DNA from: Maritalea mobilis
GTDB lineage: Bacteria; Pseudomonadota; Alphaproteobacteria; Rhodobacterales; Rhodobacteraceae
DNA length: 64,000 bases
Reading direction: 5' to 3'
Assembly (NCBI RefSeq): GCF_019800885.1
Contig: NZ_JAHVKE010000001.1
Location: forward strand, 1,364,001 to 1,428,000
A program made the position numbers and the translations under genes. Under the pieces are notes generated by a model. It worked only from the letters and a program-made list of their open reading frames with translations. It did not search any database and was not told the DNA's origin. Positions 1 through 64,000 of the stretch are shown piece by piece. Every line of letters begins with the position of its first letter. Positions within the stretch are counted from its first letter, which is position 1.

Positions 1-473
1 GACATTACATCATTGAGCTCTCTGCAGAACGTCATTCGTTCCTTCTTCGTCCCGATGGATGCCGCTGTCACCAAGAGGTTGTCTCCGTCACCGAGTTGCG
101 GAGCGATGGCGTGTTTGAACTGGTAAAACCACGGATACTTATAGAACCGCGCTTTGCTGGTTGTGATTTTCGGATGCGCCTTCGCCTTCTCGCAAATTGT
201 GGCCTGAATACTTACCTCGTGCCGGCGGATCACATCAAATACTTGATCTCGGATCTCCTGCTTGTCGGTAGTCGCATGAAAATAGTCCGAGACAGGCTCT
301 TTACCCCAAACCATTTTTCGCCGCAGCCTCACTAAATCTGCGGCAACGCTCAAGTCTGACAAGGTAACGGTGCAGATTATGAAGTAGTCAGATATGTTCT
401 GGCCGCGCTTGAACGTGAAGCAACCAGCTTCGTCGGCAAACAGATATTTCTTAGCCAATTTCGACCTATTCAA
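1..473 (-). CDS. DUF3800 domain protein, 3' end outside window
   Basis: Reading the minus strand leftwards from a TTG at 473 gives about 157 open codons that run off the window edge. The N-terminus reads LFADEAGCF, followed by DYFHATTDKQ and VFDVIRRHE, the pattern of DUF3800 proteins, whose early acidic D-E-(S/A)-G motif resembles a nuclease active site. The proposed start overlaps the stop of the P63C gene by 8 bases, so the two are probably translationally coupled. The function of the family is unknown. The gene most likely belongs to the same IS1595-type unit as the transposase and the P63C gene. The TTG start is the only good start codon after an in-frame TGA. Confidence 0.7.
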   Translation of the reverse strand, partial: MNRSKLAKKYLFADEAGCFTFKRGQNISDYFIICTVTLSDLSVAADLVRLRRKMVWGKEPVSDYFHATTDKQEIRDQVFDVIRRHEVSIQATICEKAKAHPKITTSKARFYKYPWFYQFKHAIAPQLGDGDNLLVTAASIGTKKERMTFCRELNDVM

Positions 474-1440
474 TAATTTTATTCATTTCGTCAAACAAGA
501 ATGGTGCAATAGAGACGGTTTTTTGCTTCTTTGCCGCTGCCTTAAAATGCTCAATATCAGTGCACATCTCCATCAACCCTTGAACACGTCCGATCTGGTG
601 AATCAGCATGTTCCGGCCATCCTGATTGAGCCACTGGTGAAAACGGGCGCGCCGCTTGCCTTCGTCTGTGATGTTTAGGCGGTCAAGTTCCTTTTTGACG
701 TAACCATTTTCGAGAGGTTCATAGACATACTTGTTGATGAACTTGCCATAGTACTGCGGGCGCTTGCCGTGGCTAGTGTCGTTTCCATAAAGCCTGTCCA
801 ACTCGCCAAAGAACGCGGCAGGAAAGGTTTGAATCCACTTTTGCAATCCCTCGGCAATGTACTTCGATAGCAATATCCGAAGGGCCTGATGGGATCGGTC
901 AAGTTGGTAGCCTGTGGCTTCGTCTACCAGGGCAATGATGCCAACTTGTGCAAGTGCCCTGACAAGCACTTCGGCCTTCTGGGCAATGTGCCGTTGATTA
1001 TGGGGAAGCACATCCGCGTCGCGCGCTTGAAGAAATACCTCGCAAACCATCGGCAGGATTTCCGCGCGGTATCCACTTGCTACCGCACCTGACGGAAGAT
1101 GAAAATGAATGGGGCGGCTCTTCTCCAAAAGTTCTTTTGAAATAAATGGCTTAATTGATTTTCCCTGCAGGATTGCAGGAAGCTGCTCTTCACCCCCTTC
1201 TTTCCTCACGTTGGCTTTTCGGTGCCTGCCCATAGCCTCCAAGAATGTCGCTTGGGTCAGCACTCGTGTTTCATCGTCAAGCACATAGCACTCAATTTCG
1301 GTTTCGCCGATTTGAATCGGAGTGTGAGGTGCCCCCGCGACCGTCTTGCGCATGTTCGACTTGAGTTTTCCTAGCATGGCGTCTGCGACACTCTCGAACG
1401 CGTCGGGAATTGGCTCAATCAGGTTCTTCTTCTCAGGCAT
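466..1440 (-). CDS. P63C domain protein
   Basis: Protein of 324 residues. Residues about 97-182 match the P63C domain: KPFISKELL, then RPIHFHLPSG, then DADVLPHNQRHIAQKAE, then IALVDEATGYQ. The molecular function of P63C is not established. The C-terminal third is basic and has no recognised domain. The start overlaps the end of the IS1595 transposase by 8 bases, and its own end overlaps the DUF3800 gene by 8 bases, which makes a tight three-gene transcription unit. I infer that it is an accessory (passenger) gene carried by the insertion element rather than a chromosomal gene. No membrane segment or signal peptide is seen. Confidence 0.8.
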   Translation of the reverse strand: MPEKKNLIEPIPDAFESVADAMLGKLKSNMRKTVAGAPHTPIQIGETEIECYVLDDETRVLTQATFLEAMGRHRKANVRKEGGEEQLPAILQGKSIKPFISKELLEKSRPIHFHLPSGAVASGYRAEILPMVCEVFLQARDADVLPHNQRHIAQKAEVLVRALAQVGIIALVDEATGYQLDRSHQALRILLSKYIAEGLQKWIQTFPAAFFGELDRLYGNDTSHGKRPQYYGKFINKYVYEPLENGYVKKELDRLNITDEGKRRARFHQWLNQDGRNMLIHQIGRVQGLMEMCTDIEHFKAAAKKQKTVSIAPFLFDEMNKIIE

Positions 1441-2359
1441 TAATTAGGCTCCTGTAGGTCAGCCGCTTATTAACCATGCGGTCGATGGTCATTTCGATGA
1501 AATCCATAGTGCCGAACTGCGCTGTGTTGTGACGGAAGGAGAACTCCTTCACGTAGCGATGCAAGTGCTTGGCGCTCATGTAGTGATAGATGCCGATGTA
1601 GCCGCGCTTGAGCAGCGACCAGAAGCTTTCGATGCCATTGGTGTGAGCCATGTCGCGGATGTATTCGCCAGCCGAATGGTTCACGCGGATATGCTTGTAG
1701 CCCGCCGCAGAAAGACCAATGTAGCCGCCATGTGTGTCGGTCACGATGGTCGCGCCGCTCTTGCAGTGATCGCGAACAAACTTTTCCAGCTTAGGTGCTT
1801 TGGTGTTCTCGACCACTACTGCACGAACTGCGCCATTTTGATCGCGGACGCCAACCACAGCAGTTTTGCCGACTACGCCACGGCCCGCCCGAAGTTTCTT
1901 GTTGGCGTGTTTGTTCTTTTCACGCCCGCCCACATAGGTCTCATCAACCTGCATCTGACCGTCCATATGATCGTCGCGGTCTTTCAGCCAAGTCTCACGA
2001 ATGCGCTGCGCAAGAAACCATGCGGTCTTCTGGGTGACGCCCAATTCACGGGCCATCTGCGTGCTAGGGATGCCCTTGCGGGCGCTGGTGAGCATGTAGA
2101 TTGCCAGAAGCCACTTTTGCAGGGGAAGGCGGCTTTCGGCCAGCACAGTGCCGGTGCGGACGCTGAAATGCTTTCGGCAGTCCTTGCAGCGATACGGCAT
2201 GGGCTTGTGGTCCTTGCACTCGGTCACGCTGACCGAACCACAGTGACCACAGACAGGCTCGTCGCCCCAACGCTTTGCTTCGAAGAATTTGCGCGCGGCT
2301 TCCTCGTTTGGGAACTTCTGGAAGAACTCAAAGGTGGAAAGCGTTTCTGGGTTCGACAT
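1433..2359 (-). CDS. IS1595-family (ISXO2-like) transposase
   Basis: DDE transposase of 308 residues. An N-terminal zinc ribbon has C37-x2-C40 and C58-x2-C61. A helix-turn-helix lies at about 98-122 (STQMARELGVTQKTAW). The catalytic core follows, with D139 in QVDETYVGG, D208 in TDTHGGY and the NGIESFWSLLKRGY block near 241-254. This is the IS1595/ISXO2 layout at full length. The frame is intact, so it may be active. A good start is the ATG at 2359 after AAGGAGCC. It is the first gene of a three-gene overlapping unit with the P63C and DUF3800 genes. Confidence 0.92.
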   Translation of the reverse strand: MSNPETLSTFEFFQKFPNEEAARKFFEAKRWGDEPVCGHCGSVSVTECKDHKPMPYRCKDCRKHFSVRTGTVLAESRLPLQKWLLAIYMLTSARKGIPSTQMARELGVTQKTAWFLAQRIRETWLKDRDDHMDGQMQVDETYVGGREKNKHANKKLRAGRGVVGKTAVVGVRDQNGAVRAVVVENTKAPKLEKFVRDHCKSGATIVTDTHGGYIGLSAAGYKHIRVNHSAGEYIRDMAHTNGIESFWSLLKRGYIGIYHYMSAKHLHRYVKEFSFRHNTAQFGTMDFIEMTIDRMVNKRLTYRSLINA

Positions 2360-2389
2360 GATGCAGGCTCCTTATGGACCTGTGTAACT

Positions 2390-2427
2390 TAACTAGCCAA
2401 GTCGCGAAATAGAAAAATGGCTAGTTA
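2390..2427. promoter_or_regulatory. Perfect 10-bp inverted repeat upstream of IS1595 transposase
   Basis: TAACTAGCCA at 2390-2399 is repeated inverted as TGGCTAGTTA at 2418-2427 with an 18-base A-rich spacer. It lies 31-68 bases upstream of the transposase start, just inside the inferred element end. It is a plausible transposase-binding site or operator. No experimental match is known to me. Confidence 0.55.
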
Positions 2428-2603
2428 GGTATATAGCCCCCAAAAATTATGTCGCCCGCCGATGAAAGCCCCAGCGATGATCGGACGCAGACGGCGTTCC
2501 ATCAGTTCCCTAAGCGCGTCCTCCTGAAAATCTTGTCAGAGAGGCCAACTCATGACGAGGGTAGTCAAAGCTTATACAACCTACCGGTTATCGATCGGGC
2601 GGA

Positions 2604-3215
2604 TCAGATCAGCATGAGTTCGCGGCTGATGATTGCAGCATGCGCCCGGTTCCGCGCGCCAAGTTTTCGGCAGATGTTGCGCATGTGCATTTTCACCGTC
2701 ACCTCGGTGATGGAGATGTCCCGGGCGATCTCCTTGTTCGTCATGCCGTCGGCCGCCAGCCGCAGGATGTGCAGTTCACGCTTCGTAAGATCTTCCTGTC
2801 CCTTGCTGGCCATCGCAGCCTTTGGCTCGCCATCCGGTTTCACCGGGATAAATGTCTGGCCCGACTGGATCAGGTGCAGCGCACTGTCGAGGGACCTCAA
2901 GGGCATGGTCTTGGGAATGTAGCCACGCACACCAAGCGACACGCAATCCGACAGGAACCTGGAATCGAGGCTTCCCGTGAAGAGAACGACGGACGCTCCT
3001 CCGGCGGCATCGAGCACCGCCTTGACCGAGGCCAGCCCGGCCATACCCGGCATCTTGAGGTCCAGCATGATAATATCGAATGCCGCCGTCGAAAGCTTTG
3101 CAAGGAGGCCCTGCAACGCTTCGACCAGCGTCACCTCGTAGTCGCCGGTCTTCGCCAGGGCGGCTTCTACCGCCTGCCCAAGAAGAAGATGGTCGTCGGC
3201 GATGATCAGCTTCAT
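2604..3215 (-). CDS. NarL/FixJ-type response regulator
   Basis: Protein of 203 residues counted from the ATG at 3215 (MKLIIADDH), preferred because a receiver domain normally starts directly at such a sequence; the frame stays open further upstream. The receiver has the acidic pair D7-D8, the phospho-acceptor D52 in IIMLDLKMPG and the IPK lysine region. A LuxR-type helix-turn-helix follows (LTKRELHILRLAADGMTNKE). It is expected to be a DNA-binding output regulator. It is transcribed away from the kinase gene pair at 3485-6690, which is its most likely partner. The 269-base divergent gap is a natural site for shared regulation. Confidence 0.9.
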   Translation of the reverse strand: MKLIIADDHLLLGQAVEAALAKTGDYEVTLVEALQGLLAKLSTAAFDIIMLDLKMPGMAGLASVKAVLDAAGGASVVLFTGSLDSRFLSDCVSLGVRGYIPKTMPLRSLDSALHLIQSGQTFIPVKPDGEPKAAMASKGQEDLTKRELHILRLAADGMTNKEIARDISITEVTVKMHMRNICRKLGARNRAHAAIISRELMLI

Positions 3216-3484
3216 AGCGCGCAGTTTCTCCGCTGTACTTGGCGCACCCCGTATGGGAACGGCGGCGCGATCTTCGACTGGCCGCCATCGACAGGATGCC
3301 ACGCCGGTCCCTGCCGAAAACAGCGCACGGGTGTCAAATTAGAAGCATTTCTGGCAAAGAAAAGGAGAAGGCATGCCCATTGGGCGGCATCCATCCTTAT
3401 GGGTGGATGGAACCGACGAAAGATATGCAGCTCATACCTTTGACAGATTTGTTTGGCATTGGGGAAGTGAGAAACAGCTTGAGA

Positions 3485-4009
3485 ATGCGATACACCTATT
3501 CAAACACCCGCCGGGCCGTGCTTCTCGCGATAGCGGCTGCGGGTGCGCTCGCCCTCCAGGGGGGCGGGGCCACCGCACAGCAGGCAGAGGCACCGCCGGA
3601 CACAATCCTGACGGTCGTGCCCGCGCCCGGCGCCATGCCCGTTCACTTCACCGACGCCGATCTCGCCGATCTGCCCCAGCACTCCTTCCAGACGTCCACG
3701 ATCTGGACGGTGGGGGTGCCGGAGTTCTCCGGCCCTTCTCTTGCGAGCGTTCTTGCGGCGGCAGGCATGGAGGACAGCGTGCGGCAGATCCGGCTCACGG
3801 CGCTCAACGACTATGCCGTGCTGATCGACATTGAACAGATCGAGGAGGACGTGCCCATCATCGCCAACCGGATGAACGGCGCGACGTTCAGCGTCCGTGA
3901 CAAGGGACCGCTCTGGGTGGTGTTCCCCTTTGACGCCGCACCGCGGTATCGCGCCGAAACGATCTTTGCGATCAGTGTCTGGCAGCTACGGCATATCGAG
4001 GCTCTTTGA
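3485..4009 (+). CDS. Periplasmic molybdopterin-oxidoreductase-fold protein (probable kinase partner)
   Basis: A signal peptide (RRAVLLAIAAAGALALQ) is followed by about 140 residues resembling the sulfite-oxidase/YedY molybdopterin-binding fold: FSGPSLASVLAAAG, then LTALNDYAV and GPLWVVFPFD. The mature part contains no cysteine, so it lacks the usual Mo ligand and is probably not a working oxidoreductase. The stop overlaps the TTG start of the hybrid kinase by three bases (TTGA), which suggests coupled translation. I infer that it is a periplasmic sensing partner of that kinase. The ATG at 3485 was chosen because the signal peptide starts there; a GTG at 3467 is an alternative. Confidence 0.7.
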   Translation: MRYTYSNTRRAVLLAIAAAGALALQGGGATAQQAEAPPDTILTVVPAPGAMPVHFTDADLADLPQHSFQTSTIWTVGVPEFSGPSLASVLAAAGMEDSVRQIRLTALNDYAVLIDIEQIEEDVPIIANRMNGATFSVRDKGPLWVVFPFDAAPRYRAETIFAISVWQLRHIEAL

Positions 4010-6690
4010 TCGTGGAAGGCCGGGCAGGCATCTCCAACGCAACGGGCTGGCGTCCCCATGCCGTGGCCTACCTGCTGGTCGGCCTTCTGGTGTTGAGTTT
4101 GATCGGCCTCGCCCATGGCGCATGGCGCCTTGAGCAGAACCTCAGGGCCGTGCGCGAGGCCGAAGGCGACAATCGCGCCTGGAACGTGTCGCAACTCGAG
4201 ACGGATTATCAGGATTTTCTGTTCGCGTTGCGAGATGCGAGGGATGCCTTTCAAAGCGGCCCGCCGCTGTCGATCCAGCGGACGGACAGCGAAATGCGGC
4301 TCGAGTTTGACATCTTCTACAGCCGCATCACCGCCTTCAACGCCACCCTCAGGCGGTCCGAATTCGAAGACGAATTCCGGGCGCGCCTCGATCAATTGCT
4401 GACATTCCGTGATCTCACCGCCGATGCGGTCGATGCCATCACGGCGGGTGACATCGCCGCCCTCGACGCGCTCTATTCCAATGTCATCGCGTTCGAGGTC
4501 GATATCCGGGAATTGACGGTTGGCGCGCTTCACGCGCTTGTCTCTCGTGCCGAAGCCGCCAGGCTCGAGGAACAGCGGCTGCTTCGGTCATTCCTGGGGC
4601 AAGCTGTCCTCCTCCTCGTTCTTACGCTGGTCTCGGCAAGCCTTGCCCTGCGCCTTCTGGGACTGATCCGCAGACAGGCGGAAGAGACGCTCCAGGCGCA
4701 GGCCTTGGTCAACAAGGCTTTCGAAGGGGCGCAGGAGGGGGTGCTTGTCTGTGATGCCGATGGCCGGATCCTCCTGAGCAACCCGACGGCTCGCGAGATC
4801 TTCGGCTATGATCCGGGCGAACTAGAAGGAAAGCTTCTTGAGGAAACGGTTGTTCCGGCTTTTCGGATGCGCCGATATCGCATGGGCATGGCAGAGGCAC
4901 TCGCTCAGGTGCGCGCCGGAGAAAGCGGCGGCCTTGGTCCCATCCAGTTCGAGGGGCTGCGTTCCGACGGCGAGGTCTTCAAGGCTTCCGTCGCCTTGCG
5001 TGCAGAGGCCGCGTATGACGAGGCCCTGCGCATCTTTGTCTTCGTGCGCGACATCACCGAACGGTTCGAGTTCGAAGAACGGCTGCGCGTGGCGTTGCAC
5101 GAGGCGCGCGAGCATTCCGATGCCAAGGGTCGGTTCCTCGCGACCATGAGCCATGAGCTGCGGACTCCGCTGCACGGTGTGGTCGCGTCCCTCGACCTTC
5201 TGCGCAACGGCGAGTTTGACGACGAGACATCATCTCTGCTCGCCACGGCGAAGAGTTGCAGCGAAAGGGCGCTGACGCAGATCGACTACGCGCTGGATGC
5301 GATCCGCAGCGAAGGCGACAACGAGGCCCCGGCACCGTTCGACCCGGTCGCAGCCGTCCGCTCGATAATCGCCGAGATGGAACCCCTGGCGCGTCTGGAG
5401 GGCAACGTCATTTCTCTCGACCTGCATGGCCTGGAAGACCGGACGAGGATTTCTGGTCAGCCCAAGGCCTACGCGCGCACGGTATTCAACCTCGTCGGCA
5501 ATGCGGTCAAGTTCACGTCCGGCGGGCACATCACGATCCGGCTTGAAAATCGTCCCACCCGCGGAGCAGAGGCGCGTGAGCTGCTGACGGAAGTGCGCGA
5601 CACTGGCCCCGGCATTGAAAGAAAGGACTGGGAAAAAATCTTCGATCCGTTCGAACAGAGCGAGGCCACCCACCAGGCCGCCGCCAACCCGGGTTTCGGT
5701 CTCGGGCTTTCGATCGTGAAACAGGACGTGGCACGCATGCGTGGCAGGATCGAGGTCGACAGCGAAGTCGGGCAAGGCGCGTGTTTCCGGTTCACGATCC
5801 CCTTCGTGGAAGTCGGCGCGTCCGCTGCGCCACAAGCCGATCGCCGCGATGGGGAGACCGTCACGGCGAAACGGACGCCCCGCCAGCCCATGTATTCCCG
5901 CGCGCTTGTCGTTGACGACAATCCGGTAAACTGCGCACTGGTCGCGCGGATGTTGGAGCAAATGGGCATTGCCACGCAGTGCTGCGTTTCGGGCGCGGAG
6001 GCCGTGGAGATGGCCCGAACCCGTCGCTATGGGTTGATCCTGATGGATGTCCGGATGCCCGTTATGGACGGTGTCGAAGCCACCGAGATCATTCGCCGTG
6101 GCGGTGCCTCCCGCGACGCCGTGATTATCGGGATCACGGCACATGTGGATTTCACGTCGTCCGAGGCCTACCGAGGTTCGGGCATGACCTCCGTATTGAT
6201 CAAGCCGTTCGGCAAGAAAGACCTCGCGCGCCATCTCGAAGAACACCGTACGGCAGGACACGCGGATGTCGCGGTCCCCGACATGAGCGACGAGGCGCGG
6301 CATCGGGCCCTCGTTGCCCTGCGCGACGCGCTTGACCTGATCGGTGACAAGGTCGGTTTCGCGCTTGCGTCGGATGTCTGCGCCGGGGCCCGGGCTGCTA
6401 TCGCTGCGGCGCGTGCCAAAGACCCGACCACGGCCGACAAGGCCCATTCCGCGGCGGGGTCGGCCCTGATGTTGGGGCTGTCCGATCTGGGAAGACTGCT
6501 TCAGGATCTCGAACGTATGGCGGATGCCGCCGAACCGACGGACACCCAAGCGCTGCGGACGCTTCTGTCGTCGCTGACCCTTGAGGTCCATACCGTTGAC
6601 GAGGTGCTTCGGGATCTGTCACGCGGCGACCCAGGTGGTCACCAGAATGCGGCGGGTGAGGCAAAAAGCATCTCGGTCGCGTCCGAGTGA
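4006..6690 (+). CDS. Hybrid sensor histidine kinase with receiver and Hpt domains
   Basis: Protein of 894 residues. Membrane segments lie at about 19-40 and 196-218 and enclose a helical periplasmic part. Next come a PAS domain (about 232-350), a HisKA dimerisation helix with H383 in MSHELRTPLHG, a HATPase domain with VRDTGPGIE and GFGLGLSI, a receiver with D681 in ILMDVRMPVMDG, and an Hpt domain with H814 in DKAHSAAGSA. It therefore holds a complete phosphorelay apart from the final response regulator, which could be the divergent LuxR-type gene at 2604-3215. The TTG start overlaps the preceding gene. Its last 120 bases are duplicated at 22540-22659. Confidence 0.92.
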   Translation: MIVEGRAGISNATGWRPHAVAYLLVGLLVLSLIGLAHGAWRLEQNLRAVREAEGDNRAWNVSQLETDYQDFLFALRDARDAFQSGPPLSIQRTDSEMRLEFDIFYSRITAFNATLRRSEFEDEFRARLDQLLTFRDLTADAVDAITAGDIAALDALYSNVIAFEVDIRELTVGALHALVSRAEAARLEEQRLLRSFLGQAVLLLVLTLVSASLALRLLGLIRRQAEETLQAQALVNKAFEGAQEGVLVCDADGRILLSNPTAREIFGYDPGELEGKLLEETVVPAFRMRRYRMGMAEALAQVRAGESGGLGPIQFEGLRSDGEVFKASVALRAEAAYDEALRIFVFVRDITERFEFEERLRVALHEAREHSDAKGRFLATMSHELRTPLHGVVASLDLLRNGEFDDETSSLLATAKSCSERALTQIDYALDAIRSEGDNEAPAPFDPVAAVRSIIAEMEPLARLEGNVISLDLHGLEDRTRISGQPKAYARTVFNLVGNAVKFTSGGHITIRLENRPTRGAEARELLTEVRDTGPGIERKDWEKIFDPFEQSEATHQAAANPGFGLGLSIVKQDVARMRGRIEVDSEVGQGACFRFTIPFVEVGASAAPQADRRDGETVTAKRTPRQPMYSRALVVDDNPVNCALVARMLEQMGIATQCCVSGAEAVEMARTRRYGLILMDVRMPVMDGVEATEIIRRGGASRDAVIIGITAHVDFTSSEAYRGSGMTSVLIKPFGKKDLARHLEEHRTAGHADVAVPDMSDEARHRALVALRDALDLIGDKVGFALASDVCAGARAAIAAARAKDPTTADKAHSAAGSALMLGLSDLGRLLQDLERMADAAEPTDTQALRTLLSSLTLEVHTVDEVLRDLSRGDPGGHQNAAGEAKSISVASE

Positions 6691-7538
6691 TCGCGCAGAC
6701 GCGCCCCTGTCGCCTCTCCATTCATCCGCGCCCATTTATCGAAAGTTTGCCCTGGTAAACCTTTTCGCAATGCGACTGACTTCCGTGCGGTTGGTCAGTT
6801 CGTGGGGCATGTGACACCTTTTCAAAAAAAGAGAATTCCTGAGAGGCGGAAAGGCGGGGGCACCGATGCTGAAAAGACTTGTCGCGATGATCAAGAAAAT
6901 TGACGGGCACGGCTTCATGGAGCCCATGCCCTGTGCAATGGGCGGCGGCGCGTCGGTCGACATAATGGCGCCGGCGCCCCGCTGGACCGCTGACGCCAGG
7001 CTCCACCCCACCAGCAGACCCACTCGACCATCCGACTGCCATCAGACGCCGTCGCCTTTGAGCGCGGTGTCCCACCTGCTTGGGCCGAACGCGGTCGAAA
7101 GACGCATGGTCATGTTGGTCCCCGAAGGATCCACCCTCTTGCGTCACGCGGGCTGGCTCGATGACGCGACGCAGGGCTGCAGCACCACGTCCGAACCCGC
7201 AGATGTGCGCGGCGCGCCGAATGTCGGAGATTCACCTGGCGCCATACTGCTCGTTGACCTTGCAGTATTCCCGCGTCTGGCCACCGCAATCGACTGGCTG
7301 ATAGCACTTCGAAACGACGTGCCCGGTGTCGTGGTCGCCGTGGCCTTCGACCAGTTTCCGGAGCACGACATGAGCTGCGAAAGGTTCCAGGTCGCCGACG
7401 TGAGCGTGCGCTTGCCGATTTCTCGCCCGGCGCTCGGGTTGGCGGTCAGCGCAGCGATGACAAATCATCGGTTTACATTGCCACTTCGGCGGAAACCGAT
7501 ACTGCACTGAGTCAGTGTAGCACTGGACCTCGGTGACG
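6571..7538 (+). repeat. Inverted duplication, copy 1
   Basis: About 968 bases, from the end of the hybrid kinase gene through the degenerate receiver gene, recur in reverse orientation at 21693-22659. The two encoded 214-residue proteins differ at only about ten positions, while the spacer between kinase stop and receiver start has diverged more. The repeats flank a segment of about 14 kb. Confidence 0.9.
6866..7510 (+). CDS. Degenerate receiver-domain protein A
   Basis: Protein of 214 residues, soluble. The C-terminal half (about 78-205) follows a receiver fold: MVMLVPEG at strand 1 without the acidic pair, then AILLVDLAVFP with D131 at the phospho-acceptor position, then VVVAVAF, then ADVSVRLPIS where a receiver has its Lys-Pro. 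The N-terminal 75 residues are unlike any domain I know. It lies 175 bases after a hybrid kinase in the same direction. A near-identical copy is at 21722-22366 and two divergent relatives are at 19266-19832 and 20988-21617. Loss of the acidic pair argues against ordinary Mg-dependent phosphorylation; a phosphorylation-independent partner role is inference. Confidence 0.75.
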   Translation: MLKRLVAMIKKIDGHGFMEPMPCAMGGGASVDIMAPAPRWTADARLHPTSRPTRPSDCHQTPSPLSAVSHLLGPNAVERRMVMLVPEGSTLLRHAGWLDDATQGCSTTSEPADVRGAPNVGDSPGAILLVDLAVFPRLATAIDWLIALRNDVPGVVVAVAFDQFPEHDMSCERFQVADVSVRLPISRPALGLAVSAAMTNHRFTLPLRRKPILH

Positions 7539-8038
7539 ACCTCTTGAGGCTTCAACGCTGCACCGGGGTATTCTCCTGTCTCTTTTTGGGCAAAAAGCCA
7601 CGTCAGGGAGGGCTGTTTTTCCGCGAAGGCCAATGCAGATCGCCGAAGGGCAGCCGAACTCGCAATTATCGCCCTCGTGACCGCAACCGAAATCTGAGCG
7701 AGGGGCGGTATAGAATTCTCTTCCGAGAAGCTGCTCAGCAGACATAATCCCATCAAACAGTATGGCTATGCTGTTCTTTGCCCTGGAATTTCTTGAATTT
7801 GGGCAAATCTCAATGGGCATCGCCTTCGATCGGATTGCTCGTTGCCGCGCAATCGAATGAAGATTTTCTTTCGAAAGCTGGGAAAAAACCAAAGATACCC
7901 ATCCGGTCGCTTCTGCCCAATGCGGCGGCCACGTTTCCGCCCCTTTCCGCCTCGAATTTGATCGCCAACAAGGAACAAAGGGCTGCCGGTGCGTGCAGCC
8001 CGAAGAACTGCAAACTGAATTGAGCGGAAGGACCTCGC
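7511..8038. other. Gap without a supported gene
   Basis: The first 28 bases still belong to the inverted duplication. The rest has open frames on both strands but none with a recognisable family, a good ribosome site or matching codon use. A purine-rich stretch ahead of 8039 is presumably the promoter region of the pilin-like gene. Confidence 0.5.
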
Positions 8039-8233
8039 ATGAAACACATCGCCAAGTACGTCACTGGAGAGGCAGGGGCCATTAAGGTCGACTGGATCGT
8101 TCTGACCGCGGCTTGCATGTCACTCGCACTTGGAGCCGTGTCTTTAATCTCCGGCGGTGTTCGCGACGTCGGGCTTGAAGCCACTGCAATGATGTCGAAC
8201 TATGAAATCGATCATCATTTTGATACCGAATAG
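8039..8233 (+). CDS. Flp-pilin-like small membrane protein
   Basis: Protein of 64 residues. It starts with a short charged leader (MKHIAKYVTGEAGA), then IKVDWIVLTAACMSLALGAV, one hydrophobic helix. This GA-x-x-VDW(V/I)VLTA pattern is common in small Flp/Fap-type pilin-like proteins of Rhodobacteraceae. The ribosome site GGAAGGA lies 6 bases before the ATG. No tad assembly genes are present in the window, so any pilus machinery must be elsewhere. Its position among two-component genes suggests it may be a regulated output of that signalling, which is inference. Confidence 0.7.
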   Translation: MKHIAKYVTGEAGAIKVDWIVLTAACMSLALGAVSLISGGVRDVGLEATAMMSNYEIDHHFDTE

Positions 8234-8622
8234 AAAATCCATGCGCGGCAGGTGCCCCCGAATGGCGTCAGCAATTGAAGGTATTGCTTGCGGCCGGGTA
8301 GTTTGAGTTTTGTGACTGCGTCGCGTTGCAGGCCATGGGCGATCACCCCTAGGCCCCTTCGAGACTGCGGCGATCCTGTTCGGTGCGGTTCTGGCGGTCA
8401 CGCTGGCCAAGACCTTCGCTGAATTCTTGGCCCATGCGCTGGATGCGGGCGAACCTGTGCCGCGCGCTGCATGGCGGGCGGCTTGCCGACCGGCGGTCGA
8501 AGTCCTCGAACGCCGCTTCCTCGGCGTGTTGGGTAACGTGTCACGCTACAGAGGCGGGCTGGTCTTGCTGGATGTTCAGGGACATGCGCTGCTGCATTTC
8601 GTCGAGCCATCAGACTAACCCT
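8234..8622 (+). other. Gap with a possible membrane-protein remnant
   Basis: From about 8360 to 8618 a plus-strand frame without a convincing start reads ETAAILFGAVLAVTLAKTF, a likely membrane helix, then ends HALLHFVEPSD before a stop at 8618. It could be the 3' end of a truncated integral membrane protein. I recognise no family and see no ribosome site. Confidence 0.25.
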
Positions 8623-10299
8623 TTAGCGCAGATCGTTCGAACACCCGGCCTGAAACCCGTTGTCGCAATGGGCGATCAGGCGCTGCGTATCGGCGGGGGT
8701 CCAATTCGCGGGGTTTGTGACCTGAACCCAGGGCCCCACGTAGTCTGGGCCATAATAGGCATGCCCGTGGCCCGGCGGCGAGCCGAAGGACAAGGCCATG
8801 TCCAGGGCCAACTGAAACTGAGTGACAACGGGCATGAAGACGAAATGCTCGGACATGTCGGCGGCGGGGGGATCGCGCATCCATTGCGGCGCCCGCCAGA
8901 GCGAAGCGGGTTCGTAGAACACCACCGGATCACTGGAATACTGCAAGAACACGATACGCATGTTCCCCCACTCGGCCGGGGCCTCGGACGCGTCGCTGGT
9001 GTGCGATGCGTACCGCACCAACGATCCGTCCCCCACTTCAGGCAGGACCCACGGACTACCCGGATTGCGCTGGTTCTGAACATAGGACCAGAAGGCCGAT
9101 GGAAAGGGTGGGCCGACCCAGAAGGCGCCGTCGATCGGATCGTCGAGCAATCGGAACAGGTTGGTGGCATGCATGGACGACCACGCCCCAAGGCTGAGGC
9201 CATGCACGTAAAGGCGTGGCCGCTGATCGGGCGGCAGCGTCTGCCAATATCCATGCACCACCTCCTGTAGGGCGGTCGCCTGTTCGAGGCCCGTATTGGT
9301 CTCGAGGATCAGGGCAAGGGGGGATTGAAGGTAGGAATACTGCACCGCCACTGTCGCGATATCGCCGTTATGCATGTACTCGACCGGGTCGTGCGAGCCG
9401 GGGTCCATCCAGCCGGTGCCGGTGGGGCTGGCCACGATCAGCACCTCCCGCTGGAAGGCGTCGAGGCGGATCAACTCGGCCAAGGCAAGCTCAGCGCGGT
9501 CCAATGGCGTGTCCGCATTCGCGCGGCCAACATAGACTCGGATTGGGTCGAGGGCGTCGCGGCCCGTGAAGGCCGAGATCACCTCTGCATCCGGCCCCGT
9601 GGTGATGAAATCACGCCCCGGTGTGCCGATCCCCCCCCAATCGATCAGCGACGCGGCGCTGCCGACCGTCATCGGGTCATTCGGAGGCGGGGGGGCTTGA
9701 TCGAATAGCGCCTGCGCGGCCTCGTAGCTCTCATCGAGGCCGAGGATGACCCGGTCCAGAATGCCGTCGCGCGTGATGACGAACAGCAGTGCAACGACCG
9801 TGACAAAGCCCAACACATTGGCACGTCGGGGCGGCATGATGCGATAAAACCGCTGTCTGATCAGGCGAAAGAGCGAGGCAACCAGGCGCCCGACAAAGAA
9901 GCAAGCGGCAAAGGTTGCGAGAGCGATCGTCACGATGCGTGCAAGGTACAGACCGTCCGCCAGCTCCATACCCATCTTCTCGCGCAGATCGTTCTGCCAT
10001 GTCAGGCTCGACCCAAGAACCCACGTAAACAGGATCAGGACAAAGATTGAAACAATCCATGTCGCGATGCGCGCGGGACGGCCTTTCAGCTCAGGCAAGT
10101 CGGCCGCCCGCCACGGCAGCGCAACGACCTTTCCTGCGAGATAGCCAAGCGCCGTCAGCAAGCCGCCGAGCACACTCTGCGTTTCAGGGCCGCGTGGGAT
10201 CAGCGAGGGCGTCAGAGATGCCGCGAAAAAGACAAGGCCCAACAAAACACATGGCACCGAGACAGGACCGATCATGCGGGAAAAGGTATTTGCCAGCAT
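8623..10299 (-). CDS. Membrane-anchored alpha/beta-hydrolase family protein
   Basis: Protein of 558 residues from the ATG at 10299, which follows the strong ribosome site AGGAGGT; an upstream ATG at 10350 lacks one. The N-terminal half has several membrane segments (VLLGLVFFAASLTPSLIP, IATWIVSIFVLILF, IVTIALATFAACFFV, VLGFVTVVALLFVI), as in the paired alpha/beta-hydrolase N-terminal and catalytic domains. The catalytic part carries the nucleophile elbow YVHGLSLGAWSS. The natural substrate of this family is unknown; lipid or ester hydrolysis at the inner membrane is plausible. It is divergent from a second hydrolase gene that starts 97 bases away. Confidence 0.85.
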   Translation of the reverse strand: MLANTFSRMIGPVSVPCVLLGLVFFAASLTPSLIPRGPETQSVLGGLLTALGYLAGKVVALPWRAADLPELKGRPARIATWIVSIFVLILFTWVLGSSLTWQNDLREKMGMELADGLYLARIVTIALATFAACFFVGRLVASLFRLIRQRFYRIMPPRRANVLGFVTVVALLFVITRDGILDRVILGLDESYEAAQALFDQAPPPPNDPMTVGSAASLIDWGGIGTPGRDFITTGPDAEVISAFTGRDALDPIRVYVGRANADTPLDRAELALAELIRLDAFQREVLIVASPTGTGWMDPGSHDPVEYMHNGDIATVAVQYSYLQSPLALILETNTGLEQATALQEVVHGYWQTLPPDQRPRLYVHGLSLGAWSSMHATNLFRLLDDPIDGAFWVGPPFPSAFWSYVQNQRNPGSPWVLPEVGDGSLVRYASHTSDASEAPAEWGNMRIVFLQYSSDPVVFYEPASLWRAPQWMRDPPAADMSEHFVFMPVVTQFQLALDMALSFGSPPGHGHAYYGPDYVGPWVQVTNPANWTPADTQRLIAHCDNGFQAGCSNDLR

Positions 10300-10396
10300 C
10301 ACGACCTCCTGCAAGTTCGACGGGATGCGGAGAATGTTGGCAAAGCCCACCCCGCAACGCCAAGGTTACGTCGATGCGCCTGTCGAGGAGAATAGC

Positions 10397-11192
10397 ATGC
10401 ATGATTTTTTTGCAGGAGCGCGCGGAATGCGAGGCGTGTGCATGGTCATCGCGACAACCATGCTGGCCATGCCCGAACCGTCGAGCGCGCAAGCCGACCT
10501 GTACGCTGGCGAGGTGCCATTCCTGACCCTGCGCAATTTGACTGAGGCCGACGAACCGGGCGAGCTTTTCGGGGATGAGCGCAGCGCGATGAGCGCCGGG
10601 CGATGCCACGTGCGCGAGCTTGATCTCCAAGGCCTGTCATCACTTGCAGATGCGGCGCCGTCCTTTATCCGCGAAGAGTTCCTGAGTGTCGAAAACATCG
10701 AACTGTCCGACCCCGCGGACATCCTTGGAAGTTGGCCAAGGGGAGCGGACACCCCCGCACCCGCGCTCTACGTTCATGGGTACTATATTGGTTTCGAAAA
10801 GGGATGTCGCCGGGCCGCCTTGCTTCAGCAGAACGCCAATATCGAGGGGCGTTTTCTGTGGTTCAGTTGGCCGTCCGACGGATCATTGGCCTATTACACC
10901 CATGACGAAGCAGATCTCTACTGGAGCGTACCCGACATTGCCGACGCCATTATCGAACTCGAGGCTCGCTTCGGCGGAGGTGTCATTGACGTGGTCGGTC
11001 ACAGCCTCGGCGCGCGGGGTGTGGTTCTGGCACTCTACGATGTCGCCAGTCGCGCGCCGGAAACGCGTATTGACGAAGTTGTGCTTCTGGCACCCGACAT
11101 GGATTTCGGCATTTTTGAACGCATGTTGCCGCGCATCCGACCGATCGCGGACAACATTACCGTCTATGTCAATGCAGGGGATCGGCCATTGG
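10397..11192 (+). pseudogene. DUF900-type alpha/beta hydrolase, 3' end removed by IS3 element
   Basis: It starts at the ATG at 10397 after GAGGAG, with a probable signal peptide (MRGVCMVIATTMLAM to SSAQA). The hydrolase core includes ALYVHGYYIGF and the nucleophile elbow VVGHSLGARG, followed by EVVLLAPDMDF, as in DUF900 esterase-like proteins. The gene sequence ends at ITVYVNAGDRPL, where the IS3 terminal repeat begins at 11193; the frame runs a few codons into the element and stops. The C-terminal part, including the expected catalytic histidine, is missing. It is probably inactive. Confidence 0.8.
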
Positions 11193-11272
11193 TGAGCTAC
11201 CCCCCGAAATTCGGACACTGACGTAGGCTACGATTTGCGGTCTGCTGATCTTCGACGAGAAGGAGATCAGAG

Positions 11273-11566
11273 ATGTCGAAACGGAAGCAGCATGCGCCTG
11301 AGTTCAAGGCGAAGGTGGCGCTTGAAGCGCTGAAGGGTGAGCAGACGGTGGCCGAGCTGGCGAGCCGGTTCGGGGTACATCCGACGATGATCCACGCGTG
11401 GAAGAAGGCTCTTTTGGAGGGCGCGTCTGGCGTATTCGCACGGGGCGGCAGGAAGGCCCCGGAGATCGACGAGGAGCAGGTCAAGGAATTGCACGCCAAG
11501 ATCGGGGAGCTGGCCGTGGCCAACGATTTTTTGTCCAGAAAGCTCAAGCCGTGGACCGGCAAGTGA
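11273..11566 (+). CDS. IS3-family OrfA (HTH protein)
   Basis: Protein of 97 residues with the standard IS3 OrfA helix-turn-helix ([20 protein letters not shown], then [16 protein letters not shown]) and a C-terminal leucine-zipper-like stretch ([18 protein letters not shown]). It normally binds the terminal repeats and is joined to OrfB by -1 frameshifting; a run of six T before TTGTCC near 11527 lies in the overlap. Intact. Confidence 0.92.
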
Positions 11567-11574
11567 GGCGGAAG

Positions 11575-12426
11575 ATGGTTGAGCCTGCCAATCCCGATCT
11601 GTCGATTGGCAAGCAGTGCGAGTTGCTGTCGATCTCGCGGTCCTCGTTCTACTACCAGCCCAAGGGCGAGACGGCGCTGAACTTGATGTTGATGCGCAAG
11701 ATTGACGAGCAGTTCCTGGAAACGCCGTTCTTCGGGGTGCGGGAAATGACCTAGCATCTGCGCAACGAGGGCCACCTGGTGAACGAGAAGCGCATCCGTC
11801 GGCTGATGCGGCTGATGGGCCTGATGCCGATCTACCAGAAACCCAATACAAGCAAGGCTGCGAAGGGGCACAAGACCTATCCCTATCTGCTGAGAAGGCT
11901 ACGCGTGACCCGACCCAACCAGGTCTGGGCCGCGGACATCACATATCTGCCGATGCGGCGCGGGTTCCTGTATCTGGTCGCCATCATGGACTGGCAGACC
12001 CGCAAGGTGCTGGCCTGGCGGATCTCGAATACGTTGGAAGCGGAGTTCTGCGTCGAGGCGCTGAACGAAGCGATCCACCGCTTCGGCCCGCCCGAGATCA
12101 TGAACACCGATCAGGGCTCGCAGTTCACGCCCTTCGCCTGGACCGACCGGTTGCGCCGATCCGGCGTGCGCATCTCGATGGACGGCAAGGGCCGGTTCCT
12201 CGACAACATCTTCGTGGAACGGCTCTGGCGGAGCCTGAAATACGAATGCGTCTACCTGCACGCCTGGGAGACCGGATCAGAAGCGAAGGCCGGCGTCAGA
12301 GAGTGGATCGAGTTCTACAACCGAAGGCGCCCCCACTCCGCCCTTGGCGGCAAGCCACCGGCCGTGGTCTATTGGCTGAGTAGAGACGAAACCCAACCCG
12401 ATCAGCAGGAGCAGAGAGTAGCTTAG
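11575..12426 (+). pseudogene. IS3-family OrfB transposase with in-frame stop
   Basis: The rve-type integrase frame is continuous from 11575 to 12426 except for a TAG at 11752-11754, between FGVREMT and HLRNEGH. Related transposases have an arginine or tryptophan here, so this is probably a TGG to TAG change. The catalytic motifs are otherwise present: [13 protein letters not shown], then NTDQGSQFT, then ERLWRSLKYE. The element is probably immobile unless the stop is read through or transposase is supplied in trans. Confidence 0.88.
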
Positions 12427-12465
12427 ATCACGCCGGAAACTGTCCAAGGATCGGGGAGTGGCTCA

Positions 12466-12862
12466 GGCCGATCGCGTCGCCATCCTGACGGGCAACACCT
12501 CTCCACTCATCGTCGAGGAGGCGCTGAGCCAAGGCGCCGCAGGTTTCATCCCCAAGTCACTACCGGCGAAGTCCCTCATTAATGCTATTCGGTTCATGCA
12601 CGAGGGGGAAACATACCTTCCTTCTGCGTTCTTACAGGCCCCGATCATCAACTCCGCCAATTTCATTCGTGAAAAGCTGTTGCCCCGCGAATACGAGGTG
12701 CTGCAGCAGGTCTCTCTTGGCAAGAGCAACAAGGAAATCGCGAACGAATTTTCCATCAGCGATGCGACTGTGCAGGTTCACCTCAAGGCGATCTTCCGCA
12801 AGCTCGGGGTCAAGAACCGGACGGAGGCCGCGCTGATGTTAAGCAAAGCCACGGTTGAGTGA
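12466..12862 (+). pseudogene. LuxR-type response regulator, 5' end lost to IS3 element
   Basis: About 131 codons remain. They cover the second half of a receiver (VAILTGNTS, then GAAGFIPKSLPAKSL) and a complete LuxR helix-turn-helix (LLPREYEVLQQVSLGKSNKE, then ATVQVHLKAIFRKLG). The phospho-acceptor half is missing; the sequence begins exactly at the IS3 repeat. A GTG inside the element at 12458 keeps the frame open, so a truncated DNA-binding protein could still be made. It converges on the hybrid kinase gene at 12962, its probable former partner. Confidence 0.82.
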
Positions 12863-12961
12863 GCACTCTTTGCTTTTGTTGTCGAAAACGTAGGTTTTTA
12901 TCGAGCGCGGGGGATGTGCCGATTTCAACATTCATAGGGACATCCCCTAAGGCTCGGAACA

Positions 12962-15900
12962 CTAGCTGTCCTCCGATCGAGAGGAAACTGCCGCCCGCAC
13001 AGCTCTCACCAAGCTGCACTCATTAACGGGCTTGGTCAGCACAGAATGGAAGAGATTTCCGTTCCCTCCGAGAGTCGCGGGCTTCGCAGTAACGAGCACA
13101 CATGGAAGCGGTGGATCTTGACGTCTTGCGATGCGCGCTAGGTCCACGCCACTGGCACCGGGCATATCGAGATCCGTGACAATAACCGAGTATCGACCCG
13201 GCTCGGTCTCAATGTGTTTTGGGGCATGCTCTGGATCAGAAAACACGGTGCAAATCGCACCATCCTTGGCAAGCATTCCTGATACGATATGCGCGATATC
13301 GCTATTATCGTCGACCACACATACCCGCCGTCCAGACAGATCTACATTTGGTGTTACATCGGTGTCATGGCTGGTCTGCTTCTCAAGAAATTCCGTTCTG
13401 GTGGCGGGCCACGCGACGACAAAAATGCTTCCTTTCCCCAGTTGGCTGTCTACCCATAGCGCTCCGCCAATCTCTTTGAGGATGCCTGCCACGATCGGCA
13501 GGCCCATCCCGGTCCCTGCATCTCCCTTCGTTGTCATATAGGGTTCAAAAAGTCGATCGCGAACCGATGGATCAATACCATCGCCGGTATCTAAAACAGC
13601 GAAATATTCGTAAAGTTCATCGGCGTATAAATGTCCAATATCAGGCGCAAGCTGGACATGCTGCTCGGCGTTGCTACCGGCCAAAACTTGGACTGTTGCG
13701 TTGTCTCCGGACTCACAGGCATTCAGGGCTAGGTTGAGAATGACCTGTAACAATGCCGTTCGGTTGGCAAGAACAGGCATTGCAGCTTCTGGCAGCGCGA
13801 TGTCTACCGCATGTTTATCGATACGCTCCGTACCGAGAAGATTGACCGCATCGACGATGGTGTCGCGCAAATCCAAGATGCATTTCGGACTGTTTGGTTT
13901 GGAAATATCCCCGAGACTGTCCACCAGATCACGTGTTGCATCCATTGCGCGCGCGATGCGGTCCAGACCGATGTGAATTTCTTCGTTTTCTAAGCCGTAC
14001 GGCTCCAACAACGTGACAGACCCTGAAACGACTGCCAGAAGGTTATTGAGATCATGAGCAACACCGGATGCAAGCTGTGCTACGGTTTCACGACGTTGCG
14101 CCACCTGAAGTTCTTCTCGCAATCTTGCGTGTTCTGCCTCCATGATACGTTGCTGGGTGATATCGCGCGTAATGCAGAGTACTCCACCGTCCTCTGTCAG
14201 GCTAAGTGTCAAGTCTTGATCGATGACCTCACCGTTGCGGCGAATGCCCTTGAGATGCCCGCGCCACTTCTTTTCGGCCCTCAGGCGCGGAAGGATCTCA
14301 GTAGACATCTTGGTTTCGCCGTGGGTTGTAGCAAGGTCTTGCCATTTTAGTGTTTTTATTTGCCCATGGCTCGTCACGTCGAATATGCGTCGATACTCGG
14401 CATTCATGTAGACAAAGCCCCCCTCAGAATCCGTTATCGCAATGCCGTCGCTTGAGGACTCCATCGCCTGCGCGCGGACACGCATTTCCCGCTGATGCGA
14501 AGTCTGCAATGCAGTGATGTCGGTCTGAATAGACACGAACCCTTCCAATCGGCCGCTCTCGTCATAAAGGGTTTGGATGTCCTTGTTGACCCAGTATTCT
14601 GCGCCCGAGCGGCTGACGTTGAGCAACTGCGCTTGGATCGGTCGTTTGTCGCGTAACGCGGCACGGACTCGGTCAACAATCACGGGATCCGTTCGCTCGT
14701 TTTGCAGGAAATCGCCTGGCTTCTGGCCGCGGATTTCATTGAGCTTCCAACCAGTGTGACGCTCGAAAGCCGGGTTCACCCAATCCACCCGACCTTCAAC
14801 ATCTGTGACTATCACTAAGTTGGACGTAAGCTCTGCGATGCGGCTAAGGCGTCTGATTTGCAGCTGTTGCTGCCGGCGCATCGTGATATCCTGCACCACG
14901 AAAACGTAGCCCCCAGTGCCGAGATCGGAGTCTCTCTTGGCTGTGGCTGATGCCTCGAACCAAAGCGTTTGACCGTCGCGATCGATGGAGTATTCATGCT
15001 GTTCGCTATGACCTGCTTGATCTGCTTGCTCCATCATTAGTCGCGCCAGTGCAGCTAAATTCGGCGGCAGGACGTCTTCCGGAATTTGGCCAACCGCATC
15101 TTCCGGCCGTAGGATAGGTTCGAAATCCCCTGTGGAGCGATAGCTTTCGAAGCGGCCATCCGCATCAAACTCAACGACGAGATACGGAATGGCCGCAAGC
15201 GTCGCCTCGGTTCGGTTGCGTTCCTGTATTAGGTTGGAAATGGCATTCTGTGCCTTTGTCTCGGCAGCAGTGCGATCGAGCACGACACCGATAGCATTCG
15301 CGACCGATTTTAAAAGCTGTATCTCGACCGGCGTAAAGGTGCGCCTCGCCCGGACGGCGTCAAAGCCCATGAACCCGGTCAGCTGCCCATTCTTGGTCAT
15401 CGGCACAGCAAGCAGCGACAAGATGCCCTGCATTTGCAGTACCTCCTTTACTGCCGAGCCATCCGAAAGGGCGTCCACGTTGGGGATATGGACAGGCAAG
15501 CCAGAATCAAGATCAGGTCTCCACTCCGCCATGATGTCGTCGGGCATGTCCTGCAACTGGTGGATCATCGGCTCGATCCCTGCCGCAACCCATTCATGCG
15601 TGTTATCAAGCCGATCCGGTGGCCTGAGCCGGAACACATATGTACGGTCGGATCCGGCGAGCTCGCCGGTGCGCGCCAGCGCGAGGTCGATGGCCTGATC
15701 GACCGAACCGCTACGATCAGCGAGCAGTTGATTTGTGATGGTGATGATTTGGTCCTGCCATTCCACCACACGCTCGTACGCGCGGCTCAGAACGTCGAAG
15801 GATGTTTCCGGAAAAAGCGACGGCGCCGACTGGTCGCCACCATTGTCGATTATTCGCGCGAGGATCGAATTGTAATGCGCCAGTCGGAGGCGATCGAGGG

Positions 15901-16399
15901 TTTGCTCAAGCAGAGAAGCTATGCGCTGAAGCAATTCCAGATCGAAACGCGAGAAATGCCCCGCCTGCGAAGACCATAAAGTCAATGCCATATGTTCATC
16001 TTCAGGCACTGCAACCGGCGCAGACAGAAGCGAAAGGAAGCCAGTTTTTTCGACAAGTGTATCGTACAGACCTGCATCGCGCAGATTCGCAAAGCGTCGT
16101 GGCTGCAAGAATGAACTTGAACAAATCTTCAGTTCCTGCGCGTCGATATCGCAGCGTGTCGAAGCGCGGATCCTGACGCCCTCAGTCCCGTCAAAAGAAA
16201 GCAATAGCCCCATATCTGCGCCGGTGGCATGTTGGCAGATTTCCAACACATACCGCAATCCCTCGTCCGGAAACTCGCTGCGATGAAGCACGTCCATGGC
16301 AGCCAAAAGTGTATTGGCGTGGCCAGACGAGATCTTCTCCTTCTGAAGGAGGCGCTCACGATCAGCCAGAGCGGAAAGAAGGCGTTCTGCCTCGATCAT
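12962..16399 (-). CDS. Cytoplasmic hybrid histidine kinase (GAF-GAF-PAS3-HK-REC)
   Basis: Protein of 1145 residues without membrane segments. Two GAF-like domains lie at about 28-175 and 230-378, and three PAS domains at about 395-510, 518-632 and 642-752. HisKA has H782 in GVAHDLNNLLAVV, HATPase spans about 880-1000 (VLDTGDGIDP, GTGMGLPIV), and a C-terminal receiver has D1029/D1030 and D1076 in VIVTDLDMPG. Its ATG overlaps the FIST gene stop (ATGA), so the FIST protein and this kinase are coupled. This is the arrangement of NosP with its kinase NahK. No output domain is present, so a phosphotransfer partner or the LuxR regulator at 17742-18407 must act downstream. Confidence 0.92.
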   Translation of the reverse strand: MIEAERLLSALADRERLLQKEKISSGHANTLLAAMDVLHRSEFPDEGLRYVLEICQHATGADMGLLLSFDGTEGVRIRASTRCDIDAQELKICSSSFLQPRRFANLRDAGLYDTLVEKTGFLSLLSAPVAVPEDEHMALTLWSSQAGHFSRFDLELLQRIASLLEQTLDRLRLAHYNSILARIIDNGGDQSAPSLFPETSFDVLSRAYERVVEWQDQIITITNQLLADRSGSVDQAIDLALARTGELAGSDRTYVFRLRPPDRLDNTHEWVAAGIEPMIHQLQDMPDDIMAEWRPDLDSGLPVHIPNVDALSDGSAVKEVLQMQGILSLLAVPMTKNGQLTGFMGFDAVRARRTFTPVEIQLLKSVANAIGVVLDRTAAETKAQNAISNLIQERNRTEATLAAIPYLVVEFDADGRFESYRSTGDFEPILRPEDAVGQIPEDVLPPNLAALARLMMEQADQAGHSEQHEYSIDRDGQTLWFEASATAKRDSDLGTGGYVFVVQDITMRRQQQLQIRRLSRIAELTSNLVIVTDVEGRVDWVNPAFERHTGWKLNEIRGQKPGDFLQNERTDPVIVDRVRAALRDKRPIQAQLLNVSRSGAEYWVNKDIQTLYDESGRLEGFVSIQTDITALQTSHQREMRVRAQAMESSSDGIAITDSEGGFVYMNAEYRRIFDVTSHGQIKTLKWQDLATTHGETKMSTEILPRLRAEKKWRGHLKGIRRNGEVIDQDLTLSLTEDGGVLCITRDITQQRIMEAEHARLREELQVAQRRETVAQLASGVAHDLNNLLAVVSGSVTLLEPYGLENEEIHIGLDRIARAMDATRDLVDSLGDISKPNSPKCILDLRDTIVDAVNLLGTERIDKHAVDIALPEAAMPVLANRTALLQVILNLALNACESGDNATVQVLAGSNAEQHVQLAPDIGHLYADELYEYFAVLDTGDGIDPSVRDRLFEPYMTTKGDAGTGMGLPIVAGILKEIGGALWVDSQLGKGSIFVVAWPATRTEFLEKQTSHDTDVTPNVDLSGRRVCVVDDNSDIAHIVSGMLAKDGAICTVFSDPEHAPKHIETEPGRYSVIVTDLDMPGASGVDLARIARRQDPPLPCVLVTAKPATLGGNGNLFHSVLTKPVNECSLVRAVRAAVSSRSEDS

Positions 16400-17682
16400 C
16401 TCGGCGCCCCGTCCGTTATTGATCGCGGTTGCGTTGCGTTACTACCAAAGACAATGGCTACTACCATCAGGTTACCGTGCTCGGAGTCGCCGCGAAATGT
16501 CTCGCCCTGTTCGCCGAAACTGAACACCCCAAGAAATGGAGCATCGTCAAGCGCTTTACAGATGCCATGCACGACATCATCCATCCGCGTGCAGACCGAC
16601 AACATGCAACCGCCGCAATACACGATCAGTCCGCCGGTCACCTCATCCTCAGGAAGCTGGTCACGGCATGCTGCCGTGATACGCCCGGCGCGCTTCGCAA
16701 GACTATCCTCCGAACCTGACATCAGCCAGATCTCCTCGCCCTCTGGGATGTGCGCGAAAAGCTCGAGCCGTCCGTCCACATGCGCGACGACTGGATGCAC
16801 AAGAAGATGAAATGCAGCTCCGTCAAACTCGTAGGATTTGCGCCCGAGCGGGCACATCGACGCATCGGAAAGGATTGGCAGGCTTTCTGTTCGTGGCCGG
16901 ACGGGCAAGCCCGCCCATTCCAGATAGACATCGGCCGCAGGGCGTCTGTCGATCTCGATCAAGCAACGCCCATGCGCGCGCGTCACCGTCCCATGCTTGT
17001 CCGTCGGTGCGTATCCGTTCTCGAAAGAACATGCGACGGGAACGGACGGGAACATCACCGAGATCACGACCGCGTCTTGCGCGATCCCATCGATCGCAAA
17101 TTGGCTCCAGTTACCCGTCACGTCGTTGTCGGCGGAACTGCCCCCAACAATCAACGCCGGACGTCCGATAACATCTTTGATGCCTTCGAGTAGCGCCTCC
17201 TCATGTCCGGGTGCAGAGGTCAGCCAAACGAGGTCCGGCGCCTCGCCGGGGCGCCCAGCTCTACGCAGAGCCTCTCGAGTGACACGTTGCGCCGCGGCAC
17301 GCGGATCATCGCCGATCGGTTCAAGTGCCGTCCCGTAGGCGCCTTGCGGATCCCAAATCGCAAAAGCGCCGATGGCCGTGCCGGTCGCAATCGCAGGTCC
17401 TTCATCAGACATGACCCCATGGCAAGACGATCCGCCATGAAGCGCGCCACACCCCAAATGAGCAACGGCCTCTTTCCAAACTTCTTCGGCGGCACGCATT
17501 GTGCCGTAGTGCAGCGTCACGAAATCGGGCTTGCAATTTGTTGCTCCAAGGCGCGCAGCCAAGTTGCCGATGGCATCCGCGACACTGGATGCTTCACTTA
17601 CAGCGGTGGCTATTCGAAAAGAGGCCGCGCTCTCGCCAGCAAGGGCCACCGGCGCTTCGGGTCGTATTTCTGGTTTGGTCAT
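16396..17682 (-). CDS. FIST-domain sensor protein (NosP-like)
   Basis: Protein of 428 residues. The FIST_N region (about 40-235) contains LIVGGSSADND and the FIST_C region (about 240-400) ends in the family hallmark GVFSFGEQGE, with GGLIVYCGGCMLSVC before it. FIST proteins are signal-input modules. Those next to hybrid kinases include the haem-binding NO sensor NosP. Haem binding cannot be read from this sequence, so NO sensing is inference from context. The gene is the middle of a three-gene operon: 59 bases after the LuxR regulator, and overlapping the kinase start by 4 bases. Soluble, no signal peptide. Confidence 0.85.
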   Translation of the reverse strand: MTKPEIRPEAPVALAGESAASFRIATAVSEASSVADAIGNLAARLGATNCKPDFVTLHYGTMRAAEEVWKEAVAHLGCGALHGGSSCHGVMSDEGPAIATGTAIGAFAIWDPQGAYGTALEPIGDDPRAAAQRVTREALRRAGRPGEAPDLVWLTSAPGHEEALLEGIKDVIGRPALIVGGSSADNDVTGNWSQFAIDGIAQDAVVISVMFPSVPVACSFENGYAPTDKHGTVTRAHGRCLIEIDRRPAADVYLEWAGLPVRPRTESLPILSDASMCPLGRKSYEFDGAAFHLLVHPVVAHVDGRLELFAHIPEGEEIWLMSGSEDSLAKRAGRITAACRDQLPEDEVTGGLIVYCGGCMLSVCTRMDDVVHGICKALDDAPFLGVFSFGEQGETFRGDSEHGNLMVVAIVFGSNATQPRSITDGAPR

Positions 17683-17741
17683 CTCAAGCGCCGAAGATTA
17701 GGCTTGTCCGCACGTAATGCAGGTGATTACCTGCGCTGTCG

Positions 17742-18407
17742 TCAAATCATTTCTTTCTTAATCGCCATGATGACAGCCTCAGTCCGGTTTCGAACGCCCA
17801 TCTTACGACAAATAGATTTTACATCCATTTTGACGGTGGTTTCCTCGACGCCGAGTTCGCTACCAATTTCTTTGTTCTGCAGCCCTTCGCACAACAACGC
17901 GAGAACACGCTGCTCACGAACCTTGAGATCGAAGGGGATGTCGCTATCGGACGACCGGCGCAAAATGAAGTCACTGGAAAGAAATATCTGGCCGTCAGCG
18001 ATGATTCGTATGGCATGCCCCAACATCTTGGGCGGCAAGGATTTGGGGATAAAGCCGGATGCGCCTGCTCGTATGGCTCGCTCAACGACAGTGTCGTTGG
18101 CAACCCCTGAGAACAGAGCCACAGCACCTTTATTCGCCTGCAGCAAAGTTTTTAATCCATTGAGTCCGGTCATGCCTGGACCCTCGTAATCGACAAGGAT
18201 CACGTCGTAGTGGTCAGCCTGCGCAATCAATTCCTCTGCGACCCTGACATTCATCGCGACGTCAACGTGAAACCCCTCTTCTTTGATAAGAAAGTCGCCG
18301 AGCGTCTCGGTTACGAGGACATGGTCGTCCACTATGAGCACGCTCGGCATCTCCTTGCGGGCCTTGGCTGCACGTTCCATCGTCACCACCCGTTCCATCG
18401 TCACCAC
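17742..18407 (-). CDS. LuxR-type response regulator of the FIST operon
   Basis: Receiver with IVDDH and phospho-acceptor D73 in VILVDYEGPGMTG (the common M-P is replaced by E-G-P), IPK lysine at FIPKSLPPK, and a LuxR helix-turn-helix at about 155-218 (VREQRVLALLCEGLQNKE, then TTVKMDVKSICRKMG). It leads the operon with FIST and the hybrid kinase. The start is uncertain: a perfect 18-base tandem repeat at 18373-18408 encodes MER-VVT twice, and GTG 18407, ATG 18398, ATG 18380 and ATG 18350 are all possible. The conserved protein begins at MPSVLIVDDH (18350). Confidence 0.88.
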   Translation of the reverse strand: MVTMERVVTMERAAKARKEMPSVLIVDDHVLVTETLGDFLIKEEGFHVDVAMNVRVAEELIAQADHYDVILVDYEGPGMTGLNGLKTLLQANKGAVALFSGVANDTVVERAIRAGASGFIPKSLPPKMLGHAIRIIADGQIFLSSDFILRRSSDSDIPFDLKVREQRVLALLCEGLQNKEIGSELGVEETTVKMDVKSICRKMGVRNRTEAVIMAIKKEMI

Positions 18408-18615
18408 CTGCTCTCTCTATCCATTGGTGCAATGTCTTCGTGAGCAGTTGGCTTAAAGTTTGTCAACGCAAACTAACTTAAGAGGCTCATAACATCCAAA
18501 GAGAAAGATAGCTGCAGTTGGAGGGTTCGGAAAGAATGCGGCCAGCATCTGCAAATTTCCGCGTATTATCAGTAGACTGATGAAAAAAATCAGAACGTAA
18601 GCCAGCGCAAACTGT

Positions 18616-19188
18616 TCAGATTCTGTCAGGGCTGCAATTTTCAAGCTCGGGGCGGGGTTCGCGCGGCGGGCGGCCGATCACTTCCTTGAGCTCGTCCAGC
18701 TCGATGAAATTGTCGGCCTGGCGGCGCAGGTCGTCGGCGATCATCGGCGGCTGGCTGCGGATGGTCGAAACCACCGACACGCGCACGCCCTTGCGTTGCA
18801 CCGCCTCGACCAGCGGCCGGAAATCGCCATCGCCCGAGAACAGGACGATGTGGTCCACATGCTCGGCCATTTCCATCGCGTCCACGGCCAGTTCGATGTC
18901 CATGTTTCCCTTCACCTTGCGGCGGCCGGTGGAGTCGGTGAACTCCTTGGCGGGCTTCGTGACCATGGTGAAACCGTTATAGTGGAGCCAATCGACCAGC
19001 GGCCGGATCGGCGAGTAGTCATCGTTTTCCAGAAGCGCGGTGTAGTAGAAGGCCCGCAGCAATTTGCCCCGCTGCATGAACTCCTGCCGCAGCAGTTTGT
19101 AATCGATGTCGAAGTTGAGAGCTTTGACGGCCGCGTAGAGATTGGAGCCGTCGATGAAAAGCGCCAAGCGCTCGTCCCGATAGAACAT
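18616..19188 (-). CDS. NYN-domain (LabA/DUF88) putative RNase
   Basis: Protein of 190 residues. LFIDGSNLY at the start, VKGNMDIELAVDAMEM in the middle and VLFSGDGDFRPLVEAVQRKG carry the acidic residues of the PIN-like NYN nuclease fold used by LabA proteins. A good ribosome site (AAAGGA) lies before the ATG at 19188. Such genes usually lie in the core genome of Rhodobacteraceae, so this may be a paralog on the island or a piece of conserved backbone. The RNA target is unknown. Confidence 0.85.
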   Translation of the reverse strand: MFYRDERLALFIDGSNLYAAVKALNFDIDYKLLRQEFMQRGKLLRAFYYTALLENDDYSPIRPLVDWLHYNGFTMVTKPAKEFTDSTGRRKVKGNMDIELAVDAMEMAEHVDHIVLFSGDGDFRPLVEAVQRKGVRVSVVSTIRSQPPMIADDLRRQADNFIELDELKEVIGRPPREPRPELENCSPDRI

Positions 19189-19265
19189 TCGATAATTCCT
19201 TTGAAAAATGAGGTTTGAGAGGGCGTTTCCGCTAGGCCCACATCTTTGGCAGAACCTTCGATCGG

Positions 19266-19832
19266 TTAATCGCTTGCGCGATTACCCATAAAAAACCCAT
19301 GGTTGGAGAGTGTTGCATTCAGACCAAGGGCCAGTGCAACGCGACCAACCGGCAGTCGCAGGCTTGCGTCTGCAAAGTGCATGCGTTCGGTTGTAAAGTC
19401 ATTTGCCGCAAGGAACCTGGAAGCGATCATGACGGGCAATTCGGGGAAGTTCCTACGCATGGTGTGCAGCGCATCGACCGCAACGACGAACGTCGGGAAG
19501 ATATCGATATCAACCAGAAGAATGGGTGCGGTACGGTCGACAGCCGTTTTCTGTGGCACAGCGTTTAGATCTGGCAGGATGGTCAGGTTGCGAACCCGGC
19601 CGTTTAGCCAACTGACATGGTCGATCAGCGTCGATGTGGTTTGGCAAATCATGCAAACTGAGCGCTGAGATGCCCATGGGCCCAACAAGAAATGATCTTT
19701 TGATGATTGGTGATCGGTTTGGCTGGCGCGCGACGATGATATCTTGGGTGAGGGAAAATTTTCCGACCTCACATCGTAAAAGTATGACTTCAATGCCGCG
19801 ATCCCAGATAGCGGCCAGCGATCATGTCTCAT
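19266..19832 (-). CDS. Degenerate receiver-domain protein B
   Basis: Protein of 188 residues, clearly homologous to protein A over about 120 residues. FLLGPWASQRS matches HLLGPNAVERR, PILLVDIDIFP with D108 matches AILLVDLAVFP, and ADASLRLPVGRVALALGLNA matches ADVSVRLPISRPALGLAVSA. As in protein A the strand-1 acidic pair is absent (VCMICQTTS). It lies upstream of the NYN gene on the same strand. No clear ribosome site supports the ATG at 19832, so the true start could lie further in. Confidence 0.6.
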   Translation of the reverse strand: MRHDRWPLSGIAALKSYFYDVRSENFPSPKISSSRASQTDHQSSKDHFLLGPWASQRSVCMICQTTSTLIDHVSWLNGRVRNLTILPDLNAVPQKTAVDRTAPILLVDIDIFPTFVVAVDALHTMRRNFPELPVMIASRFLAANDFTTERMHFADASLRLPVGRVALALGLNATLSNHGFFMGNRASD

Positions 19833-20576
19833 TTTGGTGGCGGTACGTTTGGTAAGTCATGGAGTGGGTTGATTTAACCGGTAACCCAACAAGCACCCAA
19901 ACCGTTGTGAGATTTAGTTTTTTGGGGCGCTCATTAGAAAGTTTTTACGCCCGCGAGGCGCAGCATCTTCATTGAAGCGCGATCAATCTGCTTGCACGTC
20001 TCAACAAACACATCGCCCATATCGGCGCGCGAGTCGTCAAAGGTATCAGTTGAACCAATTAGAAAAAGCGCGTGATCTTCGACGTCTCCATGCGATTCCG
20101 CTCCTCTCCCAGCCTGGGAAACTTATCGGAAAACTCCAGCTTCAACCGATCCAATTTTCAGGGAGCAGAGCACTGAATTTGGGTATTCGGCTTCGTCGTT
20201 TGGCGCAAGCGTGCCTTGCCGTGAAACTTCGAGAAGAAGGGCCCAAAACGCGCCATCTGCGCATCCGTCAGCCAACAAAGATCAGATGTGTTTACCGCAC
20301 GTTTTTTTCACCGTGAATCACGCTCGATGCACAGACCAATGGGTCCTGATCCTAATTCTCCTGCGCCTGAGAACATCCAATGCAAATGAGCATATTTGCT
20401 CTCGAAAGAATGCATGTTGCGCCCGGCACTGTGTGGTATATAGATGCCAGTAATTAACTAGTGGTTATGTTTAACTTGAGCCCATAGCAAGGATGTGGCG
20501 GTTTCATTTCCAACCAATGATCGCCACATCCATTTTAACGACAAAGATCCTGCATAATGACGAAGGAATACGCCAC
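19833..20576. other. Gap with decayed transposase sequence
   Basis: No intact gene is seen. The minus strand near 20190-20285 holds a transposase N-terminus remnant. The sequence near 20400-20576 is A/T-rich and probably holds the promoter of the small membrane protein that starts at 20577. Confidence 0.5.
20190..20285 (-). pseudogene. IS5-type transposase N-terminal remnant
   Basis: On the minus strand the sequence reads LTDAQMARFGPFFSKFHGKA, which resembles the start of IS5-family transposases (usually LTDEQMARLxPFFPKxHGKPR). Similarity ends after about 30 codons and no start codon or downstream frame is intact. A short old fragment. Confidence 0.5.
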
Positions 20577-20753
20577 ATGCGACAAGAGCGAACCTTCGTT
20601 CAGCCGGAGTTTGTTGGTGAAAACGACGTGGGCGAGAAAGGAAAACAAGACAAGTTCGATCTTTTGAAGGTCATACTGCTTAACATCATGTTCTGGGGGT
20701 CGGCCGCTGTCAGTCTCGCTTTGATTTACCTGGTGGTGTTCGTGGCCCTCTAA
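20577..20753 (+). CDS. Small single-pass membrane protein, unknown
   Basis: Protein of 58 residues: a charged N-terminal half (ENDVGEKGKQDKFDLLK) followed by one membrane helix (ILLNIMFWGSAAVSLALIYL) at the C-terminus. A ribosome site (GAAGGA) lies about 9 bases before the ATG at 20577. No family is recognised. It stands alone between degraded sequence and the degenerate receiver genes. Confidence 0.5.
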   Translation: MRQERTFVQPEFVGENDVGEKGKQDKFDLLKVILLNIMFWGSAAVSLALIYLVVFVAL

Positions 20754-20987
20754 CTCTTCGCAACGCTCATCCATGACATTTCATCAAGCTGTGGATGACC
20801 GATGAAATTCCAATATATTTTAGGAATGGGGTCGCCTTTGTTGCATAAATGTGATGCTGGCCAAGGCCCCATTTCCCCGCACGGCCTCATTCCTCAGCGT
20901 TCGTGACCAGTACCTGCCGGGGCTGCGTTCCAGCTCGTCTCCGGATTAAACCATGAAGCCAAAGAGACCCGTGGCCTAAGCGCTCCG

Positions 20988-21617
20988 TCATAGGCCGGTT
21001 ATTTCCTGGTCTTGTAGTTCGGGGGAATGCTTCTGCTCATGCTGCCCAGCCGCCTCGCTGGATTCACGAGATGAAGCTCTTACCGGATTTGCGCAACAGA
21101 CCCTAGACAACGCCGTTTGAAGAGCTCGCTTCAGTCGCTTTTTGGTTACGGGCTTGCGAAGCGTGACATCACCGATTGGCCGTCGATCCGTCCCGAAATC
21201 ATCATCGCGCACTTGATATGAAAGAAGAATAACGGCCACGTTGGATGCGCGGCGGCGAAATGCGAGAAGGATATCGACCGCAGTGCCAAGGTCGGGGAAT
21301 GCATCGACGTTGAAGATTATTACGTTGAATGGATGGTTGAAAGACGGCAGCGTTTTAAGCTGACTTACTATCGGACTGGTGACTACTAGCGCCACCCCAA
21401 GTTTGCGGGCTTTTTCATGCAATTCTGACGCCTCCGTATGCTCAAAGCCAAGCATCAGGACGGAAGCCTGCCGCAAGCCACCGGCTTTGATCCTGGAGGG
21501 TGTCGAATGTGATAGTTGGTCGATCATTGCCTCTCCATCAAAGGGGAGCACATTCGTTGGCGAAGTTTGTGTAAGGCCTGGCTGAACGATCTCTGTGCCG
21601 TGTACTTCGTCGCGCAT
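20988..21617 (-). CDS. Degenerate receiver-domain protein C
   Basis: Protein of 209 residues from the ATG at 21617, chosen for the ribosome site AGGAAG 8 bases upstream; the frame is open to 21662. A receiver-like core is seen: ASVLMLGFEHTEA at strand 1 without acidic residues, VIIFNVDAFPDLGTAVD with asparagine in place of the phospho-acceptor aspartate, VAVILLSYQVRDDD, and DVTLRKPVTKKRL with a retained Lys-Pro. It shares the F-P-x3-x-A-(V/I)-D signature with proteins A and B. It lies about 105 bases after the copy of protein A in the same direction, so the two may be co-transcribed. Confidence 0.6.
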   Translation of the reverse strand: MRDEVHGTEIVQPGLTQTSPTNVLPFDGEAMIDQLSHSTPSRIKAGGLRQASVLMLGFEHTEASELHEKARKLGVALVVTSPIVSQLKTLPSFNHPFNVIIFNVDAFPDLGTAVDILLAFRRRASNVAVILLSYQVRDDDFGTDRRPIGDVTLRKPVTKKRLKRALQTALSRVCCANPVRASSRESSEAAGQHEQKHSPELQDQEITGL

Positions 21618-21721
21618 CTTTTGACTTCCTCTGCAATGCTGGAGCATCTTGGCGCTCTCCACGGTGCCGGCTTTCCCGGCTGACGCAGGGCCTCGCTACC
21701 GAGGTCCAGTGCTGCACTGGC

Positions 21722-22366
21722 TCAGTGCTGCATCGGTTTCCGCCGAAGTGGCAATGTAAACCGATGATTTGTCATCGCTGCGCTGACCGCCAACCCGAGC
21801 GCCGGGCGAGAGATCGGCAAGCGCACGCTCACGTCGGCGACCTGGAACCTTTCGCAGCTCATGTCGTGCTCCGGAAACTGGTCGAAGGCCACGGCGACCA
21901 CGACACCGGGCACGTCGTTTCGAAGTGCTATCAGCCAGTCGATTGCGGTGGCCAGACGCGGGAATACTGCAAGGTCAACGAGCAGTATGGCGCCAGGTGA
22001 ATCTCCGACATTCGGCGCGCCGCGCACATCTGCGGGTTCGGACGTGGTGCTGCAGCCCTGCGTCGCGTCATCGAGCCAGCTCGCGTGACGCAAGAGGGTG
22101 GATCCTTCGGGGGCCAACATGACCACGCGTCTTTCGACCGCGCTCGGCCCAAGCAGGTGGGACACCGCGCTCAAAGGCGACGGCGTCAGATAGCAGTCGG
22201 AAGGTCGAGTGGGTCTGCTGGTGGGGTGGAGCCTTGCGTCAGCGGTCCAGCGGGGCGCCGGCGCCATTATGTCGACCGACGCGCCGCCGCCCATTGCACA
22301 GGTCATGGGCTCCATGAAGCCGTGCCCGTCCATTTTCTTGATCATCGCGACAAGTCTTTTCAACAT
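21722..22366 (-). CDS. Degenerate receiver-domain protein A, second copy
   Basis: Protein of 214 residues, nearly identical to the product of 6866-7510; differences include I12M, P22T, H59Y, Q60L, N75S, M81V, V85A, G96S, I212M and L213Q. The reading frame is intact despite loss of the kinase upstream. The receiver-like core with D131 and without the strand-1 acidic pair is unchanged. Preservation of the frame after loss of its neighbour suggests either recent duplication or selection on the protein itself. Confidence 0.75.
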   Translation of the reverse strand: MLKRLVAMIKKMDGHGFMEPMTCAMGGGASVDIMAPAPRWTADARLHPTSRPTRPSDCYLTPSPLSAVSHLLGPSAVERRVVMLAPEGSTLLRHASWLDDATQGCSTTSEPADVRGAPNVGDSPGAILLVDLAVFPRLATAIDWLIALRNDVPGVVVAVAFDQFPEHDMSCERFQVADVSVRLPISRPALGLAVSAAMTNHRFTLPLRRKPMQH

Positions 22367-22539
22367 CAGTGCGCCCGCCTTTCCGCTCCTTTGGAGGTCC
22401 CGGCTTCGTCCTTGATGTCACACGCGCCATGATGAGACCAACCATGCGTACGTCAGTCGCTCAATGAAAAGGTTTGCGAAGCCAAACTTTCGTAAGCGGG
22501 CGCGGACGAACGGAGAAACGAAGGGTTTGGTCAGCGCGA

Positions 22540-22659
22540 TCAGTCAGAGGCGACCGAGATGCTTTTTGCTTCGTCCGACGCATTTGGGTGACCACTTGGG
22601 GCGTCGCGAGGCAGATCTCCAAGCGCCTCGTCAACGGTATGGACCTCTGGGGTCAGCGA
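22540..22659 (-). pseudogene. Hybrid histidine kinase, last 39 codons only
   Basis: The minus strand reads SLTPEVHTVDEALGDLP to DEAKSISVASD and stop, matching the C-terminal end of the kinase at 4006-6690 (SLTLEVHTVDEVLRDLS to GEAKSISVASE). Homology ends abruptly at 22659, and an in-frame TAG lies just beyond. It shows that this second degenerate receiver gene also once followed a kinase of the same type. Confidence 0.85.
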
Positions 22660-22676
22660 CGGCAGACTGAACTACC

Positions 22677-22732
22677 CCGGATTTGCCGAAGACGCCATCC
22701 TATTTAACAGTTTGAGCCTTCGGCAAATCCGG
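22677..22732. repeat. Perfect 15-bp inverted repeat at gene-fragment junction
   Basis: CCGGATTTGCCGAAG at 22677-22691 is repeated inverted at 22718-22732 with a 26-base A/T-rich spacer. It separates the kinase stump from the truncated trpS. It could be a recombination site, a remnant of element ends or a long hairpin terminator; the spacer is too long for a typical terminator. Confidence 0.7.
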
Positions 22733-22765
22733 ATCGGTTCATTTCGGCAATAAGCATTGCGCTGA

Positions 22766-23416
22766 CAGGCTTTCGGGCGCGATATTCCCGCCGGATTTCT
22801 CTGTTATCCGGCGGCACAAGCCGCGGACATTACGGCCTTCAAGGCCACGGTCGTGCCGGTCGGCGAGGATCAGGCCCCGCTGATCGAACAGACGAACGAG
22901 ATCGTCCGTCGGATCAACGCAACAGCGGGCAGCGCCGTATTGCCCGAGGCGCGGGCGATCATCCCAAGGACAGGCCGGTTACCCGGCATCGACGGCAAGG
23001 CCAAGATGTCGAAATCCGGTGGCAATGCCATTGCCTTGTCCGCGTCGCCCGGGGAAATTCGCAGTGCTGTCAGAGCGATGTTTACCGATCCTTACCACCT
23101 GCGTGTCGAGGACCCGGGTCGCGTTGAGGGCAACGTTGTCTTCACCTATCTCGACGCCTTCGACCCGGACCAGGACGGGCTTGCCGAGCTTAAGGCACAT
23201 TATCAGCATGGCGGACTAGGCGATGGTCAGGTCAAGGCGCGTCTGGAAGCTATCCTTCAGGACCTGATCGCCCCAATTCACGAGCGCAGGGCAAAACTCT
23301 CCCAAGACCGGAGATACATTCGTGAGGTGATAAAGGACGGCACGGAACGGGCGCAAGAGCGCACCGAAGCGACAAAGCGCGAGGTGGTGAATGCCTTGGG
23401 TCTGTTCCAGTTGTAG
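22766..23416 (+). pseudogene. trpS: Tryptophanyl-tRNA synthetase, 5'-truncated
   Basis: After an in-frame TGA at 22763 the frame reads FGRDIPAGFLCYPAAQAADI, then TVVPVGEDQAPLIEQTNEIV, then KMSKSGGNAIALS, then the C-terminal tRNA-binding part to a stop at 23414-23416. This is the C-terminal two thirds of TrpRS with the KMSKS loop. The N-terminal part with the HIGH motif and most of the Rossmann core is absent. It cannot be an active synthetase, so a complete trpS must exist elsewhere. The internal GTG at 22853 is not a real start. Confidence 0.85.
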
Positions 23417-23623
23417 ATGATCAGCGACGGGCGCTCCGGATGAAGGTCCGTTTCGCCCTCAATCGCCGACCTCAGCCGATCGAAAACGTGCAGGATTCAC
23501 GAATGGCCGGTCCGGTGAAGCTGCATCACAGCGTCCGGCCAGAACGCCAAAGTCCGGTATGGGCCGGAAGTGACCTGCCACGGCATCGCGAAATGCCAGA
23601 GTGGATAAGCCCCCCTACCCTTT

Positions 23624-25582
23624 TCAAGGCTCCAACCGATCACCAGGCTCAAACGATTTCGATCGCTCCTCGTGGACCGCTGCCGAACATGCCTGCTCCA
23701 ATCGAGACACAAGATCATCGGCAGTGAGCCGGTGCAGTGTATTCGCGTCGGGGTTGAACTCGATCACGTCCGTGTCCGGGTGCGATGCGATCAACCGATG
23801 TACCCATTGAAGCTGGCGCACGATGGTCTTCGGCGTCTCGCCGATCAGCCCGGGTGTGATGAACACACGATTGTTCGCCTCACTGTTTGGCCCCACATCT
23901 TTCGGAGCTGCCGCCATCAACTCTTCCAATTGCTGCTGCGCCTTTGCCTCCGCTGCCTTTGGACAAGGCATGATACGAGGCGGACGGCGCCGCAGGAATG
24001 CTGAGCGCACGGCCGAAAGGGTTTCTTCGGAGGCGCTGACGAGATCTCCGGGCGCGGTCGGATCATGAAATGGCCATCCGCGTTGGTTAGTTACGATTTC
24101 CCAGCGATTGGTCTTTGCCCAAAAACTCGCGAAGCTCATCGCTTCGCTCTCGCCGCTGGCGTCGGTCGACAAGCGGACAAGATTTGGATGGAGCCGAAGT
24201 CCAGACTGGTCCGCGAACCGAACGCGAAAGGCCTTCTTTTTGGGGTCCAGCTTGATTGTCGGCTTGGATTTCCACTTTTTGACGAAGCGCAAAACCCTCG
24301 CGAACAGATCACCGAGCGGCGAAAGCGTCAGGCTTCGGCGAGCAGCATCTCGCGAAACGGATGAAGCGTCTGGTGCAAGTCTTCCAACAAGACGGTCTGA
24401 CGCTCTATCTGCTTCCCCTGTTGCTGCAACATGTCCTCGAGGACCCTCATGCGCTTGTCCAACTGCTCCAGTTGGGCGTTCTGGCCTTGCATCTGCGTTT
24501 CGATCCTCGCCAGCAATTCCACGAGACGCTCCCCGATCTGGATGGCTTGATCCTCCGGTCGATCCAGCATTTCCAGGTACAATTTCAGGAGTGTAGATGT
24601 GTCCCTTTGAATCTCGCCCGTCGTGTCCGCCGTGTGACCAGACACGAACATTAGGTTGTCCAATCGTGCCATGACTTCTTGAATCTGCAGCTGCTCGAGG
24701 GTGGTTTCGCTCGTCATCGTACCGTTCCTTTTCGGTCAACTTGTCAAGTTTTGGAGAATGTGTCGCCAGCGCATCCGCAAGCAGCAGAAGGTCCAGGCGG
24801 TTGCGCAGTCGGCGCCGGGCTGCATTGTCCACAAAGCGCTGCCCGAGCGCTTTTGGCATCAGATCGTCGCTCAGATGGCGTCCCGCGATCTCGTAAGCGG
24901 GGTCTTCGCTCAGCGAAAAACGGAAAGCCATAATGTCTTTATTGTTCGGCGCCTGGTTCACCAGAACGCCTTGCGAATGCATTTCGCGGCGAAATTCTTC
25001 GACGCTTTCCGGCTGCCGTGCTGACAGAACGAAGCCGACTGACGACGCGATCTGCCGCATCACGTCCGATTTCAATCGCCGATTTGGCAGGTAAATTCCA
25101 TGGAGGGGCCGTGCGCTCGGCAATCCAAGATGCTTGCGAACAAATATCTCCGCACGGTCACATCGCGCCTTGCGATTTCTGAGATCGATCCAGCGACCGC
25201 TGAAGCTACGAGGCAACAACACGGTATGGCTGTGATCCTTTCCACCCCGGATCGTCGGCCGGTGTTGTGCGGAGATCCATGGGATCGAGAGCGGATCAAG
25301 CCCGAGGCCAGTCATGGCCGTGATGAGAAGATTTTCCCATTCCCCTTGTCCGAGGCAAAGGCCCGGCGGCAAGGAGATCGTCATGTGGATCCACGGTTTT
25401 ACCGGGGCATCTGGCGCGGCCGTATCGTCGACTAGTTGCTTCATATGCAAGGCTGTGTGCGGAACACTCGCGGAGGGAACCGTTCCGCCGATGAGGTCCG
25501 TTTGATATCCCTCCGCGCCCCGAAAGGCGTAGCCCAGGACACTCCCGGGCAACGCGTGTTCTTTGAGGTACGGGCGGGTCAT
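23624..25582 (-). CDS. Relaxase/mobilization nuclease
   Basis: Protein of 652 residues. The N-terminal domain contains PWIHMTISLPPG (65-73) and RGGKDHSHTVLLP with H117-S-H119, a degenerate H-x-H metal motif of relaxases. Its place after a MobC-like gene, with ATGA overlap, supports this. Residues about 289-418 are a low-complexity linker rich in Arg, Gly, Asp and His, and this stretch coincides exactly with a second gene in another frame (24328-24717). The C-terminal domain (about 425-652) looks like a normal folded protein but is not recognised. It probably nicks the plasmid or island DNA at oriT. The catalytic tyrosine or its equivalent is not certain. Confidence 0.72.
   Translation of the reverse strand: MTRPYLKEHALPGSVLGYAFRGAEGYQTDLIGGTVPSASVPHTALHMKQLVDDTAAPDAPVKPWIHMTISLPPGLCLGQGEWENLLITAMTGLGLDPLSIPWISAQHRPTIRGGKDHSHTVLLPRSFSGRWIDLRNRKARCDRAEIFVRKHLGLPSARPLHGIYLPNRRLKSDVMRQIASSVGFVLSARQPESVEEFRREMHSQGVLVNQAPNNKDIMAFRFSLSEDPAYEIAGRHLSDDLMPKALGQRFVDNAARRRLRNRLDLLLLADALATHSPKLDKLTEKERYDDERNHPRAAADSRSHGTIGQPNVRVWSHGGHDGRDSKGHIYTPEIVPGNAGSTGGSSHPDRGASRGIAGEDRNADARPERPTGAVGQAHEGPRGHVAATGEADRASDRLVGRLAPDASSVSRDAARRSLTLSPLGDLFARVLRFVKKWKSKPTIKLDPKKKAFRVRFADQSGLRLHPNLVRLSTDASGESEAMSFASFWAKTNRWEIVTNQRGWPFHDPTAPGDLVSASEETLSAVRSAFLRRRPPRIMPCPKAAEAKAQQQLEELMAAAPKDVGPNSEANNRVFITPGLIGETPKTIVRQLQWVHRLIASHPDTDVIEFNPDANTLHRLTADDLVSRLEQACSAAVHEERSKSFEPGDRLEP
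24328..24717 (-). CDS. Coiled-coil protein nested in the relaxase gene
   Basis: Protein of 129 residues, coded on the same strand as the relaxase but in another frame and entirely inside it. It has the ribosome site AAGGAA 7 bases before the ATG. The sequence is a clear heptad-rich coiled coil (IETQMQGQNAQLEQLDKRMR, then VLEDMLQQQGKQIERQ), rich in Gln, Leu and Glu, unlike a random out-of-frame product. The overlapped relaxase segment is by contrast a disordered-looking linker. Nesting of a small mobilization gene in a relaxase gene is known from RSF1010 (mobB inside mobA). Sequence similarity to MobB is not apparent. Confidence 0.65.
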   Translation of the reverse strand: MTSETTLEQLQIQEVMARLDNLMFVSGHTADTTGEIQRDTSTLLKLYLEMLDRPEDQAIQIGERLVELLARIETQMQGQNAQLEQLDKRMRVLEDMLQQQGKQIERQTVLLEDLHQTLHPFREMLLAEA

Positions 25583-25890
25583 TTCCCACCCGCCCTCTTC
25601 GGCGTCGTCTGGAGCTGCCGCACCAATGCCCGCAGGTCCTTCGCCAGTTTCTCGAGCTTCTCCACACCCTCACCAGCCGCAGTAGACTTGAGCAAACGGG
25701 TCAGGTGGTTCACGCCAAGGCCAAGCAGCGCGATGGAGCGGTCACGCTCGACCTCGCGCATCGCGAGGCCAAGAACGAGGGTCCGCCGGGTGTACTCCGA
25801 CTTCGTTTTGATGCGTGCCCGTGCCATATCAGCGAACACCTGCTCAGCGAGTTCGTGGTCGAGCCAAGCCTCGAATTTTTCTTTTCCCAT
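25579..25890 (-). CDS. MobC-like relaxosome accessory protein
   Basis: Protein of 103 residues: MGKEKFEAWLDHELAEQVFA, then KTKSEYTRRTLVLGLAM, then a helical C-terminus (VEKLEKLAKDLRALVRQLQ). A ribbon-helix-helix-like N-terminus with a helical tail fits MobC/MbeB-type accessory proteins that bind oriT and help the relaxase. The stop overlaps the relaxase start (ATGA), so they are translationally coupled. The family assignment rests on size, fold pattern and position. Confidence 0.65.
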   Translation of the reverse strand: MGKEKFEAWLDHELAEQVFADMARARIKTKSEYTRRTLVLGLAMREVERDRSIALLGLGVNHLTRLLKSTAAGEGVEKLEKLAKDLRALVRQLQTTPKRAGGK

Positions 25891-25896
25891 CTCCGC

Positions 25897-26265
25897 TCAC
25901 CCTTCGAAGTCAGATTCATTAGGGTCGAAAGCGTGATCCTCATACTCGACACATTCCCTTGTCGCGATGTATGCCGCGACTTCGTCAGGCAGCCACCTGA
26001 TCGTACCCGGCCCGATCCGGCGGGCCCTCGGAAAACGCGGATCCGAAGTCATCCACCGGTGCAGCGTCGAGCGCGTCACACCGAAGATGACGAGCAGTTC
26101 CGCACGCGTCAGCAGCGGCGCCGTCCTGTTCAGCCGGATCGCGGGCGCTTCATTGCCCCGCGCATTCGGCCCGCCCTCGGCCACCTTGCATTCAGGCACG
26201 TCTTCAGACTGCGCCTCCGGCACATTGCGCGCCAGCGAGGCACGCCGATTAAAATTTTCAGTCAC
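25897..26265 (-). CDS. AlpA/excisionase-like HTH regulator
   Basis: Protein of about 122 residues from the GTG at 26265, which follows AGGAG at good spacing; the longer open frame upstream has no ribosome site and crosses the candidate oriT hairpin. The core LLTRAELLVIFGVTRSTLHR, then RRIGPGTIRWLPDEVAAYI is the winged helix-turn-helix of AlpA/excisionase proteins. It lies 6 bases before the MobC-like gene and heads the mobilization operon. It may regulate that operon or excision. Confidence 0.75.
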   Translation of the reverse strand: MTENFNRRASLARNVPEAQSEDVPECKVAEGGPNARGNEAPAIRLNRTAPLLTRAELLVIFGVTRSTLHRWMTSDPRFPRARRIGPGTIRWLPDEVAAYIATRECVEYEDHAFDPNESDFEG

Positions 26266-26639
26266 GATTTGGACTCCTCGTATCGCAGTCTTGACTACAT
26301 GCGAAAATCGAAGCAACGTCCGAACTGTCGAGGAACGTACATTGCCACTTATCGCACCGGCGGAAAGCCTTTTGACCCGCTGGTGGGATAAGTGTGCGAG
26401 AAATCCGTGAAAACGAAAACCCGGATTTTTGGCCCTAAACACGGTTTTCCACATATTCGTGGATGCCGGCGCTTGGCCCCTATCTTCACGAGAACTGCAG
26501 CAAAATGCTGCATCGTCTTAGGCTCTTTATAGAGCAGCCAAAAACAAGTTCGAAATGACGTATTGAAGTGCGACGCCCTCGCCACCCTCAGGCCACACAT
26601 TGACCCTACGCCACCAGTTCTTCAGCACCCGGCGGGCAA
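26266..26639. other. Intergenic region with candidate oriT
   Basis: A 374-base gap between the mobilization operon and hsdR. It contains the strong hairpin at 26346-26394, a weaker GAAAACC/GGTTTTC repeat near 26417-26456, and TGCAGC/GCTGCA and GCTCT/AGAGC stem-loops near 26490-26540 that could end hsdR transcription. No gene is seen. Confidence 0.55.
26346..26405 (+). other. Candidate origin of transfer (oriT)
   Basis: CACTTATCGCACCGGCGG at 26346-26363 is repeated inverted at 26377-26394 with two mismatches and a 13-base loop, and is followed by TAAGTGTGCGAG. A hairpin followed by such a sequence resembles the RSF1010/R1162 nic region, which contains TAAGTGCGCCCT. It lies directly upstream of the mobilization operon. 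The nick site itself is not shown. Confidence 0.5.
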
Positions 26640-29609
26640 CTAGCCCTGTCGCGCCTGCCTTTGCGCCCGCTGGAAGAAATGCCGCGTTGCTTGCTCCCTG
26701 GCGTCCTTGTCGGTCATGACGATGTTCCGCATCTCGTTGTCTTGTTGGAACATCTTCACCATGCCTTGGAAGAACGCCTGCGAGAACGCGTTATAAACGA
26801 CATCCGCCGGATTGTTCCGCACCATCTCGGTCATGTCTTCGTCCATGATATCGCGGGTCACCCGCTCGAACCGAAGGAAGTCTTCGCGTGAAAACTGGGT
26901 GCCGTGCCGCTCGTTGAACGACTCAATAATCTCGGACAGCGATTTCTCTTCTTCCTCGGTGTAGGGGTTCGCGCCAAACTCGGTGATCGGGTCGAGCGTT
27001 CGGGTCTCGCCCGCGCTCAAGGATGCGCTACCGTCTTCGCCGTTCTTCAACTTGAACGCGGACAGGTTCAGCATGTCGTCGGTGATCGTGATGTCGGCGG
27101 GCACATCGCGGGACGGCAGCAGGCGCGACAACCACGATGTATAGGCATAGAGTTTTTCCAACCACGCATCGTTGAGCGACACGACCTGCGCCACGAAGGC
27201 GTAGAACCGCTGGAAACTCTTCAAGAGTTGCCGGAACTCTTCCTGTTCCGCCTCATCTTCGTCCAGTTCGAAACGCTCAACGGCAAGACGGACTGTGCCT
27301 TCCAGCGTGAGGCGGTCTTGGGTTGTCAGGTCGCCTTTGAAAAACTGATCGGCAAACCGTTCGACCTCATCTTTTTGGATATAGGTCGCGTTCGAAATGC
27401 GCTGTTCCAGATCGTAGATTTGGTTCAGGTCGGTCCGCTCTTCGAGCGCGGTCGCCTCGAAGAAGGGCGCGAAGGCCTCTTTGACCTCGTCCATCGTGTT
27501 CTGGAAGTCGAGGACGAAGGTTCGAGTCTTGCCGGGGTGGGTCCGGTTCAGACGAGCAAGCGTCTGAACCGCCTGCAAGCCGGCGAGTTTCTTGTCCACA
27601 TACATCGCAACGAGTTTCGGTTGGTCGAACCCAGTCTGGTATTTCTCAGCGACGACGAGGATCTGGAACTCTTCTGTGTCGAACTTCTTCGGCAGTTCCG
27701 TTTCTGCGAACCCGTTCGCGGTTGCCTCAGTCCAGACATTGCCATCGATGTTGAGATCGCCTGAGAACGCGACCAGTGCCTTGAGATCGGCATATCCCTT
27801 TTCCGCGATGTAGTCGTTCAGGCGCTGCCAGTAGCGAAGGGCATGTTCGCGACTCTGGGTCACGATCATCGCTTTCGCCTTTCCGTCGAGTTCCTTGGCA
27901 ACGTGACGGCGGAAGTGTTCGACGATCACCTCGACCTTCTGATCGATGGCGGTCGGGTGCAGCGAGGCGTAGCGGGCGACCCGCGCCTGTGCCTTGCGGC
28001 CCTTGAAGGCAGGATCATCCTCGATGGTTTTCTCAAGTTGATAGTATGCCTTGTAGGTCATGTAGTTCTGGAGCACGTCCAGAATGAACCCTTCCTCGAT
28101 TGCCTGACGCATCGAATAAAGGTGGAACGGGTGGGGTTTGCCGTCTGACCCGATCCGCCCGAAGCGTTCCAGCGTCACGTTGCGCGGTGTCGCGGTGAAG
28201 GCGAGGAACGAGATGTTCTTCTGCGGCCCACGCGCTTTCTGGAACGCGAGAACCATGTCTTCAATGTCCTCCGAACTCGTGTCGTCGCGGGTCAGCGCGT
28301 CGGTCATGCCCTGCGCTGCCTTGCCTGACTGGGACGAATGCGCCTCGTCGATGATCACGGCGAAGTTTTTGCCGCCCTGACCGGAGATTGTCTTCAAGTG
28401 TTCAGTGCCGAACTTCTGGATCGTCGTGATGATGATCCGGGCGCCTTTCAGGATCGCGTCTTTCAGGTCGCGAGAGGTGCCATCAATCTTCTTCACGACG
28501 CCCTCGGTCTGGGCAAACCCGCCGATGGTGTTCTGCAACTGTCGGTCCAGCACCAAGCGATCGGTCACGATGATCGCAGTATCAAACAGCGGTTGGTCGT
28601 TCTCATCATGCAGGTTGATGATCTGGTGGGCGGTCCAGGCGATGGTGTTTGATTTGCCTGACCCTGCGCTGTGCTGAATGAGGTAGTTCTGCCCTGCCCC
28701 CTTGGATCGCGCGTCCGCGAGAACTTTGCGCACGGCGTCGAGTTGCTGGAAGCGAGGGAAGATCAGAACCTCTTTGCCGTTCCCGCGTTCCAGATGGATG
28801 AAACGCCCGATCAGGTCGAGAAGCACCTCGCGCGAGAACACCGCGCGCCCATCCGGCAGATCCTTGTAGAGGTAGGCGACCCGGTTCTCACCCGGCACAT
28901 CGGGGTTTCCGGCTCCACCGTCGCGACCACGGTTGAAGGGCAGGAACCGCGTCTTGCCGTTCATCAGGCGCGTGGTCATCGACACGTTGTCCTGATCCAC
29001 CGCGAAATGGACGATGGCACCGCGTTTGAAAGTCAGCAGTGGTTCGCCAGCGGGGGAACGGTCTTTCCGATACTGCTTCTCGGCGTGTTTGACGTTCTGC
29101 CCGGTCAGTAGGTTCTTCACCTCCAGCGTGGCGACCGGGATGCCGTTGACGAAGGTCACCAGATCGATGGCGTTCTTGTTCTTCGCCGAGTAGGCCACCT
29201 GCCGCATCACGGATAGGATGTTTGCCTCATAGAGGCGCGTCAGGTCCGGGTTCAGGTTCGACGCGGGTTTGAAGAAGCACAGCGCGAAACGGATGTTCGG
29301 CACCAGTTTGATGCCCTCGCGCAGCACGACATGGGTCGGGTTGTCCTTCAGCGCCTTGTCGAGACGCTTCAGAACCTCTGCCTCTGCCTGCGCGCTGTAG
29401 TGGTCTTCCAGCACCTGCCATGCGTCGGGTTGCGTGACCTTCAGAAAGCGGAACAGCAACTCGGTGTCGAGGGCATGGGCAACGTCATAGTGGGACGGGC
29501 AGTCGCGCTCAATGTATCCCTGATCGCCGGTCAGGCAGGCGACGATATGCGCCTCGAAGACCTTCTCTTGATGAATGTCGGCGGTGGTGTGGATCGTCGT
29601 CACGAACAA
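26640..29609 (-). CDS. hsdR: Type I restriction enzyme R subunit
   Basis: Protein of 989 residues. The endonuclease motif is D149 to E163-V-K165 in FVNGIPVATLEVKN. The helicase part has the Walker A QHSAGSGKSNTIAW, the DEAH box VIIDEAHSSQSG and motif III FLAFTATPRN, then LARLNRTHPGK. It cleaves and translocates DNA with HsdM and HsdS. The frame is intact and all motifs are present, so it is probably active. It is the last gene of the operon, 6 bases after the small accessory gene. A fragment of a related hsdR is found at 36197-36347. Confidence 0.95.
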   Translation of the reverse strand: MFVTTIHTTADIHQEKVFEAHIVACLTGDQGYIERDCPSHYDVAHALDTELLFRFLKVTQPDAWQVLEDHYSAQAEAEVLKRLDKALKDNPTHVVLREGIKLVPNIRFALCFFKPASNLNPDLTRLYEANILSVMRQVAYSAKNKNAIDLVTFVNGIPVATLEVKNLLTGQNVKHAEKQYRKDRSPAGEPLLTFKRGAIVHFAVDQDNVSMTTRLMNGKTRFLPFNRGRDGGAGNPDVPGENRVAYLYKDLPDGRAVFSREVLLDLIGRFIHLERGNGKEVLIFPRFQQLDAVRKVLADARSKGAGQNYLIQHSAGSGKSNTIAWTAHQIINLHDENDQPLFDTAIIVTDRLVLDRQLQNTIGGFAQTEGVVKKIDGTSRDLKDAILKGARIIITTIQKFGTEHLKTISGQGGKNFAVIIDEAHSSQSGKAAQGMTDALTRDDTSSEDIEDMVLAFQKARGPQKNISFLAFTATPRNVTLERFGRIGSDGKPHPFHLYSMRQAIEEGFILDVLQNYMTYKAYYQLEKTIEDDPAFKGRKAQARVARYASLHPTAIDQKVEVIVEHFRRHVAKELDGKAKAMIVTQSREHALRYWQRLNDYIAEKGYADLKALVAFSGDLNIDGNVWTEATANGFAETELPKKFDTEEFQILVVAEKYQTGFDQPKLVAMYVDKKLAGLQAVQTLARLNRTHPGKTRTFVLDFQNTMDEVKEAFAPFFEATALEERTDLNQIYDLEQRISNATYIQKDEVERFADQFFKGDLTTQDRLTLEGTVRLAVERFELDEDEAEQEEFRQLLKSFQRFYAFVAQVVSLNDAWLEKLYAYTSWLSRLLPSRDVPADITITDDMLNLSAFKLKNGEDGSASLSAGETRTLDPITEFGANPYTEEEEKSLSEIIESFNERHGTQFSREDFLRFERVTRDIMDEDMTEMVRNNPADVVYNAFSQAFFQGMVKMFQQDNEMRNIVMTDKDAREQATRHFFQRAQRQARQG

Positions 29610-29615
29610 TTTCCT

Positions 29616-30146
29616 TCAGCTAATGGATTTTAGCCTATTCCGGAGTGTTATCACCCGCTCTCCCAAGATATGATATTGTCTGGCCAGATTTTCCCTTTGC
29701 GCTGTTAAATCGCGGATTTCTGCTTGTAGAGCAGCAATGGTTTCCGCGCGTTCTCCATGAGGCATGATCTTTGCGTTGCCTGCGCTCTGAGCGGTGTGCT
29801 CACAAAGTTCAGGTTGCGCCAGCACCCAAGCCTCGGGGCCTACAGCACGCACTTCTTTCTTCACGCTTGGATGCATTTTCTTGAACGGATTGGGGAGCGG
29901 CTTGCCTGCCGCAAGTGCGGCGGCCACGGCTTTGATGTAGTTCAAGCGTGTTGCGTCACGCCGCTCCTGAAGGGTTTGGTTTTTCTTTTTCCACTTAGTA
30001 GTTCCAGCCGGAGCGACGTTTGTTCGCTTGGTTTTTTTCCCCTTCGGCGGTGGGTTGCGTGGGCCAGGTTCATCAACAGGCGCGTAGCCTTGGTCACGAA
30101 TCTTCTGCTCGAAGTTGGCCCGTGTCCAATTCATTCTACCGGCCAC
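29616..30146 (-). CDS. Small basic coiled-coil protein between hsdS and hsdR
   Basis: Protein of 176 residues from the GTG at 30146, or 172 from the ATG at 30134. The N-terminal half is very basic and Pro/Lys-rich (RNPPPKGKKTKRTN, TKWKKKNQTLQER), which suggests nucleic-acid binding. The C-terminal 50 residues form a likely coiled coil (IAALQAEIRDLTAQRENLAR, then ILGERVITLRNRLKS). No family is recognised. It is inserted between the core type I genes in the same direction, 6 bases before hsdR, so it is probably co-expressed and may modulate the enzyme. Its function is unknown. Confidence 0.65.
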   Translation of the reverse strand: MAGRMNWTRANFEQKIRDQGYAPVDEPGPRNPPPKGKKTKRTNVAPAGTTKWKKKNQTLQERRDATRLNYIKAVAAALAAGKPLPNPFKKMHPSVKKEVRAVGPEAWVLAQPELCEHTAQSAGNAKIMPHGERAETIAALQAEIRDLTAQRENLARQYHILGERVITLRNRLKSIS

Positions 30147-30185
30147 TTGAACCTCGCCATGCTTTGCTTGTGTGGAGAACTGAAA

Positions 30186-31499
30186 TCAAGCGCCCATCTC
30201 CTCTTGAATGGCGTCGAGGCGGCGGTCGGGGGTGCCGGATTTGGCGTAGGTCGCCACGTCGATCTGACCTGTGACAGCGGCGGCAATCAGGGCGGAGCGG
30301 TATTCTTTGAGGCGGTCGATGGATTGTTCGTTCTTGGTCTGTAGATGCGTGATTTGTCCAATCCGTTCTTCGACATATTCCGAGATCAGTCGCTGCTCTT
30401 CATATTCAGGCACCGCAACTCGGATTCTGCCGAAGTTGTCGGCATTCAACCGCATGAACCCAGAGTGACCGGTGCCCAAACCCTTCGACAGAAGCCGAAA
30501 TGCTGCCATCATTGGTTCCGTCTTGAACAGTCGAAGGAAGTAGGCAGCGTGGGCGTTAGAATCCACATCGAAGATTGAGTAGTCGGGACTGACGATGCCA
30601 GCACTATTGGCCAGACCGAACAGTCCGATCGCCGCCCTCATTCGGTTCATCACGATCTGACCGGGAAATACCTTCTTGTAGTTGATGAGATCACTTGGCG
30701 GGATTTCCTTGTCTGAAACATCGTTGTGAGGAAGCAACCCTTCCTTCATCCGCAACGAGAACAGAGTCTCCTGACCGTCACTGCTATATTGAGTGTTCTC
30801 GCGGAAGAAATGTTTCAGGCGATAGACGTTCCAGTGTCGTGGTCGGTGCGAAGTCCATTCCAGTTCGTCCTCCGGAACAAGTTCTGCATCAGGATCAATA
30901 CCAAGAGTGACCGCGCGCAGAATGTCATCTTCGAGTTTCTCCCCCAGCAACGCCACCAACCGCTGCTTTTGCTCGATCAGCAGGTCTATTCTTGCGGTCT
31001 CACGGTCCAGAAAGTCGGCGATCTGGCGTTGGGTCGCGAGGTCGGGGACATTTATCGGGATGCTCTTGATACCGCCTAGCGTAAGACCGTAGCGGGTGAC
31101 GCCGTTTGCGGCATTTCCGAAGTCCTCCTGCGATTTCTTCGAGAGCAAATGCCAATAGAGAAACGGACCGATCATGCGTCGACGATCAGCGCGCAAGATC
31201 GAAAGATGATACCCGCACACCAAATCATCTGCAGTTGATTTCACGAGTGCTGGAACGCCGATATCGTCCGCGGTCTCGGAGTCCTTAGTGATGATTACGT
31301 CATCAACCTTCACCCTGAACTTCTTGATTTCGGCTGCGGTTGCACTGCCCAGTTTGAACGGCATGTCGTTGTGGATGAAGTTGTTCTTGTAGACATCAAC
31401 GTAGTTGCAAAGACGGACCGGATGCTCGTCGGGGTCGACGACCTTATCTACGTTACTGGTCAGAACCATTGCCACATCGCGCAGTCGGTGCGTTGTCAC
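30186..31499 (-). CDS. hsdS: Type I restriction enzyme specificity subunit
   Basis: Protein of 437 residues with two target-recognition regions, each followed by a conserved helical spacer: VPDLATQRQIADFLDRETAR, then LIEQKQRLVALLGEKLE, and near the end VPEYEEQRLISEYVEERIGQ. This two-half layout recognises a bipartite DNA site. The start is a GTG that overlaps the hsdM stop. It is followed by a 39-base gap before the accessory gene. Confidence 0.93.
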   Translation of the reverse strand: MTTHRLRDVAMVLTSNVDKVVDPDEHPVRLCNYVDVYKNNFIHNDMPFKLGSATAAEIKKFRVKVDDVIITKDSETADDIGVPALVKSTADDLVCGYHLSILRADRRRMIGPFLYWHLLSKKSQEDFGNAANGVTRYGLTLGGIKSIPINVPDLATQRQIADFLDRETARIDLLIEQKQRLVALLGEKLEDDILRAVTLGIDPDAELVPEDELEWTSHRPRHWNVYRLKHFFRENTQYSSDGQETLFSLRMKEGLLPHNDVSDKEIPPSDLINYKKVFPGQIVMNRMRAAIGLFGLANSAGIVSPDYSIFDVDSNAHAAYFLRLFKTEPMMAAFRLLSKGLGTGHSGFMRLNADNFGRIRVAVPEYEEQRLISEYVEERIGQITHLQTKNEQSIDRLKEYRSALIAAAVTGQIDVATYAKSGTPDRRLDAIQEEMGA

Positions 31500-33517
31500 T
31501 CGACCACCTCCTGCAGCAGACCGGCGATCTCTGCTTCCAGCGCCTTCAACTCGGCGTCGATTTCTTCCAGCGGCCTCGGTGGCACGTATTTGTAGAAATA
31601 GCGGTTGAAGTTGATCTCATACCCGACACGCCCGACGCCGCCGTCTGCTGCGTCGGTGTAACTCTCGTCCACCCAGGCATCGGGAACGAAGGGTTTTACC
31701 TCGCGTTGCACGTATTCCGCCCAGTGTTCATCTAGCGGCACCAGTTCGTGATCGCGCAGATCGGTGTCGGGTTCGGGATTGCCGTTCTTGTCGGAGCAGA
31801 CCTCGGCGTCTTCATCGCGTTCGGACAGGGCAGACAGGATTGCCTTCCTGACCGGCGCACCGACCTTGACGCCCGCGCGACGGAGGGCGGCGGAGAGCGC
31901 CTTGTCGAAGTCGTCCCGGACGATCCATCGTTCGTCGGCAGGCAAGTGATCCTGCAACGCGTCCAGAACGCGGGACTGGTCGTCTTCATCGAGTTTCTGG
32001 AACGGTTTCGCCTCGCGCAGCGTCTCCAACGCCTCGGGCGTGACGGCAAAGGCGAGTTTCAGCGGGCGTTCAACGCGGATTTCGCGATACCCGAAGTCGG
32101 TGGTGTCGAAGATCTTGGATACGTCACCCCAGTCGCCATCGCCGTTCAGCATCTCGGCATAGATGCGGGCGATCTCATCACACGCCTCGGCCGGGATTTC
32201 GCGGCGCTTGGACCCGAGCGACTTGCGCATCGATTTCCAGAACCGCTCGCCGCTGGCGTCGATCAGTTGCACCTTGCCGCGACGCGCGGTGTCTTTGCGG
32301 TTGGTTAGCAACCAGACATAGGTCTGAATGCCGGTGTTGTAGAAGAGGTCGGTCGGCAGCGCGATGATCGCCTCGACCCAGTCGTTTTCCAGCATCCACC
32401 GGCGGATCTCGCTTTCACCCGACCCGGCACCGCCGGTGAAGAGGGGTGACCCGTTCATGACGATTCCGATGCGCGACCCTTGTTCGTCGTTGCGCATCTT
32501 GGAGATCATGTGCTGCAGGAACAGCAGCTGCCCGTCCGAGATGCGGGGCAGACCCGCGCCGAAGCGCCCGGACATGCCCAACTCCGACGCTTCTTCCTTG
32601 ATCGGGTCTGCATACTTCTTCCAGTCCACGCCATAGGGCGGGTTCGACAACATGTAGTGGAAGCGTTTGGTCGCGTGGGCGTCTTGGGTCAGCGTGTTGC
32701 CAAAGGCGATGTTCTCAGGGTTGTGCCCGGTCACCAGCATGTCGGACTTACAGATCGCGAAGGACTCGGGGTTGAGTTCCTGCCCGAAGAGTTCGACGCG
32801 GATGCGGTCGTTCAGCGCCTTCATCTCCATTTCGGCGATGGAAAGCATGCCGCCCGTGCCTGCGGCAGGGTCGTAGACTTGCCGGATAACACCCGATCCG
32901 GTCAACGCTTCCTTGTCGTTGATCAGCAGGAGCGAGACAATCAGGCGGATGACCTCGCGCGGGGTGTAGTGTTCACCCGCCGTCTCGTTCGAGATTTCCG
33001 AGAAGCGACGGATCAGGTCTTCGAACAGATACCCCATCTCGAGGTTGGAGATGGCGTTCGGGTGCAGGTCGATCTGGGTGAACTTGTCGAAGACCTGATA
33101 GAGCAGACCGGCGTCATTCAGGCGCTTGAGTTGATCGGTGAACAGGAACTTGTCGAGGAAGATATCGCGGACATTGCCCGAGAACTTGGTGATGTAGTCG
33201 ATCAGGTTCTTGTGGATGTCCTTGGCGTCCTGCCCCTTGAGAGAGGCGAAGGTGAAGCGGGACAGGTTGTAGAGACGGATGTCTTGCCCCACGACGCCGG
33301 AAAGGAGGGTGTCGCGCGCATCGTCGTCCATATCGTCAGGCAGGTTGCCTGCCATGCGCAGCACTTCGGGTTTGGTCTCTTCGAGGATGCAGTCGAGGCG
33401 ACGCAGAACGACGAAGGGCAGGATGACCTTGCCATACTCGGATTGCTTGAAATCGCCGCGCAGGAGTTCAGCGATCGACCAGACGAAGGAGCCGAGAGAT
33501 TTAATGTCCGTACTCAT
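31496..33517 (-). CDS. hsdM: Type I restriction enzyme DNA methyltransferase subunit
   Basis: Protein of 673 residues. The N-terminal HsdM region (SIAELLRGDFKQSEYGKVIL) is followed by the N6-adenine methylase with the S-adenosylmethionine motif YDPAAGTGGML and the catalytic MLSNPPYGVDW. It is longer than many HsdM proteins (about 500-550) because of a C-terminal extension of about 150 residues with a regulatory-looking acidic segment. It methylates adenine at the HsdS target to protect host DNA. It overlaps hsdS. Confidence 0.94.
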   Translation of the reverse strand: MSTDIKSLGSFVWSIAELLRGDFKQSEYGKVILPFVVLRRLDCILEETKPEVLRMAGNLPDDMDDDARDTLLSGVVGQDIRLYNLSRFTFASLKGQDAKDIHKNLIDYITKFSGNVRDIFLDKFLFTDQLKRLNDAGLLYQVFDKFTQIDLHPNAISNLEMGYLFEDLIRRFSEISNETAGEHYTPREVIRLIVSLLLINDKEALTGSGVIRQVYDPAAGTGGMLSIAEMEMKALNDRIRVELFGQELNPESFAICKSDMLVTGHNPENIAFGNTLTQDAHATKRFHYMLSNPPYGVDWKKYADPIKEEASELGMSGRFGAGLPRISDGQLLFLQHMISKMRNDEQGSRIGIVMNGSPLFTGGAGSGESEIRRWMLENDWVEAIIALPTDLFYNTGIQTYVWLLTNRKDTARRGKVQLIDASGERFWKSMRKSLGSKRREIPAEACDEIARIYAEMLNGDGDWGDVSKIFDTTDFGYREIRVERPLKLAFAVTPEALETLREAKPFQKLDEDDQSRVLDALQDHLPADERWIVRDDFDKALSAALRRAGVKVGAPVRKAILSALSERDEDAEVCSDKNGNPEPDTDLRDHELVPLDEHWAEYVQREVKPFVPDAWVDESYTDAADGGVGRVGYEINFNRYFYKYVPPRPLEEIDAELKALEAEIAGLLQEVVE

Positions 33518-33791
33518 GAAACCTTATGTGCCTCCAAGGTGCGCGCAATAGCTGTTTGGTCGGTTTTTCGGGAGCTTAACGAGCGCTGCGGGAGGCATCC
33601 ACCCTGCTTGCCACATGACGCATGCGCCACATTGCCGGAACGACAACCACAAAAAACCGGAGCTTGAACCGCTGCCTGACTCTGAAATTCATAGCGAAAG
33701 AAGCCATCGCCATTGAGGCTGCATGGTTGGCCTTCGCCCAATGACAACCGCAGCCGACCCGTCGCCTCAGAGTTTGCCCACGCTCCGCCTA

Positions 33792-34652
33792 CTAAGCTCC
33801 ACCTCTTACAGCATCGCCATTCAAAAGCACGATCTGCTGGTCCTGCGGACTGCGTGCGCCGGGGTCGGTGTCTAACCCCAGTCGCTTTAGAGCGTAATAA
33901 AGAAGCGCGCGCCGCACCGGGATCTTGGCGACGCCATCCGTCATGCCGTAATCCATTTCGAACACCCGCTTTTGGGCATCCGACAGATCGGGATGTGGAC
34001 CGATTTCCAGAACAACCTCTTCCAGCCAATCCACATCTTCTTCCGGACTGGAGCCACGCGCGGCCCCCACCTCGACGTCGAGCATGCGCGAGAGAACGAA
34101 ATCCTTGAACATCGCGTCCTTGAGGCAGAACGCCCGCGCGTGCCATCGGAATCCGTCGAAGGCCAAAGCGTGTGGCTCGATCACCCTCTCGCCCGGCTCC
34201 GGGCGGGACATCGATTGGTAGGTCACCGAAAGCGCCCGCCCTTCCACAATCGCCGTGTAGACATCGCGGAGCACCGACGGATCTACACCGCGCGCCGGCA
34301 CGGGTGTGCCCGCAAAATCGGGAAGGACCGCGATCCAGGACTGCTCGGGCGCAACCAGCCCGTCTTCGACCGCCCGAACCTGCGCCAGAAACCCGGCGGC
34401 GTCCGGCTCGTAATATCGCGGCTTGAAAGCTTTGCCACGCCGGTAGCACTTCGCCTGCTTGTCGTAGGTCAGGTTCGACTTGCGGCCTTCGAGATAGGTG
34501 TTGATGTCGATCGACGCCTGCTGGGTCGACAGGCTGAAGGCCTCGATCAGATCCGACCGGTTCAACCGCCCCGTCCAGAACAGGCGGAACTCGATGAACT
34601 CGTATCGTTTCTCCGCGCTCCACCGGGGCCCTGTCCTCTTGCGGCGACTCAT
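33792..34652 (-). CDS. WYL-domain transcriptional regulator (BrxR/CapW-like)
   Basis: Protein of 286 residues. The N-terminal winged helix-turn-helix (RFLFW-type start: EFRLFWTGRLNRSDLIEAF, then QQASIDINTYLEG) is followed by a WYL domain (SVTYQSMSRPE, then VIEPHALAFDGFRWHARAF). The order and length match the BrxR/CapW regulators that control phage-defence loci and respond to a nucleic-acid-type ligand. It lies 275 bases upstream of hsdM in the same direction, and most likely represses the restriction operon. The gap between them could hold the promoter and operator. Confidence 0.85.
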   Translation of the reverse strand: MSRRKRTGPRWSAEKRYEFIEFRLFWTGRLNRSDLIEAFSLSTQQASIDINTYLEGRKSNLTYDKQAKCYRRGKAFKPRYYEPDAAGFLAQVRAVEDGLVAPEQSWIAVLPDFAGTPVPARGVDPSVLRDVYTAIVEGRALSVTYQSMSRPEPGERVIEPHALAFDGFRWHARAFCLKDAMFKDFVLSRMLDVEVGAARGSSPEEDVDWLEEVVLEIGPHPDLSDAQKRVFEMDYGMTDGVAKIPVRRALLYYALKRLGLDTDPGARSPQDQQIVLLNGDAVRGGA

Positions 34653-34778
34653 TAATCCAGACCGATCTTAGGCACGCCTCTTCGGTGTGTCCATTTTTTA
34701 GATTGACTCATTTTTATGTCGCATCCACGTTCGCGCCGTTAACGATTACTTGATAACACAACATCTGGGGTACACACC

Positions 34779-35171
34779 ATGAAAACACGCAACCTGAGCG
34801 CCGCCGCAGCCCTTCTGGGTGGCCTGACGATTCTGTCGGGCTGTGCGACAGTGACGCGCGGCACGGAGGACGTTCTGGAAATCGTGACGGAACCCGCCGG
34901 TGCCGAGGTTCAAACTTCGAACGGTTTTAGCTGTGGCAGCACGCCGTGTGCGATCCGCATGCCCCGCCGCTCGGAATTTGTGGTGACGATTACGCGCCCG
35001 GGATGCCGACCTGCTCAAGTCAACGTTACGCATCGCACAGCCGATGCGGGTGCTGCGGGCATTGCAGGCAACGTGCTTGTTGGCGGCGTCATCGGCCTGG
35101 GTGTTGATGCGGCCACTGGGGCGTCGCAAGAGCTCGTGCCAAATCCCGTCGAGATCGAGTTGGACTGCTGA
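34779..35171 (+). CDS. Lipoprotein, unknown
   Basis: Protein of 130 residues with a lipoprotein signal peptide (LLGGLTILSGC, lipobox L-S-G-C). The mature part has two cysteines (SCGSTPC) and the PEGA-like segment EIVTEPAGAEV, then a glycine-rich hydrophobic stretch (NVLVGGVIGLGVDAATG). Similar small lipoproteins are common in this group; their function is not known. The short leader and no neighbour in the same pathway leave it as a hypothetical envelope protein. Confidence 0.75.
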   Translation: MKTRNLSAAAALLGGLTILSGCATVTRGTEDVLEIVTEPAGAEVQTSNGFSCGSTPCAIRMPRRSEFVVTITRPGCRPAQVNVTHRTADAGAAGIAGNVLVGGVIGLGVDAATGASQELVPNPVEIELDC

Positions 35172-35259
35172 TCCCGGAGCCGCCGGGAAACGGTTACTAA
35201 GCGGCTGGCGGCGTCCTGCCGCCAAGCGGCGCTCGATACCAAACTCAAGATTTTAGGGA

Positions 35260-35703
35260 ATGATGACCATGACGCGCGTAGCGATTTCCATTTTTTCGGC
35301 AGCAATCCTGACGAGCCTGGCATTATCCGGGCCGGTCATGGCACAACGAGTTGTCGAAGGTCGGGTCACCGTCGTGCGAGACGTCGATACCGTCGTCGTG
35401 GCAGGGACGCCGGTGAGACTGAATGGTGTGGATGGCCCCGAGACATCGACGGCGGCAGGTCGCGACGCGCGGCGCTTCATGGTCAATCTCGTGCGCGGCA
35501 AGATCGTCAGCTGCCAGTTGAACGGCGATCGCACCTACGACAGGTGGGTGGGCACGTGCTTCATCGACGGCGAAGATATCGGGGCAATCGCCATCGCGAA
35601 TGGATACGCCCTCGATTGCGCGCGGTACTCTGGTGGGCGGTATCGTCATCTTGAAACGCCAGCGGCGAGATCGAGACTGCCGCGAGCCGGATACTGTCGG
35701 TAA
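35260..35703 (+). CDS. Thermonuclease-type (SNase) secreted nuclease
   Basis: Protein of 147 residues with a signal peptide (ISIFSAAILTSLALSGPVMA). The SNase fold follows. The catalytic residues are present in the usual order: RDVDTVVV (metal-binding acidic), VRLNGVDGPE (arginine and glutamate), and TYDRWVGTC (second arginine). It probably degrades DNA or RNA in the periplasm. The gene is complete and lies 16 bases before a truncated sbcC, though the two are unrelated. Confidence 0.85.
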   Translation: MMTMTRVAISIFSAAILTSLALSGPVMAQRVVEGRVTVVRDVDTVVVAGTPVRLNGVDGPETSTAAGRDARRFMVNLVRGKIVSCQLNGDRTYDRWVGTCFIDGEDIGAIAIANGYALDCARYSGGRYRHLETPAARSRLPRAGYCR

Positions 35704-35719
35704 TTAGTTGGTGGGGTGA

Positions 35720-36199
35720 TCGGATGCGCGTTTTGCACACGGCGGATTCGCCCAGATCGCGCAGGCCGTGACGCTTGCACTCCTCGTCGAACGCGCAAAC
35801 CTGCACCTGCAAGACCTCAAGCCGCGATACCAGCTCGAGACTGCGCCGTCGGACCTAGCTCTCCATGTTCTAGACCTCGACATGGCTGGCGACCGGCGCA
35901 CGACCCGCTCCCTCTCGGGTGGCGAACGGTTCTTGGTCTCGTTGGCCCTCGCCCTTGCCCTGTCGGGCATGGGCACACATGGTGCTCTCGCCGGCACGCT
36001 GTTCATCGACGAGGGCTTCGGCTCGCTCGATGCCGACAGCCTGGATCTCGCAATCGATGGGCTGGAACGACTTCAGTCGCAAGGACGGACCATTGGCGTC
36101 ATCAGCCACGTGCAGGCAATGAAAGATCGGATCCCGGTTCAAGTGGAGGTGGTCAAAACCGGCGGGGGGGGGGCGAGCAAGGTCCATCTGATGACATGA
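35720..36199 (+). pseudogene. sbcC: SbcC-type ATPase, 3' fragment
   Basis: After an in-frame stop at 35717-35719, the frame reads FAQIAQAVTLALLVERANLH, then the ABC-type signature RSLSGGERFLVSLALALALS and the Walker B LFIDEGFGSLDADSLD, then IGVISHVQAMKDRIPVQVEV. This is the C-terminal nucleotide-binding half of exonuclease subunit SbcC; the N-terminal Walker A half is missing. A run of ten G at 36164-36173 near the end may have shifted the last codons. It cannot be functional alone. Confidence 0.85.
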
Positions 36200-36347
36200 A
36201 GGCGAGGAACGAGATGCTCTTTCGCGGTCCACGCGCTTTCTAAAACACCAAAACCATGTCCTCGATATCATCAGAATTGGTGATATTGCGGGTCGGTGCG
36301 TCGTTCATCGTCCCTGCCGCCTTGCCGGACAGGGACGAATGCGTCTC
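36197..36347 (-). pseudogene. hsdR: hsdR fragment, decayed
   Basis: About 151 bases match the hsdR segment 28196-28346. On the minus strand THSSLSGKAAGTMNDAPTRN, then DIEDMVLVF, a stop, then KARGPRKSISFLAF corresponds to AHSSQSGKAAQGMTDALTRD onwards in the intact gene. The DEAH residues are altered and an in-frame stop interrupts it. It is an old remnant of a second type I system or of a deleted duplicate. Confidence 0.85.
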
Positions 36348-36369
36348 AAGGCTTCGATACGCCCAGAGA

Positions 36370-37002
36370 TCAAGCGTTGATGGAAATATTCTGGCCAAGC
36401 CAATACTCTTCATATTCTTGAAGAACCGTCTCAACGGGGCCAATGATCCGATACGTCTCGTCTTGCGCAGCATCTTGTGCAACCTGAAGCGCTTCGCAAG
36501 CTTCAGCTTCGCTCATGGATGGGGTCAAGACTTCGGAAATCTTGGCAGCCGTCCAATGCTCGAGGCAGTCCACAACCTGAATGTTTTTGTCGATCCAATC
36601 AGCGCTCTGAATGAAATCCTCCATGCGGTTGTGCAATTCTTCCAAGAGCTCCTCACCCTGCTCATTCAGTGAGAGGTAGCTGCCATTGAAGTCCGGCTCA
36701 TCCGAACGGCACCGGCCCGTCTCGTTGATCTTGCGCCCAAGCGGCGCCAGGCCTTCAAGGAAGCGATGTACGCCTTCCACGTCGACAGCACAGCCGAAGA
36801 TTGCTCCGGCACCAAAATGGGTGGTGAGCGGAAGCAGTGAAGGCGCCTTGCAAACGCCGAAGCAATGTTCGGAATGGAAGAAATCCATAGACGGCACGTC
36901 ACTGTCGGGCGCCAGATAGCAGGAAATCGCCAAGCCGGTGGAAATGTCCTCCGGCTCAAGGACCTTACCAGCCTCTGCATTAGTGTGTTCCGACCTTTTC
37001 AT
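36370..37002 (-). CDS. Acidic protein of unknown function
   Basis: Protein of 210 residues, strongly acidic with Asp and Glu throughout (EELLEELHNRMEDF, then QEYEEYWLGQ). No signal peptide, membrane segment or recognised motif is seen; the reading frame is intact and free of low-complexity runs. It is divergent from the winged-helix gene at 37035, so a shared promoter of about 33 bases must serve both. It may be a small regulator or antitoxin-like protein, but nothing in the sequence proves this. Confidence 0.6.
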   Translation of the reverse strand: MKRSEHTNAEAGKVLEPEDISTGLAISCYLAPDSDVPSMDFFHSEHCFGVCKAPSLLPLTTHFGAGAIFGCAVDVEGVHRFLEGLAPLGRKINETGRCRSDEPDFNGSYLSLNEQGEELLEELHNRMEDFIQSADWIDKNIQVVDCLEHWTAAKISEVLTPSMSEAEACEALQVAQDAAQDETYRIIGPVETVLQEYEEYWLGQNISINA

Positions 37003-37034
37003 CTCACATGCCCTCTCTCGTAGTCAATGAGTGA

Positions 37035-37976
37035 TTGTTTTTGATTGTCCATAAAGGGAATCTGAACGTCAAGTCGTTATTGTATGTCGAACATGGATCG
37101 TGTACGGATTTCTGCGTCCGCGCTTTGAATGAGGGGGGATCCGCCTTCTTTTTTTTCTTCTCCTGGCCATGCTCCGATGATTTCGAAAGCAGCGAGTTTC
37201 GCGACTTCTGCGCGGCCTGTTACCGTACACATCGCCTGAGGCCGACACTTACGGTCGATGGATTGTTTGCACTTTTTTCGGTGGCGGCAGAGGCCCGGCA
37301 CACGACTTACGACGCGCTAGCCGCTAAGATGGACGCGCCGTATCCGTCTGTGGCAGTGCTCGCCGCGCAAATATCAGAGGGTCGTGGACGTCGGCGTGGG
37401 TTGAGGCTCCTCAAGCGGTTGCCTGGTTCGGATCGCAGGCAAATCCTCTTGGGCACGACGAAACTTGGGGGGGCCATCACGCGACGCTTTGCCTGCGCCG
37501 GCTCCAATCAAATTGACAGAACGGCCGTCCAAAACCGACTAAGGGACTCACTGCTGCCTGCGCTATCCGTGGCTCGCGAACACGCGCCGAACCTAACTCT
37601 CAGCACGTTTTGCGTTCTGTTGTTTATCGCAGAGCACGGTGCGGATTTTGGCGGCAAAGGACAAGCAGCCAACCTTATCTCCAAGAGCACGGGAATAGTG
37701 AACCTGCCCAAGCACTTCTCGATCTTGGCCGGCGGCAACACGGAAAAGCCAGGCCTAGGCCTCATCAAGATCGAGCAGCATAGCTTGGATCGTCGTATTG
37801 TCTTGCCTAGGCTTACCGACAAAGGTGTTTCCGTCGTGGCATCGATCGCAGCAGCACTACGCTCCAAAGAGCCAGCACCGATGCGCTTCCCAAAAGCGGA
37901 AAAGCTTCGTGAGGCCGATTGCCCGGAAGATGTGAAAGGGTTCGGCAAAGAGGATTTTGACGAAAAACGAATTTAG
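37035..37976 (+). CDS. Tandem winged-helix (MarR-like) protein
   Basis: Protein of up to 313 residues. Two similar winged-helix domains follow one another. The first has LTVDGLFALFSVAAEARHTT and LGTTKLGGAITRRFA, the second LTLSTFCVLLFIAEHGAD, QAANLISKSTGIVN and RIVLPRLTDKGVSVVASI. Each resembles MarR-type DNA-binding domains. It ends in a short charged tail. The first 50 codons include a T8 run (37149-37156) encoding five phenylalanines; the true start may lie after it. It is divergent from the acidic protein gene and may regulate it. Confidence 0.6.
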   Translation: MFLIVHKGNLNVKSLLYVEHGSCTDFCVRALNEGGSAFFFFFSWPCSDDFESSEFRDFCAACYRTHRLRPTLTVDGLFALFSVAAEARHTTYDALAAKMDAPYPSVAVLAAQISEGRGRRRGLRLLKRLPGSDRRQILLGTTKLGGAITRRFACAGSNQIDRTAVQNRLRDSLLPALSVAREHAPNLTLSTFCVLLFIAEHGADFGGKGQAANLISKSTGIVNLPKHFSILAGGNTEKPGLGLIKIEQHSLDRRIVLPRLTDKGVSVVASIAAALRSKEPAPMRFPKAEKLREADCPEDVKGFGKEDFDEKRI

Positions 37977-38416
37977 CGATCCAGCAACCAAGACTGACGA
38001 GGGGTCGCAAGCTGACACCGCAAGGCAGGCTCAGTGACCTCCCACGACAATCCAAGCAGGAAGGCGGCAGCGATATTGGAACGACAACTGTAATGTTTGA
38101 TCTCAGGATCATCTTCGCCCGCTTGCCCCGGCGAAAAGTACGTGCGCGCCGTCGTCTGTTGTACCTCGAAACCGCTCACCGGCCCTCGCGTCGATGACGG
38201 GGTTTTACCCCGCTGCGTGAGGTATCTTGCTATCCCATCGGTTTGCGCGGTGTTGAGCGGGCAATCTTCCCGTGATCAGGCCCATCTCCCGCCCTGATGC
38301 CGGACAAGGCCTACGAGTGATGCGCAGGCGTCCAGATGCGCCCAGCCTTCGCCTATCTGTTTGCCGCCACGGGCTTGGTTCACGCCGTCACACATTCTCG
38401 CAACGACCCGCCTGCC
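37977..38416. other. Gap without a supported gene
   Basis: A minus-strand frame at 37973-38179 (GTG start, 68 codons) has no recognised family and weak support. A short GGGG-TTTT-CCCC-like hairpin lies near 38198-38210. Nothing else is recognised. Confidence 0.5.
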
Positions 38417-38590
38417 CTACCCGGCGTCCTTCTGCTTCCGCGCGGCCTCCAGCCCCATCTCGATGAGCTTGCGTATGGCTTCGGTCTCGCTGTCGATGCG
38501 CTCATCGAAGCGGTAGTCACGGATCTGATCGGCCTGGTGCTGGCTCAGGCTGATCAGTTTCTTCACGGGGAACTGGGGCGGGCGACTCAT
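38417..38590 (-). CDS. Small ribbon-helix-helix DNA-binding protein
   Basis: Protein of 57 residues, MSRPPQFPVKKLISLSQHQ, then QIRDYRFDERIDSETEAIRK and LIEMGLEAARKQKD. The pattern is that of small RHH repressors or plasmid/toxin-antitoxin regulators. The ATG at 38590 follows GAGAGA. It is divergent from the gene at 38717, with an A/T-rich shared promoter region that holds a palindrome at 38640-38652, its likely operator. Confidence 0.75.
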   Translation of the reverse strand: MSRPPQFPVKKLISLSQHQADQIRDYRFDERIDSETEAIRKLIEMGLEAARKQKDAG

Positions 38591-38639
38591 CTTTTCTCTC
38601 TAGCATGCGCTTTTGTCGTTGACTAGCTATAATATATAT

Positions 38640-38652
38640 GCACAATATGTGC
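38640..38652. promoter_or_regulatory. Palindrome in divergent promoter region
   Basis: GCACA-ATA-TGTGC at 38640-38652 adjoins the A/T-rich segment at 38627-38640 that looks like a promoter core. It lies between the RHH gene and the gene at 38717 and is a plausible operator for the RHH protein. Confidence 0.5.
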
Positions 38653-38716
38653 GGGCAAGGCGGTGCGCCAACACCACCTCACCCTGACCACGCCAAATCT
38701 TCTGCGGAGATTCAAC

Positions 38717-39292
38717 ATGGCTGACTATGCTCTTAGCACGCCCCCGGGCGGCAGCGGAACCTGTTCCGCACATCCCCACCCTTCCCGTCTCATGCTGGCC
38801 TTCGGGCAGTTCCTCGACGCGGCCCATGACCTGATCGCCGCGGAGTGGGATCTCTGCGGACATTCCGGGCATGATCCGGCGGTCGATGCCTGGTTCCGCG
38901 CCGCCGAAGCCGCGCGCGCCCGTGTCCTCGAGATCATCGGATCCGCTCTCGATCTGCCCACCGACCAGCCCACCGACCAGCCGGATCAACCGGGCGACCG
39001 GCACCTGCGGACGGTCCTGCAGCTCTTCCGCACCGCCATGCTCTCCTCCGATCCCGACGAGATCGCACAGCTGCAGTGCCAGGTGACACAGATGCCTCAG
39101 CGCTTCCTTGCGCTTGGCGTCACGGGGGTGGACGGAGCCGTGAACCGGCTGGTCCTGCAAGGCCTCGACCGGCTCAGTGACTTCCTCCTGATCGAAGAGG
39201 ATATCCCCGAGCCGGTGATCGTGGCGCGCTCCGCCGAGGACGCCCACGTCGTTCCCCTGGCGGACATGGCCGAGGACGAACTGGTCTTCTGA
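38717..39292 (+). CDS. Protein of unknown function, first gene of AAA-protease module
   Basis: Protein of 191 residues from the ATG at 38717. It is helical, with a Asp/Gln-rich repeat (PTDQPTDQPDQPGD) near residue 80. No membrane segment or known domain is seen. Its end (EEDIPEPVIVARSAEDAHVV) is acidic. It is followed in the same direction by the GIY-YIG and FtsH-like genes with gaps of about 172 and 98 bases, and no terminator is seen between. The three are probably one transcription unit. Confidence 0.65.
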   Translation: MADYALSTPPGGSGTCSAHPHPSRLMLAFGQFLDAAHDLIAAEWDLCGHSGHDPAVDAWFRAAEAARARVLEIIGSALDLPTDQPTDQPDQPGDRHLRTVLQLFRTAMLSSDPDEIAQLQCQVTQMPQRFLALGVTGVDGAVNRLVLQGLDRLSDFLLIEEDIPEPVIVARSAEDAHVVPLADMAEDELVF

Positions 39293-39464
39293 TCCTTCCT
39301 GATCCGTAGGCGGGCGAAGGCCCCTGCCCGATGCGCCCCGCGCATCGGCCGAGGCCCGAGTCCATCTGCTCTCCTCCCTCGCGGGATTGTCCCGCCGTCC
39401 CGCCGCTGGCCCGTCCTGCGGCGCTCCCCCTCCCCTTGCCGTTCCCTCACCATGGAGCTTGCCC

Positions 39465-40547
39465 ATGACCACGCCTTTCTCGCACATCCCCTTCCCCGAC
39501 ACCCTCATGATCCAGCCGCCCGATCACGACACGCCGCTCTTCGTGCCGCCGCGCTCGCGCCATGTGGAGTTGGCCGACTGGGTCACTCTCTCCGATCCCA
39601 TCCCCGAAACCTGGCTGGAGGCCGCCTGTGCCAAGGGCTTCACCATCGATCGCCGGATCCGGGATCGCTACCACGTGGTGCTCACCTGCAAGAGTTGCGG
39701 TGCCCAGACCGTGGCCAAGGCCTACACCCTGATGTCCGGCCAGCCCCGTTGCGGCGGTTGCGCGCTGCAGACGATCGAGGCGAAGGCCGAGGCCGCGGGT
39801 CTCACCTTCCTGCGCCGCGATCCCGATCATCACGCCTACGGCATCTACCGCGCCTCCTGCGGCCATGAGTTGCGCCGTCAGTACAAGCTGGTAGACCGCG
39901 CCGCGGCCGGCAAGACCGGCATTCGCTGCGGCACCTGCCTGGCAGCGCTGGAAGACGAAGAGGCCTGTCGCCAGGGCTGGGAGCGAGTCGGTCCAGATCC
40001 CGAGGGCGATCCCAACTACCGGCTCTATCGCCACGGCTGCGGGCATGAGCAGCGCATCGCGCGGACCAACATGCACTGGGGACAGTGCGACTGCGCTTCC
40101 TGCGGATCGGGCTGGTCGGCGCGGCCGTCGCAGATCTATCTCGCACAGATCTCGCTGCCCGAGACCGGACTGCGCGTGGTGAAGCTCGGCTATAGCGGCA
40201 ACCCCGAGAAGCGCTTCCGCCATCAGCTCGGCCTGCCGCCGTCCGCCGAGGTCGAGATCCTGCGCCTCCTGCCGATGCCGACGGGGCACGACGCCTGCGC
40301 CGCCGAGCGCCGGGCCAATACCGCACTGGTACGCGCGCATCCGGACGCGGTCATCCAGCCAGAGGTCTATGCCGGACAGATCAACGTGGTCAGCGAGATC
40401 TACTGCCCGAGCATCCTGCCACGCATCCATGGCCTCATGGATGAGATCGCGGCGGATGTCGCCGGCGATGGCGCGGAGGCCGGGGAGCGCATCGACCCCG
40501 ACGCCGGAACGCAGATCCCGGCACGGCCCCTTCGGAAAACGGACTGA
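39465..40547 (+). CDS. GIY-YIG nuclease-type protein with zinc-ribbon repeats
   Basis: Protein of 360 residues. The C-terminal domain starts IYLAQISLPETGLRVVKLGY and contains KRFRHQLGLPP, a GIY-YIG/T5orf172-like fold (about 221-330). The N-terminal part holds three similar cysteine units: C75-x2-C78 with C96-x2-C99, then SCGHE with C155-x2-C158, then GCGHE with CDCASC near 208-213, a repeated zinc-ribbon pattern with CGH. This suggests DNA or RNA binding with targeted cutting. The second gene of the AAA-protease module. The ATG at 39465 was chosen over an upstream one at 39387, which crosses non-conserved sequence. Confidence 0.78.
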   Translation: MTTPFSHIPFPDTLMIQPPDHDTPLFVPPRSRHVELADWVTLSDPIPETWLEAACAKGFTIDRRIRDRYHVVLTCKSCGAQTVAKAYTLMSGQPRCGGCALQTIEAKAEAAGLTFLRRDPDHHAYGIYRASCGHELRRQYKLVDRAAAGKTGIRCGTCLAALEDEEACRQGWERVGPDPEGDPNYRLYRHGCGHEQRIARTNMHWGQCDCASCGSGWSARPSQIYLAQISLPETGLRVVKLGYSGNPEKRFRHQLGLPPSAEVEILRLLPMPTGHDACAAERRANTALVRAHPDAVIQPEVYAGQINVVSEIYCPSILPRIHGLMDEIAADVAGDGAEAGERIDPDAGTQIPARPLRKTD

Positions 40548-40645
40548 GCCTTTCCCCTGCTCCGTCCCGGCGATCTCCATCCCGCCGGGGCGGACCCCAA
40601 CTCCCCCCTCGCCAATCCCGAACCGCCAAACCCGTGAGGTGCCCC

Positions 40646-42970
40646 ATGTTCCAGTCCACCGTCCCGCATGACCTCCCCCACCAGCACGATGTCCCCGACC
40701 CCGCGACGCTCTCTCCGTCTCAACCGGATGCCGCGACCTGGATCGCCTGTGCCGAGGACATGCTCGACCGGCTCGCCCGCTCCGCGCAATGCTACCTGAG
40801 CTTTGTCGAAGCCGACGCCGGACTGGACAACGCGGCGGAGGACGATGGTGCGAGCGGCGACCCCAGCGCGGAAGAGGACGGGGAAGACACCGCCACCGCT
40901 CGGCCCACACCAGCGCCCAGCGAGGCGTCCAGCGCGCCCCGCGACGAACACGACGAGACAAGCGACTGGGACCATCCCGAGGAAGAGATGAGACCGGAGG
41001 ACCTCGATCTCCTCTCGGATCCCGAGCCCCATCTCGACCCCGCGCCCGTGCCACTGGCCGAGGCGCTGGACCCGCGCGCGGGGCTCAGGCCCAAGCCGCT
41101 CCATGCGCTCCTGATCCTGCGGCTGGCCCGCACGTTTGGCAGCGTCGCGGCCTTGCAGAAGCGCCTTTGCGCGCCCGGCGCCATCACCGCGCTCACCTTG
41201 GCCGAGGACGAGATGTCCGAGCTTTTGAGAGACATGCTCCCGACGTTTTTGATGCCAGCCAAGACCGCTCTGCTGCGCGAGGCGGTCTTGCAGGAGGAAA
41301 AACCCCGGTCGCGGGTGTTCCAGGACCTCACCAGTTCCCTGCGCAGCGCGTTGGAGATGCAGACGCCCATCATCCTGGTCGGGTCGCCCGGTCACGCAAC
41401 CGCCCGCCCCCTCGCGGAGTTGGCGCCGACCGTGCTGCCGCTCGCCCCGTTGGACCGGCCCCTCCTGTCTCATCTTCTCTTTCTTCTCCGGCCCGATCTC
41501 GGGCCTGTTCCCCCGGAGAATCTGCCCGGCGATTCCGATCTGGCGCGTCTCGCGCCCACGGCCCTGCTGCTTGCCTTGCGCACGCAGGACCGGGCGGACC
41601 TGCTCGCCCGCATCGCCGAGGCCGTGGCCCCGGCCCGTGAGACGCCCACCGCGGCAGGCCGCAGCCTCTCGGCCTTCCCCCTGCCGCCTGACGTGCGCTC
41701 GGCGGTCGAGCAGCTGCTTTGCGATCTGCGGGACTGGCGCGCGGGCGCCCTGCCCTGGAGCGACGTCTCGCGCGGGCTGCTGCTGACCGGCCCTCCGGGC
41801 AACGGCAAGACCGAGCTCGCGCGTCTCATCGCCCGCGAGGCCGGGATCGAGGTCCGCGCCGCCTCGCTGGCGCAGTTCCAGTCCTCCGGCGCGCGCGGCA
41901 ACGAGGTCATGCGCGAGATGCATCACTTCTTCGCCGAGGCCGCGGCGGCGGCGCCTTGCATCGCCTTCCTCGACGAGCTCGACGCCTTCGGCGACCGCGC
42001 GCGGCCGCGCGATCACAACAGCGCCTGGACCGACACTATCGTGGCGGGCCTTCTGGAATGCCTCGACGGGTTCGAGACGCAGGAGGGCGTCGTGACCCTG
42101 GCCGCGACGAACCAGCCGGCCAAGATCGACGCCGCGCTGCGCCGTCCCGGGCGCTTCGACCGGGTTCTCTATCTCGGCCCGCCGTCGCCCGAGCTGATGG
42201 CGCAAGCCATCGGCTGGCATCTCTTCCCCGATCTGCCAGCGGCAGATCTGACTTCACCCGCCAAACAGGCCCTCGGCATGACCGGCGCAGAGGTCGCGGC
42301 CCTTGTTCGTGCCGCCCGCGCAAGGGCCCGGCAGGCGAACCGGGCCCTCACGCTCGAGGATCTGCAGGCCGCGCTGGACGACATCCGCCCGCCGCTCGAG
42401 CCCTGCACCCGCCATCGCGTGGCCATCCATGAATGCGGGCATGCGCTGGCGGCCCACGCCACCGGTCACGGCACACCGAAGCTCATCGCCTTGCACGCTC
42501 AAGGCGGCACCACCGAGGCGCTGGAAACCCGCGGCGTCCGCGGCCGCCCAGAAATCGAGGCGGCCCTCGTCACGCTCATGGCCGGCCGCGCCGCGGAAAA
42601 ACTGGCCTTCGGGAACGCTTCGACCGGCGCGGGCGGATCCGAGGAGAGCGACCTCGCGCTGGCCACCACGCTGGCCGCGAGCCTCGAGCTCAGCTGGGGC
42701 CTCGGCGACACCCGCCTCTGGCGCGCCTCGCCCGAAGAGGCCGTGGACCACCTGCGCCTTGACCCCGTCCTGCGCGCCCGCGTCGACGGGCATCTCTCAA
42801 AGGCGGAGATCGCGGCGGTCAAGCTGCTTAAGGAGCGGAGGGAGGCGTTGGAGCGGATGGCAGAGGCGCTGGTGGAGAAGACGGTGTTGAAAGAGGGCGA
42901 GTTGGAGAAATGGGTGGGACGATCGGCCAGAACAGGGTCACAGGCAGATGAAGGCTGCGCGGGCGCTTAA
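40646..42970 (+). CDS. Soluble FtsH-like AAA metalloprotease
   Basis: Protein of 774 residues. An acidic, disordered segment at about 58-135 is followed by an all-helical region, then the AAA domain with Walker A GPPGNGKT (382-389) and Walker B FLDELDAFGD (441-450), SRH with ALRRPGRFDR, and the M41 peptidase with HECGH (595-599) and D669 in GSEESDLALA. The FtsH zinc ligands are present, but no transmembrane segment is seen, so it is a cytosolic relative. It could degrade specific substrates under control of its neighbours. It ends 162 bases before tRNA-Ser. Ribosome site GTGAGG before the ATG at 40646. Confidence 0.85.
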   Translation: MFQSTVPHDLPHQHDVPDPATLSPSQPDAATWIACAEDMLDRLARSAQCYLSFVEADAGLDNAAEDDGASGDPSAEEDGEDTATARPTPAPSEASSAPRDEHDETSDWDHPEEEMRPEDLDLLSDPEPHLDPAPVPLAEALDPRAGLRPKPLHALLILRLARTFGSVAALQKRLCAPGAITALTLAEDEMSELLRDMLPTFLMPAKTALLREAVLQEEKPRSRVFQDLTSSLRSALEMQTPIILVGSPGHATARPLAELAPTVLPLAPLDRPLLSHLLFLLRPDLGPVPPENLPGDSDLARLAPTALLLALRTQDRADLLARIAEAVAPARETPTAAGRSLSAFPLPPDVRSAVEQLLCDLRDWRAGALPWSDVSRGLLLTGPPGNGKTELARLIAREAGIEVRAASLAQFQSSGARGNEVMREMHHFFAEAAAAAPCIAFLDELDAFGDRARPRDHNSAWTDTIVAGLLECLDGFETQEGVVTLAATNQPAKIDAALRRPGRFDRVLYLGPPSPELMAQAIGWHLFPDLPAADLTSPAKQALGMTGAEVAALVRAARARARQANRALTLEDLQAALDDIRPPLEPCTRHRVAIHECGHALAAHATGHGTPKLIALHAQGGTTEALETRGVRGRPEIEAALVTLMAGRAAEKLAFGNASTGAGGSEESDLALATTLAASLELSWGLGDTRLWRASPEEAVDHLRLDPVLRARVDGHLSKAEIAAVKLLKERREALERMAEALVEKTVLKEGELEKWVGRSARTGSQADEGCAGA

Positions 42971-43132
42971 CACCTGACTTGGCGCGTCAGCGGTATGAAG
43001 ATAGAATAAAGTCGCTGCGATTGCGATTAAGGATGGAAGAGCAGGTCTGGTGCCAAATGCTACCCCGCTCGCTACCCTAAATCGAAGTCGCGGAGAAAAA
43101 CCACTATTCTACAACCACATAGAAGGAGCAAG

Positions 43133-43222
43133 TGGCGGAGGAGGTGGGATTCGAACCCACGGTACGCTTTCACGCACGCCGGTTTTCAAGACCGGTGCAT
43201 TCGACCACTCTGCCACTCCTCC
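43133..43222 (-). tRNA. tRNA-Ser (TGA anticodon)
   Basis: A 90-base serine tRNA with the CCA end encoded (43133-43135 on the minus strand). The acceptor arm GGAGGAG pairs with CTCCTCC, and the anticodon stem CCGGT/ACCGG encloses the loop CTTGAAA, giving anticodon TGA. The long variable arm is typical of serine. Its 3' end faces the accessory region to the left, the usual side for site-specific integration into a tRNA gene. Confidence 0.95.
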
Positions 43223-43424
43223 GGGCTCATCGGGCGGGCCGAAAACTCCCTTAGCCGCGCCGATGCGATTCTGAAAGGCAACACTGTGCGCACAGGCGAC
43301 GCAGCGGCTTTTCAGAACGCCTTCCAGGTTGTATGATCTTGAAAAAAGGCAGGCACCCGTGCGCAAAGCACGATCAATAACAACACGTGCGACACGCACG
43401 GACCGAGCGCGGAAAGAGCAGTAC

Positions 43425-44312
43425 ATGACCCGTAATACCCCCCTCCCGCACCGGGCCCGGCTTGGGCTGATCCTATGCACCGTCGTGGCGCTTGGCGCCT
43501 GTTCCGAGACGGGCGAGTTCTCCTTCGGCTCCCGCAACGCCGACGCGGATGGCCCCGCGGCCATCGGCGCCACGCGCCTGATCGAGCGCGATGTCGAAGC
43601 CCCCGAGGTTTTCCAGGTCACCGACCAGGGTCTTTGGGATGGCCGCCCCTCGCTTGGCGGGGTCTGGGTTGCGCATCCCGACGCCACCGACCCCGAGCGT
43701 GTCATCATCCGCAACGAGGAGAACGGCCGTTTCGTCATCGGCGCGCTGTTCCGTCGCGAACGCGAAAACCCCGGCCCGATCATCCAGATCTCGTCGGATG
43801 CGGCGGCGGCGCTCGAAATCCTTGCCGGCGATCCCGCGACGATCCAGGTGACGGCGCTGCGCCGCGAAGAGGTCGAGGAGCCCGACCCCGATTCCATGGC
43901 CTCGGCCGACCCCGAGGCCGCCGCGCTGCCCGAGGGAGAGGCGCCCGCGACCCTGGCCGCCGCGGCGATCACCGCCGAACCGCTCGACCCGATTGCCGAA
44001 ATGGCCTCGGGCGCGATTGCCGAAAGCGAAGCCGCCATCCCCGCGCCAACGCCCGCATCCCTGCCAACCGGCTCGGCCCTAGACCGGCCTTTCGTCCAGA
44101 TCGGCATCTTCTCTGTGCAGGAAAATGCCAACAACACCGCTCAGGCCTTGCGCAACGTGGGACTTGTGCCCACCATCTACGATCAGGAGAGCAACGGCCG
44201 CCGCTTCTGGCGGGTGGTTGTCGGTCCGGCGCCCACCGCCTCGGATCGCGCCGCCGTTCTTGAATCCGTGCGTGAACTCGGTTTCGAGGATGCTTATTTC
44301 GTGACGCGTTAA
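43425..44312 (+). CDS. SPOR-domain lipoprotein
   Basis: Protein of 295 residues. A lipoprotein signal (ILCTVVALGACSETG) is followed by a poorly conserved central part and a C-terminal SPOR domain (about 220-290: FVQIGIFSVQENANNTAQAL, then FWRVVVGPAPTASDRAAV). SPOR domains bind denuded peptidoglycan. It lies 18 bases before a D,D-carboxypeptidase gene, which supports a cell-wall role. The ATG at 43425 is chosen because the signal peptide starts there after GGAAAGA. Confidence 0.88.
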   Translation: MTRNTPLPHRARLGLILCTVVALGACSETGEFSFGSRNADADGPAAIGATRLIERDVEAPEVFQVTDQGLWDGRPSLGGVWVAHPDATDPERVIIRNEENGRFVIGALFRRERENPGPIIQISSDAAAALEILAGDPATIQVTALRREEVEEPDPDSMASADPEAAALPEGEAPATLAAAAITAEPLDPIAEMASGAIAESEAAIPAPTPASLPTGSALDRPFVQIGIFSVQENANNTAQALRNVGLVPTIYDQESNGRRFWRVVVGPAPTASDRAAVLESVRELGFEDAYFVTR

Positions 44313-44330
44313 CCGCCTGAAACGGATCAA

Positions 44331-45545
44331 ATGACAGCTGCCACATTTCGACACCCGATCCAGCGCGCCGCCGCAAGCCTTCTCGCGGCGGCGCTTCTCG
44401 TTCTGGCCTTCACGGCCGCAACCCTCGCCCAGGCCTTCGAGACCGAGGCGCGCGCCGCCTACGTGATCGACCACGGCACCGGGCAGGTGCTGCTGGCGCG
44501 CAATGCCGAGGACCCGCTGCCGCCGGCCTCCATGTCGAAGCTAATGACGCTTCTGATGACGTTCGAGGCCCTGGACGATGGGCGCCTGACGCTGGAAACC
44601 CGCCTGCCCGTCAGCCAGCACGCGATGGATTACGGTGGCTCGACGATGTTTCTCAACACCGCCGACCGCCCCACGGTCGAGGACCTGATCCGCGGCGTGA
44701 TCATCAACTCCGGCAATGACGCCTCCGCCGTGCTGGCCGAGGCGCTGTCGCCCGACGGGACCGAGGAAGGGTTCGCCAACCTGATGACGCAGCGCGCGCG
44801 GCAGCTTGGCATGATGAACTCCACCTTCCGCAATTCCAACGGCTGGCCCGCCGACGGCCATGTCATGTCGGTGCAGGATCTCGGCATCCTGGCCGAGCGG
44901 ATCATCACCGAGCACCCGGAATACTACACCTATTTCGCCGAGCGCGAGTTCGACTACGAAGGGCGCGCGCCGCAGAACCGGTTCAACCGCAACCCGATCC
45001 TCGGCATGGGGATCGGCGCGGACGGCCTCAAGACCGGGCACACGCAAGAGGCCGGCTACGGCCTTGTCGGCTCGGCCCAGCAGGGCAACCGCCGAGTGAC
45101 CTTCGTCATTTCCGGGTTGCCGTCCTCCGAAGCCCGCGCGCGCGAGTCCGAGCGCATCGTCAACTGGGCGTTCCGGCAGTTCGTCATGCGCGAAGTGGTC
45201 GAGGAAGGCACCGAGATCGCCCGTGCGCCCGTCTTCATGGGCACCGCCGAGACCGTGGGCCTTGCCCCCGCCGAGAGCGTCGAAATGCTGATCCCCGCCC
45301 TGCTCGATCCCGAGATCACGGCGGAGGTCACCTATACCTCGCCGCTTCCGGCACCGGTCATCGCTGGCGACGTGGTGGGCGAGTTGGTGATCCACCAGGG
45401 CGTGCGCGACCTCGAACGCCGGGTGCCGGTCGTCGCGACCGAGACCGTCGCGGCAGGGGGGCTGATGACCCGGCTGCGCACCGCGGCCCGCTCGGTCATG
45501 ACGCAGGTTCTGGGGCCGACGCCCGAACCGGCGGCCGGCAGCTGA
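44331..45545 (+). CDS. D-alanyl-D-alanine carboxypeptidase (PBP5-type)
   Basis: Protein of 404 residues with a signal peptide (LLAAALLVLAFTAATLAQA). The penicillin-binding motifs are S67-x2-K70 in PASMSK, SGN in INSGNDASA and KTG in LKTGHTQ. A C-terminal beta domain and a helical tail end it. It trims the terminal D-alanine from peptidoglycan stem peptides. It follows the SPOR gene and precedes tmk in the usual order for this group. Confidence 0.95.
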   Translation: MTAATFRHPIQRAAASLLAAALLVLAFTAATLAQAFETEARAAYVIDHGTGQVLLARNAEDPLPPASMSKLMTLLMTFEALDDGRLTLETRLPVSQHAMDYGGSTMFLNTADRPTVEDLIRGVIINSGNDASAVLAEALSPDGTEEGFANLMTQRARQLGMMNSTFRNSNGWPADGHVMSVQDLGILAERIITEHPEYYTYFAEREFDYEGRAPQNRFNRNPILGMGIGADGLKTGHTQEAGYGLVGSAQQGNRRVTFVISGLPSSEARARESERIVNWAFRQFVMREVVEEGTEIARAPVFMGTAETVGLAPAESVEMLIPALLDPEITAEVTYTSPLPAPVIAGDVVGELVIHQGVRDLERRVPVVATETVAAGGLMTRLRTAARSVMTQVLGPTPEPAAGS

Positions 45546-45570
45546 TCCGCCAGACAGGCGAGGCCAGGGT

Positions 45571-46185
45571 TTGACAGGACGCTTCATCAGCCTTGAAGGC
45601 ATCGACGGCTCGGGGAAATCGACCCAGTCGCGACGACTGTCCGAGCATCTGCGTAGCGTCGGGCGCGACCCGGTCCTGACGCGTGAGCCGGGCGGGGCTC
45701 CGGGGGCCGAGGAAATCCGCCGCCTGCTGGTCGAGGGGGATCCCGACCGCTGGTCGCCCGAGACCGAGATCCTGCTGTTTACCGCCGCGCGCCGCGATCA
45801 TCTGGAGCGCACCATCCGTCCAGCGCTCGCGGCGGGCCGGGACGTCATAACCGACCGCTTCGCCGACTCCACGCGGGTTTACCAGGGCGCGACACGGGGC
45901 GACCTGCGCGCGCTGGTCGATGCGATCCATGCCGATGCCATCGGGGTGGAGCCGGACCTGACGCTGATCCTCGACATGGACCCGGAGGTGGCCCTGTCGC
46001 GTGGATTGGCCCGCAATTCCGGCGAGGACCGGTTCGAAGAATTCGGCCTGCCCTTCCAGCAGAAACTGCGCGCCGGGTTTCAGGCCTTGGCCGAGGAATT
46101 CCCCGACCGTTGCATCCTGATCGACGCACAGGCCGATCCCGATACCGTTGCCGCCGTCATCGCCGCCGCCGTGGATGCTGCGTGA
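45571..46185 (+). CDS. tmk: Thymidylate kinase
   Basis: Protein of 204 residues. The P-loop LEGIDGSGKSTQ is followed by the DR-x motif ITDRFADSTRVYQG and the lid region with ARNSGEDRFEE. It phosphorylates dTMP to dTDP. It starts at a TTG at 45571. It lies immediately before holB, a common arrangement. Confidence 0.95.
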   Translation: MTGRFISLEGIDGSGKSTQSRRLSEHLRSVGRDPVLTREPGGAPGAEEIRRLLVEGDPDRWSPETEILLFTAARRDHLERTIRPALAAGRDVITDRFADSTRVYQGATRGDLRALVDAIHADAIGVEPDLTLILDMDPEVALSRGLARNSGEDRFEEFGLPFQQKLRAGFQALAEEFPDRCILIDAQADPDTVAAVIAAAVDAA

Positions 46186-46250
46186 GGCGCGCGACATGTC
46201 CCGCCGCGATCCCCCTCCCCCCCAGTTTGCGCGCGTGCTAAACCGCACCC

Positions 46251-47384
46251 ATGAGCGATGACGCCCTTCCCGAAGCCGACCGGATCGACGGCGCGCCCCA
46301 CCCGCGCGAGACCGTCACCCTGTTCGGGCAAGACACCCCCGAGGCGGAATTCCTGTCCGCGCTCAACTCGGGGCGTCTGCCCCATGGCTGGCTGCTGACC
46401 GGACCCCGGGGCGTCGGCAAGGCAAGTTTTGCGTGGCGGGCCGCGAAATACCTGATCGCCACCCCGCCGGATGGCGGTGATGCCCTGTTCGCCGCGCCCC
46501 CTGCGGCGACGCTCGATATCTCGCCCGAAAACCCCGTCGCCCATCGTATCCGGGCGCTGAGCGAGCCGTCCCTGATGCTGCTTCGGCGCGGCTGGGACGC
46601 GGACAAGAAACGCCTCAAGACCCAGCTGACTGTGGATGAGGTGCGCAACCTCAAGGGGTTCTTCGCCATGTCCTCCGGCGGCGGGCGCCGCGTGGTGATC
46701 GTGGACTCCGCCGACGAGATGAACGCCTCTGCCGCCAATGCGCTGCTCAAGGAACTGGAGGAACCGCCGCGCGATACCGTCTTGTTCCTCGTCTCGCATC
46801 AACCCTCGGGCCTGTTGCCGACCATCCGCTCGCGCTGCCGGACATTGCGGTTCACCCCGCTCGGCCCGGCCGACCTGTCCGCCGCGCTGGCGCAAGCCGG
46901 GCACACGCCGCCCGAGGGCACCGAGGCCGAGGCGCTCGCCGCGCTCTCCGGTGGATCGGTGGGCGAGGCCATCCGCCTGATCTCGATGGACGGCCCGGCG
47001 CTTTATGCCGAGATCGTGCGGCTCCTTTCGACCCTGCCGGACATGGACCGCCCCACGGCCCTGCGCTTGTCCGAGGCCGCTGCCGCGAAAGGCGCCGAGG
47101 CGCGTTTTGACCTGACGCTGTCCCTGCTCGACACGGCGCTGTCTCGCCTTGCCCGCGCAGGCACGACGGGGCAGGCGCCCGCCCCCATCGCCGCCGGCGA
47201 AGACGCAGTGATCGCAAAACTTTCACCCAATCCCTGGGCAGCCCGCGCCTGGGCCGAGCTTGCCGCAACGCTCACCGCCCGTGCGCGCCAGGGCAAGGCG
47301 GTCAACCTTGACCCTGCCGCCCTCGTATTCGATATGTTCCTCGACCTCGACCGGACGGCGGCCCGTCTCGCCGCCCCCGCCTGA
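46251..47384 (+). CDS. holB: DNA polymerase III delta' subunit
   Basis: Protein of 377 residues. The AAA+ clamp-loader pattern is seen: GWLLTGPRGVGKASFAWR (Walker-A-like), VVIVDSADEMNASAANAL and KELEEPPRDTVLFLVSHQ, then RSRCRTLRFTPL. Compared with many HolB proteins it has an extra segment (about 90-105) and no zinc-binding cysteines in the usual place. It is part of the clamp loader of the replicative polymerase and is always essential. Confidence 0.92.
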   Translation: MSDDALPEADRIDGAPHPRETVTLFGQDTPEAEFLSALNSGRLPHGWLLTGPRGVGKASFAWRAAKYLIATPPDGGDALFAAPPAATLDISPENPVAHRIRALSEPSLMLLRRGWDADKKRLKTQLTVDEVRNLKGFFAMSSGGGRRVVIVDSADEMNASAANALLKELEEPPRDTVLFLVSHQPSGLLPTIRSRCRTLRFTPLGPADLSAALAQAGHTPPEGTEAEALAALSGGSVGEAIRLISMDGPALYAEIVRLLSTLPDMDRPTALRLSEAAAAKGAEARFDLTLSLLDTALSRLARAGTTGQAPAPIAAGEDAVIAKLSPNPWAARAWAELAATLTARARQGKAVNLDPAALVFDMFLDLDRTAARLAAPA

Positions 47385-47410
47385 CCGAGACCGAAGGACC
47401 AAGTTTTCCG

Positions 47411-48220
47411 ATGCCTGACAGCACCCCCCAGATCGTCGACAGCCATTGCCACCTCGACTTCCCGGATTTCGCCGGGGAACTGCACGAGGTCATCGACCGC
47501 GCCGCTCGCGCGGGCGTCTCGCGCATGGTCACGATCTGCACCCGGCTGAAGAATGCCGACAGCGTCCGCGCCATCGCCGACATGCACGCCCCCGTCTTCT
47601 GGGCTGCGGGCACCCATCCGATGAGCGCGGCCGAAGAACCGCTGGCCACCGTCGAAGAGTTGGAGGCGCTGGCCAAGCACCCCAAATTCGTCGGTATCGG
47701 CGAGACGGGCCTCGACTATCACTACACCGCCGAGAGCAAGGACATTCAGCAAGAAAGCCTGCGTATCCATATCGAGGCCGCGCGCAGCACGGGCCTGCCG
47801 CTCATCATCCACGCCCGCGACGCGGATGAGGACATGGCCCGCATCCTGGCCGAGGAATACCGCGCCGGCGCCTATAGCTGTGTCATGCACTGTTTTTCGT
47901 CGGGGGCGGGGCTGGCGCAAGCCGCGCTCGACCTCGGCTTCTACCTGTCGATGTCGGGGATCGCGGCCTTTCCCCGCTCGACCGAGCTGCGCGAGATCTT
48001 CGCCGCGGCCCCGCTCGACCGCATCCTTGTCGAAACCGACAGCCCCTACCTCGCGCCGCCACCCCATCGCGGCAAGCGCAACGAGCCTGCCTATACCGTG
48101 CACACCGCGCGCGTTGGCGCCGAGACCTTCGGCGTGTCCGAGGCCGAGTTCGCCGCCTCCACCACCGCCAATTTCGACCGCCTCTTCTGGAAGGCCGCCG
48201 ACTGGGCCAAGGCCGCCTGA
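47411..48220 (+). CDS. TatD-family metal-dependent hydrolase
   Basis: Protein of 269 residues. Metal-binding motifs are VDSHCHLDF near the start, GETGLDYHY, IIHARDADEDM, MHCFSSG and VETDSPYLAPP. These are typical of TatD DNases. A signal peptide is absent, so it is cytoplasmic. Its stop is directly followed by the start of the next gene, so they are co-transcribed. Confidence 0.93.
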   Translation: MPDSTPQIVDSHCHLDFPDFAGELHEVIDRAARAGVSRMVTICTRLKNADSVRAIADMHAPVFWAAGTHPMSAAEEPLATVEELEALAKHPKFVGIGETGLDYHYTAESKDIQQESLRIHIEAARSTGLPLIIHARDADEDMARILAEEYRAGAYSCVMHCFSSGAGLAQAALDLGFYLSMSGIAAFPRSTELREIFAAAPLDRILVETDSPYLAPPPHRGKRNEPAYTVHTARVGAETFGVSEAEFAASTTANFDRLFWKAADWAKAA

Positions 48221-49018
48221 ATGGGCGAGCTGCGTTTCACCATCCTCGGCTGTGGATCGTCTGGCGGGGTCCCGCGCCTCGGCGGTCACTGGGGAGAGTG
48301 CGACCCGGATGAGCCGCGCAACACGCGCCGCCGATGCTCCATGCTGGTCGAGCGCGACGGCGAAGAGGGCACCACCGCCGTCCTGATCGACACCTCGCCC
48401 GACCTGCGCGCGCAATTGCTGGATACCGGCATCGGTCGGCTGGACGGGGTGGTCTATACCCACGCCCATGCCGACCATGTCCACGGTCTCGATGACCTGC
48501 GGATGATCGTGTTCAACATGCGCCAGCGCCTGCCCGTCTGGGCCGATGGCGCGACGCAGAACGACCTGCTCAACCGCTTCGGCTATGCGTTCGTTCAACC
48601 CAAGGGCAGCGCCTATCCCCCGATCCTCGATCTCAATAGCATCGAGGGCGACGTGGTGATCGACGGCCCCGGTGGCCCGATCACGCTGACGCCTTTCGAG
48701 GTCACGCATGGCAATATCCATGCGCTCGGCTTTCGCATCGGCGATCTTGCCTACCTGCCCGACGTCTCCGACATCCCAGACGCGGCATGGCCGGTTCTGG
48801 ACGGGCTGGATTGCTGGGTGCTGGACGCGCTGCGCCGCACGCCGCATCCAAGCCACGCGCATCTGGACAAGTCGCTTGGCTGGATCGCCCGCGCCGCGCC
48901 GCGCCGTGCGATCCTGACCAACATGCATATCGATCTGGATTACCAGACCGTCCTGAGCGAGACACCGGAGCACATCACGCCCGCCCATGACGGGATGGTG
49001 ATCACCTACCAGACCTGA
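48221..49018 (+). CDS. MBL-fold metallo-hydrolase (PhnP-like)
   Basis: Protein of 265 residues. The metallo-beta-lactamase core starts ILGCGSSGGVPRLGG and carries THAHADHVHGLDDLR (H-x-H-x-D-H), with later ligands in TPFEVTHGN and ANILTNMHIDLDY-like sequences. The overall pattern, including the GSSGG start, fits the PhnP/ElaC-type phosphodiesterases. The actual substrate is unknown. It starts at the base after the tatD stop. Confidence 0.9.
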   Translation: MGELRFTILGCGSSGGVPRLGGHWGECDPDEPRNTRRRCSMLVERDGEEGTTAVLIDTSPDLRAQLLDTGIGRLDGVVYTHAHADHVHGLDDLRMIVFNMRQRLPVWADGATQNDLLNRFGYAFVQPKGSAYPPILDLNSIEGDVVIDGPGGPITLTPFEVTHGNIHALGFRIGDLAYLPDVSDIPDAAWPVLDGLDCWVLDALRRTPHPSHAHLDKSLGWIARAAPRRAILTNMHIDLDYQTVLSETPEHITPAHDGMVITYQT

Positions 49019-49027
49019 GGCACTGAC

Positions 49028-49960
49028 ATGGCCGAGCTACTGGGCGTCGTCCTGCCCGTCTTTCTCGTGGTGGGCGCGGGCTATCTCGCCGTGTGGCGCG
49101 GCCTCTTTGCCGACACGGCGGTCAACGGGCTGATGGTGTTCGCCACCAAGTTCGCCATCCCCTGCCTCCTGTTCACGGCCATCGCCACGCTCGATCTCGG
49201 GCAGGAGTTCGACCTGCGACTGCTCGCCAGCTTCTACACCGGATCGGCCAGTGTCTTTGCCCTCGGCATCCTTGGGGCGCGGTTCATCTTTGGCAGGCCC
49301 ATGGCCGACAGCGTCGCCATCGGTTTCGTCGCGATGTTCGCAAACAACGTCCTGCTGGCCCTGCCGATCATGGAGCGCGCCTATGGCGCCGACGCGCTGG
49401 CCCCGAATTTCGCCATCATCGCCGTGCATGCGCCCTTCTGCTACCTGCTCGGCATCATCACGATGGAGATCGTCCGCGCGGGCAGCGCGCGGCCCCTTCA
49501 ATTGATGCGCTCGGTCTTCACCGCCGCCTTCACCAACGCGATCATGATCGGGATCATGCTGGGGTTCGTCGTGAACCTGACGGGCCTGCCCATCCCCGGC
49601 GTGGTGGACGAGGCGCTGGGGCTGATGGTCCGCGCCGCCCTGCCCGCCGCTTTGTTCGGCCTTGGCGGCGTGCTCTACCGCTACAAGCCCGAGGGCGACG
49701 CCTTTGTCATTGCGATGATCTGCACGCTGGCGCTGCTGGTTCACCCGGTCATCACCTATACGCTGGGCACGAATGCCACGGCCCTCAGCCAGGGGCAGTT
49801 GCGCTCGGCGGTCATTGCCTCGGCCATGGCGCCCGGTGTGAACGCCTATCTCTTCGCCGACATGTACGGCGTGGCCCGACGGGTCGCGGCTTCCTCGGTC
49901 CTGATCGGGACCGGGCTGACGGTGATCAGCGCCTCGCTCTGGCTGCTTGTTCTGCCGTAA
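49028..49960 (+). CDS. AEC-family (auxin efflux carrier) transporter
   Basis: Protein of 310 residues with about ten membrane helices. The start LLGVVLPVFLVVGAGYLAVW and the conserved NALMIGIMLGFVVNL, then LPAALFGLGGVLYRY and MAPGVNAYLFADMYG are typical of AEC transporters for small organic acids. It lies 9 bases after the metallo-hydrolase gene and is convergent with the ABC-permease gene, with a bidirectional terminator at 49965-49989. Confidence 0.9.
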   Translation: MAELLGVVLPVFLVVGAGYLAVWRGLFADTAVNGLMVFATKFAIPCLLFTAIATLDLGQEFDLRLLASFYTGSASVFALGILGARFIFGRPMADSVAIGFVAMFANNVLLALPIMERAYGADALAPNFAIIAVHAPFCYLLGIITMEIVRAGSARPLQLMRSVFTAAFTNAIMIGIMLGFVVNLTGLPIPGVVDEALGLMVRAALPAALFGLGGVLYRYKPEGDAFVIAMICTLALLVHPVITYTLGTNATALSQGQLRSAVIASAMAPGVNAYLFADMYGVARRVAASSVLIGTGLTVISASLWLLVLP

Positions 49961-49964
49961 AGAA

Positions 49965-49989
49965 GAACCCGGCCGAAGGGGCCGGGTTC
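49965..49989. terminator. Bidirectional terminator hairpin
   Basis: GAACCCGGCC at 49965-49974 pairs perfectly with GGCCGGGTTC at 49980-49989 with a 5-base loop. It lies 5 bases after the AEC gene and 23 bases after the convergent permease gene. On the minus strand it is followed by TTCTTT, so it can stop transcription from the ABC operon. Confidence 0.8.
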
Positions 49990-50011
49990 TCCACTCGAAT
50001 TTCTTGCGGCG

Positions 50012-51028
50012 TCAGCCCGGCGACATGCCCCGCAACCGCTCGGACCGGCGGCGCAAGATCTCGACCGTGGTCAGTAGCAGGATCGAAATCGACACAAGGA
50101 TCGTCGCCGCCGCAAGGATCGTCGGGCTGATCTGCTCGCGCAGGCCGGTGAACATCTGCCACGGCAGCGTCTGCTGACCGGCAGAGCCGACGAACAGAAC
50201 GACCACCACCTCGTCGAAGGAGGTGATGAAGGCGAACAGTCCACCCGAGATCACGCCCGGCAGGATCAGCGGCATCTGGATCTTGAAGAAGGTGGTCACC
50301 GGGTTCGCGCCAAGGCTGGCCGCCGCCCGCGTCAGCGACCGGTCGAAGCCCACCAGCGTGGCTGTGACGGTGATGATGACAAAGGGGATACCCAGCGCGG
50401 CATGGGCCAGCACGACGCCCCAATAGGTGCCCTGCAGCCCGACACGGGAATAGAAGAAATACATCCCCGCCGCCGAAATGATCAGCGGCACGATCATGGG
50501 CGAAATCAGGATCGCCATGATCGCCCCCTTGAAAGGCACATGGGTCTGGCTGAGGCCGATCGCGGCCAGCGTTCCCAGCGACACCGACAAGAGCGTCGCC
50601 ATCGGCGCGATCACCAGCGAGTTGCGCAGCGGCGTCATCCACTCGGCCCCGTCCAGGCCCCAGAGCTTGCCCACGATCAACCCGAACAAGGCCCCGACCA
50701 ACACCGGCAACACGATATACCGCTCGCCCTTCCACGCCCACATGGCGCCAGCGAACCCGGCCCCCAGAACGGCGCCGATCAGCAGGCCGCGCCACGGGTA
50801 GCCGTCATCGCCAAAGAAGTCGCGGTAATGCTTCAGCGAATACCCCTCGGGGTCCAGCCGCAGCATTTCCGGCGTGAAGGTAAAGAAGTCCTGCGCGTTG
50901 AAGCTGAGCGGGATGATGATCAGGATCGGGGCGATCAGGAAGAAGAAGATCAACCCGCAGATCACGCGAAAGCCGTAGAACCAGATCTTGTGACCGGTCG
51001 AGGCATAGGGGGGCAGTTTGTGGTCCAT
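50012..51028 (-). CDS. ABC transporter permease (PotC-type)
   Basis: Protein of 338 residues. The permease core includes the EAA loop AAASLGANPVTTFFKIQMPL and the fold SLVIAPMATLLSVSLGTLA. Between TM1 (GLIFFFLIAPILIIIPLSF) and the core there is an extra segment with two added hydrophobic stretches (LLIGAVLGAGFAGAMWAW, VLPVLVGALFGLIVGKLW) not usual in this family. It is the last gene of the operon. With PotB-like and PotA-like partners it forms a polyamine- or sugar-type importer. Confidence 0.9.
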   Translation of the reverse strand: MDHKLPPYASTGHKIWFYGFRVICGLIFFFLIAPILIIIPLSFNAQDFFTFTPEMLRLDPEGYSLKHYRDFFGDDGYPWRGLLIGAVLGAGFAGAMWAWKGERYIVLPVLVGALFGLIVGKLWGLDGAEWMTPLRNSLVIAPMATLLSVSLGTLAAIGLSQTHVPFKGAIMAILISPMIVPLIISAAGMYFFYSRVGLQGTYWGVVLAHAALGIPFVIITVTATLVGFDRSLTRAAASLGANPVTTFFKIQMPLILPGVISGGLFAFITSFDEVVVVLFVGSAGQQTLPWQMFTGLREQISPTILAAATILVSISILLLTTVEILRRRSERLRGMSPG

Positions 51029-51044
51029 GTCTCTGTCCTTTCCC

Positions 51045-52751
51045 TCAGCCCAGCTTCACGTTGTCGATGCCGACCATCCGGTCGTAGAGCCAGTAGAGCG
51101 CCAGCACGAGCGCCAGCAGGATCGATCCGAGCGCAGCGGCCAGACCCCAGTTCAGGCTTTCCGAGATGTGGAAGGCGATCCGGTTCGAGATGAACGTGCC
51201 GGTGCGGCCGCCCACCAGTTCCGGCGTGATGTAATAGCCGATCGACAGGATGAAGACGAGGATCGACCCCGCGCCGATGCCCGGCACCGATTGCGGGAAA
51301 TAGACCCGCCAGAACGCCGTCCACTGCGTTGCGCCCAGCGACTTGGCCGCGCGGACATAGGAGGGCGGGATCGTTTTCATCACCGAGTAGAGCGGCAGGA
51401 TCATGAAGGGCAGCAGGATATGCGTCATCGCAATAATCGTGCCCGTCTGGTTGTTGATCAGCGCAAGCCGAGCGTCATCGGCCACGAAGCCCAGCCAGAC
51501 CAGCGTGTCGTTGATCACGCCCTGGTTTTGCAGCAGCACCTTCCACGCGCTCGTCCGCACCAGAAGCGAGGTCCAGAACGGCAGCAGCACGAGGATCAGC
51601 AGCAGGTTCGACGTGCGCAGCGGCAGGTTCGAAAGAAGATAGGCGATCGGGTAGCCCAGCAGGATGCAGCTGATCGTGATGACCAGCGACATGAAGATCG
51701 TGCGCTGGAACAGGAGCAGGTAGATGCGCTGCTCGTCCGGCTGCTGTTCGATCCCGTCCGGCGTCAGTTGCAGGTCGACAGCGGCAAGGAAATAGCCAGC
51801 CGTGTAGGGATCTGAAAACGCCTCGATGGTTTCCCAGATGGGCATCTCGACCCAGCCGTCGTCCATGTCTTCCCAGACGGCGCGCAGATCGACGGTTTCG
51901 AACCCGTCCACCGCCGTGTCCGCCGCCACGAGCATCTCGGCGCCAACCCCGTCATACTCGACGACAGACGCTGCGGGGACGGTCACGAGATCGCGATAGA
52001 GCGCAAGGTAAACGCTATTCCACGGCTCTTCTTCGAGCGGACTGTCTTGGTCTTCCTGCTGCACCGTGCGGGCGAAACTGCGATAGGCGTCCGCCGTCTC
52101 GGGCAGCAGAGTGCGGATACCGTCAGACAATTGGAACAGCGGCTCGGGCCCGGCGGCATCTTCGCCCTCGGCCTCCAGCGTCGCAGCCCACTCGGACTGC
52201 GCAGCCAGCCAATCGGACGAGGCCATCATCTCGGCCCAGGCGACCGGGTCTTCCCACGCTTCGTCGAGATCGATGAACTGGTCGGCATATTCCTCGCCCA
52301 CATCGTCCACCCCGCGGCCGGAGCGGCGAAACATCGAACTCAGGCCCGTGGTCTCGTAATTCAGGCGGCTGCCAAGGCGCGTGTGGATCCGGCGCTCGGC
52401 CGCTTCGATGAAGTCATAGGTCAGCGCGGCATAGGTCGCCTCGTCCGGCAGGGTCTCGGCATCCCAGTCATCCAGGGCAACCACGGTGCGCGGCAGGGTT
52501 TCCGACACGATCTGGTTCTCGACCGAGCGGAACAGCATGTCGATGATCGGCGCCACGAAGGTGACAAGCACGAACAGCAGAAGCGGTGCGATCAGCATCA
52601 ATGCCCGCAACTTTTGCGCGCGCAGGGCGCGGTTCAGGCTGACCTTGAGCGGGCTGCCATCCGCGGCCAGCACCGGCCCCGTGCTTTCGGCATCCGCGCG
52701 GCGCGCATCGGCGGCGGCGCGGCTCATGTCTCCGGCGTCGGTCGCACTCAT
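51045..52751 (-). CDS. ABC transporter permease (PotB-type) with large periplasmic insert
   Basis: Protein of 568 residues. After TM1 (LRALMLIAPLLLFVLVTFVA) comes a hydrophilic, acidic region from about 75 to 345 rich in Asp and Glu, then the normal permease helices (VITISCILLGYPIAYLLSNL, EAA loop AAKSLGATQWTAFWRVYFPQ). Typical PotB proteins are about 280-300 residues, so the insert roughly doubles the length. It should face the periplasm. Its role is unknown; it might bind the solute or the solute-binding protein. It overlaps the DUF1330 gene by 4 bases. Confidence 0.88.
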   Translation of the reverse strand: MSATDAGDMSRAAADARRADAESTGPVLAADGSPLKVSLNRALRAQKLRALMLIAPLLLFVLVTFVAPIIDMLFRSVENQIVSETLPRTVVALDDWDAETLPDEATYAALTYDFIEAAERRIHTRLGSRLNYETTGLSSMFRRSGRGVDDVGEEYADQFIDLDEAWEDPVAWAEMMASSDWLAAQSEWAATLEAEGEDAAGPEPLFQLSDGIRTLLPETADAYRSFARTVQQEDQDSPLEEEPWNSVYLALYRDLVTVPAASVVEYDGVGAEMLVAADTAVDGFETVDLRAVWEDMDDGWVEMPIWETIEAFSDPYTAGYFLAAVDLQLTPDGIEQQPDEQRIYLLLFQRTIFMSLVITISCILLGYPIAYLLSNLPLRTSNLLLILVLLPFWTSLLVRTSAWKVLLQNQGVINDTLVWLGFVADDARLALINNQTGTIIAMTHILLPFMILPLYSVMKTIPPSYVRAAKSLGATQWTAFWRVYFPQSVPGIGAGSILVFILSIGYYITPELVGGRTGTFISNRIAFHISESLNWGLAAALGSILLALVLALYWLYDRMVGIDNVKLG

Positions 52752-53038
52752 TCCGTGCCCTCCACGACAAGGATCACGCTATCGGCGGTGCGGCGGCGAA
52801 TGTCCGCAACCTCCTGGTATTCAGGGTCGTTATAGGCGGCGAGCGCGGCCTCGTAGCTCGGGAACTCGATCACCACGTGGCGGCTGAGGGTGTCGCCCTC
52901 CATCACCTGCGCCTGTCCGCCACGCACGATGAACTGTCCGCCCAGCGCCTTGAGGATCGGCGTGTCCCGCTCGACATATTCCTTGTAGGCCTCGGGATCG
53001 TTCACGGTGATATGGCCGATGATATAGCCTTTGGGCAT
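52748..53038 (-). CDS. DUF1330 protein
   Basis: Protein of 96 residues from the ATG at 53038; the longer frame upstream is repeat sequence. The core YIIGHITVNDPEAYKEYVE, then LGGQFIVRGGQAQVMEGD and VIEFPSYEAALAAYNDPEYQ is the DUF1330 (dimeric ferredoxin-like) fold. Such proteins are small cytosolic enzymes of unknown substrate, and their presence inside an ABC operon suggests they act on the transported compound. The stop overlaps the PotB-like start by 4 bases. Confidence 0.85.
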   Translation of the reverse strand: MPKGYIIGHITVNDPEAYKEYVERDTPILKALGGQFIVRGGQAQVMEGDTLSRHVVIEFPSYEAALAAYNDPEYQEVADIRRRTADSVILVVEGTE

Positions 53039-53069
53039 TGCGATGCGCCTTTCGCCGTCAGTCGTTTGG

Positions 53070-53154
53070 GTAGGGTGCGCTTCAATGCACCGCCTGTGCG
53101 TCGTGACCGCCGCTCGGGCCGGTCTTGCGGGCGGTGCGCTCAAGCGCACCCTAC
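53070..53154. repeat. Long hairpin repeat in ABC operon
   Basis: GTAGGGTGCGCTT at 53070-53082 and GCACCGCC at 53087-53094 pair with GGCGGTGC (53130-53137) and AAGCGCACCCTAC at 53142-53154. It forms a 25-base stem with a central mismatch. This type of repeated GTAGGGTGCGC hairpin is common between genes in Rhodobacteraceae. It lies between the binding-protein and DUF1330 genes, where it may lower expression downstream. Confidence 0.75.
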
Positions 53155-53215
53155 GCTGGGAAGGACCCGGGGCCGCCGCGCGGGCGGCCCCGGACCGGAT
53201 CACGTCAGATGTCGA

Positions 53216-54337
53216 TTACTGCGACAGCCAGGCCTGGAAACGGGCATCCAGGTCATCGCGGTAGTCGGCCCACCATTCGTAGTTGAACAGGAAGGTGCGC
53301 GTGGCGTTCGCCGGGTCGGTCGGCATGTGCGGTGCCATGTCGATGCCCAGGTCGGCGTGGGTCGAGACCAGCGGCGCCGAAGACGCACGGGCAGGACCGT
53401 AGGAGATGTACTGAGCCTGGTCGGCCAGACGCTGGGTGTCGGTCGCGAAGCGCACGAAGTCCAGCACGCGGTTCAGGCGATCTTCCGGCAGACCCTCGGG
53501 GATGATCCAGCCGTCCAGGTCGAAGACCTGTGCGTCCCACATCATCGCGACCGGCTGGTCCTGCTCTTCGATCAGGCTGAACAGACGACCGTTATAGGTC
53601 GAGCCGAAGACGACCTCGCCATCGGCCAGCAGCTGCGGCGTGTCGGCGCCGGCGGTCCACCAGACGGTGCTGTCCTTGACGGTGTCGAGAACGGCAAAGG
53701 CGCGTTCGATGCCTTCTTCGGTTTCCAGCACGTCATAGACGTCTTCCATGGCGACGCCGTCACACATCAGCGCCCATTCCATGTTGCCGATCGGACGACG
53801 CTCGAGGCTGCGCTGACCCGGGAAGTTCTCGAGGTCGAACACATCACAGATATCGTCGGGGGTGTTGCCGCCCCACTCTTCCACGTCGGTGCGGTAGCCG
53901 AAGGTGGTCGAGTAGACGATCTGCGGGATGAAGCAATCCGACACGATCAGGTCGCCGAAGTCTTCCGACGCGGGCGTGCCATCGGGCGCAGGCGCCAGAA
54001 CCTCGTCATGGTCGATTTCCATCGCCAGGCCTTCGTCGCAGAGACGGATGGCGTCCGAGGCCACCACGTCGACGAGATCCCAGGTGATGTTACCGGCTTC
54101 TTCCATGGCGCGCATGCGGGCCACGGCCTCGCCGGAGCTTTCGTCCCAGATCACCTCGAGACCTTCGTGCATGGCCTGGTAAGGGTCGGAATAGGCGCGG
54201 ATCTGGCTGGTTTGGTAGGCACCGCCCCAGCTGACCAGGGTCATGCTGTCGGCCATGTTGCCATGCGCCTCGGCCAGCACCATCGGCGCTGCAAAAGCGG
54301 CACCCGTGGTCAAAAGCATCAAGCTCTTGAGTTTCAT
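53216..54337 (-). CDS. ABC transporter solute-binding protein (PotD-type)
   Basis: Protein of 373 residues from the ATG at 54337 after AAGGAGAGAG; a signal peptide (MLLTTGAAFAAPMVLAEA) follows. SMTLVSWGGAYQTSQIRAYS at the mature N-terminus and IPQIVYSTTFGYRTDVEEWG, then GLPEDRLNRVLDFVRFATD are typical of the spermidine/putrescine and related polyol-binding proteins. Substrate cannot be read from the sequence. It lies after the ATPase gene with a gap of 109 bases, and is separated from DUF1330 by the repeat hairpin. Confidence 0.9.
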   Translation of the reverse strand: MKLKSLMLLTTGAAFAAPMVLAEAHGNMADSMTLVSWGGAYQTSQIRAYSDPYQAMHEGLEVIWDESSGEAVARMRAMEEAGNITWDLVDVVASDAIRLCDEGLAMEIDHDEVLAPAPDGTPASEDFGDLIVSDCFIPQIVYSTTFGYRTDVEEWGGNTPDDICDVFDLENFPGQRSLERRPIGNMEWALMCDGVAMEDVYDVLETEEGIERAFAVLDTVKDSTVWWTAGADTPQLLADGEVVFGSTYNGRLFSLIEEQDQPVAMMWDAQVFDLDGWIIPEGLPEDRLNRVLDFVRFATDTQRLADQAQYISYGPARASSAPLVSTHADLGIDMAPHMPTDPANATRTFLFNYEWWADYRDDLDARFQAWLSQ

Positions 54338-54446
54338 TATGTCTCTCTCCTTGCTGTTGGACGTAAGTTTCACGTTCCGATTGGTTTTAGTTGTGATTGG
54401 GCCGCCACCGGGTCGTCCAAGGAAACCCGGCGGCTGTTCGGCCATG

Positions 54447-55544
<1,098 letters not shown>

Positions 55545-55849
55545 ACCTCACTCCCCTGTTGTGCGCCCGGTGTTACCCCGGAATTTGGCAGCCAATAAAA
55601 CAAGCCCCTTTCAATGTTGCAACCAATTTACCGGAACAGACCCCACAGAACTGCCCTGTGAAACGGCATTTGCTTGCTTTTCGGGCGCTTCCGAGACGTC
55701 TTGTAAGCCTTTGCACCTTGCCTTAGCACCGTCTGGACCGTCCCGACCCGAGGCTTGCCCGCAACCGTGCCCTGCACAAACCCGATGTCCCGCCCTGCCC
55801 AGACCCATTCCGAACGCCCGCCCGAGGCGACCGGGAAGGCGGCGTTGCG
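55545..55849. other. Divergent promoter region of ABC importer and exporter
   Basis: A 305-base gap that must hold the promoters of the PotA-type gene and the MsbA-type gene. An A/T-rich stretch lies near 55595-55635. No palindrome or known binding site stands out, and no gene is seen. Confidence 0.5.
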
Positions 55850-57631
55850 ATGAGCGCTCGGCAATCTCTCGATATCGACGTCGGCGCGGACCAGCCGGGG
55901 CTCGGCCTGGTCGGACGCTTCTGGCGCGAGCATGTCGTGCAGCATTGGCCGATGCTGGTGCTTGCCACGATGCTGATGTCGGTCGAGGGCGCAGCGCTTG
56001 GCGCCTTCGCCTGGCTGATCCAGCCGCTCTTCGACGATTTCTTTGCCGCGGGCGAGATGGACGGCGTTGTGTGGATCGCGCTCCTGATCGCCGGCCTTTT
56101 CCTCGTCCGCGCCCTGGCCGGTTTCTTCCAACGCCTGATCGTCGTCACCATCGGGCTCAAGGTCACGATGGCGCTGCAATCGCGGCTGGTCTCGCATCTT
56201 CTGACGTTGGATCAGAGGTTCTTCCAGGACAATTCGCCGGGTGCACTGATCGAACGGGTGCGCGGCGATACCTTGTCGCTTCAGGGCGTTGCCTCGGGCA
56301 CGCTCATGTCGCTCGGACGTGACGCGATTTCCATGGTCTCGCTGCTCGCCGTCATGCTCTGGACGGATTGGCAATGGACGCTGCTCGCGCTCTTCGGCAT
56401 TCCGCTTCTGGTGCTCCCGTTGCTTGCGGTGCAGCGCTACATTCGCAAGACCACCCGCCGCGCACGAGAGGCAGCCTCGAGCCTCTCGAACCGGCTGGAC
56501 GAGATCTTTCACGGCATCCAGACGATCAAGCTCAATCGCCTTGAGGAGCATGAGGACAGCAGGTTCGCGCGTGAAACCAGGCGGTTCCTGAAACCCTCGG
56601 TCAAGGCGCAGGCCGGGTCGGCAGCGAACCCCGCGCTGATCGATCTGGTCGCCGCAGCGGGATTCGTCGTGGTGGTCTATTTCGGCGGCTCGCAGATCAT
56701 CGCAGGCGAGAAGACGATGGGCGAGTTCATGTCCTTCTTCACCGCGCTCGGCCTTCTCTTCGAACCGCTGCGTCGCCTCTCGTCGATCTCGGCGCGCCTG
56801 CAAACAGCCATGGCCTCGCTCGAACGCCTTTACGCCGCGCTCGATGCGCGCCCCAGCGTGCTGCCGCCAGTGCAGCCGGAACCGATGCCGGCTGGCGATA
56901 TCACCTTTGACGATGTGAGCTTCGCCTATGGCGATGCAACGGTCCTTCACGGCCTGTCCTTCCGCGCGGAGGCCGGCAAGACCACGGCGCTGGTGGGCCC
57001 GTCGGGGGCCGGCAAGACCACGGTTTTTGCACTCCTGACGCGGCTGATCGACCCGCTGTCGGGCCGGATCAGCATCGGCGACATGCCGGTCGAGCGGATC
57101 GACCTGGGCGCGTTGCGCAGCTCCATCGCCGTTGTCGGGCAGGAAACCGCCCTGTTCGACGAGGGCATCGCCGACAATATCCGCATGGGTCGGCTTGATG
57201 CGAGCGACGCCGAGGTGATGCAGGCAGCAAGGGACGCCTCCGTTCTGGAATTTGCCGAAACGTTGCCTGACGGCCTCGACACCCAGGTCGGCCCTCGCGG
57301 TTCCGGCCTGTCGGGCGGACAGCGCCAACGCGTTGCCATCGCCCGCGCCCTGCTGAAATCGGCCCCGATCCTGCTTTTGGACGAGCCGACCTCGGCGCTC
57401 GACGCCCGGTCCGAGCAACTGGTGCAGCAGGCCCTCGACCGCTTGGCCGAGGGGCGCACGACACTCGTGATCGCCCATCGCCTTTCGACCATCCGCGAGG
57501 CCGACAAGATCGTCGTCATGGAAGAGGGCCGTGTGGTCGAAGAAGGCGCTCATGACGAGCTGCTGGCACGCAAAGGCGCCTATTGGCGGCTGCACCAATT
57601 GCAGGCCGCGGGAATTGACCCCAACATCTGA
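55850..57631 (+). CDS. MsbA-like ABC exporter (fused permease/ATPase)
   Basis: Protein of 593 residues. Six membrane helices in the first 330 residues (MLVLATMLMSVEGAALGAFA, then VVWIALLIAGLFLVRAL) are followed by the ATPase with Walker A GPSGAGKTT, signature SGLSGGQRQRVAIAR and Walker B ILLLDEPTSALD, H-loop TTLVIAHRLSTI. It flips or exports lipids or peptides; the substrate is not known. The gene stands alone downstream of a divergent importer. It starts at the ATG at 55850. Confidence 0.93.
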   Translation: MSARQSLDIDVGADQPGLGLVGRFWREHVVQHWPMLVLATMLMSVEGAALGAFAWLIQPLFDDFFAAGEMDGVVWIALLIAGLFLVRALAGFFQRLIVVTIGLKVTMALQSRLVSHLLTLDQRFFQDNSPGALIERVRGDTLSLQGVASGTLMSLGRDAISMVSLLAVMLWTDWQWTLLALFGIPLLVLPLLAVQRYIRKTTRRAREAASSLSNRLDEIFHGIQTIKLNRLEEHEDSRFARETRRFLKPSVKAQAGSAANPALIDLVAAAGFVVVVYFGGSQIIAGEKTMGEFMSFFTALGLLFEPLRRLSSISARLQTAMASLERLYAALDARPSVLPPVQPEPMPAGDITFDDVSFAYGDATVLHGLSFRAEAGKTTALVGPSGAGKTTVFALLTRLIDPLSGRISIGDMPVERIDLGALRSSIAVVGQETALFDEGIADNIRMGRLDASDAEVMQAARDASVLEFAETLPDGLDTQVGPRGSGLSGGQRQRVAIARALLKSAPILLLDEPTSALDARSEQLVQQALDRLAEGRTTLVIAHRLSTIREADKIVVMEEGRVVEEGAHDELLARKGAYWRLHQLQAAGIDPNI

Positions 57632-57822
57632 GGGGTGACGCGCCTCAGCCCCCAGGGTTCCCCTCTCCAGCGCAAAACCCACCCCCGGGCGGCAGCCTCT
57701 GGACAGAACCACGACACCACGAATCCAGTGGCCGCAGGTTACTCAGCGATCCGGGTGACGGACCCGGCACGCCGGGACCATCTCAAGAGCCTCGCCGCGC
57801 GGCACCTGAAAGTTCTCGTCGC

Positions 57823-57836
57823 TTGATTCAGGTCAA
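57823..57836 (+). promoter_or_regulatory. FNR/FnrL-type binding site
   Basis: TTGATTCAGGTCAA matches the FNR consensus TTGAT-N4-ATCAA except for one base (G for A in the second half). It lies 159 bases before the DUF4198 start, upstream of feoA and feoB. Anaerobic induction of ferrous iron uptake by FNR-type regulators is well known, so control by FnrL is likely. Confidence 0.7.
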
Positions 57837-57894
57837 GGAGCGACTTGGGAAACAGACCGATAAAGCGAAAACCAACTGATTTGCTCGGGATTAG

Positions 57895-57907
57895 ACGAGT
57901 CACTCGT
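57895..57907. promoter_or_regulatory. 13-base palindrome
   Basis: ACGAGT-C-ACTCGT is a perfect 6-base inverted repeat around one base, 88-100 bases before the DUF4198 start. It could be the operator of an unidentified regulator of the feo operon. It does not match the usual Irr or RirA boxes. Confidence 0.4.
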
Positions 57908-57994
57908 GTACGCCGCGCTCGACATGGTTTCGGCTCTGCCATCGACCGCAACGGAACCGCATCGACCGGGATAAAGATTTCGGAGTTTTGCCCA

Positions 57995-58780
57995 ATGAAA
58001 CGACTTCTGACCGCAACGGTGGCAACCCTCGCGCTGGCCATGCCGGCCTCGGCGCATTTCCAGTTGATCTTCAACCCCGAAGCCAACCCGACCGCGCCCG
58101 CCGAGATGCCCTTGCACCTGATCTTCTGGCATCCGTTCGAAAACGGGCACGCGATGGACATGGGCACGCCCGAAGAGCTGTTCTACGTCTTCCGCGGCGA
58201 GCGGATCGACATCTCGGACAGCCTGACGCCGATGACCTTCACCGGCGCACATAACAGCGCCACGGGTTTCGAGGCGACCCTGCCCGTGCGGCGTAACGGC
58301 GACTATACCGTCGTGCTGGTGCCCGAGCCCTATTTCGAGGAATCCGAAGGGATCTACATCCAGCAGTTGACCACGGTCTATTTCAACAAGGGCGGCATCC
58401 CCACGGATTGGAACGAGCCGGTGGGCCTTCCGACCGAGTTCGTGCCCCTGAACCGGCCCTATAACGTGATCGCGGGATCGACCTTCTCGGCGCAGCTTCT
58501 GTCGGATGGCGAGCCTGTGCCGGGCGCGGAAATCGAGGTCGAATACCTCGCCGCCGAACCCGACATGGAAACCCGTACCGCGGGCGACCCAAGTGTCGGG
58601 CCGATGCCGGGCGGGGCGATCGTGGCCATGACCGACGAGAACGGCGTCTTCACCTTCGGCGTGCCGCGCGCCGGGTTCTGGGGGTTTGCCGCGCTCGGCG
58701 CGGGCCCCGAAACCGAACATGACGGCACGGACCTCAGCCAGGACGCCGTGATCTGGATCCGCGCCTACGACATGGAGTGA
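57995..58780 (+). CDS. DUF4198 periplasmic protein
   Basis: Protein of 261 residues with a signal peptide (LLTATVATLALAMPASA) followed by AHFQLIF, the DUF4198 start. The fold includes HLIFWHPFENGHAMDMG (histidine-rich) and a C-terminal AIVAMTDENGVFTFGVPRAG. DUF4198 proteins are found with nickel, cobalt or iron uptake genes. It is the first gene of the feo operon and may handle the metal outside the inner membrane. Confidence 0.88.
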   Translation: MKRLLTATVATLALAMPASAHFQLIFNPEANPTAPAEMPLHLIFWHPFENGHAMDMGTPEELFYVFRGERIDISDSLTPMTFTGAHNSATGFEATLPVRRNGDYTVVLVPEPYFEESEGIYIQQLTTVYFNKGGIPTDWNEPVGLPTEFVPLNRPYNVIAGSTFSAQLLSDGEPVPGAEIEVEYLAAEPDMETRTAGDPSVGPMPGGAIVAMTDENGVFTFGVPRAGFWGFAALGAGPETEHDGTDLSQDAVIWIRAYDME

Positions 58781-58825
58781 GGCGCAATCCGGGCATCTCG
58801 GGCACGAACACAAGGTAGACGAGCC

Positions 58826-59161
58826 ATGATCAAGGGACGGGGTTGGCGATTACGCCACCGGCGCAGGCATCGAAACGCGACTTGCGATGTCGCGAACGGC
58901 ACCGGCTGCCCGATGGCCGAGGCTTGCGACACGCTGCTCAGTCTCGACCAGGTCGCCCCGTCATCGCAATGCACGATCCGCCGGCTGCATGGCCATGGCC
59001 CGACGCGGCAACGGCTGCTCGACCTCGGCTTTCAGCCGGGCCGCGAGATCCGGGTGCTGCGCAACGCGCCGCTCAACGACCCGCTGGAGGTGCAGGTGGG
59101 TGATACGTTCATCGCCCTGCGCCGGGCCGAGGCCCGCCATGTCGAGATCTGCAATGACTGA
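58826..59161 (+). CDS. feoA: FeoA protein
   Basis: Protein of 111 residues. The SH3-like FeoA fold is seen from about 40: LLSLDQVAPSSQCTIRRLHG, RQRLLDLGFQPGREIRVLRN, then LEVQVGDTFIALRRAEARHV. The first 29 residues are Arg-rich and not part of the domain; the true start may be ATG 58913 (MAEACDT). It assists FeoB in Fe2+ uptake. The stop overlaps feoB. Confidence 0.9.
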   Translation: MIKGRGWRLRHRRRHRNATCDVANGTGCPMAEACDTLLSLDQVAPSSQCTIRRLHGHGPTRQRLLDLGFQPGREIRVLRNAPLNDPLEVQVGDTFIALRRAEARHVEICND

Positions 59162-61664
59162 GCCACATCACCAACGGATCGCGCTGGCGGGGCAGCAGAA
59201 CTGCGGGAAATCCACGATTTTCAATATCCTGACGGGCCTGCAGCAGCATATCGCCAACTATCCCGGCGTGACCGTCGACAAGAAATCCGGCACCTACATG
59301 TGGGAGGGGCAGCGTTACGACGTGACCGATCTGCCCGGCGCCTACAGTCTTTCGGCCTTCTCGCCCGAAGAGCGTGTCTCGCGCCAAGTGCTGCTGGATG
59401 AGCCGCCCGACGTCATCGTCAACGTGGTGGACGCCACGAACCTGCGGCGGTCGCTGCCCCTGACCTTCCAACTGCTTGAGATGGGGTTCCGCGTCATCGT
59501 GGCGGTCAACATGATGGATGCCGCCAGGCGCCGCGGCCTCGCCATCGACCTGCCCGCCCTGTCACGGCGCCTGACTGCGCCGGTCGTGCCGATGGTGGGG
59601 CGCTCCGGCAAGGGCGGCAAGGAGCTGCGGGGCGCCATCGCCGAGGCCGCCCAAGCCCCCGCGGCCGTACCCGCGACCCTGAACTACGGCCCGCTTGAAG
59701 ATGACGTGGCCGCGCTCCACGCGCGCCTTTCCGCGATCCCCGGCCTCGATGGCCGGATGTCGCGCTGGCACGCGGTCAAGCTGCTGGAAAACGACAGCGA
59801 AACCATCGGACGCGTAAGCCGCCTTGGCCAAACGGACGTGATCGAGGCCGCCGACGCGATGCGCGCCCGCTTCGAAGAGGCCCACGGCCTCAGCGCCGGA
59901 GATCATATCAGCGCGACCCGCGACCGGCGCGCGACGGAGATCCTGGGCGACTGCGTGCAGGACACCAGGCATGGCACGGTTCCGGTCTCGGAACGGATCG
60001 ACCGGGTGCTGCTCAACCGCTTCGTCGCGCCGCTCTTCCTGATCGCGACGGTCTGGGTCATCTACCAGCTTTCCATCGTGCAAGGCTATGAACTGACGCA
60101 TCTCACCTGGCCGTTCCTTGCGGGCTTGCGCACCGTAGCGGCCAGCATGCTTCCCGATGCGGGCTTCCTCGTCGATCCGCAGATCCGGTCGCTGGGGCTC
60201 TGGATCGTGGATTCGGTCAATACGCTTTTGAACTACGTGCCGATCTTCCTGATCCTCTTCGCGCTTATCGCGATCCTGGAGGATTCGGGCTACATGGCCC
60301 GCATCGCCTTCATCCTCGACCGCATCCTGCATCGCTTCGGCCTGCACGGGCAGTCCACCCTGCCCTTCATCCTCGGCGGCGTGTTCGCGGGCGGCTGCGC
60401 GGTGCCGGGCGTTATGGCCACCAAGGGCATCCCCGACGCCCGCGCCCGTCTGGCGACGATCCTGACCGTGCCCTTCATGAACTGCATGGCCAAGATCCCC
60501 CTCTATACCCTGCTGATCAACATCTACTTCCCCGACGCCAAGGGGCTGATGCTGTTCTATCTTTCGACCATCACCGTGCTTGCCGCACTTCTGGTGGCCA
60601 AGCTGCTGACCTCCTCGGTGCTGGCCACGCAGCCCACGGCGCCGTTCGTGATGGAACTGCCCAGTTACCACATGCCCACCGTGACCGGCATCGCCCGCCG
60701 CGCCACGGACCGGACCTGGATGTATATCAAGAAGGTCGGCACCGTGGTCGTCGCCATCGCCGTGGTGATCTACGTGCTGCTACAATTCCCCGGCGTGCCC
60801 GAGGATCGCATGTCGGCCTTCGAGGCGCGCGGCGAAACGGTCATCGCAGAATTCTACGCCGCGCTTGAGGGGAACCCGAACCTCGCCGCGGTCGCGACGC
60901 CCGAGGACCTGATCTCGCTGGTCAATGTGCAGAGCACCTACAAGGCGCGCCGCCTGAACGCGTCCAGCCGCGAGGCGGCCGAGGCGCTGGACCAGGGCAT
61001 TCGGGACAACCACCCGCAATTCGCCCCCTTCGTGCTGCGCGGCCGCGCCGAGGCCGACCGCGCGGCCTTCAGCGCCATGCGCGATCTGGCCAATGCCCGC
61101 AACACGCTGCGCCGCGAGATGCAGTCCGAGCGGATCGAGAGCAGTTTCCTCGGCCATATCGGGCGCGGGCTGGAACCGGTGACGCAATTCGCCGATTTCG
61201 ACTGGCGCATCAACATCGCGCTCCTGTCCTCCTTCGCCGCGCGCGAAAGCTCGGTCGCGACGCTCGGGGTGCTGTTCGACCAGGAAGAGGGCGAGAACCG
61301 CGCGCTCGAGGATCGGATGGGCGACCAGCAGCGCGCCGAGGGCCGCACCGCGCTGTCCGCGGTGGCATTGATGCTGTTCTTCGCGCTCTACCCGCCGTGC
61401 CTTGCCACCGTCATCATGGTGCGGGTGCAGACGCAATCGACCGGCTGGATGGTCTTCTCGATCGTCTTCCCCACGATCCTCGGCCTCACCGTCGCCTCGG
61501 TTGTCTTCCAAAGCGCAACGGCACTTGGCCTGACCGGGCTTGAGACGATGACAGCTGTCTGGCTGGGCACATTCGCCTTGCTGCTCCTCGTCGCCCTGCC
61601 GAAACCGTGGTTGCCCGATCTGAGACAGCGGGCCGCGCCCGAGATCGAGGATGTGGCCCCATGA
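59154..61664 (+). CDS. feoB: Ferrous iron transporter FeoB
   Basis: Protein of 836 residues. The N-terminal G domain has G1 GQQNCGKST (usual first Asn replaced by Gln), G2 in YPGVTVDKK, G3 DLPG, G4 NMMD, followed by the membrane part with the Gate motifs GGVFAGGCAVPGVMATKG. A segment of about 110 residues rich in Arg, Ala and Glu (RMSAFEARGETVIAEFYAAL onwards) between membrane helices is longer than in E. coli FeoB. It moves Fe2+ into the cytoplasm. The start overlaps feoA by 8 bases. Confidence 0.95.
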   Translation: MTEPHHQRIALAGQQNCGKSTIFNILTGLQQHIANYPGVTVDKKSGTYMWEGQRYDVTDLPGAYSLSAFSPEERVSRQVLLDEPPDVIVNVVDATNLRRSLPLTFQLLEMGFRVIVAVNMMDAARRRGLAIDLPALSRRLTAPVVPMVGRSGKGGKELRGAIAEAAQAPAAVPATLNYGPLEDDVAALHARLSAIPGLDGRMSRWHAVKLLENDSETIGRVSRLGQTDVIEAADAMRARFEEAHGLSAGDHISATRDRRATEILGDCVQDTRHGTVPVSERIDRVLLNRFVAPLFLIATVWVIYQLSIVQGYELTHLTWPFLAGLRTVAASMLPDAGFLVDPQIRSLGLWIVDSVNTLLNYVPIFLILFALIAILEDSGYMARIAFILDRILHRFGLHGQSTLPFILGGVFAGGCAVPGVMATKGIPDARARLATILTVPFMNCMAKIPLYTLLINIYFPDAKGLMLFYLSTITVLAALLVAKLLTSSVLATQPTAPFVMELPSYHMPTVTGIARRATDRTWMYIKKVGTVVVAIAVVIYVLLQFPGVPEDRMSAFEARGETVIAEFYAALEGNPNLAAVATPEDLISLVNVQSTYKARRLNASSREAAEALDQGIRDNHPQFAPFVLRGRAEADRAAFSAMRDLANARNTLRREMQSERIESSFLGHIGRGLEPVTQFADFDWRINIALLSSFAARESSVATLGVLFDQEEGENRALEDRMGDQQRAEGRTALSAVALMLFFALYPPCLATVIMVRVQTQSTGWMVFSIVFPTILGLTVASVVFQSATALGLTGLETMTAVWLGTFALLLLVALPKPWLPDLRQRAAPEIEDVAP

Positions 61665-61900
61665 CGACCCCGACCATAGACCTCGCCGCCGAAACCGGCA
61701 GCCGCTTGCCGGAAACCGCGCTCATCCTGTTCCTGTCCGCGCTTGCCCTCGCCTACCTCGTCCGCGGCGCCCTCAAGAAGCGGCGCCGGTTCCAATCGGG
61801 CGGAAGCTGCGGCGACTGCAGCGGCTGCGCGACATCGGGACCGGGCCCCTGTCCGGTCGCCACCGCCTTTACCCAACCCGAGACCGAAAGCACCAAGTAG
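61661..61900 (+). CDS. FeoB-associated Cys-rich membrane protein
   Basis: Protein of 79 residues, with one membrane helix (ETALILFLSALALAYLVRGA) and a cytosolic cysteine-rich tail (GSCGDCSGCATSGPGPCPV). The CxxC-type cluster may bind iron or sense redox state. Its ATG overlaps the feoB stop (ATGA), so it is translated together with feoB. Confidence 0.88.
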   Translation: MTTPTIDLAAETGSRLPETALILFLSALALAYLVRGALKKRRRFQSGGSCGDCSGCATSGPGPCPVATAFTQPETESTK

Positions 61901-61909
61901 GAGTATGTC

Positions 61910-62221
61910 ATGCTGATGCGTCCGCTGTTTGCCCTTCCGATCCTCATCCTCTCGGCCGGGGCGGTCGCCGCCCACACGCCGGTTTGCGCGTGCTACGACA
62001 ATGGCGACGGAACCGTTCTGTGCGAGGGTGGGTTCTCGGACGGCGCCTCGGCCTCGGGCGTGCGCATGGTCGTCTATGGCGACACCGACACGATCGTGAT
62101 CGAAGGCGCGATGGACGAGAACAGCGAGTTTGTCTTCGACAAGCCCGGCGACGCGTTTCGCGTCCTGTTCGATGCCGGCGAAGGCCACCAGATCGACATC
62201 CCGAGCGACGAGATCTACTGA
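61910..62221 (+). CDS. Small secreted protein, feo operon
   Basis: Protein of 103 residues with a signal peptide (LFALPILILSAGAVA) followed by AHTPVCACYDNGDGTVLCEG, with three cysteines. The rest (VRMVVYGDTDTIVIEGAMDE) resembles the beta-sandwich part of DUF4198-type proteins. It lies 9 bases after the cysteine-rich gene. It probably takes part in iron handling in the periplasm; the exact role is unknown. Confidence 0.75.
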   Translation: MLMRPLFALPILILSAGAVAAHTPVCACYDNGDGTVLCEGGFSDGASASGVRMVVYGDTDTIVIEGAMDENSEFVFDKPGDAFRVLFDAGEGHQIDIPSDEIY

Positions 62222-62325
62222 AGCGCGCCGCTTCAGCCAGATCAATCGCGCGCCCGCGCTCTGGCGGGCGTGACACGCCAAACCGCCGCCCGCAGGCGCG
62301 TTTGATCTATCGCTTCTGGAGTGAT

Positions 62326-62412
62326 TGGTGCGGTCGAGAAGACTCGAACTTCCACGGGAGTTACCCCACAGCGACCTCAACGCTGCGCGTCTACCAATTC
62401 CGCCACGACCGC
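62326..62412 (-). tRNA. tRNA-Leu (GAG anticodon)
   Basis: An 87-base leucine tRNA with encoded CCA. The acceptor GCGGTCG pairs with CGACCGC. The anticodon stem CAGCG/CGCTG encloses TTGAGGT, giving anticodon GAG. A long variable arm is present. No accessory gene adjoins it in this window. Confidence 0.95.
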
Positions 62413-62514
62413 ACGTGATCCCGGTAGGTGCGCGGTCTTTAACCGAGCGGTTTGACCTTGTGAAGAGGGGTCGGTGAAAAATCTGCACCCTGACGGGGCA
62501 TCCCCGAAAAAGCA

Positions 62515-62540
62515 GGGGCGGGCCACCATGGGCCCGCCCC
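62515..62540 (-). terminator. Rho-independent terminator
   Basis: GGGGCGGGCC at 62515-62524 pairs perfectly with GGCCCGCCCC at 62531-62540 around a 6-base loop. On the minus strand it is followed by TGCTTTTTCGG. It ends transcription of the gene at 62562-63875. Confidence 0.85.
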
Positions 62541-62561
62541 CGTTTCACCCGCGAAAGCGGC

Positions 62562-63875
62562 TTACTGGTTGACCTGGAAGGTCGGCATCGCGTTCGTGCT
62601 GGGCACCGGAACCAGCACGGGCTGGGCCGCCGGAACCGGGGCCGCGGCCCCTTGCGCGCCCTGCATCCGCATCAGCGCGGCGCGCAGCAGCGGCGTGCGT
62701 TCGGGCTGACCGGGCATGAAGGCCGCATCCGCCCCCTGCTCCAGTGCGCTGATCGAGGCATCGTACCACTGCACGGCCAGGTCACGGCGGGTGTTCGCGC
62801 CGAAGCCTTCGCGCAGGTGGTGGCCCAGCAACTCGCCATAGGCAGGTTCACCCAAGGCCACCAGCGTCAGCGCCGAGCCGACCGCCATCCGCATGTTGTC
62901 CTGCGCGTAGCCCACCGCCAGGCAGACCCGCGCGGTCGCGGCAAGGTCCGCCGGGGCAACGCCGGTCCCGGCCACAACCGTCTGCATCTCGCTGACCAGC
63001 GGGGCGCGGTCGATCAGCGACAGGCGGTCGATCTCGTCCGACAGCATGGCCGCGAAGGTGCCGCACTGTTCGGCGATCTGCGCCTGCGTCAGGCCCGCAA
63101 TCTGCCCCATCAACTCTTCGCCGCGGGCCATCGCGTAGGTGCGCGCGACGCAGAACTGCTCGGACATGGCCTGCCCCGGTTCGGACAGGGTGGCGAGCGT
63201 CACGTAACCGCCATTCGACGAGGTCTGCAGCATCACCGCGTTGCAGCTGTTGGCCAGCGACATCTGCGGCTGCGCGTTTGCAAAGAGGTTCGGCATCCCG
63301 GCCTCGGCCGCCGGTGCAGGCTGAACCGGCGTCGGCTGTGCGGGGTTCACGATCACGGTCGTGGCAGGCTGCGTCGGTTGCGGCTGCGGGAAGCCGCTTT
63401 GCACCGGCCCGCCCTGCAGGCTGTCGCGATAGGCGTAGAGCAGCGACTGGCCGCGCAGGCCGGTTTGCTGTGCACCGCCCTGGTTGGTCGCCCAGAAATA
63501 GGCGTCCATCAGGAAATCGAACTGGTAGGACGAGAACTCGCGCCCGTTCACCGGGTAGCCCATGGCCGATTGGAAACGCTCGATCGCGGACCGCGTGCCC
63601 GGCCCGATCTGACCGTCAACCGTCCCCGCCTGGAAACCGAAATAGTTTAAAGCGGTCTGGGTTTCGCGGCCCTGCTGGGTGGCTGGAATGCCGGGGCGCA
63701 CGACGCGCGTGCCGGTGGCAGGGCGCGGGCGCTGGCCCTGCGTCAGGGCATGACCAATGACGCCGCCGATGATGGCGCCGCCGATGAAGTCGGCGGCATC
63801 CGCCTCGGCCCGGTCGGCCGGTGCAATGGCCAGGGCGGCGATCAGGCTGGCGCTGGTCAGGAATTTCGCAAACAT
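62562..63875 (-). CDS. Secreted peptidoglycan-binding domain protein
   Basis: Protein of 437 residues from the ATG at 63875 after GGAGGGAC. The signal peptide (FLTSASLIAALAIAPADRAEA) is followed by a glycine-rich stretch (FIGGAIIGGVIGHAL) and a PG_binding_1 domain (about 70-125: TALNYFGFQAGTVDGQIGPG). A proline- and glutamine-rich linker then leads to a helical C-terminal region with three cysteines. Probably exported and wall-associated; its enzymatic role, if any, is unknown. Confidence 0.85.
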   Translation of the reverse strand: MFAKFLTSASLIAALAIAPADRAEADAADFIGGAIIGGVIGHALTQGQRPRPATGTRVVRPGIPATQQGRETQTALNYFGFQAGTVDGQIGPGTRSAIERFQSAMGYPVNGREFSSYQFDFLMDAYFWATNQGGAQQTGLRGQSLLYAYRDSLQGGPVQSGFPQPQPTQPATTVIVNPAQPTPVQPAPAAEAGMPNLFANAQPQMSLANSCNAVMLQTSSNGGYVTLATLSEPGQAMSEQFCVARTYAMARGEELMGQIAGLTQAQIAEQCGTFAAMLSDEIDRLSLIDRAPLVSEMQTVVAGTGVAPADLAATARVCLAVGYAQDNMRMAVGSALTLVALGEPAYGELLGHHLREGFGANTRRDLAVQWYDASISALEQGADAAFMPGQPERTPLLRAALMRMQGAQGAAAPVPAAQPVLVPVPSTNAMPTFQVNQ

Positions 63876-64000
63876 GTTTTTTGTCCCTCCGGGGTAATGC
63901 GAGCAAAGGATAACCTTGGAGAAACGTAACACAGGATTTTCCCCGGCTAAGGGGAAAATTTGGGCATTTCCGGAAAACCCTACCTTTCGAAACCGCGCTG

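Follow-up and report, generated by a model that had tools for sequence, protein, structure and literature searches.

Does an open reading frame that lies wholly within a relaxase gene, on the same strand, encode a protein of its own, and if so, what could this protein do? The question is raised by a locus in the window, i.e. the whole stretch of 64,000 nt of Maritalea mobilis DNA analysed here. To our knowledge, long genes nested on the same strand are seldom established in bacteria, and in the present case both the frame and its boundaries are conserved, and selection has left a clear signature that comes with an internal control. The comparison of related sequences indicates that the nested genes of this family are very probably real.

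Layout of the nested frame and its host gene

The host gene (23624–25582, minus strand) encodes a 652-aa relaxase of the HUH type with Tyr18, His66 and the HxH pair 117/119. Its best fold match in the PDB is the R1162 MobA relaxase (2NS6, probability 0.99, E 0.02), and Y18, H107, H117 and H119 (motif I Tyr, motif III His) are invariant in the relaxase alignment. Seven of eight family members match PF03432 (best 1.7e-10), while the window copy at full length does not. The cut-offs of the NCBIfam models MobP1, MobP2, MobP3 and TraI_MobP_relax are not reached, the best member among the matches listed scoring 14.5 bits against 200. In the AlphaFold model the catalytic N-terminal part is folded (residues 1–291, 24710–25582, minus strand, delimited by AF2 pLDDT and alignment), residues 292–420 form an interdomain linker predicted to be disordered (24323–24709, minus strand), and a small C-terminal domain follows from residue 421 to about 499 (24086–24322, minus strand).

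The nested ORF (24328–24717, minus strand) is contained over its whole length in the relaxase ORF and is read in the same direction. Its ATG start is offset by 865 nt from the relaxase start, and the frame is therefore +1 relative to the relaxase. It occupies relaxase codons 289–418 and thus coincides with the disordered linker. Its TGA stop is read as Leu418-Thr419 in the relaxase frame, at the position where the C-terminal domain begins. The first-pass annotation had described a coiled-coil ORF of 129 residues in another frame of the relaxase gene, preceded by AAGGAA, and coordinates and sequence bear this out: the predicted product is a helical coiled-coil protein of 129 aa, and the Shine-Dalgarno-like AAGGAA can be read at 24725–24730 (minus strand), 7 nt 5' of the ATG. 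Its description of the relaxase segment as a linker agrees with the Gly/Arg/Asp/Ser-rich composition and the predicted disorder of residues 292–420.

A mobC-like gene for 103 aa (25579–25890, minus strand) shares 4 nt with the start of the relaxase gene. The window copy itself lacks a Pfam match; the genes at the corresponding position in relatives give matches to NikA-like RHH proteins. Just upstream of it, an ORF with a domain match to AlpA/HTH_17 excisionase-like regulators (25897–26454, minus strand) probably starts at an internal codon. An imperfect inverted repeat with 18-nt arms, a 13-nt spacer and ATAAGTG ends (26346–26394) is a candidate oriT. This repeat was not found in the relatives, nor was a conserved oriT motif common to them and the window. 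Since the mobC counterparts are NikA-like and tyrosine integrases adjoin several relaxase loci of the relatives, many of these loci are probably integrated mobilizable elements. No coupling protein of the TraG/VirD4 type (PF02534) was found in the window genome, so that the element would depend on a helper for its transfer or may be stranded.

Other features of the surroundings are a tyrosine integrase gene (PF00589, G000:C1:1362885-1363334), which lies shortly before the left edge of the window at about 25 kb from the relaxase and could belong to the same element, and a complete-looking type I restriction-modification operon (HsdR, HsdS, HsdM; 26640–33517, minus strand) directly upstream of the mobilization genes. 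The relaxase is adjoined by a 5'-truncated tryptophanyl-tRNA synthetase fragment (22853–23416, plus strand), with other trpS-like copies elsewhere in the genome. Two near-identical ORFs of 214 aa in opposite orientation, 6866–7510 (plus strand) and 21722–22366 (minus strand), lie about 14 kb apart and are possibly inverted duplicates.

Chance, recurrence and selection

The simplest explanation would be a frame left open by chance in a GC-rich linker. With the protein and codon usage of the window relaxase, the +1 frame stayed open in 50% of synonymous resamplings (P=0.50), and the same procedure left it open in 7–96% for relatives. The Shine-Dalgarno pairing in the window reached P=0.37, and in each gene resampled the pairing energy was not above the synonymous null. 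The argument from one sequence is therefore weak, and the length of the open frame and the strength of the ribosome site, not significant under resampling, were dropped as single-gene evidence. The amino acid sequence of the nested product behaved differently. When nested proteins were scored with held-out profiles, which exclude the scored protein and its close relatives, they obtained 32–78 bits, while synonymous resamplings (200 per relaxase) did not exceed 21.1 bits. For the window protein, a profile built without the window gave 33.0 bits, while the highest score among 200 resamplings was 8.2.

No close relative of the window nested protein turned up in plasmids, viral contigs or genome contigs, and querying these sets directly with either this protein or the complete relaxase yielded almost no matches. 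So rare a sequence looked like an orphan ORF before homologs of the relaxase had been collected. A family-level genome search recovered diverged relaxases, and each intact one has a +1 ORF for a similar coiled-coil protein. The profile of the relaxase catalytic domain matched 26 of 395 Rhodobacterales genomes. A profile of the nested protein with no more than seven members recovered the +1 ORF in every uninterrupted relaxase found, and a separate order-wide search with the nested profile hit 23 of the 395 genomes, nearly all at the same loci. In a class-wide sample of 385, one weak relaxase match was obtained besides the window, without a nested match.

Altogether, 29 distinct uninterrupted Rhodobacterales relaxase genes, with catalytic domains 25–90% identical, carry a homologous coiled-coil ORF, always in the +1 frame. 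It starts 793–880 nt after the relaxase start and is preceded by a Shine-Dalgarno-like site in 27 of the 29. The stop codon coincides with the beginning of the C-terminal domain of the relaxase; it is TGA in 24 of 28 complete copies (L003 runs off its contig) and usually reads as Leu-Thr/Ser in the relaxase frame. Among the named carriers are Pararhodobacter, Salipiger, Pseudooceanicola, Tropicimonas, Mesobaculum, Thioclava, Marivita and Sinirhodobacter, and it also occurs on plasmids of Paracoccus jeotgali and Rhodobacteraceae SC52. The predicted nested gene recurs in relatives across the marine Rhodobacter group and is overlooked by annotation.

A search for homologs with a broken nested frame and an intact relaxase frame yielded none, as the apparent exceptions have a broken relaxase. 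In L079 both frames are interrupted, in L080 the relaxase itself is broken, apparently by insertion of a serine recombinase, and L002, L032, L034 and L036 are fragments in which the relaxase itself is broken. The remnant at L072 (1449–2051, reverse strand) keeps the C-terminal domain of the relaxase together with the nested ORF, and a catalytic domain is undetectable. For the plasmids L042 and L043, the annotation shows a hypothetical protein in place of the nested ORF (WP_101501212.1, QIE43865.1) and contains no relaxase; MOB-suite types both as non-mobilizable. This is a practical gap, as two plasmids are annotated without relaxase and mobility-typed as non-mobilizable despite the nested ORF.

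The first-pass annotation had also suggested comparing substitution patterns in both frames, and this comparison revealed that purifying selection acts on the nested frame. Between the members of close pairs, most changes in the catalytic domain affect relaxase codon position 3, whereas most of those in the overlap affect relaxase position 1, which is nested position 3 (pooled chi2 P=4e-27 for overlap versus catalytic domain). Substitutions in five independent pairs were also classed by their effect in both frames. For the nested frame, dNN/dNS was 0.59 [0.49–0.71] in the overlap and 0.99 [0.86–1.14] in the catalytic domain, where the ratio serves as the expected neutral control. For the relaxase frame, dNN/dSN was 1.41 [1.12–1.79] in the overlap and 0.37 in the catalytic-domain control, and in these five pairs no amino acid constraint on the overlap beyond staying open was detectable. 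By these substitution patterns, which come from relatives, the window copy being without a close one, the nested frame is under purifying selection. Since none is seen on the relaxase frame there, the nested protein appears to be the selected product of the overlap. Although the relaxase codons alone would leave the frame open half the time, homology, fixed frame and boundaries, held-out scores and purifying selection refute a chance open frame for the family, and for the window ORF we regard this explanation as almost certainly wrong.

The constant +1 frame, beginning just after the catalytic domain, would also suit expression solely as a frameshift fusion, i.e. a relaxase catalytic domain with a coiled-coil tail. 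However, 27 of 29 members have a Shine-Dalgarno-like site and an ATG, GTG or TTG at the start, and in most members stops in the +1 frame lie 0–25 codons upstream of it. Moreover, no conserved slippery motif was noticed on an informal look. We consider a fusion very unlikely, and independent initiation is favoured.

The nested protein and its proposed role

In the window, helices are predicted for residues 12–28, 34–51 and 55–128 of the nested protein. The core of the family, VxxLxPLLxLLxxP...LGERL, precedes a coiled coil whose length varies, and the products comprise about 90–155 aa. No membrane segment was found; the maximal 19-residue hydropathy is 0.39 for the window protein versus 2.38 for MobB. 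According to these predictions the product is helical and soluble. A fold search with its model gave no significant match, and the Pfam and NCBIfam matches (NBAS, SMC, TraP, others) are coiled-coil noise below the cut-offs. MbeB and MbeD are absent among the matches listed. The lack of similarity to MobB noted in the first-pass annotation is correct (5.2 bits, within shuffles; hhalign 0.6%), and the scores for MbeB and MbeD (1.9 and 7.3 bits) are within shuffles as well. As homology to MobB, MbeB or MbeD is not detected, we treat the nested protein as analogous to them and do not class it as a member. The proteins share the VxxLxPLLxLL...LGERL core, the coiled coil and the +1 position in a relaxase linker, by which we delimit a new family, and the open-access literature searched, subscription papers being outside its coverage, held no earlier description of the nested gene. 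They are best read as a hitherto undescribed family of accessory mobilization proteins encoded by nested genes, judged from sequence and by analogy.

We propose that the relaxase transcript would encode two proteins. Initiation at the relaxase ATG would yield an HUH relaxase whose two folded domains are connected by a disordered linker. Initiation at the internal Shine-Dalgarno site and ATG, at the end of the catalytic domain, would lead to translation of the linker region at +1 and give a soluble, helical coiled-coil protein, with translation ending where the relaxase C-terminal domain begins. This product would oligomerise through its coiled coil, bind its own relaxase or the relaxosome, and aid relaxosome assembly or the hand-over to a coupling protein, in the way that MobB serves MobA in RSF1010/R1162. 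As both proteins would come from one mRNA, the proximity and dose of the nested product would be fixed relative to the relaxase.

From its position and its association with the relaxase family, the nested product is likely to be an accessory mobilization protein. Weakly related coiled-coil genes (25.8–27.5 bits, hhalign 81–88%) also adjoin the 3' ends of the HEN-like relaxase genes in L068 and L069, which points in the same direction, although such weak profile links are soft because coiled-coil proteins resemble each other by composition. These genes, on the reverse strand at about nt 1500, are not nested: in L068 the overlap is 4 nt, and in L069 the gene lies 45 nt downstream. Their place beside HEN-like relaxases suggests that the protein is tied to mobilization independently of the overlap.

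A real and selected nested gene could also encode a regulator of transcription or copy number, a protein for entry exclusion, or a defence or anti-defence factor that the element carries. No family match supplies a function, and the protein lacks a transmembrane segment like MbeD, which has been described as an entry-exclusion factor, and unlike MobB and MbeB. Against this, the gene is tied to the relaxase in every homolog and also, downstream, to a second relaxase family. Such roles therefore seem rather improbable, and a helper in mobilization is the preferred reading.

Relation to known nested mobilization genes

The parallel that the first-pass annotation drew with mobB inside mobA of RSF1010 holds: in RSF1010/R1162 (IncQ-1), MobB is a small helical protein encoded at +1 within the relaxase gene, after the catalytic domain (PMC2200642). 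By the title of the study, the transport signals of the R1162 relaxase require MobB (Parker & Meyer 2007, cited in PMC3297438). Unlike the new family, MobB has a C-terminal transmembrane segment and its host relaxase is of the MOBQ type with a fused primase; a sequence relation was not detected. ColE1 (MOBP5/HEN) provides an equally close precedent. As in the window, a mobC-like gene is followed by the relaxase gene, here mbeA, with MbeB and MbeD nested at +1, of which MbeD is likewise a soluble coiled coil. ColE1, however, has two nested genes instead of one, MbeB carries a transmembrane segment, neither protein is related in sequence to the new family, and the relaxase has HEN in motif III where the window relaxase keeps the HxH pair. 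The MOBP5 modules of the Paracoccus plasmids pMARC2 and pAES4, from the same taxonomic group, are alike by description in their overlapping mobA/mobB/mobC genes, but their relaxases belong to the HEN clade, unlike that of the window (PMC3832669).

The mobA/repB gene of IncQ-3 plasmids such as pGNB2 encodes a distant relaxase homolog (27% over 200 residues) and, like the window gene, contains a +1 nested coiled-coil ORF, here of 227 aa. Its product differs by a transmembrane segment and has no detectable similarity to the new family. The mobilization genes of pGNB2-type plasmids are counted as mobA and mobC only (PMC7557826). We observed the 227-aa coiled-coil and membrane ORF at +1 in mobA/repB at L041 (3682–4362), L098 (2889–3572), L100 (2883–3566) and L102 (2883–3566). 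In RefSeq-type records of IncQ-3-like plasmids it appears as 'hypothetical protein', with no entry for the relaxase half. Marinobacter p36788 (L101, about 3533–4252) has an unannotated +1 frame of 240 codons inside an annotated MOBP relaxase, with a coiled coil and a C-terminal membrane segment, resembling MobB and MbeB.

Possibly, though we hold this only tentatively, the relaxase is the derived frame, extended through a free-standing coiled-coil helper gene as at L068 and L069, so that the linker would be a by-product, and helical helpers would have become nested at +1 within relaxase linkers repeatedly, in RSF1010, ColE1, IncQ-3, Marinobacter and Rhodobacterales. If so, the nesting would recur because a co-encoded partner is brought to its relaxase. 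The matching layout in ColE1, RSF1010 and IncQ-3 would make it a recurrent design principle of relaxase genes, which is directly testable. Nested mobilization genes are thus already known in kind, and the Rhodobacterales family appears, by its sequences, as a new one among them.

Follow-up and report, generated by a model that had tools for sequence, protein, structure and literature searches.

Is the small gene that lies between hsdS and hsdR in a type I restriction operon of Maritalea mobilis a working part of the restriction enzyme, or an extra that can be replaced? The window, i.e. the whole stretch of 64,000 nucleotides that was analysed, carries on its minus strand, in this order, a WYL-domain regulator (33792–34652), hsdM (methyltransferase subunit, 31496–33517), hsdS (specificity subunit, 30186–31499), the gene in question, here called X (29616–30146), and hsdR (26640–29609). 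The Hsd assignments were taken from Pfam and PADLOC. A sequence-only reading of this DNA had proposed that X encodes an accessory DNA-binding factor of the enzyme. Our analysis favours a swappable extra, perhaps a new antiviral gene, over a working enzyme part, and we are highly confident that the hsdS–hsdR position is an exchangeable cargo slot with X as one occupant.

Gene X and its operon

X is an intact open reading frame of 176 codons, located on the same strand as its neighbours hsdS and hsdR, as the sequence-only reading had described. Its GTG start is supported by a GAGG located 5 nt upstream (30152–30155, minus strand), which from the sequence is the likely ribosome-binding site, and by the beginning MAG(K/R), which X shares with its homologue in locus L015 (see below). 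The TGA stop is directly followed by AGGA (29612–29615, minus strand), the likely ribosome-binding site of hsdR, and then by hsdR itself; because of the spacing from this AGGA, the start of hsdR is likely the GTG at 29603–29601 rather than the TTG at 29609. The spacing of the genes suggests that X would be co-transcribed with the hsd genes. X has a GC3 of 0.54, compared with 0.78–0.81 for hsdR and hsdM, and that of hsdS is also lower (0.64). As an antisense reading frame overlapping X (29757–30344) has a GC3 of 0.62, codon-position GC alone cannot settle which of the two is coding.

The WYL protein encoded upstream of hsdM belongs to the CapW/BrxR family, its sequence matching solved chains of CapW (E 1.1e-61 and 3.9e-58) and BrxR (E 3.3e-44); this likeness concerns the upstream gene of the operon and not X. 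Given this homology, a CapW/BrxR-like regulator may control the operon, and X would be co-expressed with the hsd genes under it. Type I enzymes are reported to make up 34 of 210 BrxR-associated systems (PMC9122601). No inverted repeat of at least 8 bases, separated by no more than 60, was detected in 34560–34800. A tblastn search with the regulator against the DNA around the 79 related hsd loci described below gave no match at E ≤ 1e-3; when repeated with the window as control, it recovered the full regulator in the window and, in the loci, only matches with E 2.2 or worse.

Two further features were noted near this end of the operon. The open reading frame Y369 (33514–34623, 369 aa), considered as a second orphan gene, was judged to be a wrong frame, since its codon-position GC is unlike that of a gene and the overlapping 33792–34652 encodes the WYL regulator. 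At 36189–36347 (minus strand) lies an isolated HsdR remnant of 53 residues with a stop inside its stretch and 68% identity to residues 422–474 of the intact HsdR, which is what remains of a second hsd copy that has decayed.

The hsdS–hsdR position in related operons

Loci were fetched with the HsdR of the window, and the best 80 of 93 relatives were kept, giving 79 distinct loci; the search used exact short peptides and therefore sampled only this HsdR type. The hsdS–hsdR distance could be read in 73 of the 79 loci, while L023, L029, L034, L059, L062 and L069 were dropped because the HsdS or the HsdR start was undetected. We distinguished 21 close relatives (HsdR 85–95% identical in the best segment) from 52 distant ones (62–71%) and called a slot filled at an hsdS–hsdR distance of 250 bp or more.

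A homologue of X was present in a single one of the 79 loci (L015) among these best 80 of 93 relatives. The slot was filled in all 21 close loci, each with an open reading frame of at least 99 aa, and 20 of them lacked X. Among the 52 distant loci, some of which share identical values and are not independent (e.g. L051, L052, L064, L065, L071, L077), 39 have at least 250 bp between hsdS and hsdR, one has 138 bp and 12 have less than 100 bp. Nine of these 12 have no gene between hsdS and hsdR. Hence, the rarity of X, the filled slots without X in close relatives and the empty slots in distant ones show that this type of enzyme does not need X. A core or obligate subunit would be expected in most operons, a distribution that the survey of 79 loci did not yield.

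In the other three of the 12 loci, L042, L047 and L072, the open reading frame holding HsdS extends up to hsdR (681, 1103 and 648 aa, respectively); here cargo has perhaps been fused to, or replaced by, the HsdS extension.

Of the 71 loci in which the hsdM–hsdS gap could be read, 17 had a gap of at least 400 bp; in the others the value was negative, meaning that the two genes overlap by this measure. The hsdS–hsdR position is thus the principal site of insertion, and the 17 loci (L007, L008, L013, L016 and 13 distant ones) show a further one between hsdM and hsdS.

Occupants of the slot

Slot reading frames of at least 70 aa without Hsd similarity fell into 26 single-linkage clusters, some of which consist of one fragment, and 30 slot reading frames were searched with Pfam. 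Matches above the cut-off were GmrSD_N (L015, L020, L024, L036), HNH_2 (L049, L082), Mrr_cat (L046), DarT (L010, L038), in L038 together with Macro, KwaB (L073), CAP12 TIR (L058), Abi_C (L070), DUF4160 (L006), VCH_CASS14 (L009), HD (L011) and DUF433 (L055). GmrSD, HNH, DarT, DUF4160 and others are found in slots of close relatives; TIR, KwaB and Abi_C occur in more distant ones. Below the cut-off we found DUF5615 (L055), CBS (L019) and HEPN_RiboL-PSP (L084). The DUF433/DUF5615 content of the L055 slot is presumably of toxin–antitoxin (TA) type. For a group of 203-aa proteins the label HEPN-like rests on one sub-threshold match (E 0.058) together with an R-x4-H stretch, which we take to be HEPN-like.

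Ten of the 30 reading frames had no Pfam match with the limits used (L007, L012, L013, L015:6613–7002, L018, L029, L037, L043, L049:9382–9993 and L080), showing that recognised defence genes do not account for all occupants. Altogether, 44 of the 79 loci contribute a member to a cluster whose representative is of nuclease, TIR, Abi, Kwa, Dar or TA type. Three of these, L007, L008 and L016, are counted only via linkage of a 136-aa protein that has no match in L007, and L034 is not readable; leaving out these four, 40 of the 73 readable loci remain.

Exchange of cargo

Exchange was read from blastn comparisons of the window operon with the loci. The last 138 bp of hsdS (30186–30323) form the left flank of the slot and are 77–96% identical in close relatives, and in 20 of the 21 close loci the match stops at most 9 bp from the hsdS stop codon; the exception is L021, where it stops 66 bp short. 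The first codons of hsdR form the right edge, with the match resuming at most 20 bp from the annotated hsdR start in all 21. Two comparisons illustrate what happens between these borders. L006 (Nioella ostreopsis), whose hsdR shows 89% DNA identity to that of the window, carries a DUF4160 protein in place of X. L015 and L084 share 92.0% identity over 2920 bp, comprising the hsdS end, a gene for a 129-aa protein and a GmrSD gene, and 94.0% over 3178 bp that include hsdR and the sequence beyond it; between the two matching flanks, L015 carries the X homologue and L084 the HEPN-like 203-aa protein. The content of the slot thus differs between closely related operons, the pattern of embedded cargo.

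In L049, a 56-aa reading frame (8287–8457) in which an hsdR start is joined to an hsdS end lies between two cassettes, the first of which resembles that of L009 (82.7% over 568 bp). The simplest reading of this fusion is a recombination scar between stacked cassettes. Breakpoints at the hsdS stop and the hsdR start, together with this one scar, suggest that cargo is swapped by recombination between operons that carry different cargo. Cargo genes would be replaced as units by homologous recombination in the conserved 3′ end of hsdS and in the hsdR coding sequence.

The specificity domains of HsdS seem to be swapped independently of the cargo. The second part of hsdS (window, approximately 30186–31046) is 82–83% identical at the DNA level to that of L015 and L079 and 71% identical to that of L046, whereas in most other loci with a match it is confined to the last approximately 140 bp of the gene. 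In L059, a reading frame (9775–10233) combines parts of hsdM and hsdR and represents either a deletion fusion or an assembly error in a MAG.

These data bear on the possibility that X acts as a modulator specific to this restriction enzyme, in which case it would bind DNA or the HsdMS complex, tune restriction and be needed only with this HsdS. The operonic position and a likely translational coupling of X to hsdR are consistent with such a role, and PrrC, an embedded protein reported to be kept silent by the type I enzyme linked to it, provides a precedent (PMC2610378). Moreover, the window and L015, the two carriers of an intact X, share an HsdS part (81% aa identity over residues 113–437), which keeps this explanation alive. 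However, L079 has the same HsdS part (82% DNA identity) without X, in L084 the HEPN-like gene stands in the place of X between flanks 92–94% identical to those of L015, nine of the 52 distant operons have no slot gene at all and three more have only the extended HsdS frame. With X found in one of the 79 related loci, we regard a dedicated modulator as unlikely. What stands of the accessory DNA-binding factor proposed earlier is therefore the location and the basic, possibly nucleic-acid-binding character of X; its dedication to the enzyme is not supported by the survey.

Homologues of X

The one intact homologue of X that was found (L015:9387–9926) is located directly before hsdR on a Rhodobacteraceae MAG contig; it is 29% identical to X and contains a codon that translates to an unknown residue. 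Aligned over the full length, the two proteins score 178, compared with a maximum of 78 in 2000 shuffles, and residues 1–58 score 76 (maximum 54 in 2000 shuffles). The coiled coil scores 26, a value reached by 434 of 2000 shuffles, so that the evidence for homology lies outside this part. A third copy, in G228, is a broken remnant with one internal stop, which scores 115 against X (shuffle maximum 59). In the 14.7 kb around this remnant, which lies approximately 2 kb from the contig end, no convincing hsd match was detected. The sequence-only reading had named homologues lying mostly outside restriction operons as a finding that would speak against it; instead, both intact copies occupy the hsdS–hsdR slot, the broken G228 copy being the one without hsd genes nearby. 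The link between X and the slot thus rests on two cases.

Searches in larger collections gave no further copy. No homologue was found in genome_contigs with X alone, in plasmids and phages with either X or its L015 homologue as query, or in viral_contigs with profile A1 and with the L015 homologue, and the own genome contained only X itself. In whole genomes, X alone had matches in 4 of 390 genomes of the order, and profile A1 in 2 of 385 of the class, 4 of 394 of the family, 1 of 398 of the phylum, 1 of 5 of the own genus, 1 of 5 of the genus of G228 and 2 of 389 of the order of G228. The E limit was 0.001, or 0.01 for the family, the own genus and the genus of G228; the own genome is counted in every draw that contained it, the draws overlap, and in the large draws the best 8–9 first-look candidates per genome were scored, so that distant homologues can be missed. 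All matches beyond the own genome and G228 were inspected and judged to be due to chance. They lie in L003 and L004 (Pro/Lys-rich stretches), L092 (antisense to a 512-aa reading frame) and L085, L087 and L088 (short or coiled-coil stretches).

X also fits no known family, as had been noted before. All Pfam and NCBIfam matches were far below the cut-off, PHROGs gave none, and the sole PADLOC match, LmuB with 13.1 bits over residues 114–174, was not convincing; the L015 homologue had no PADLOC match at E ≤ 0.001. X matched no Hsd model in Pfam, NCBIfam or PADLOC and is thus not homologous to Hsd subunits, nor did Pfam and NCBIfam reveal a helix-turn-helix or a known regulator family. No catalytic motif was recognised. 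The coiled-coil families ZapB and DivIC resemble the coiled-coil end of X only, and membership was rejected because the Pfam gathering scores were missed (16.7 vs 31.5 and 13.9 vs 28.9 bits, respectively). To our knowledge X has not been described; the literature search covered the operon arrangement and the regulator.

Predicted architecture of X

X and its L015 homologue begin with a common motif, MAG(R/K)-x-NW(T/S)-x2-N-x5-R-D-x-G (residues 1–22, 30081–30146), in which the AlphaFold model, based on an alignment of two sequences, places one short helix (residues 9–19). A Lys/Pro-rich linker follows (residues 23–54, 29985–30080; pLDDT <50), which is likely disordered. The Lys/Pro-rich N-terminus recognised by the sequence-only reading is evident in residues 1–67, with 17 K/R, 6 D/E and 7 P, and the pI of the whole protein is 10.4. 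Residues 59–126 (29769–29972) form the best conserved core (score 107 vs a shuffle maximum of 47), with the pattern NYI..V..AL..G...P.PFKK....VKK ... AWV..QPE and with predicted helices between residues 59 and 124. The C-terminal coiled coil, residues 130–175 (29622–29759), had likewise been correctly recognised: 11 of 14 a/d positions are hydrophobic, and AlphaFold predicts one confident long helix (block pLDDT 87–97). Here the heptad pattern is kept in the L015 homologue (9 of 14) and the sequence is not.

The fold as a whole is of low confidence (pTM 0.30), and the model of the L015 homologue shows a similar layout with a pTM of 0.28. Foldseek found no structural match in the PDB at E ≤ 0.001. 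A profile search of solved structures returned 13 weak matches (E 0.0016–0.94), which include many coiled coils such as Clusterin-associated protein 1, ZapB and Jun and were treated as uninformative. Judging from its composition, X most likely binds nucleic acid via the Lys-rich N-terminal part, and the coiled-coil prediction suggests that it is most likely an oligomer held together by its C-terminus.

X might also be a passenger without present function, a fast-decaying mobile gene. This would fit its great rarity, the broken state of one of the three known copies and its GC3, which is low compared with hsdR and hsdM, though hsdS is also lower. The two intact copies, however, have retained the conserved core and the heptad pattern at only 29% identity, which points to past selection, and we consider a functionless passenger quite improbable.

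Function of X

The arrangement of genes embedded in type I operons is already known. Miller et al. are reportedly the source for the rlo (R-linked ORF) genes of Campylobacter jejuni hsd loci. These are described as extra reading frames between hsdR and hsdS, in the same place as X, and as part of a hypervariable region (PMC5183652, PMC4619093). RloF is a GmrSD/DUF262 protein, a type found in slots of relatives (e.g. L015) and distinct from X, which matches no family; among rlo proteins, this comparison covers RloF only. Genes embedded in type I operons have also proved to be defences: TgvAB lies within a Vibrio cholerae type I operon (PMC11411939) and DarTG2 between hsdS and hsdR in the RRDM island of EPEC (PMC12255303), in the same position as X, and both loci are reported to be active against phages. 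In contrast to these systems, X consists of one small protein that lacks an enzyme signature and is known from sequence alone.

The sharp borders of the slot, the fusion scar and the many recognised defence genes among its occupants lead us to favour, on balance, an exchangeable slot passenger with an accessory antiviral or anti-plasmid function, exerted by an oligomeric nucleic-acid-binding protein beside the restriction enzyme and not as its subunit. Judged by its position, a defence function of X itself is plausible, with somewhat less than an even chance. The small number of intact copies (two), the broken copy without hsd genes nearby, the lack of a motif and the weak fold count against it. 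More speculatively, X could found a new single-gene antiphage family, in which a coiled-coil oligomer uses a disordered Lys-rich arm to bind invading nucleic acid or its replication machinery and is encoded in a recombination-shuffled plug-in cassette under CapW/BrxR-type control.

The least probable explanation is a local regulator or immunity protein that, for example, delays HsdR synthesis after operon entry or silences other cargo: X is small, basic and coiled-coil and lies just before hsdR, and its L015 homologue directly follows a GmrSD-type nuclease, but X resembles no regulator in the family searches, it has no cargo partner in the window, and the operon already has a CapW/BrxR-type regulator.

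The slot occupants without assignment, among them X, a 99-aa protein and a 136-aa protein, make up a small, testable set of candidates for new defences. The 99-aa protein occurs in L011 (8344–8643) and L012 (9697–9996), the two copies being 56% identical to each other. By eye, an N-terminal coiled coil is followed by a Lys/Arg-rich stretch, the mirror image of X, and phmmer with X detected no similarity to it. The 136-aa protein is conserved in three operons (L007, L008 and L016:9594–10004) and clusters with the 129-aa protein encoded beside GmrSD in L015 and L084; neither Pfam nor PADLOC gave a match for the L007 copy.
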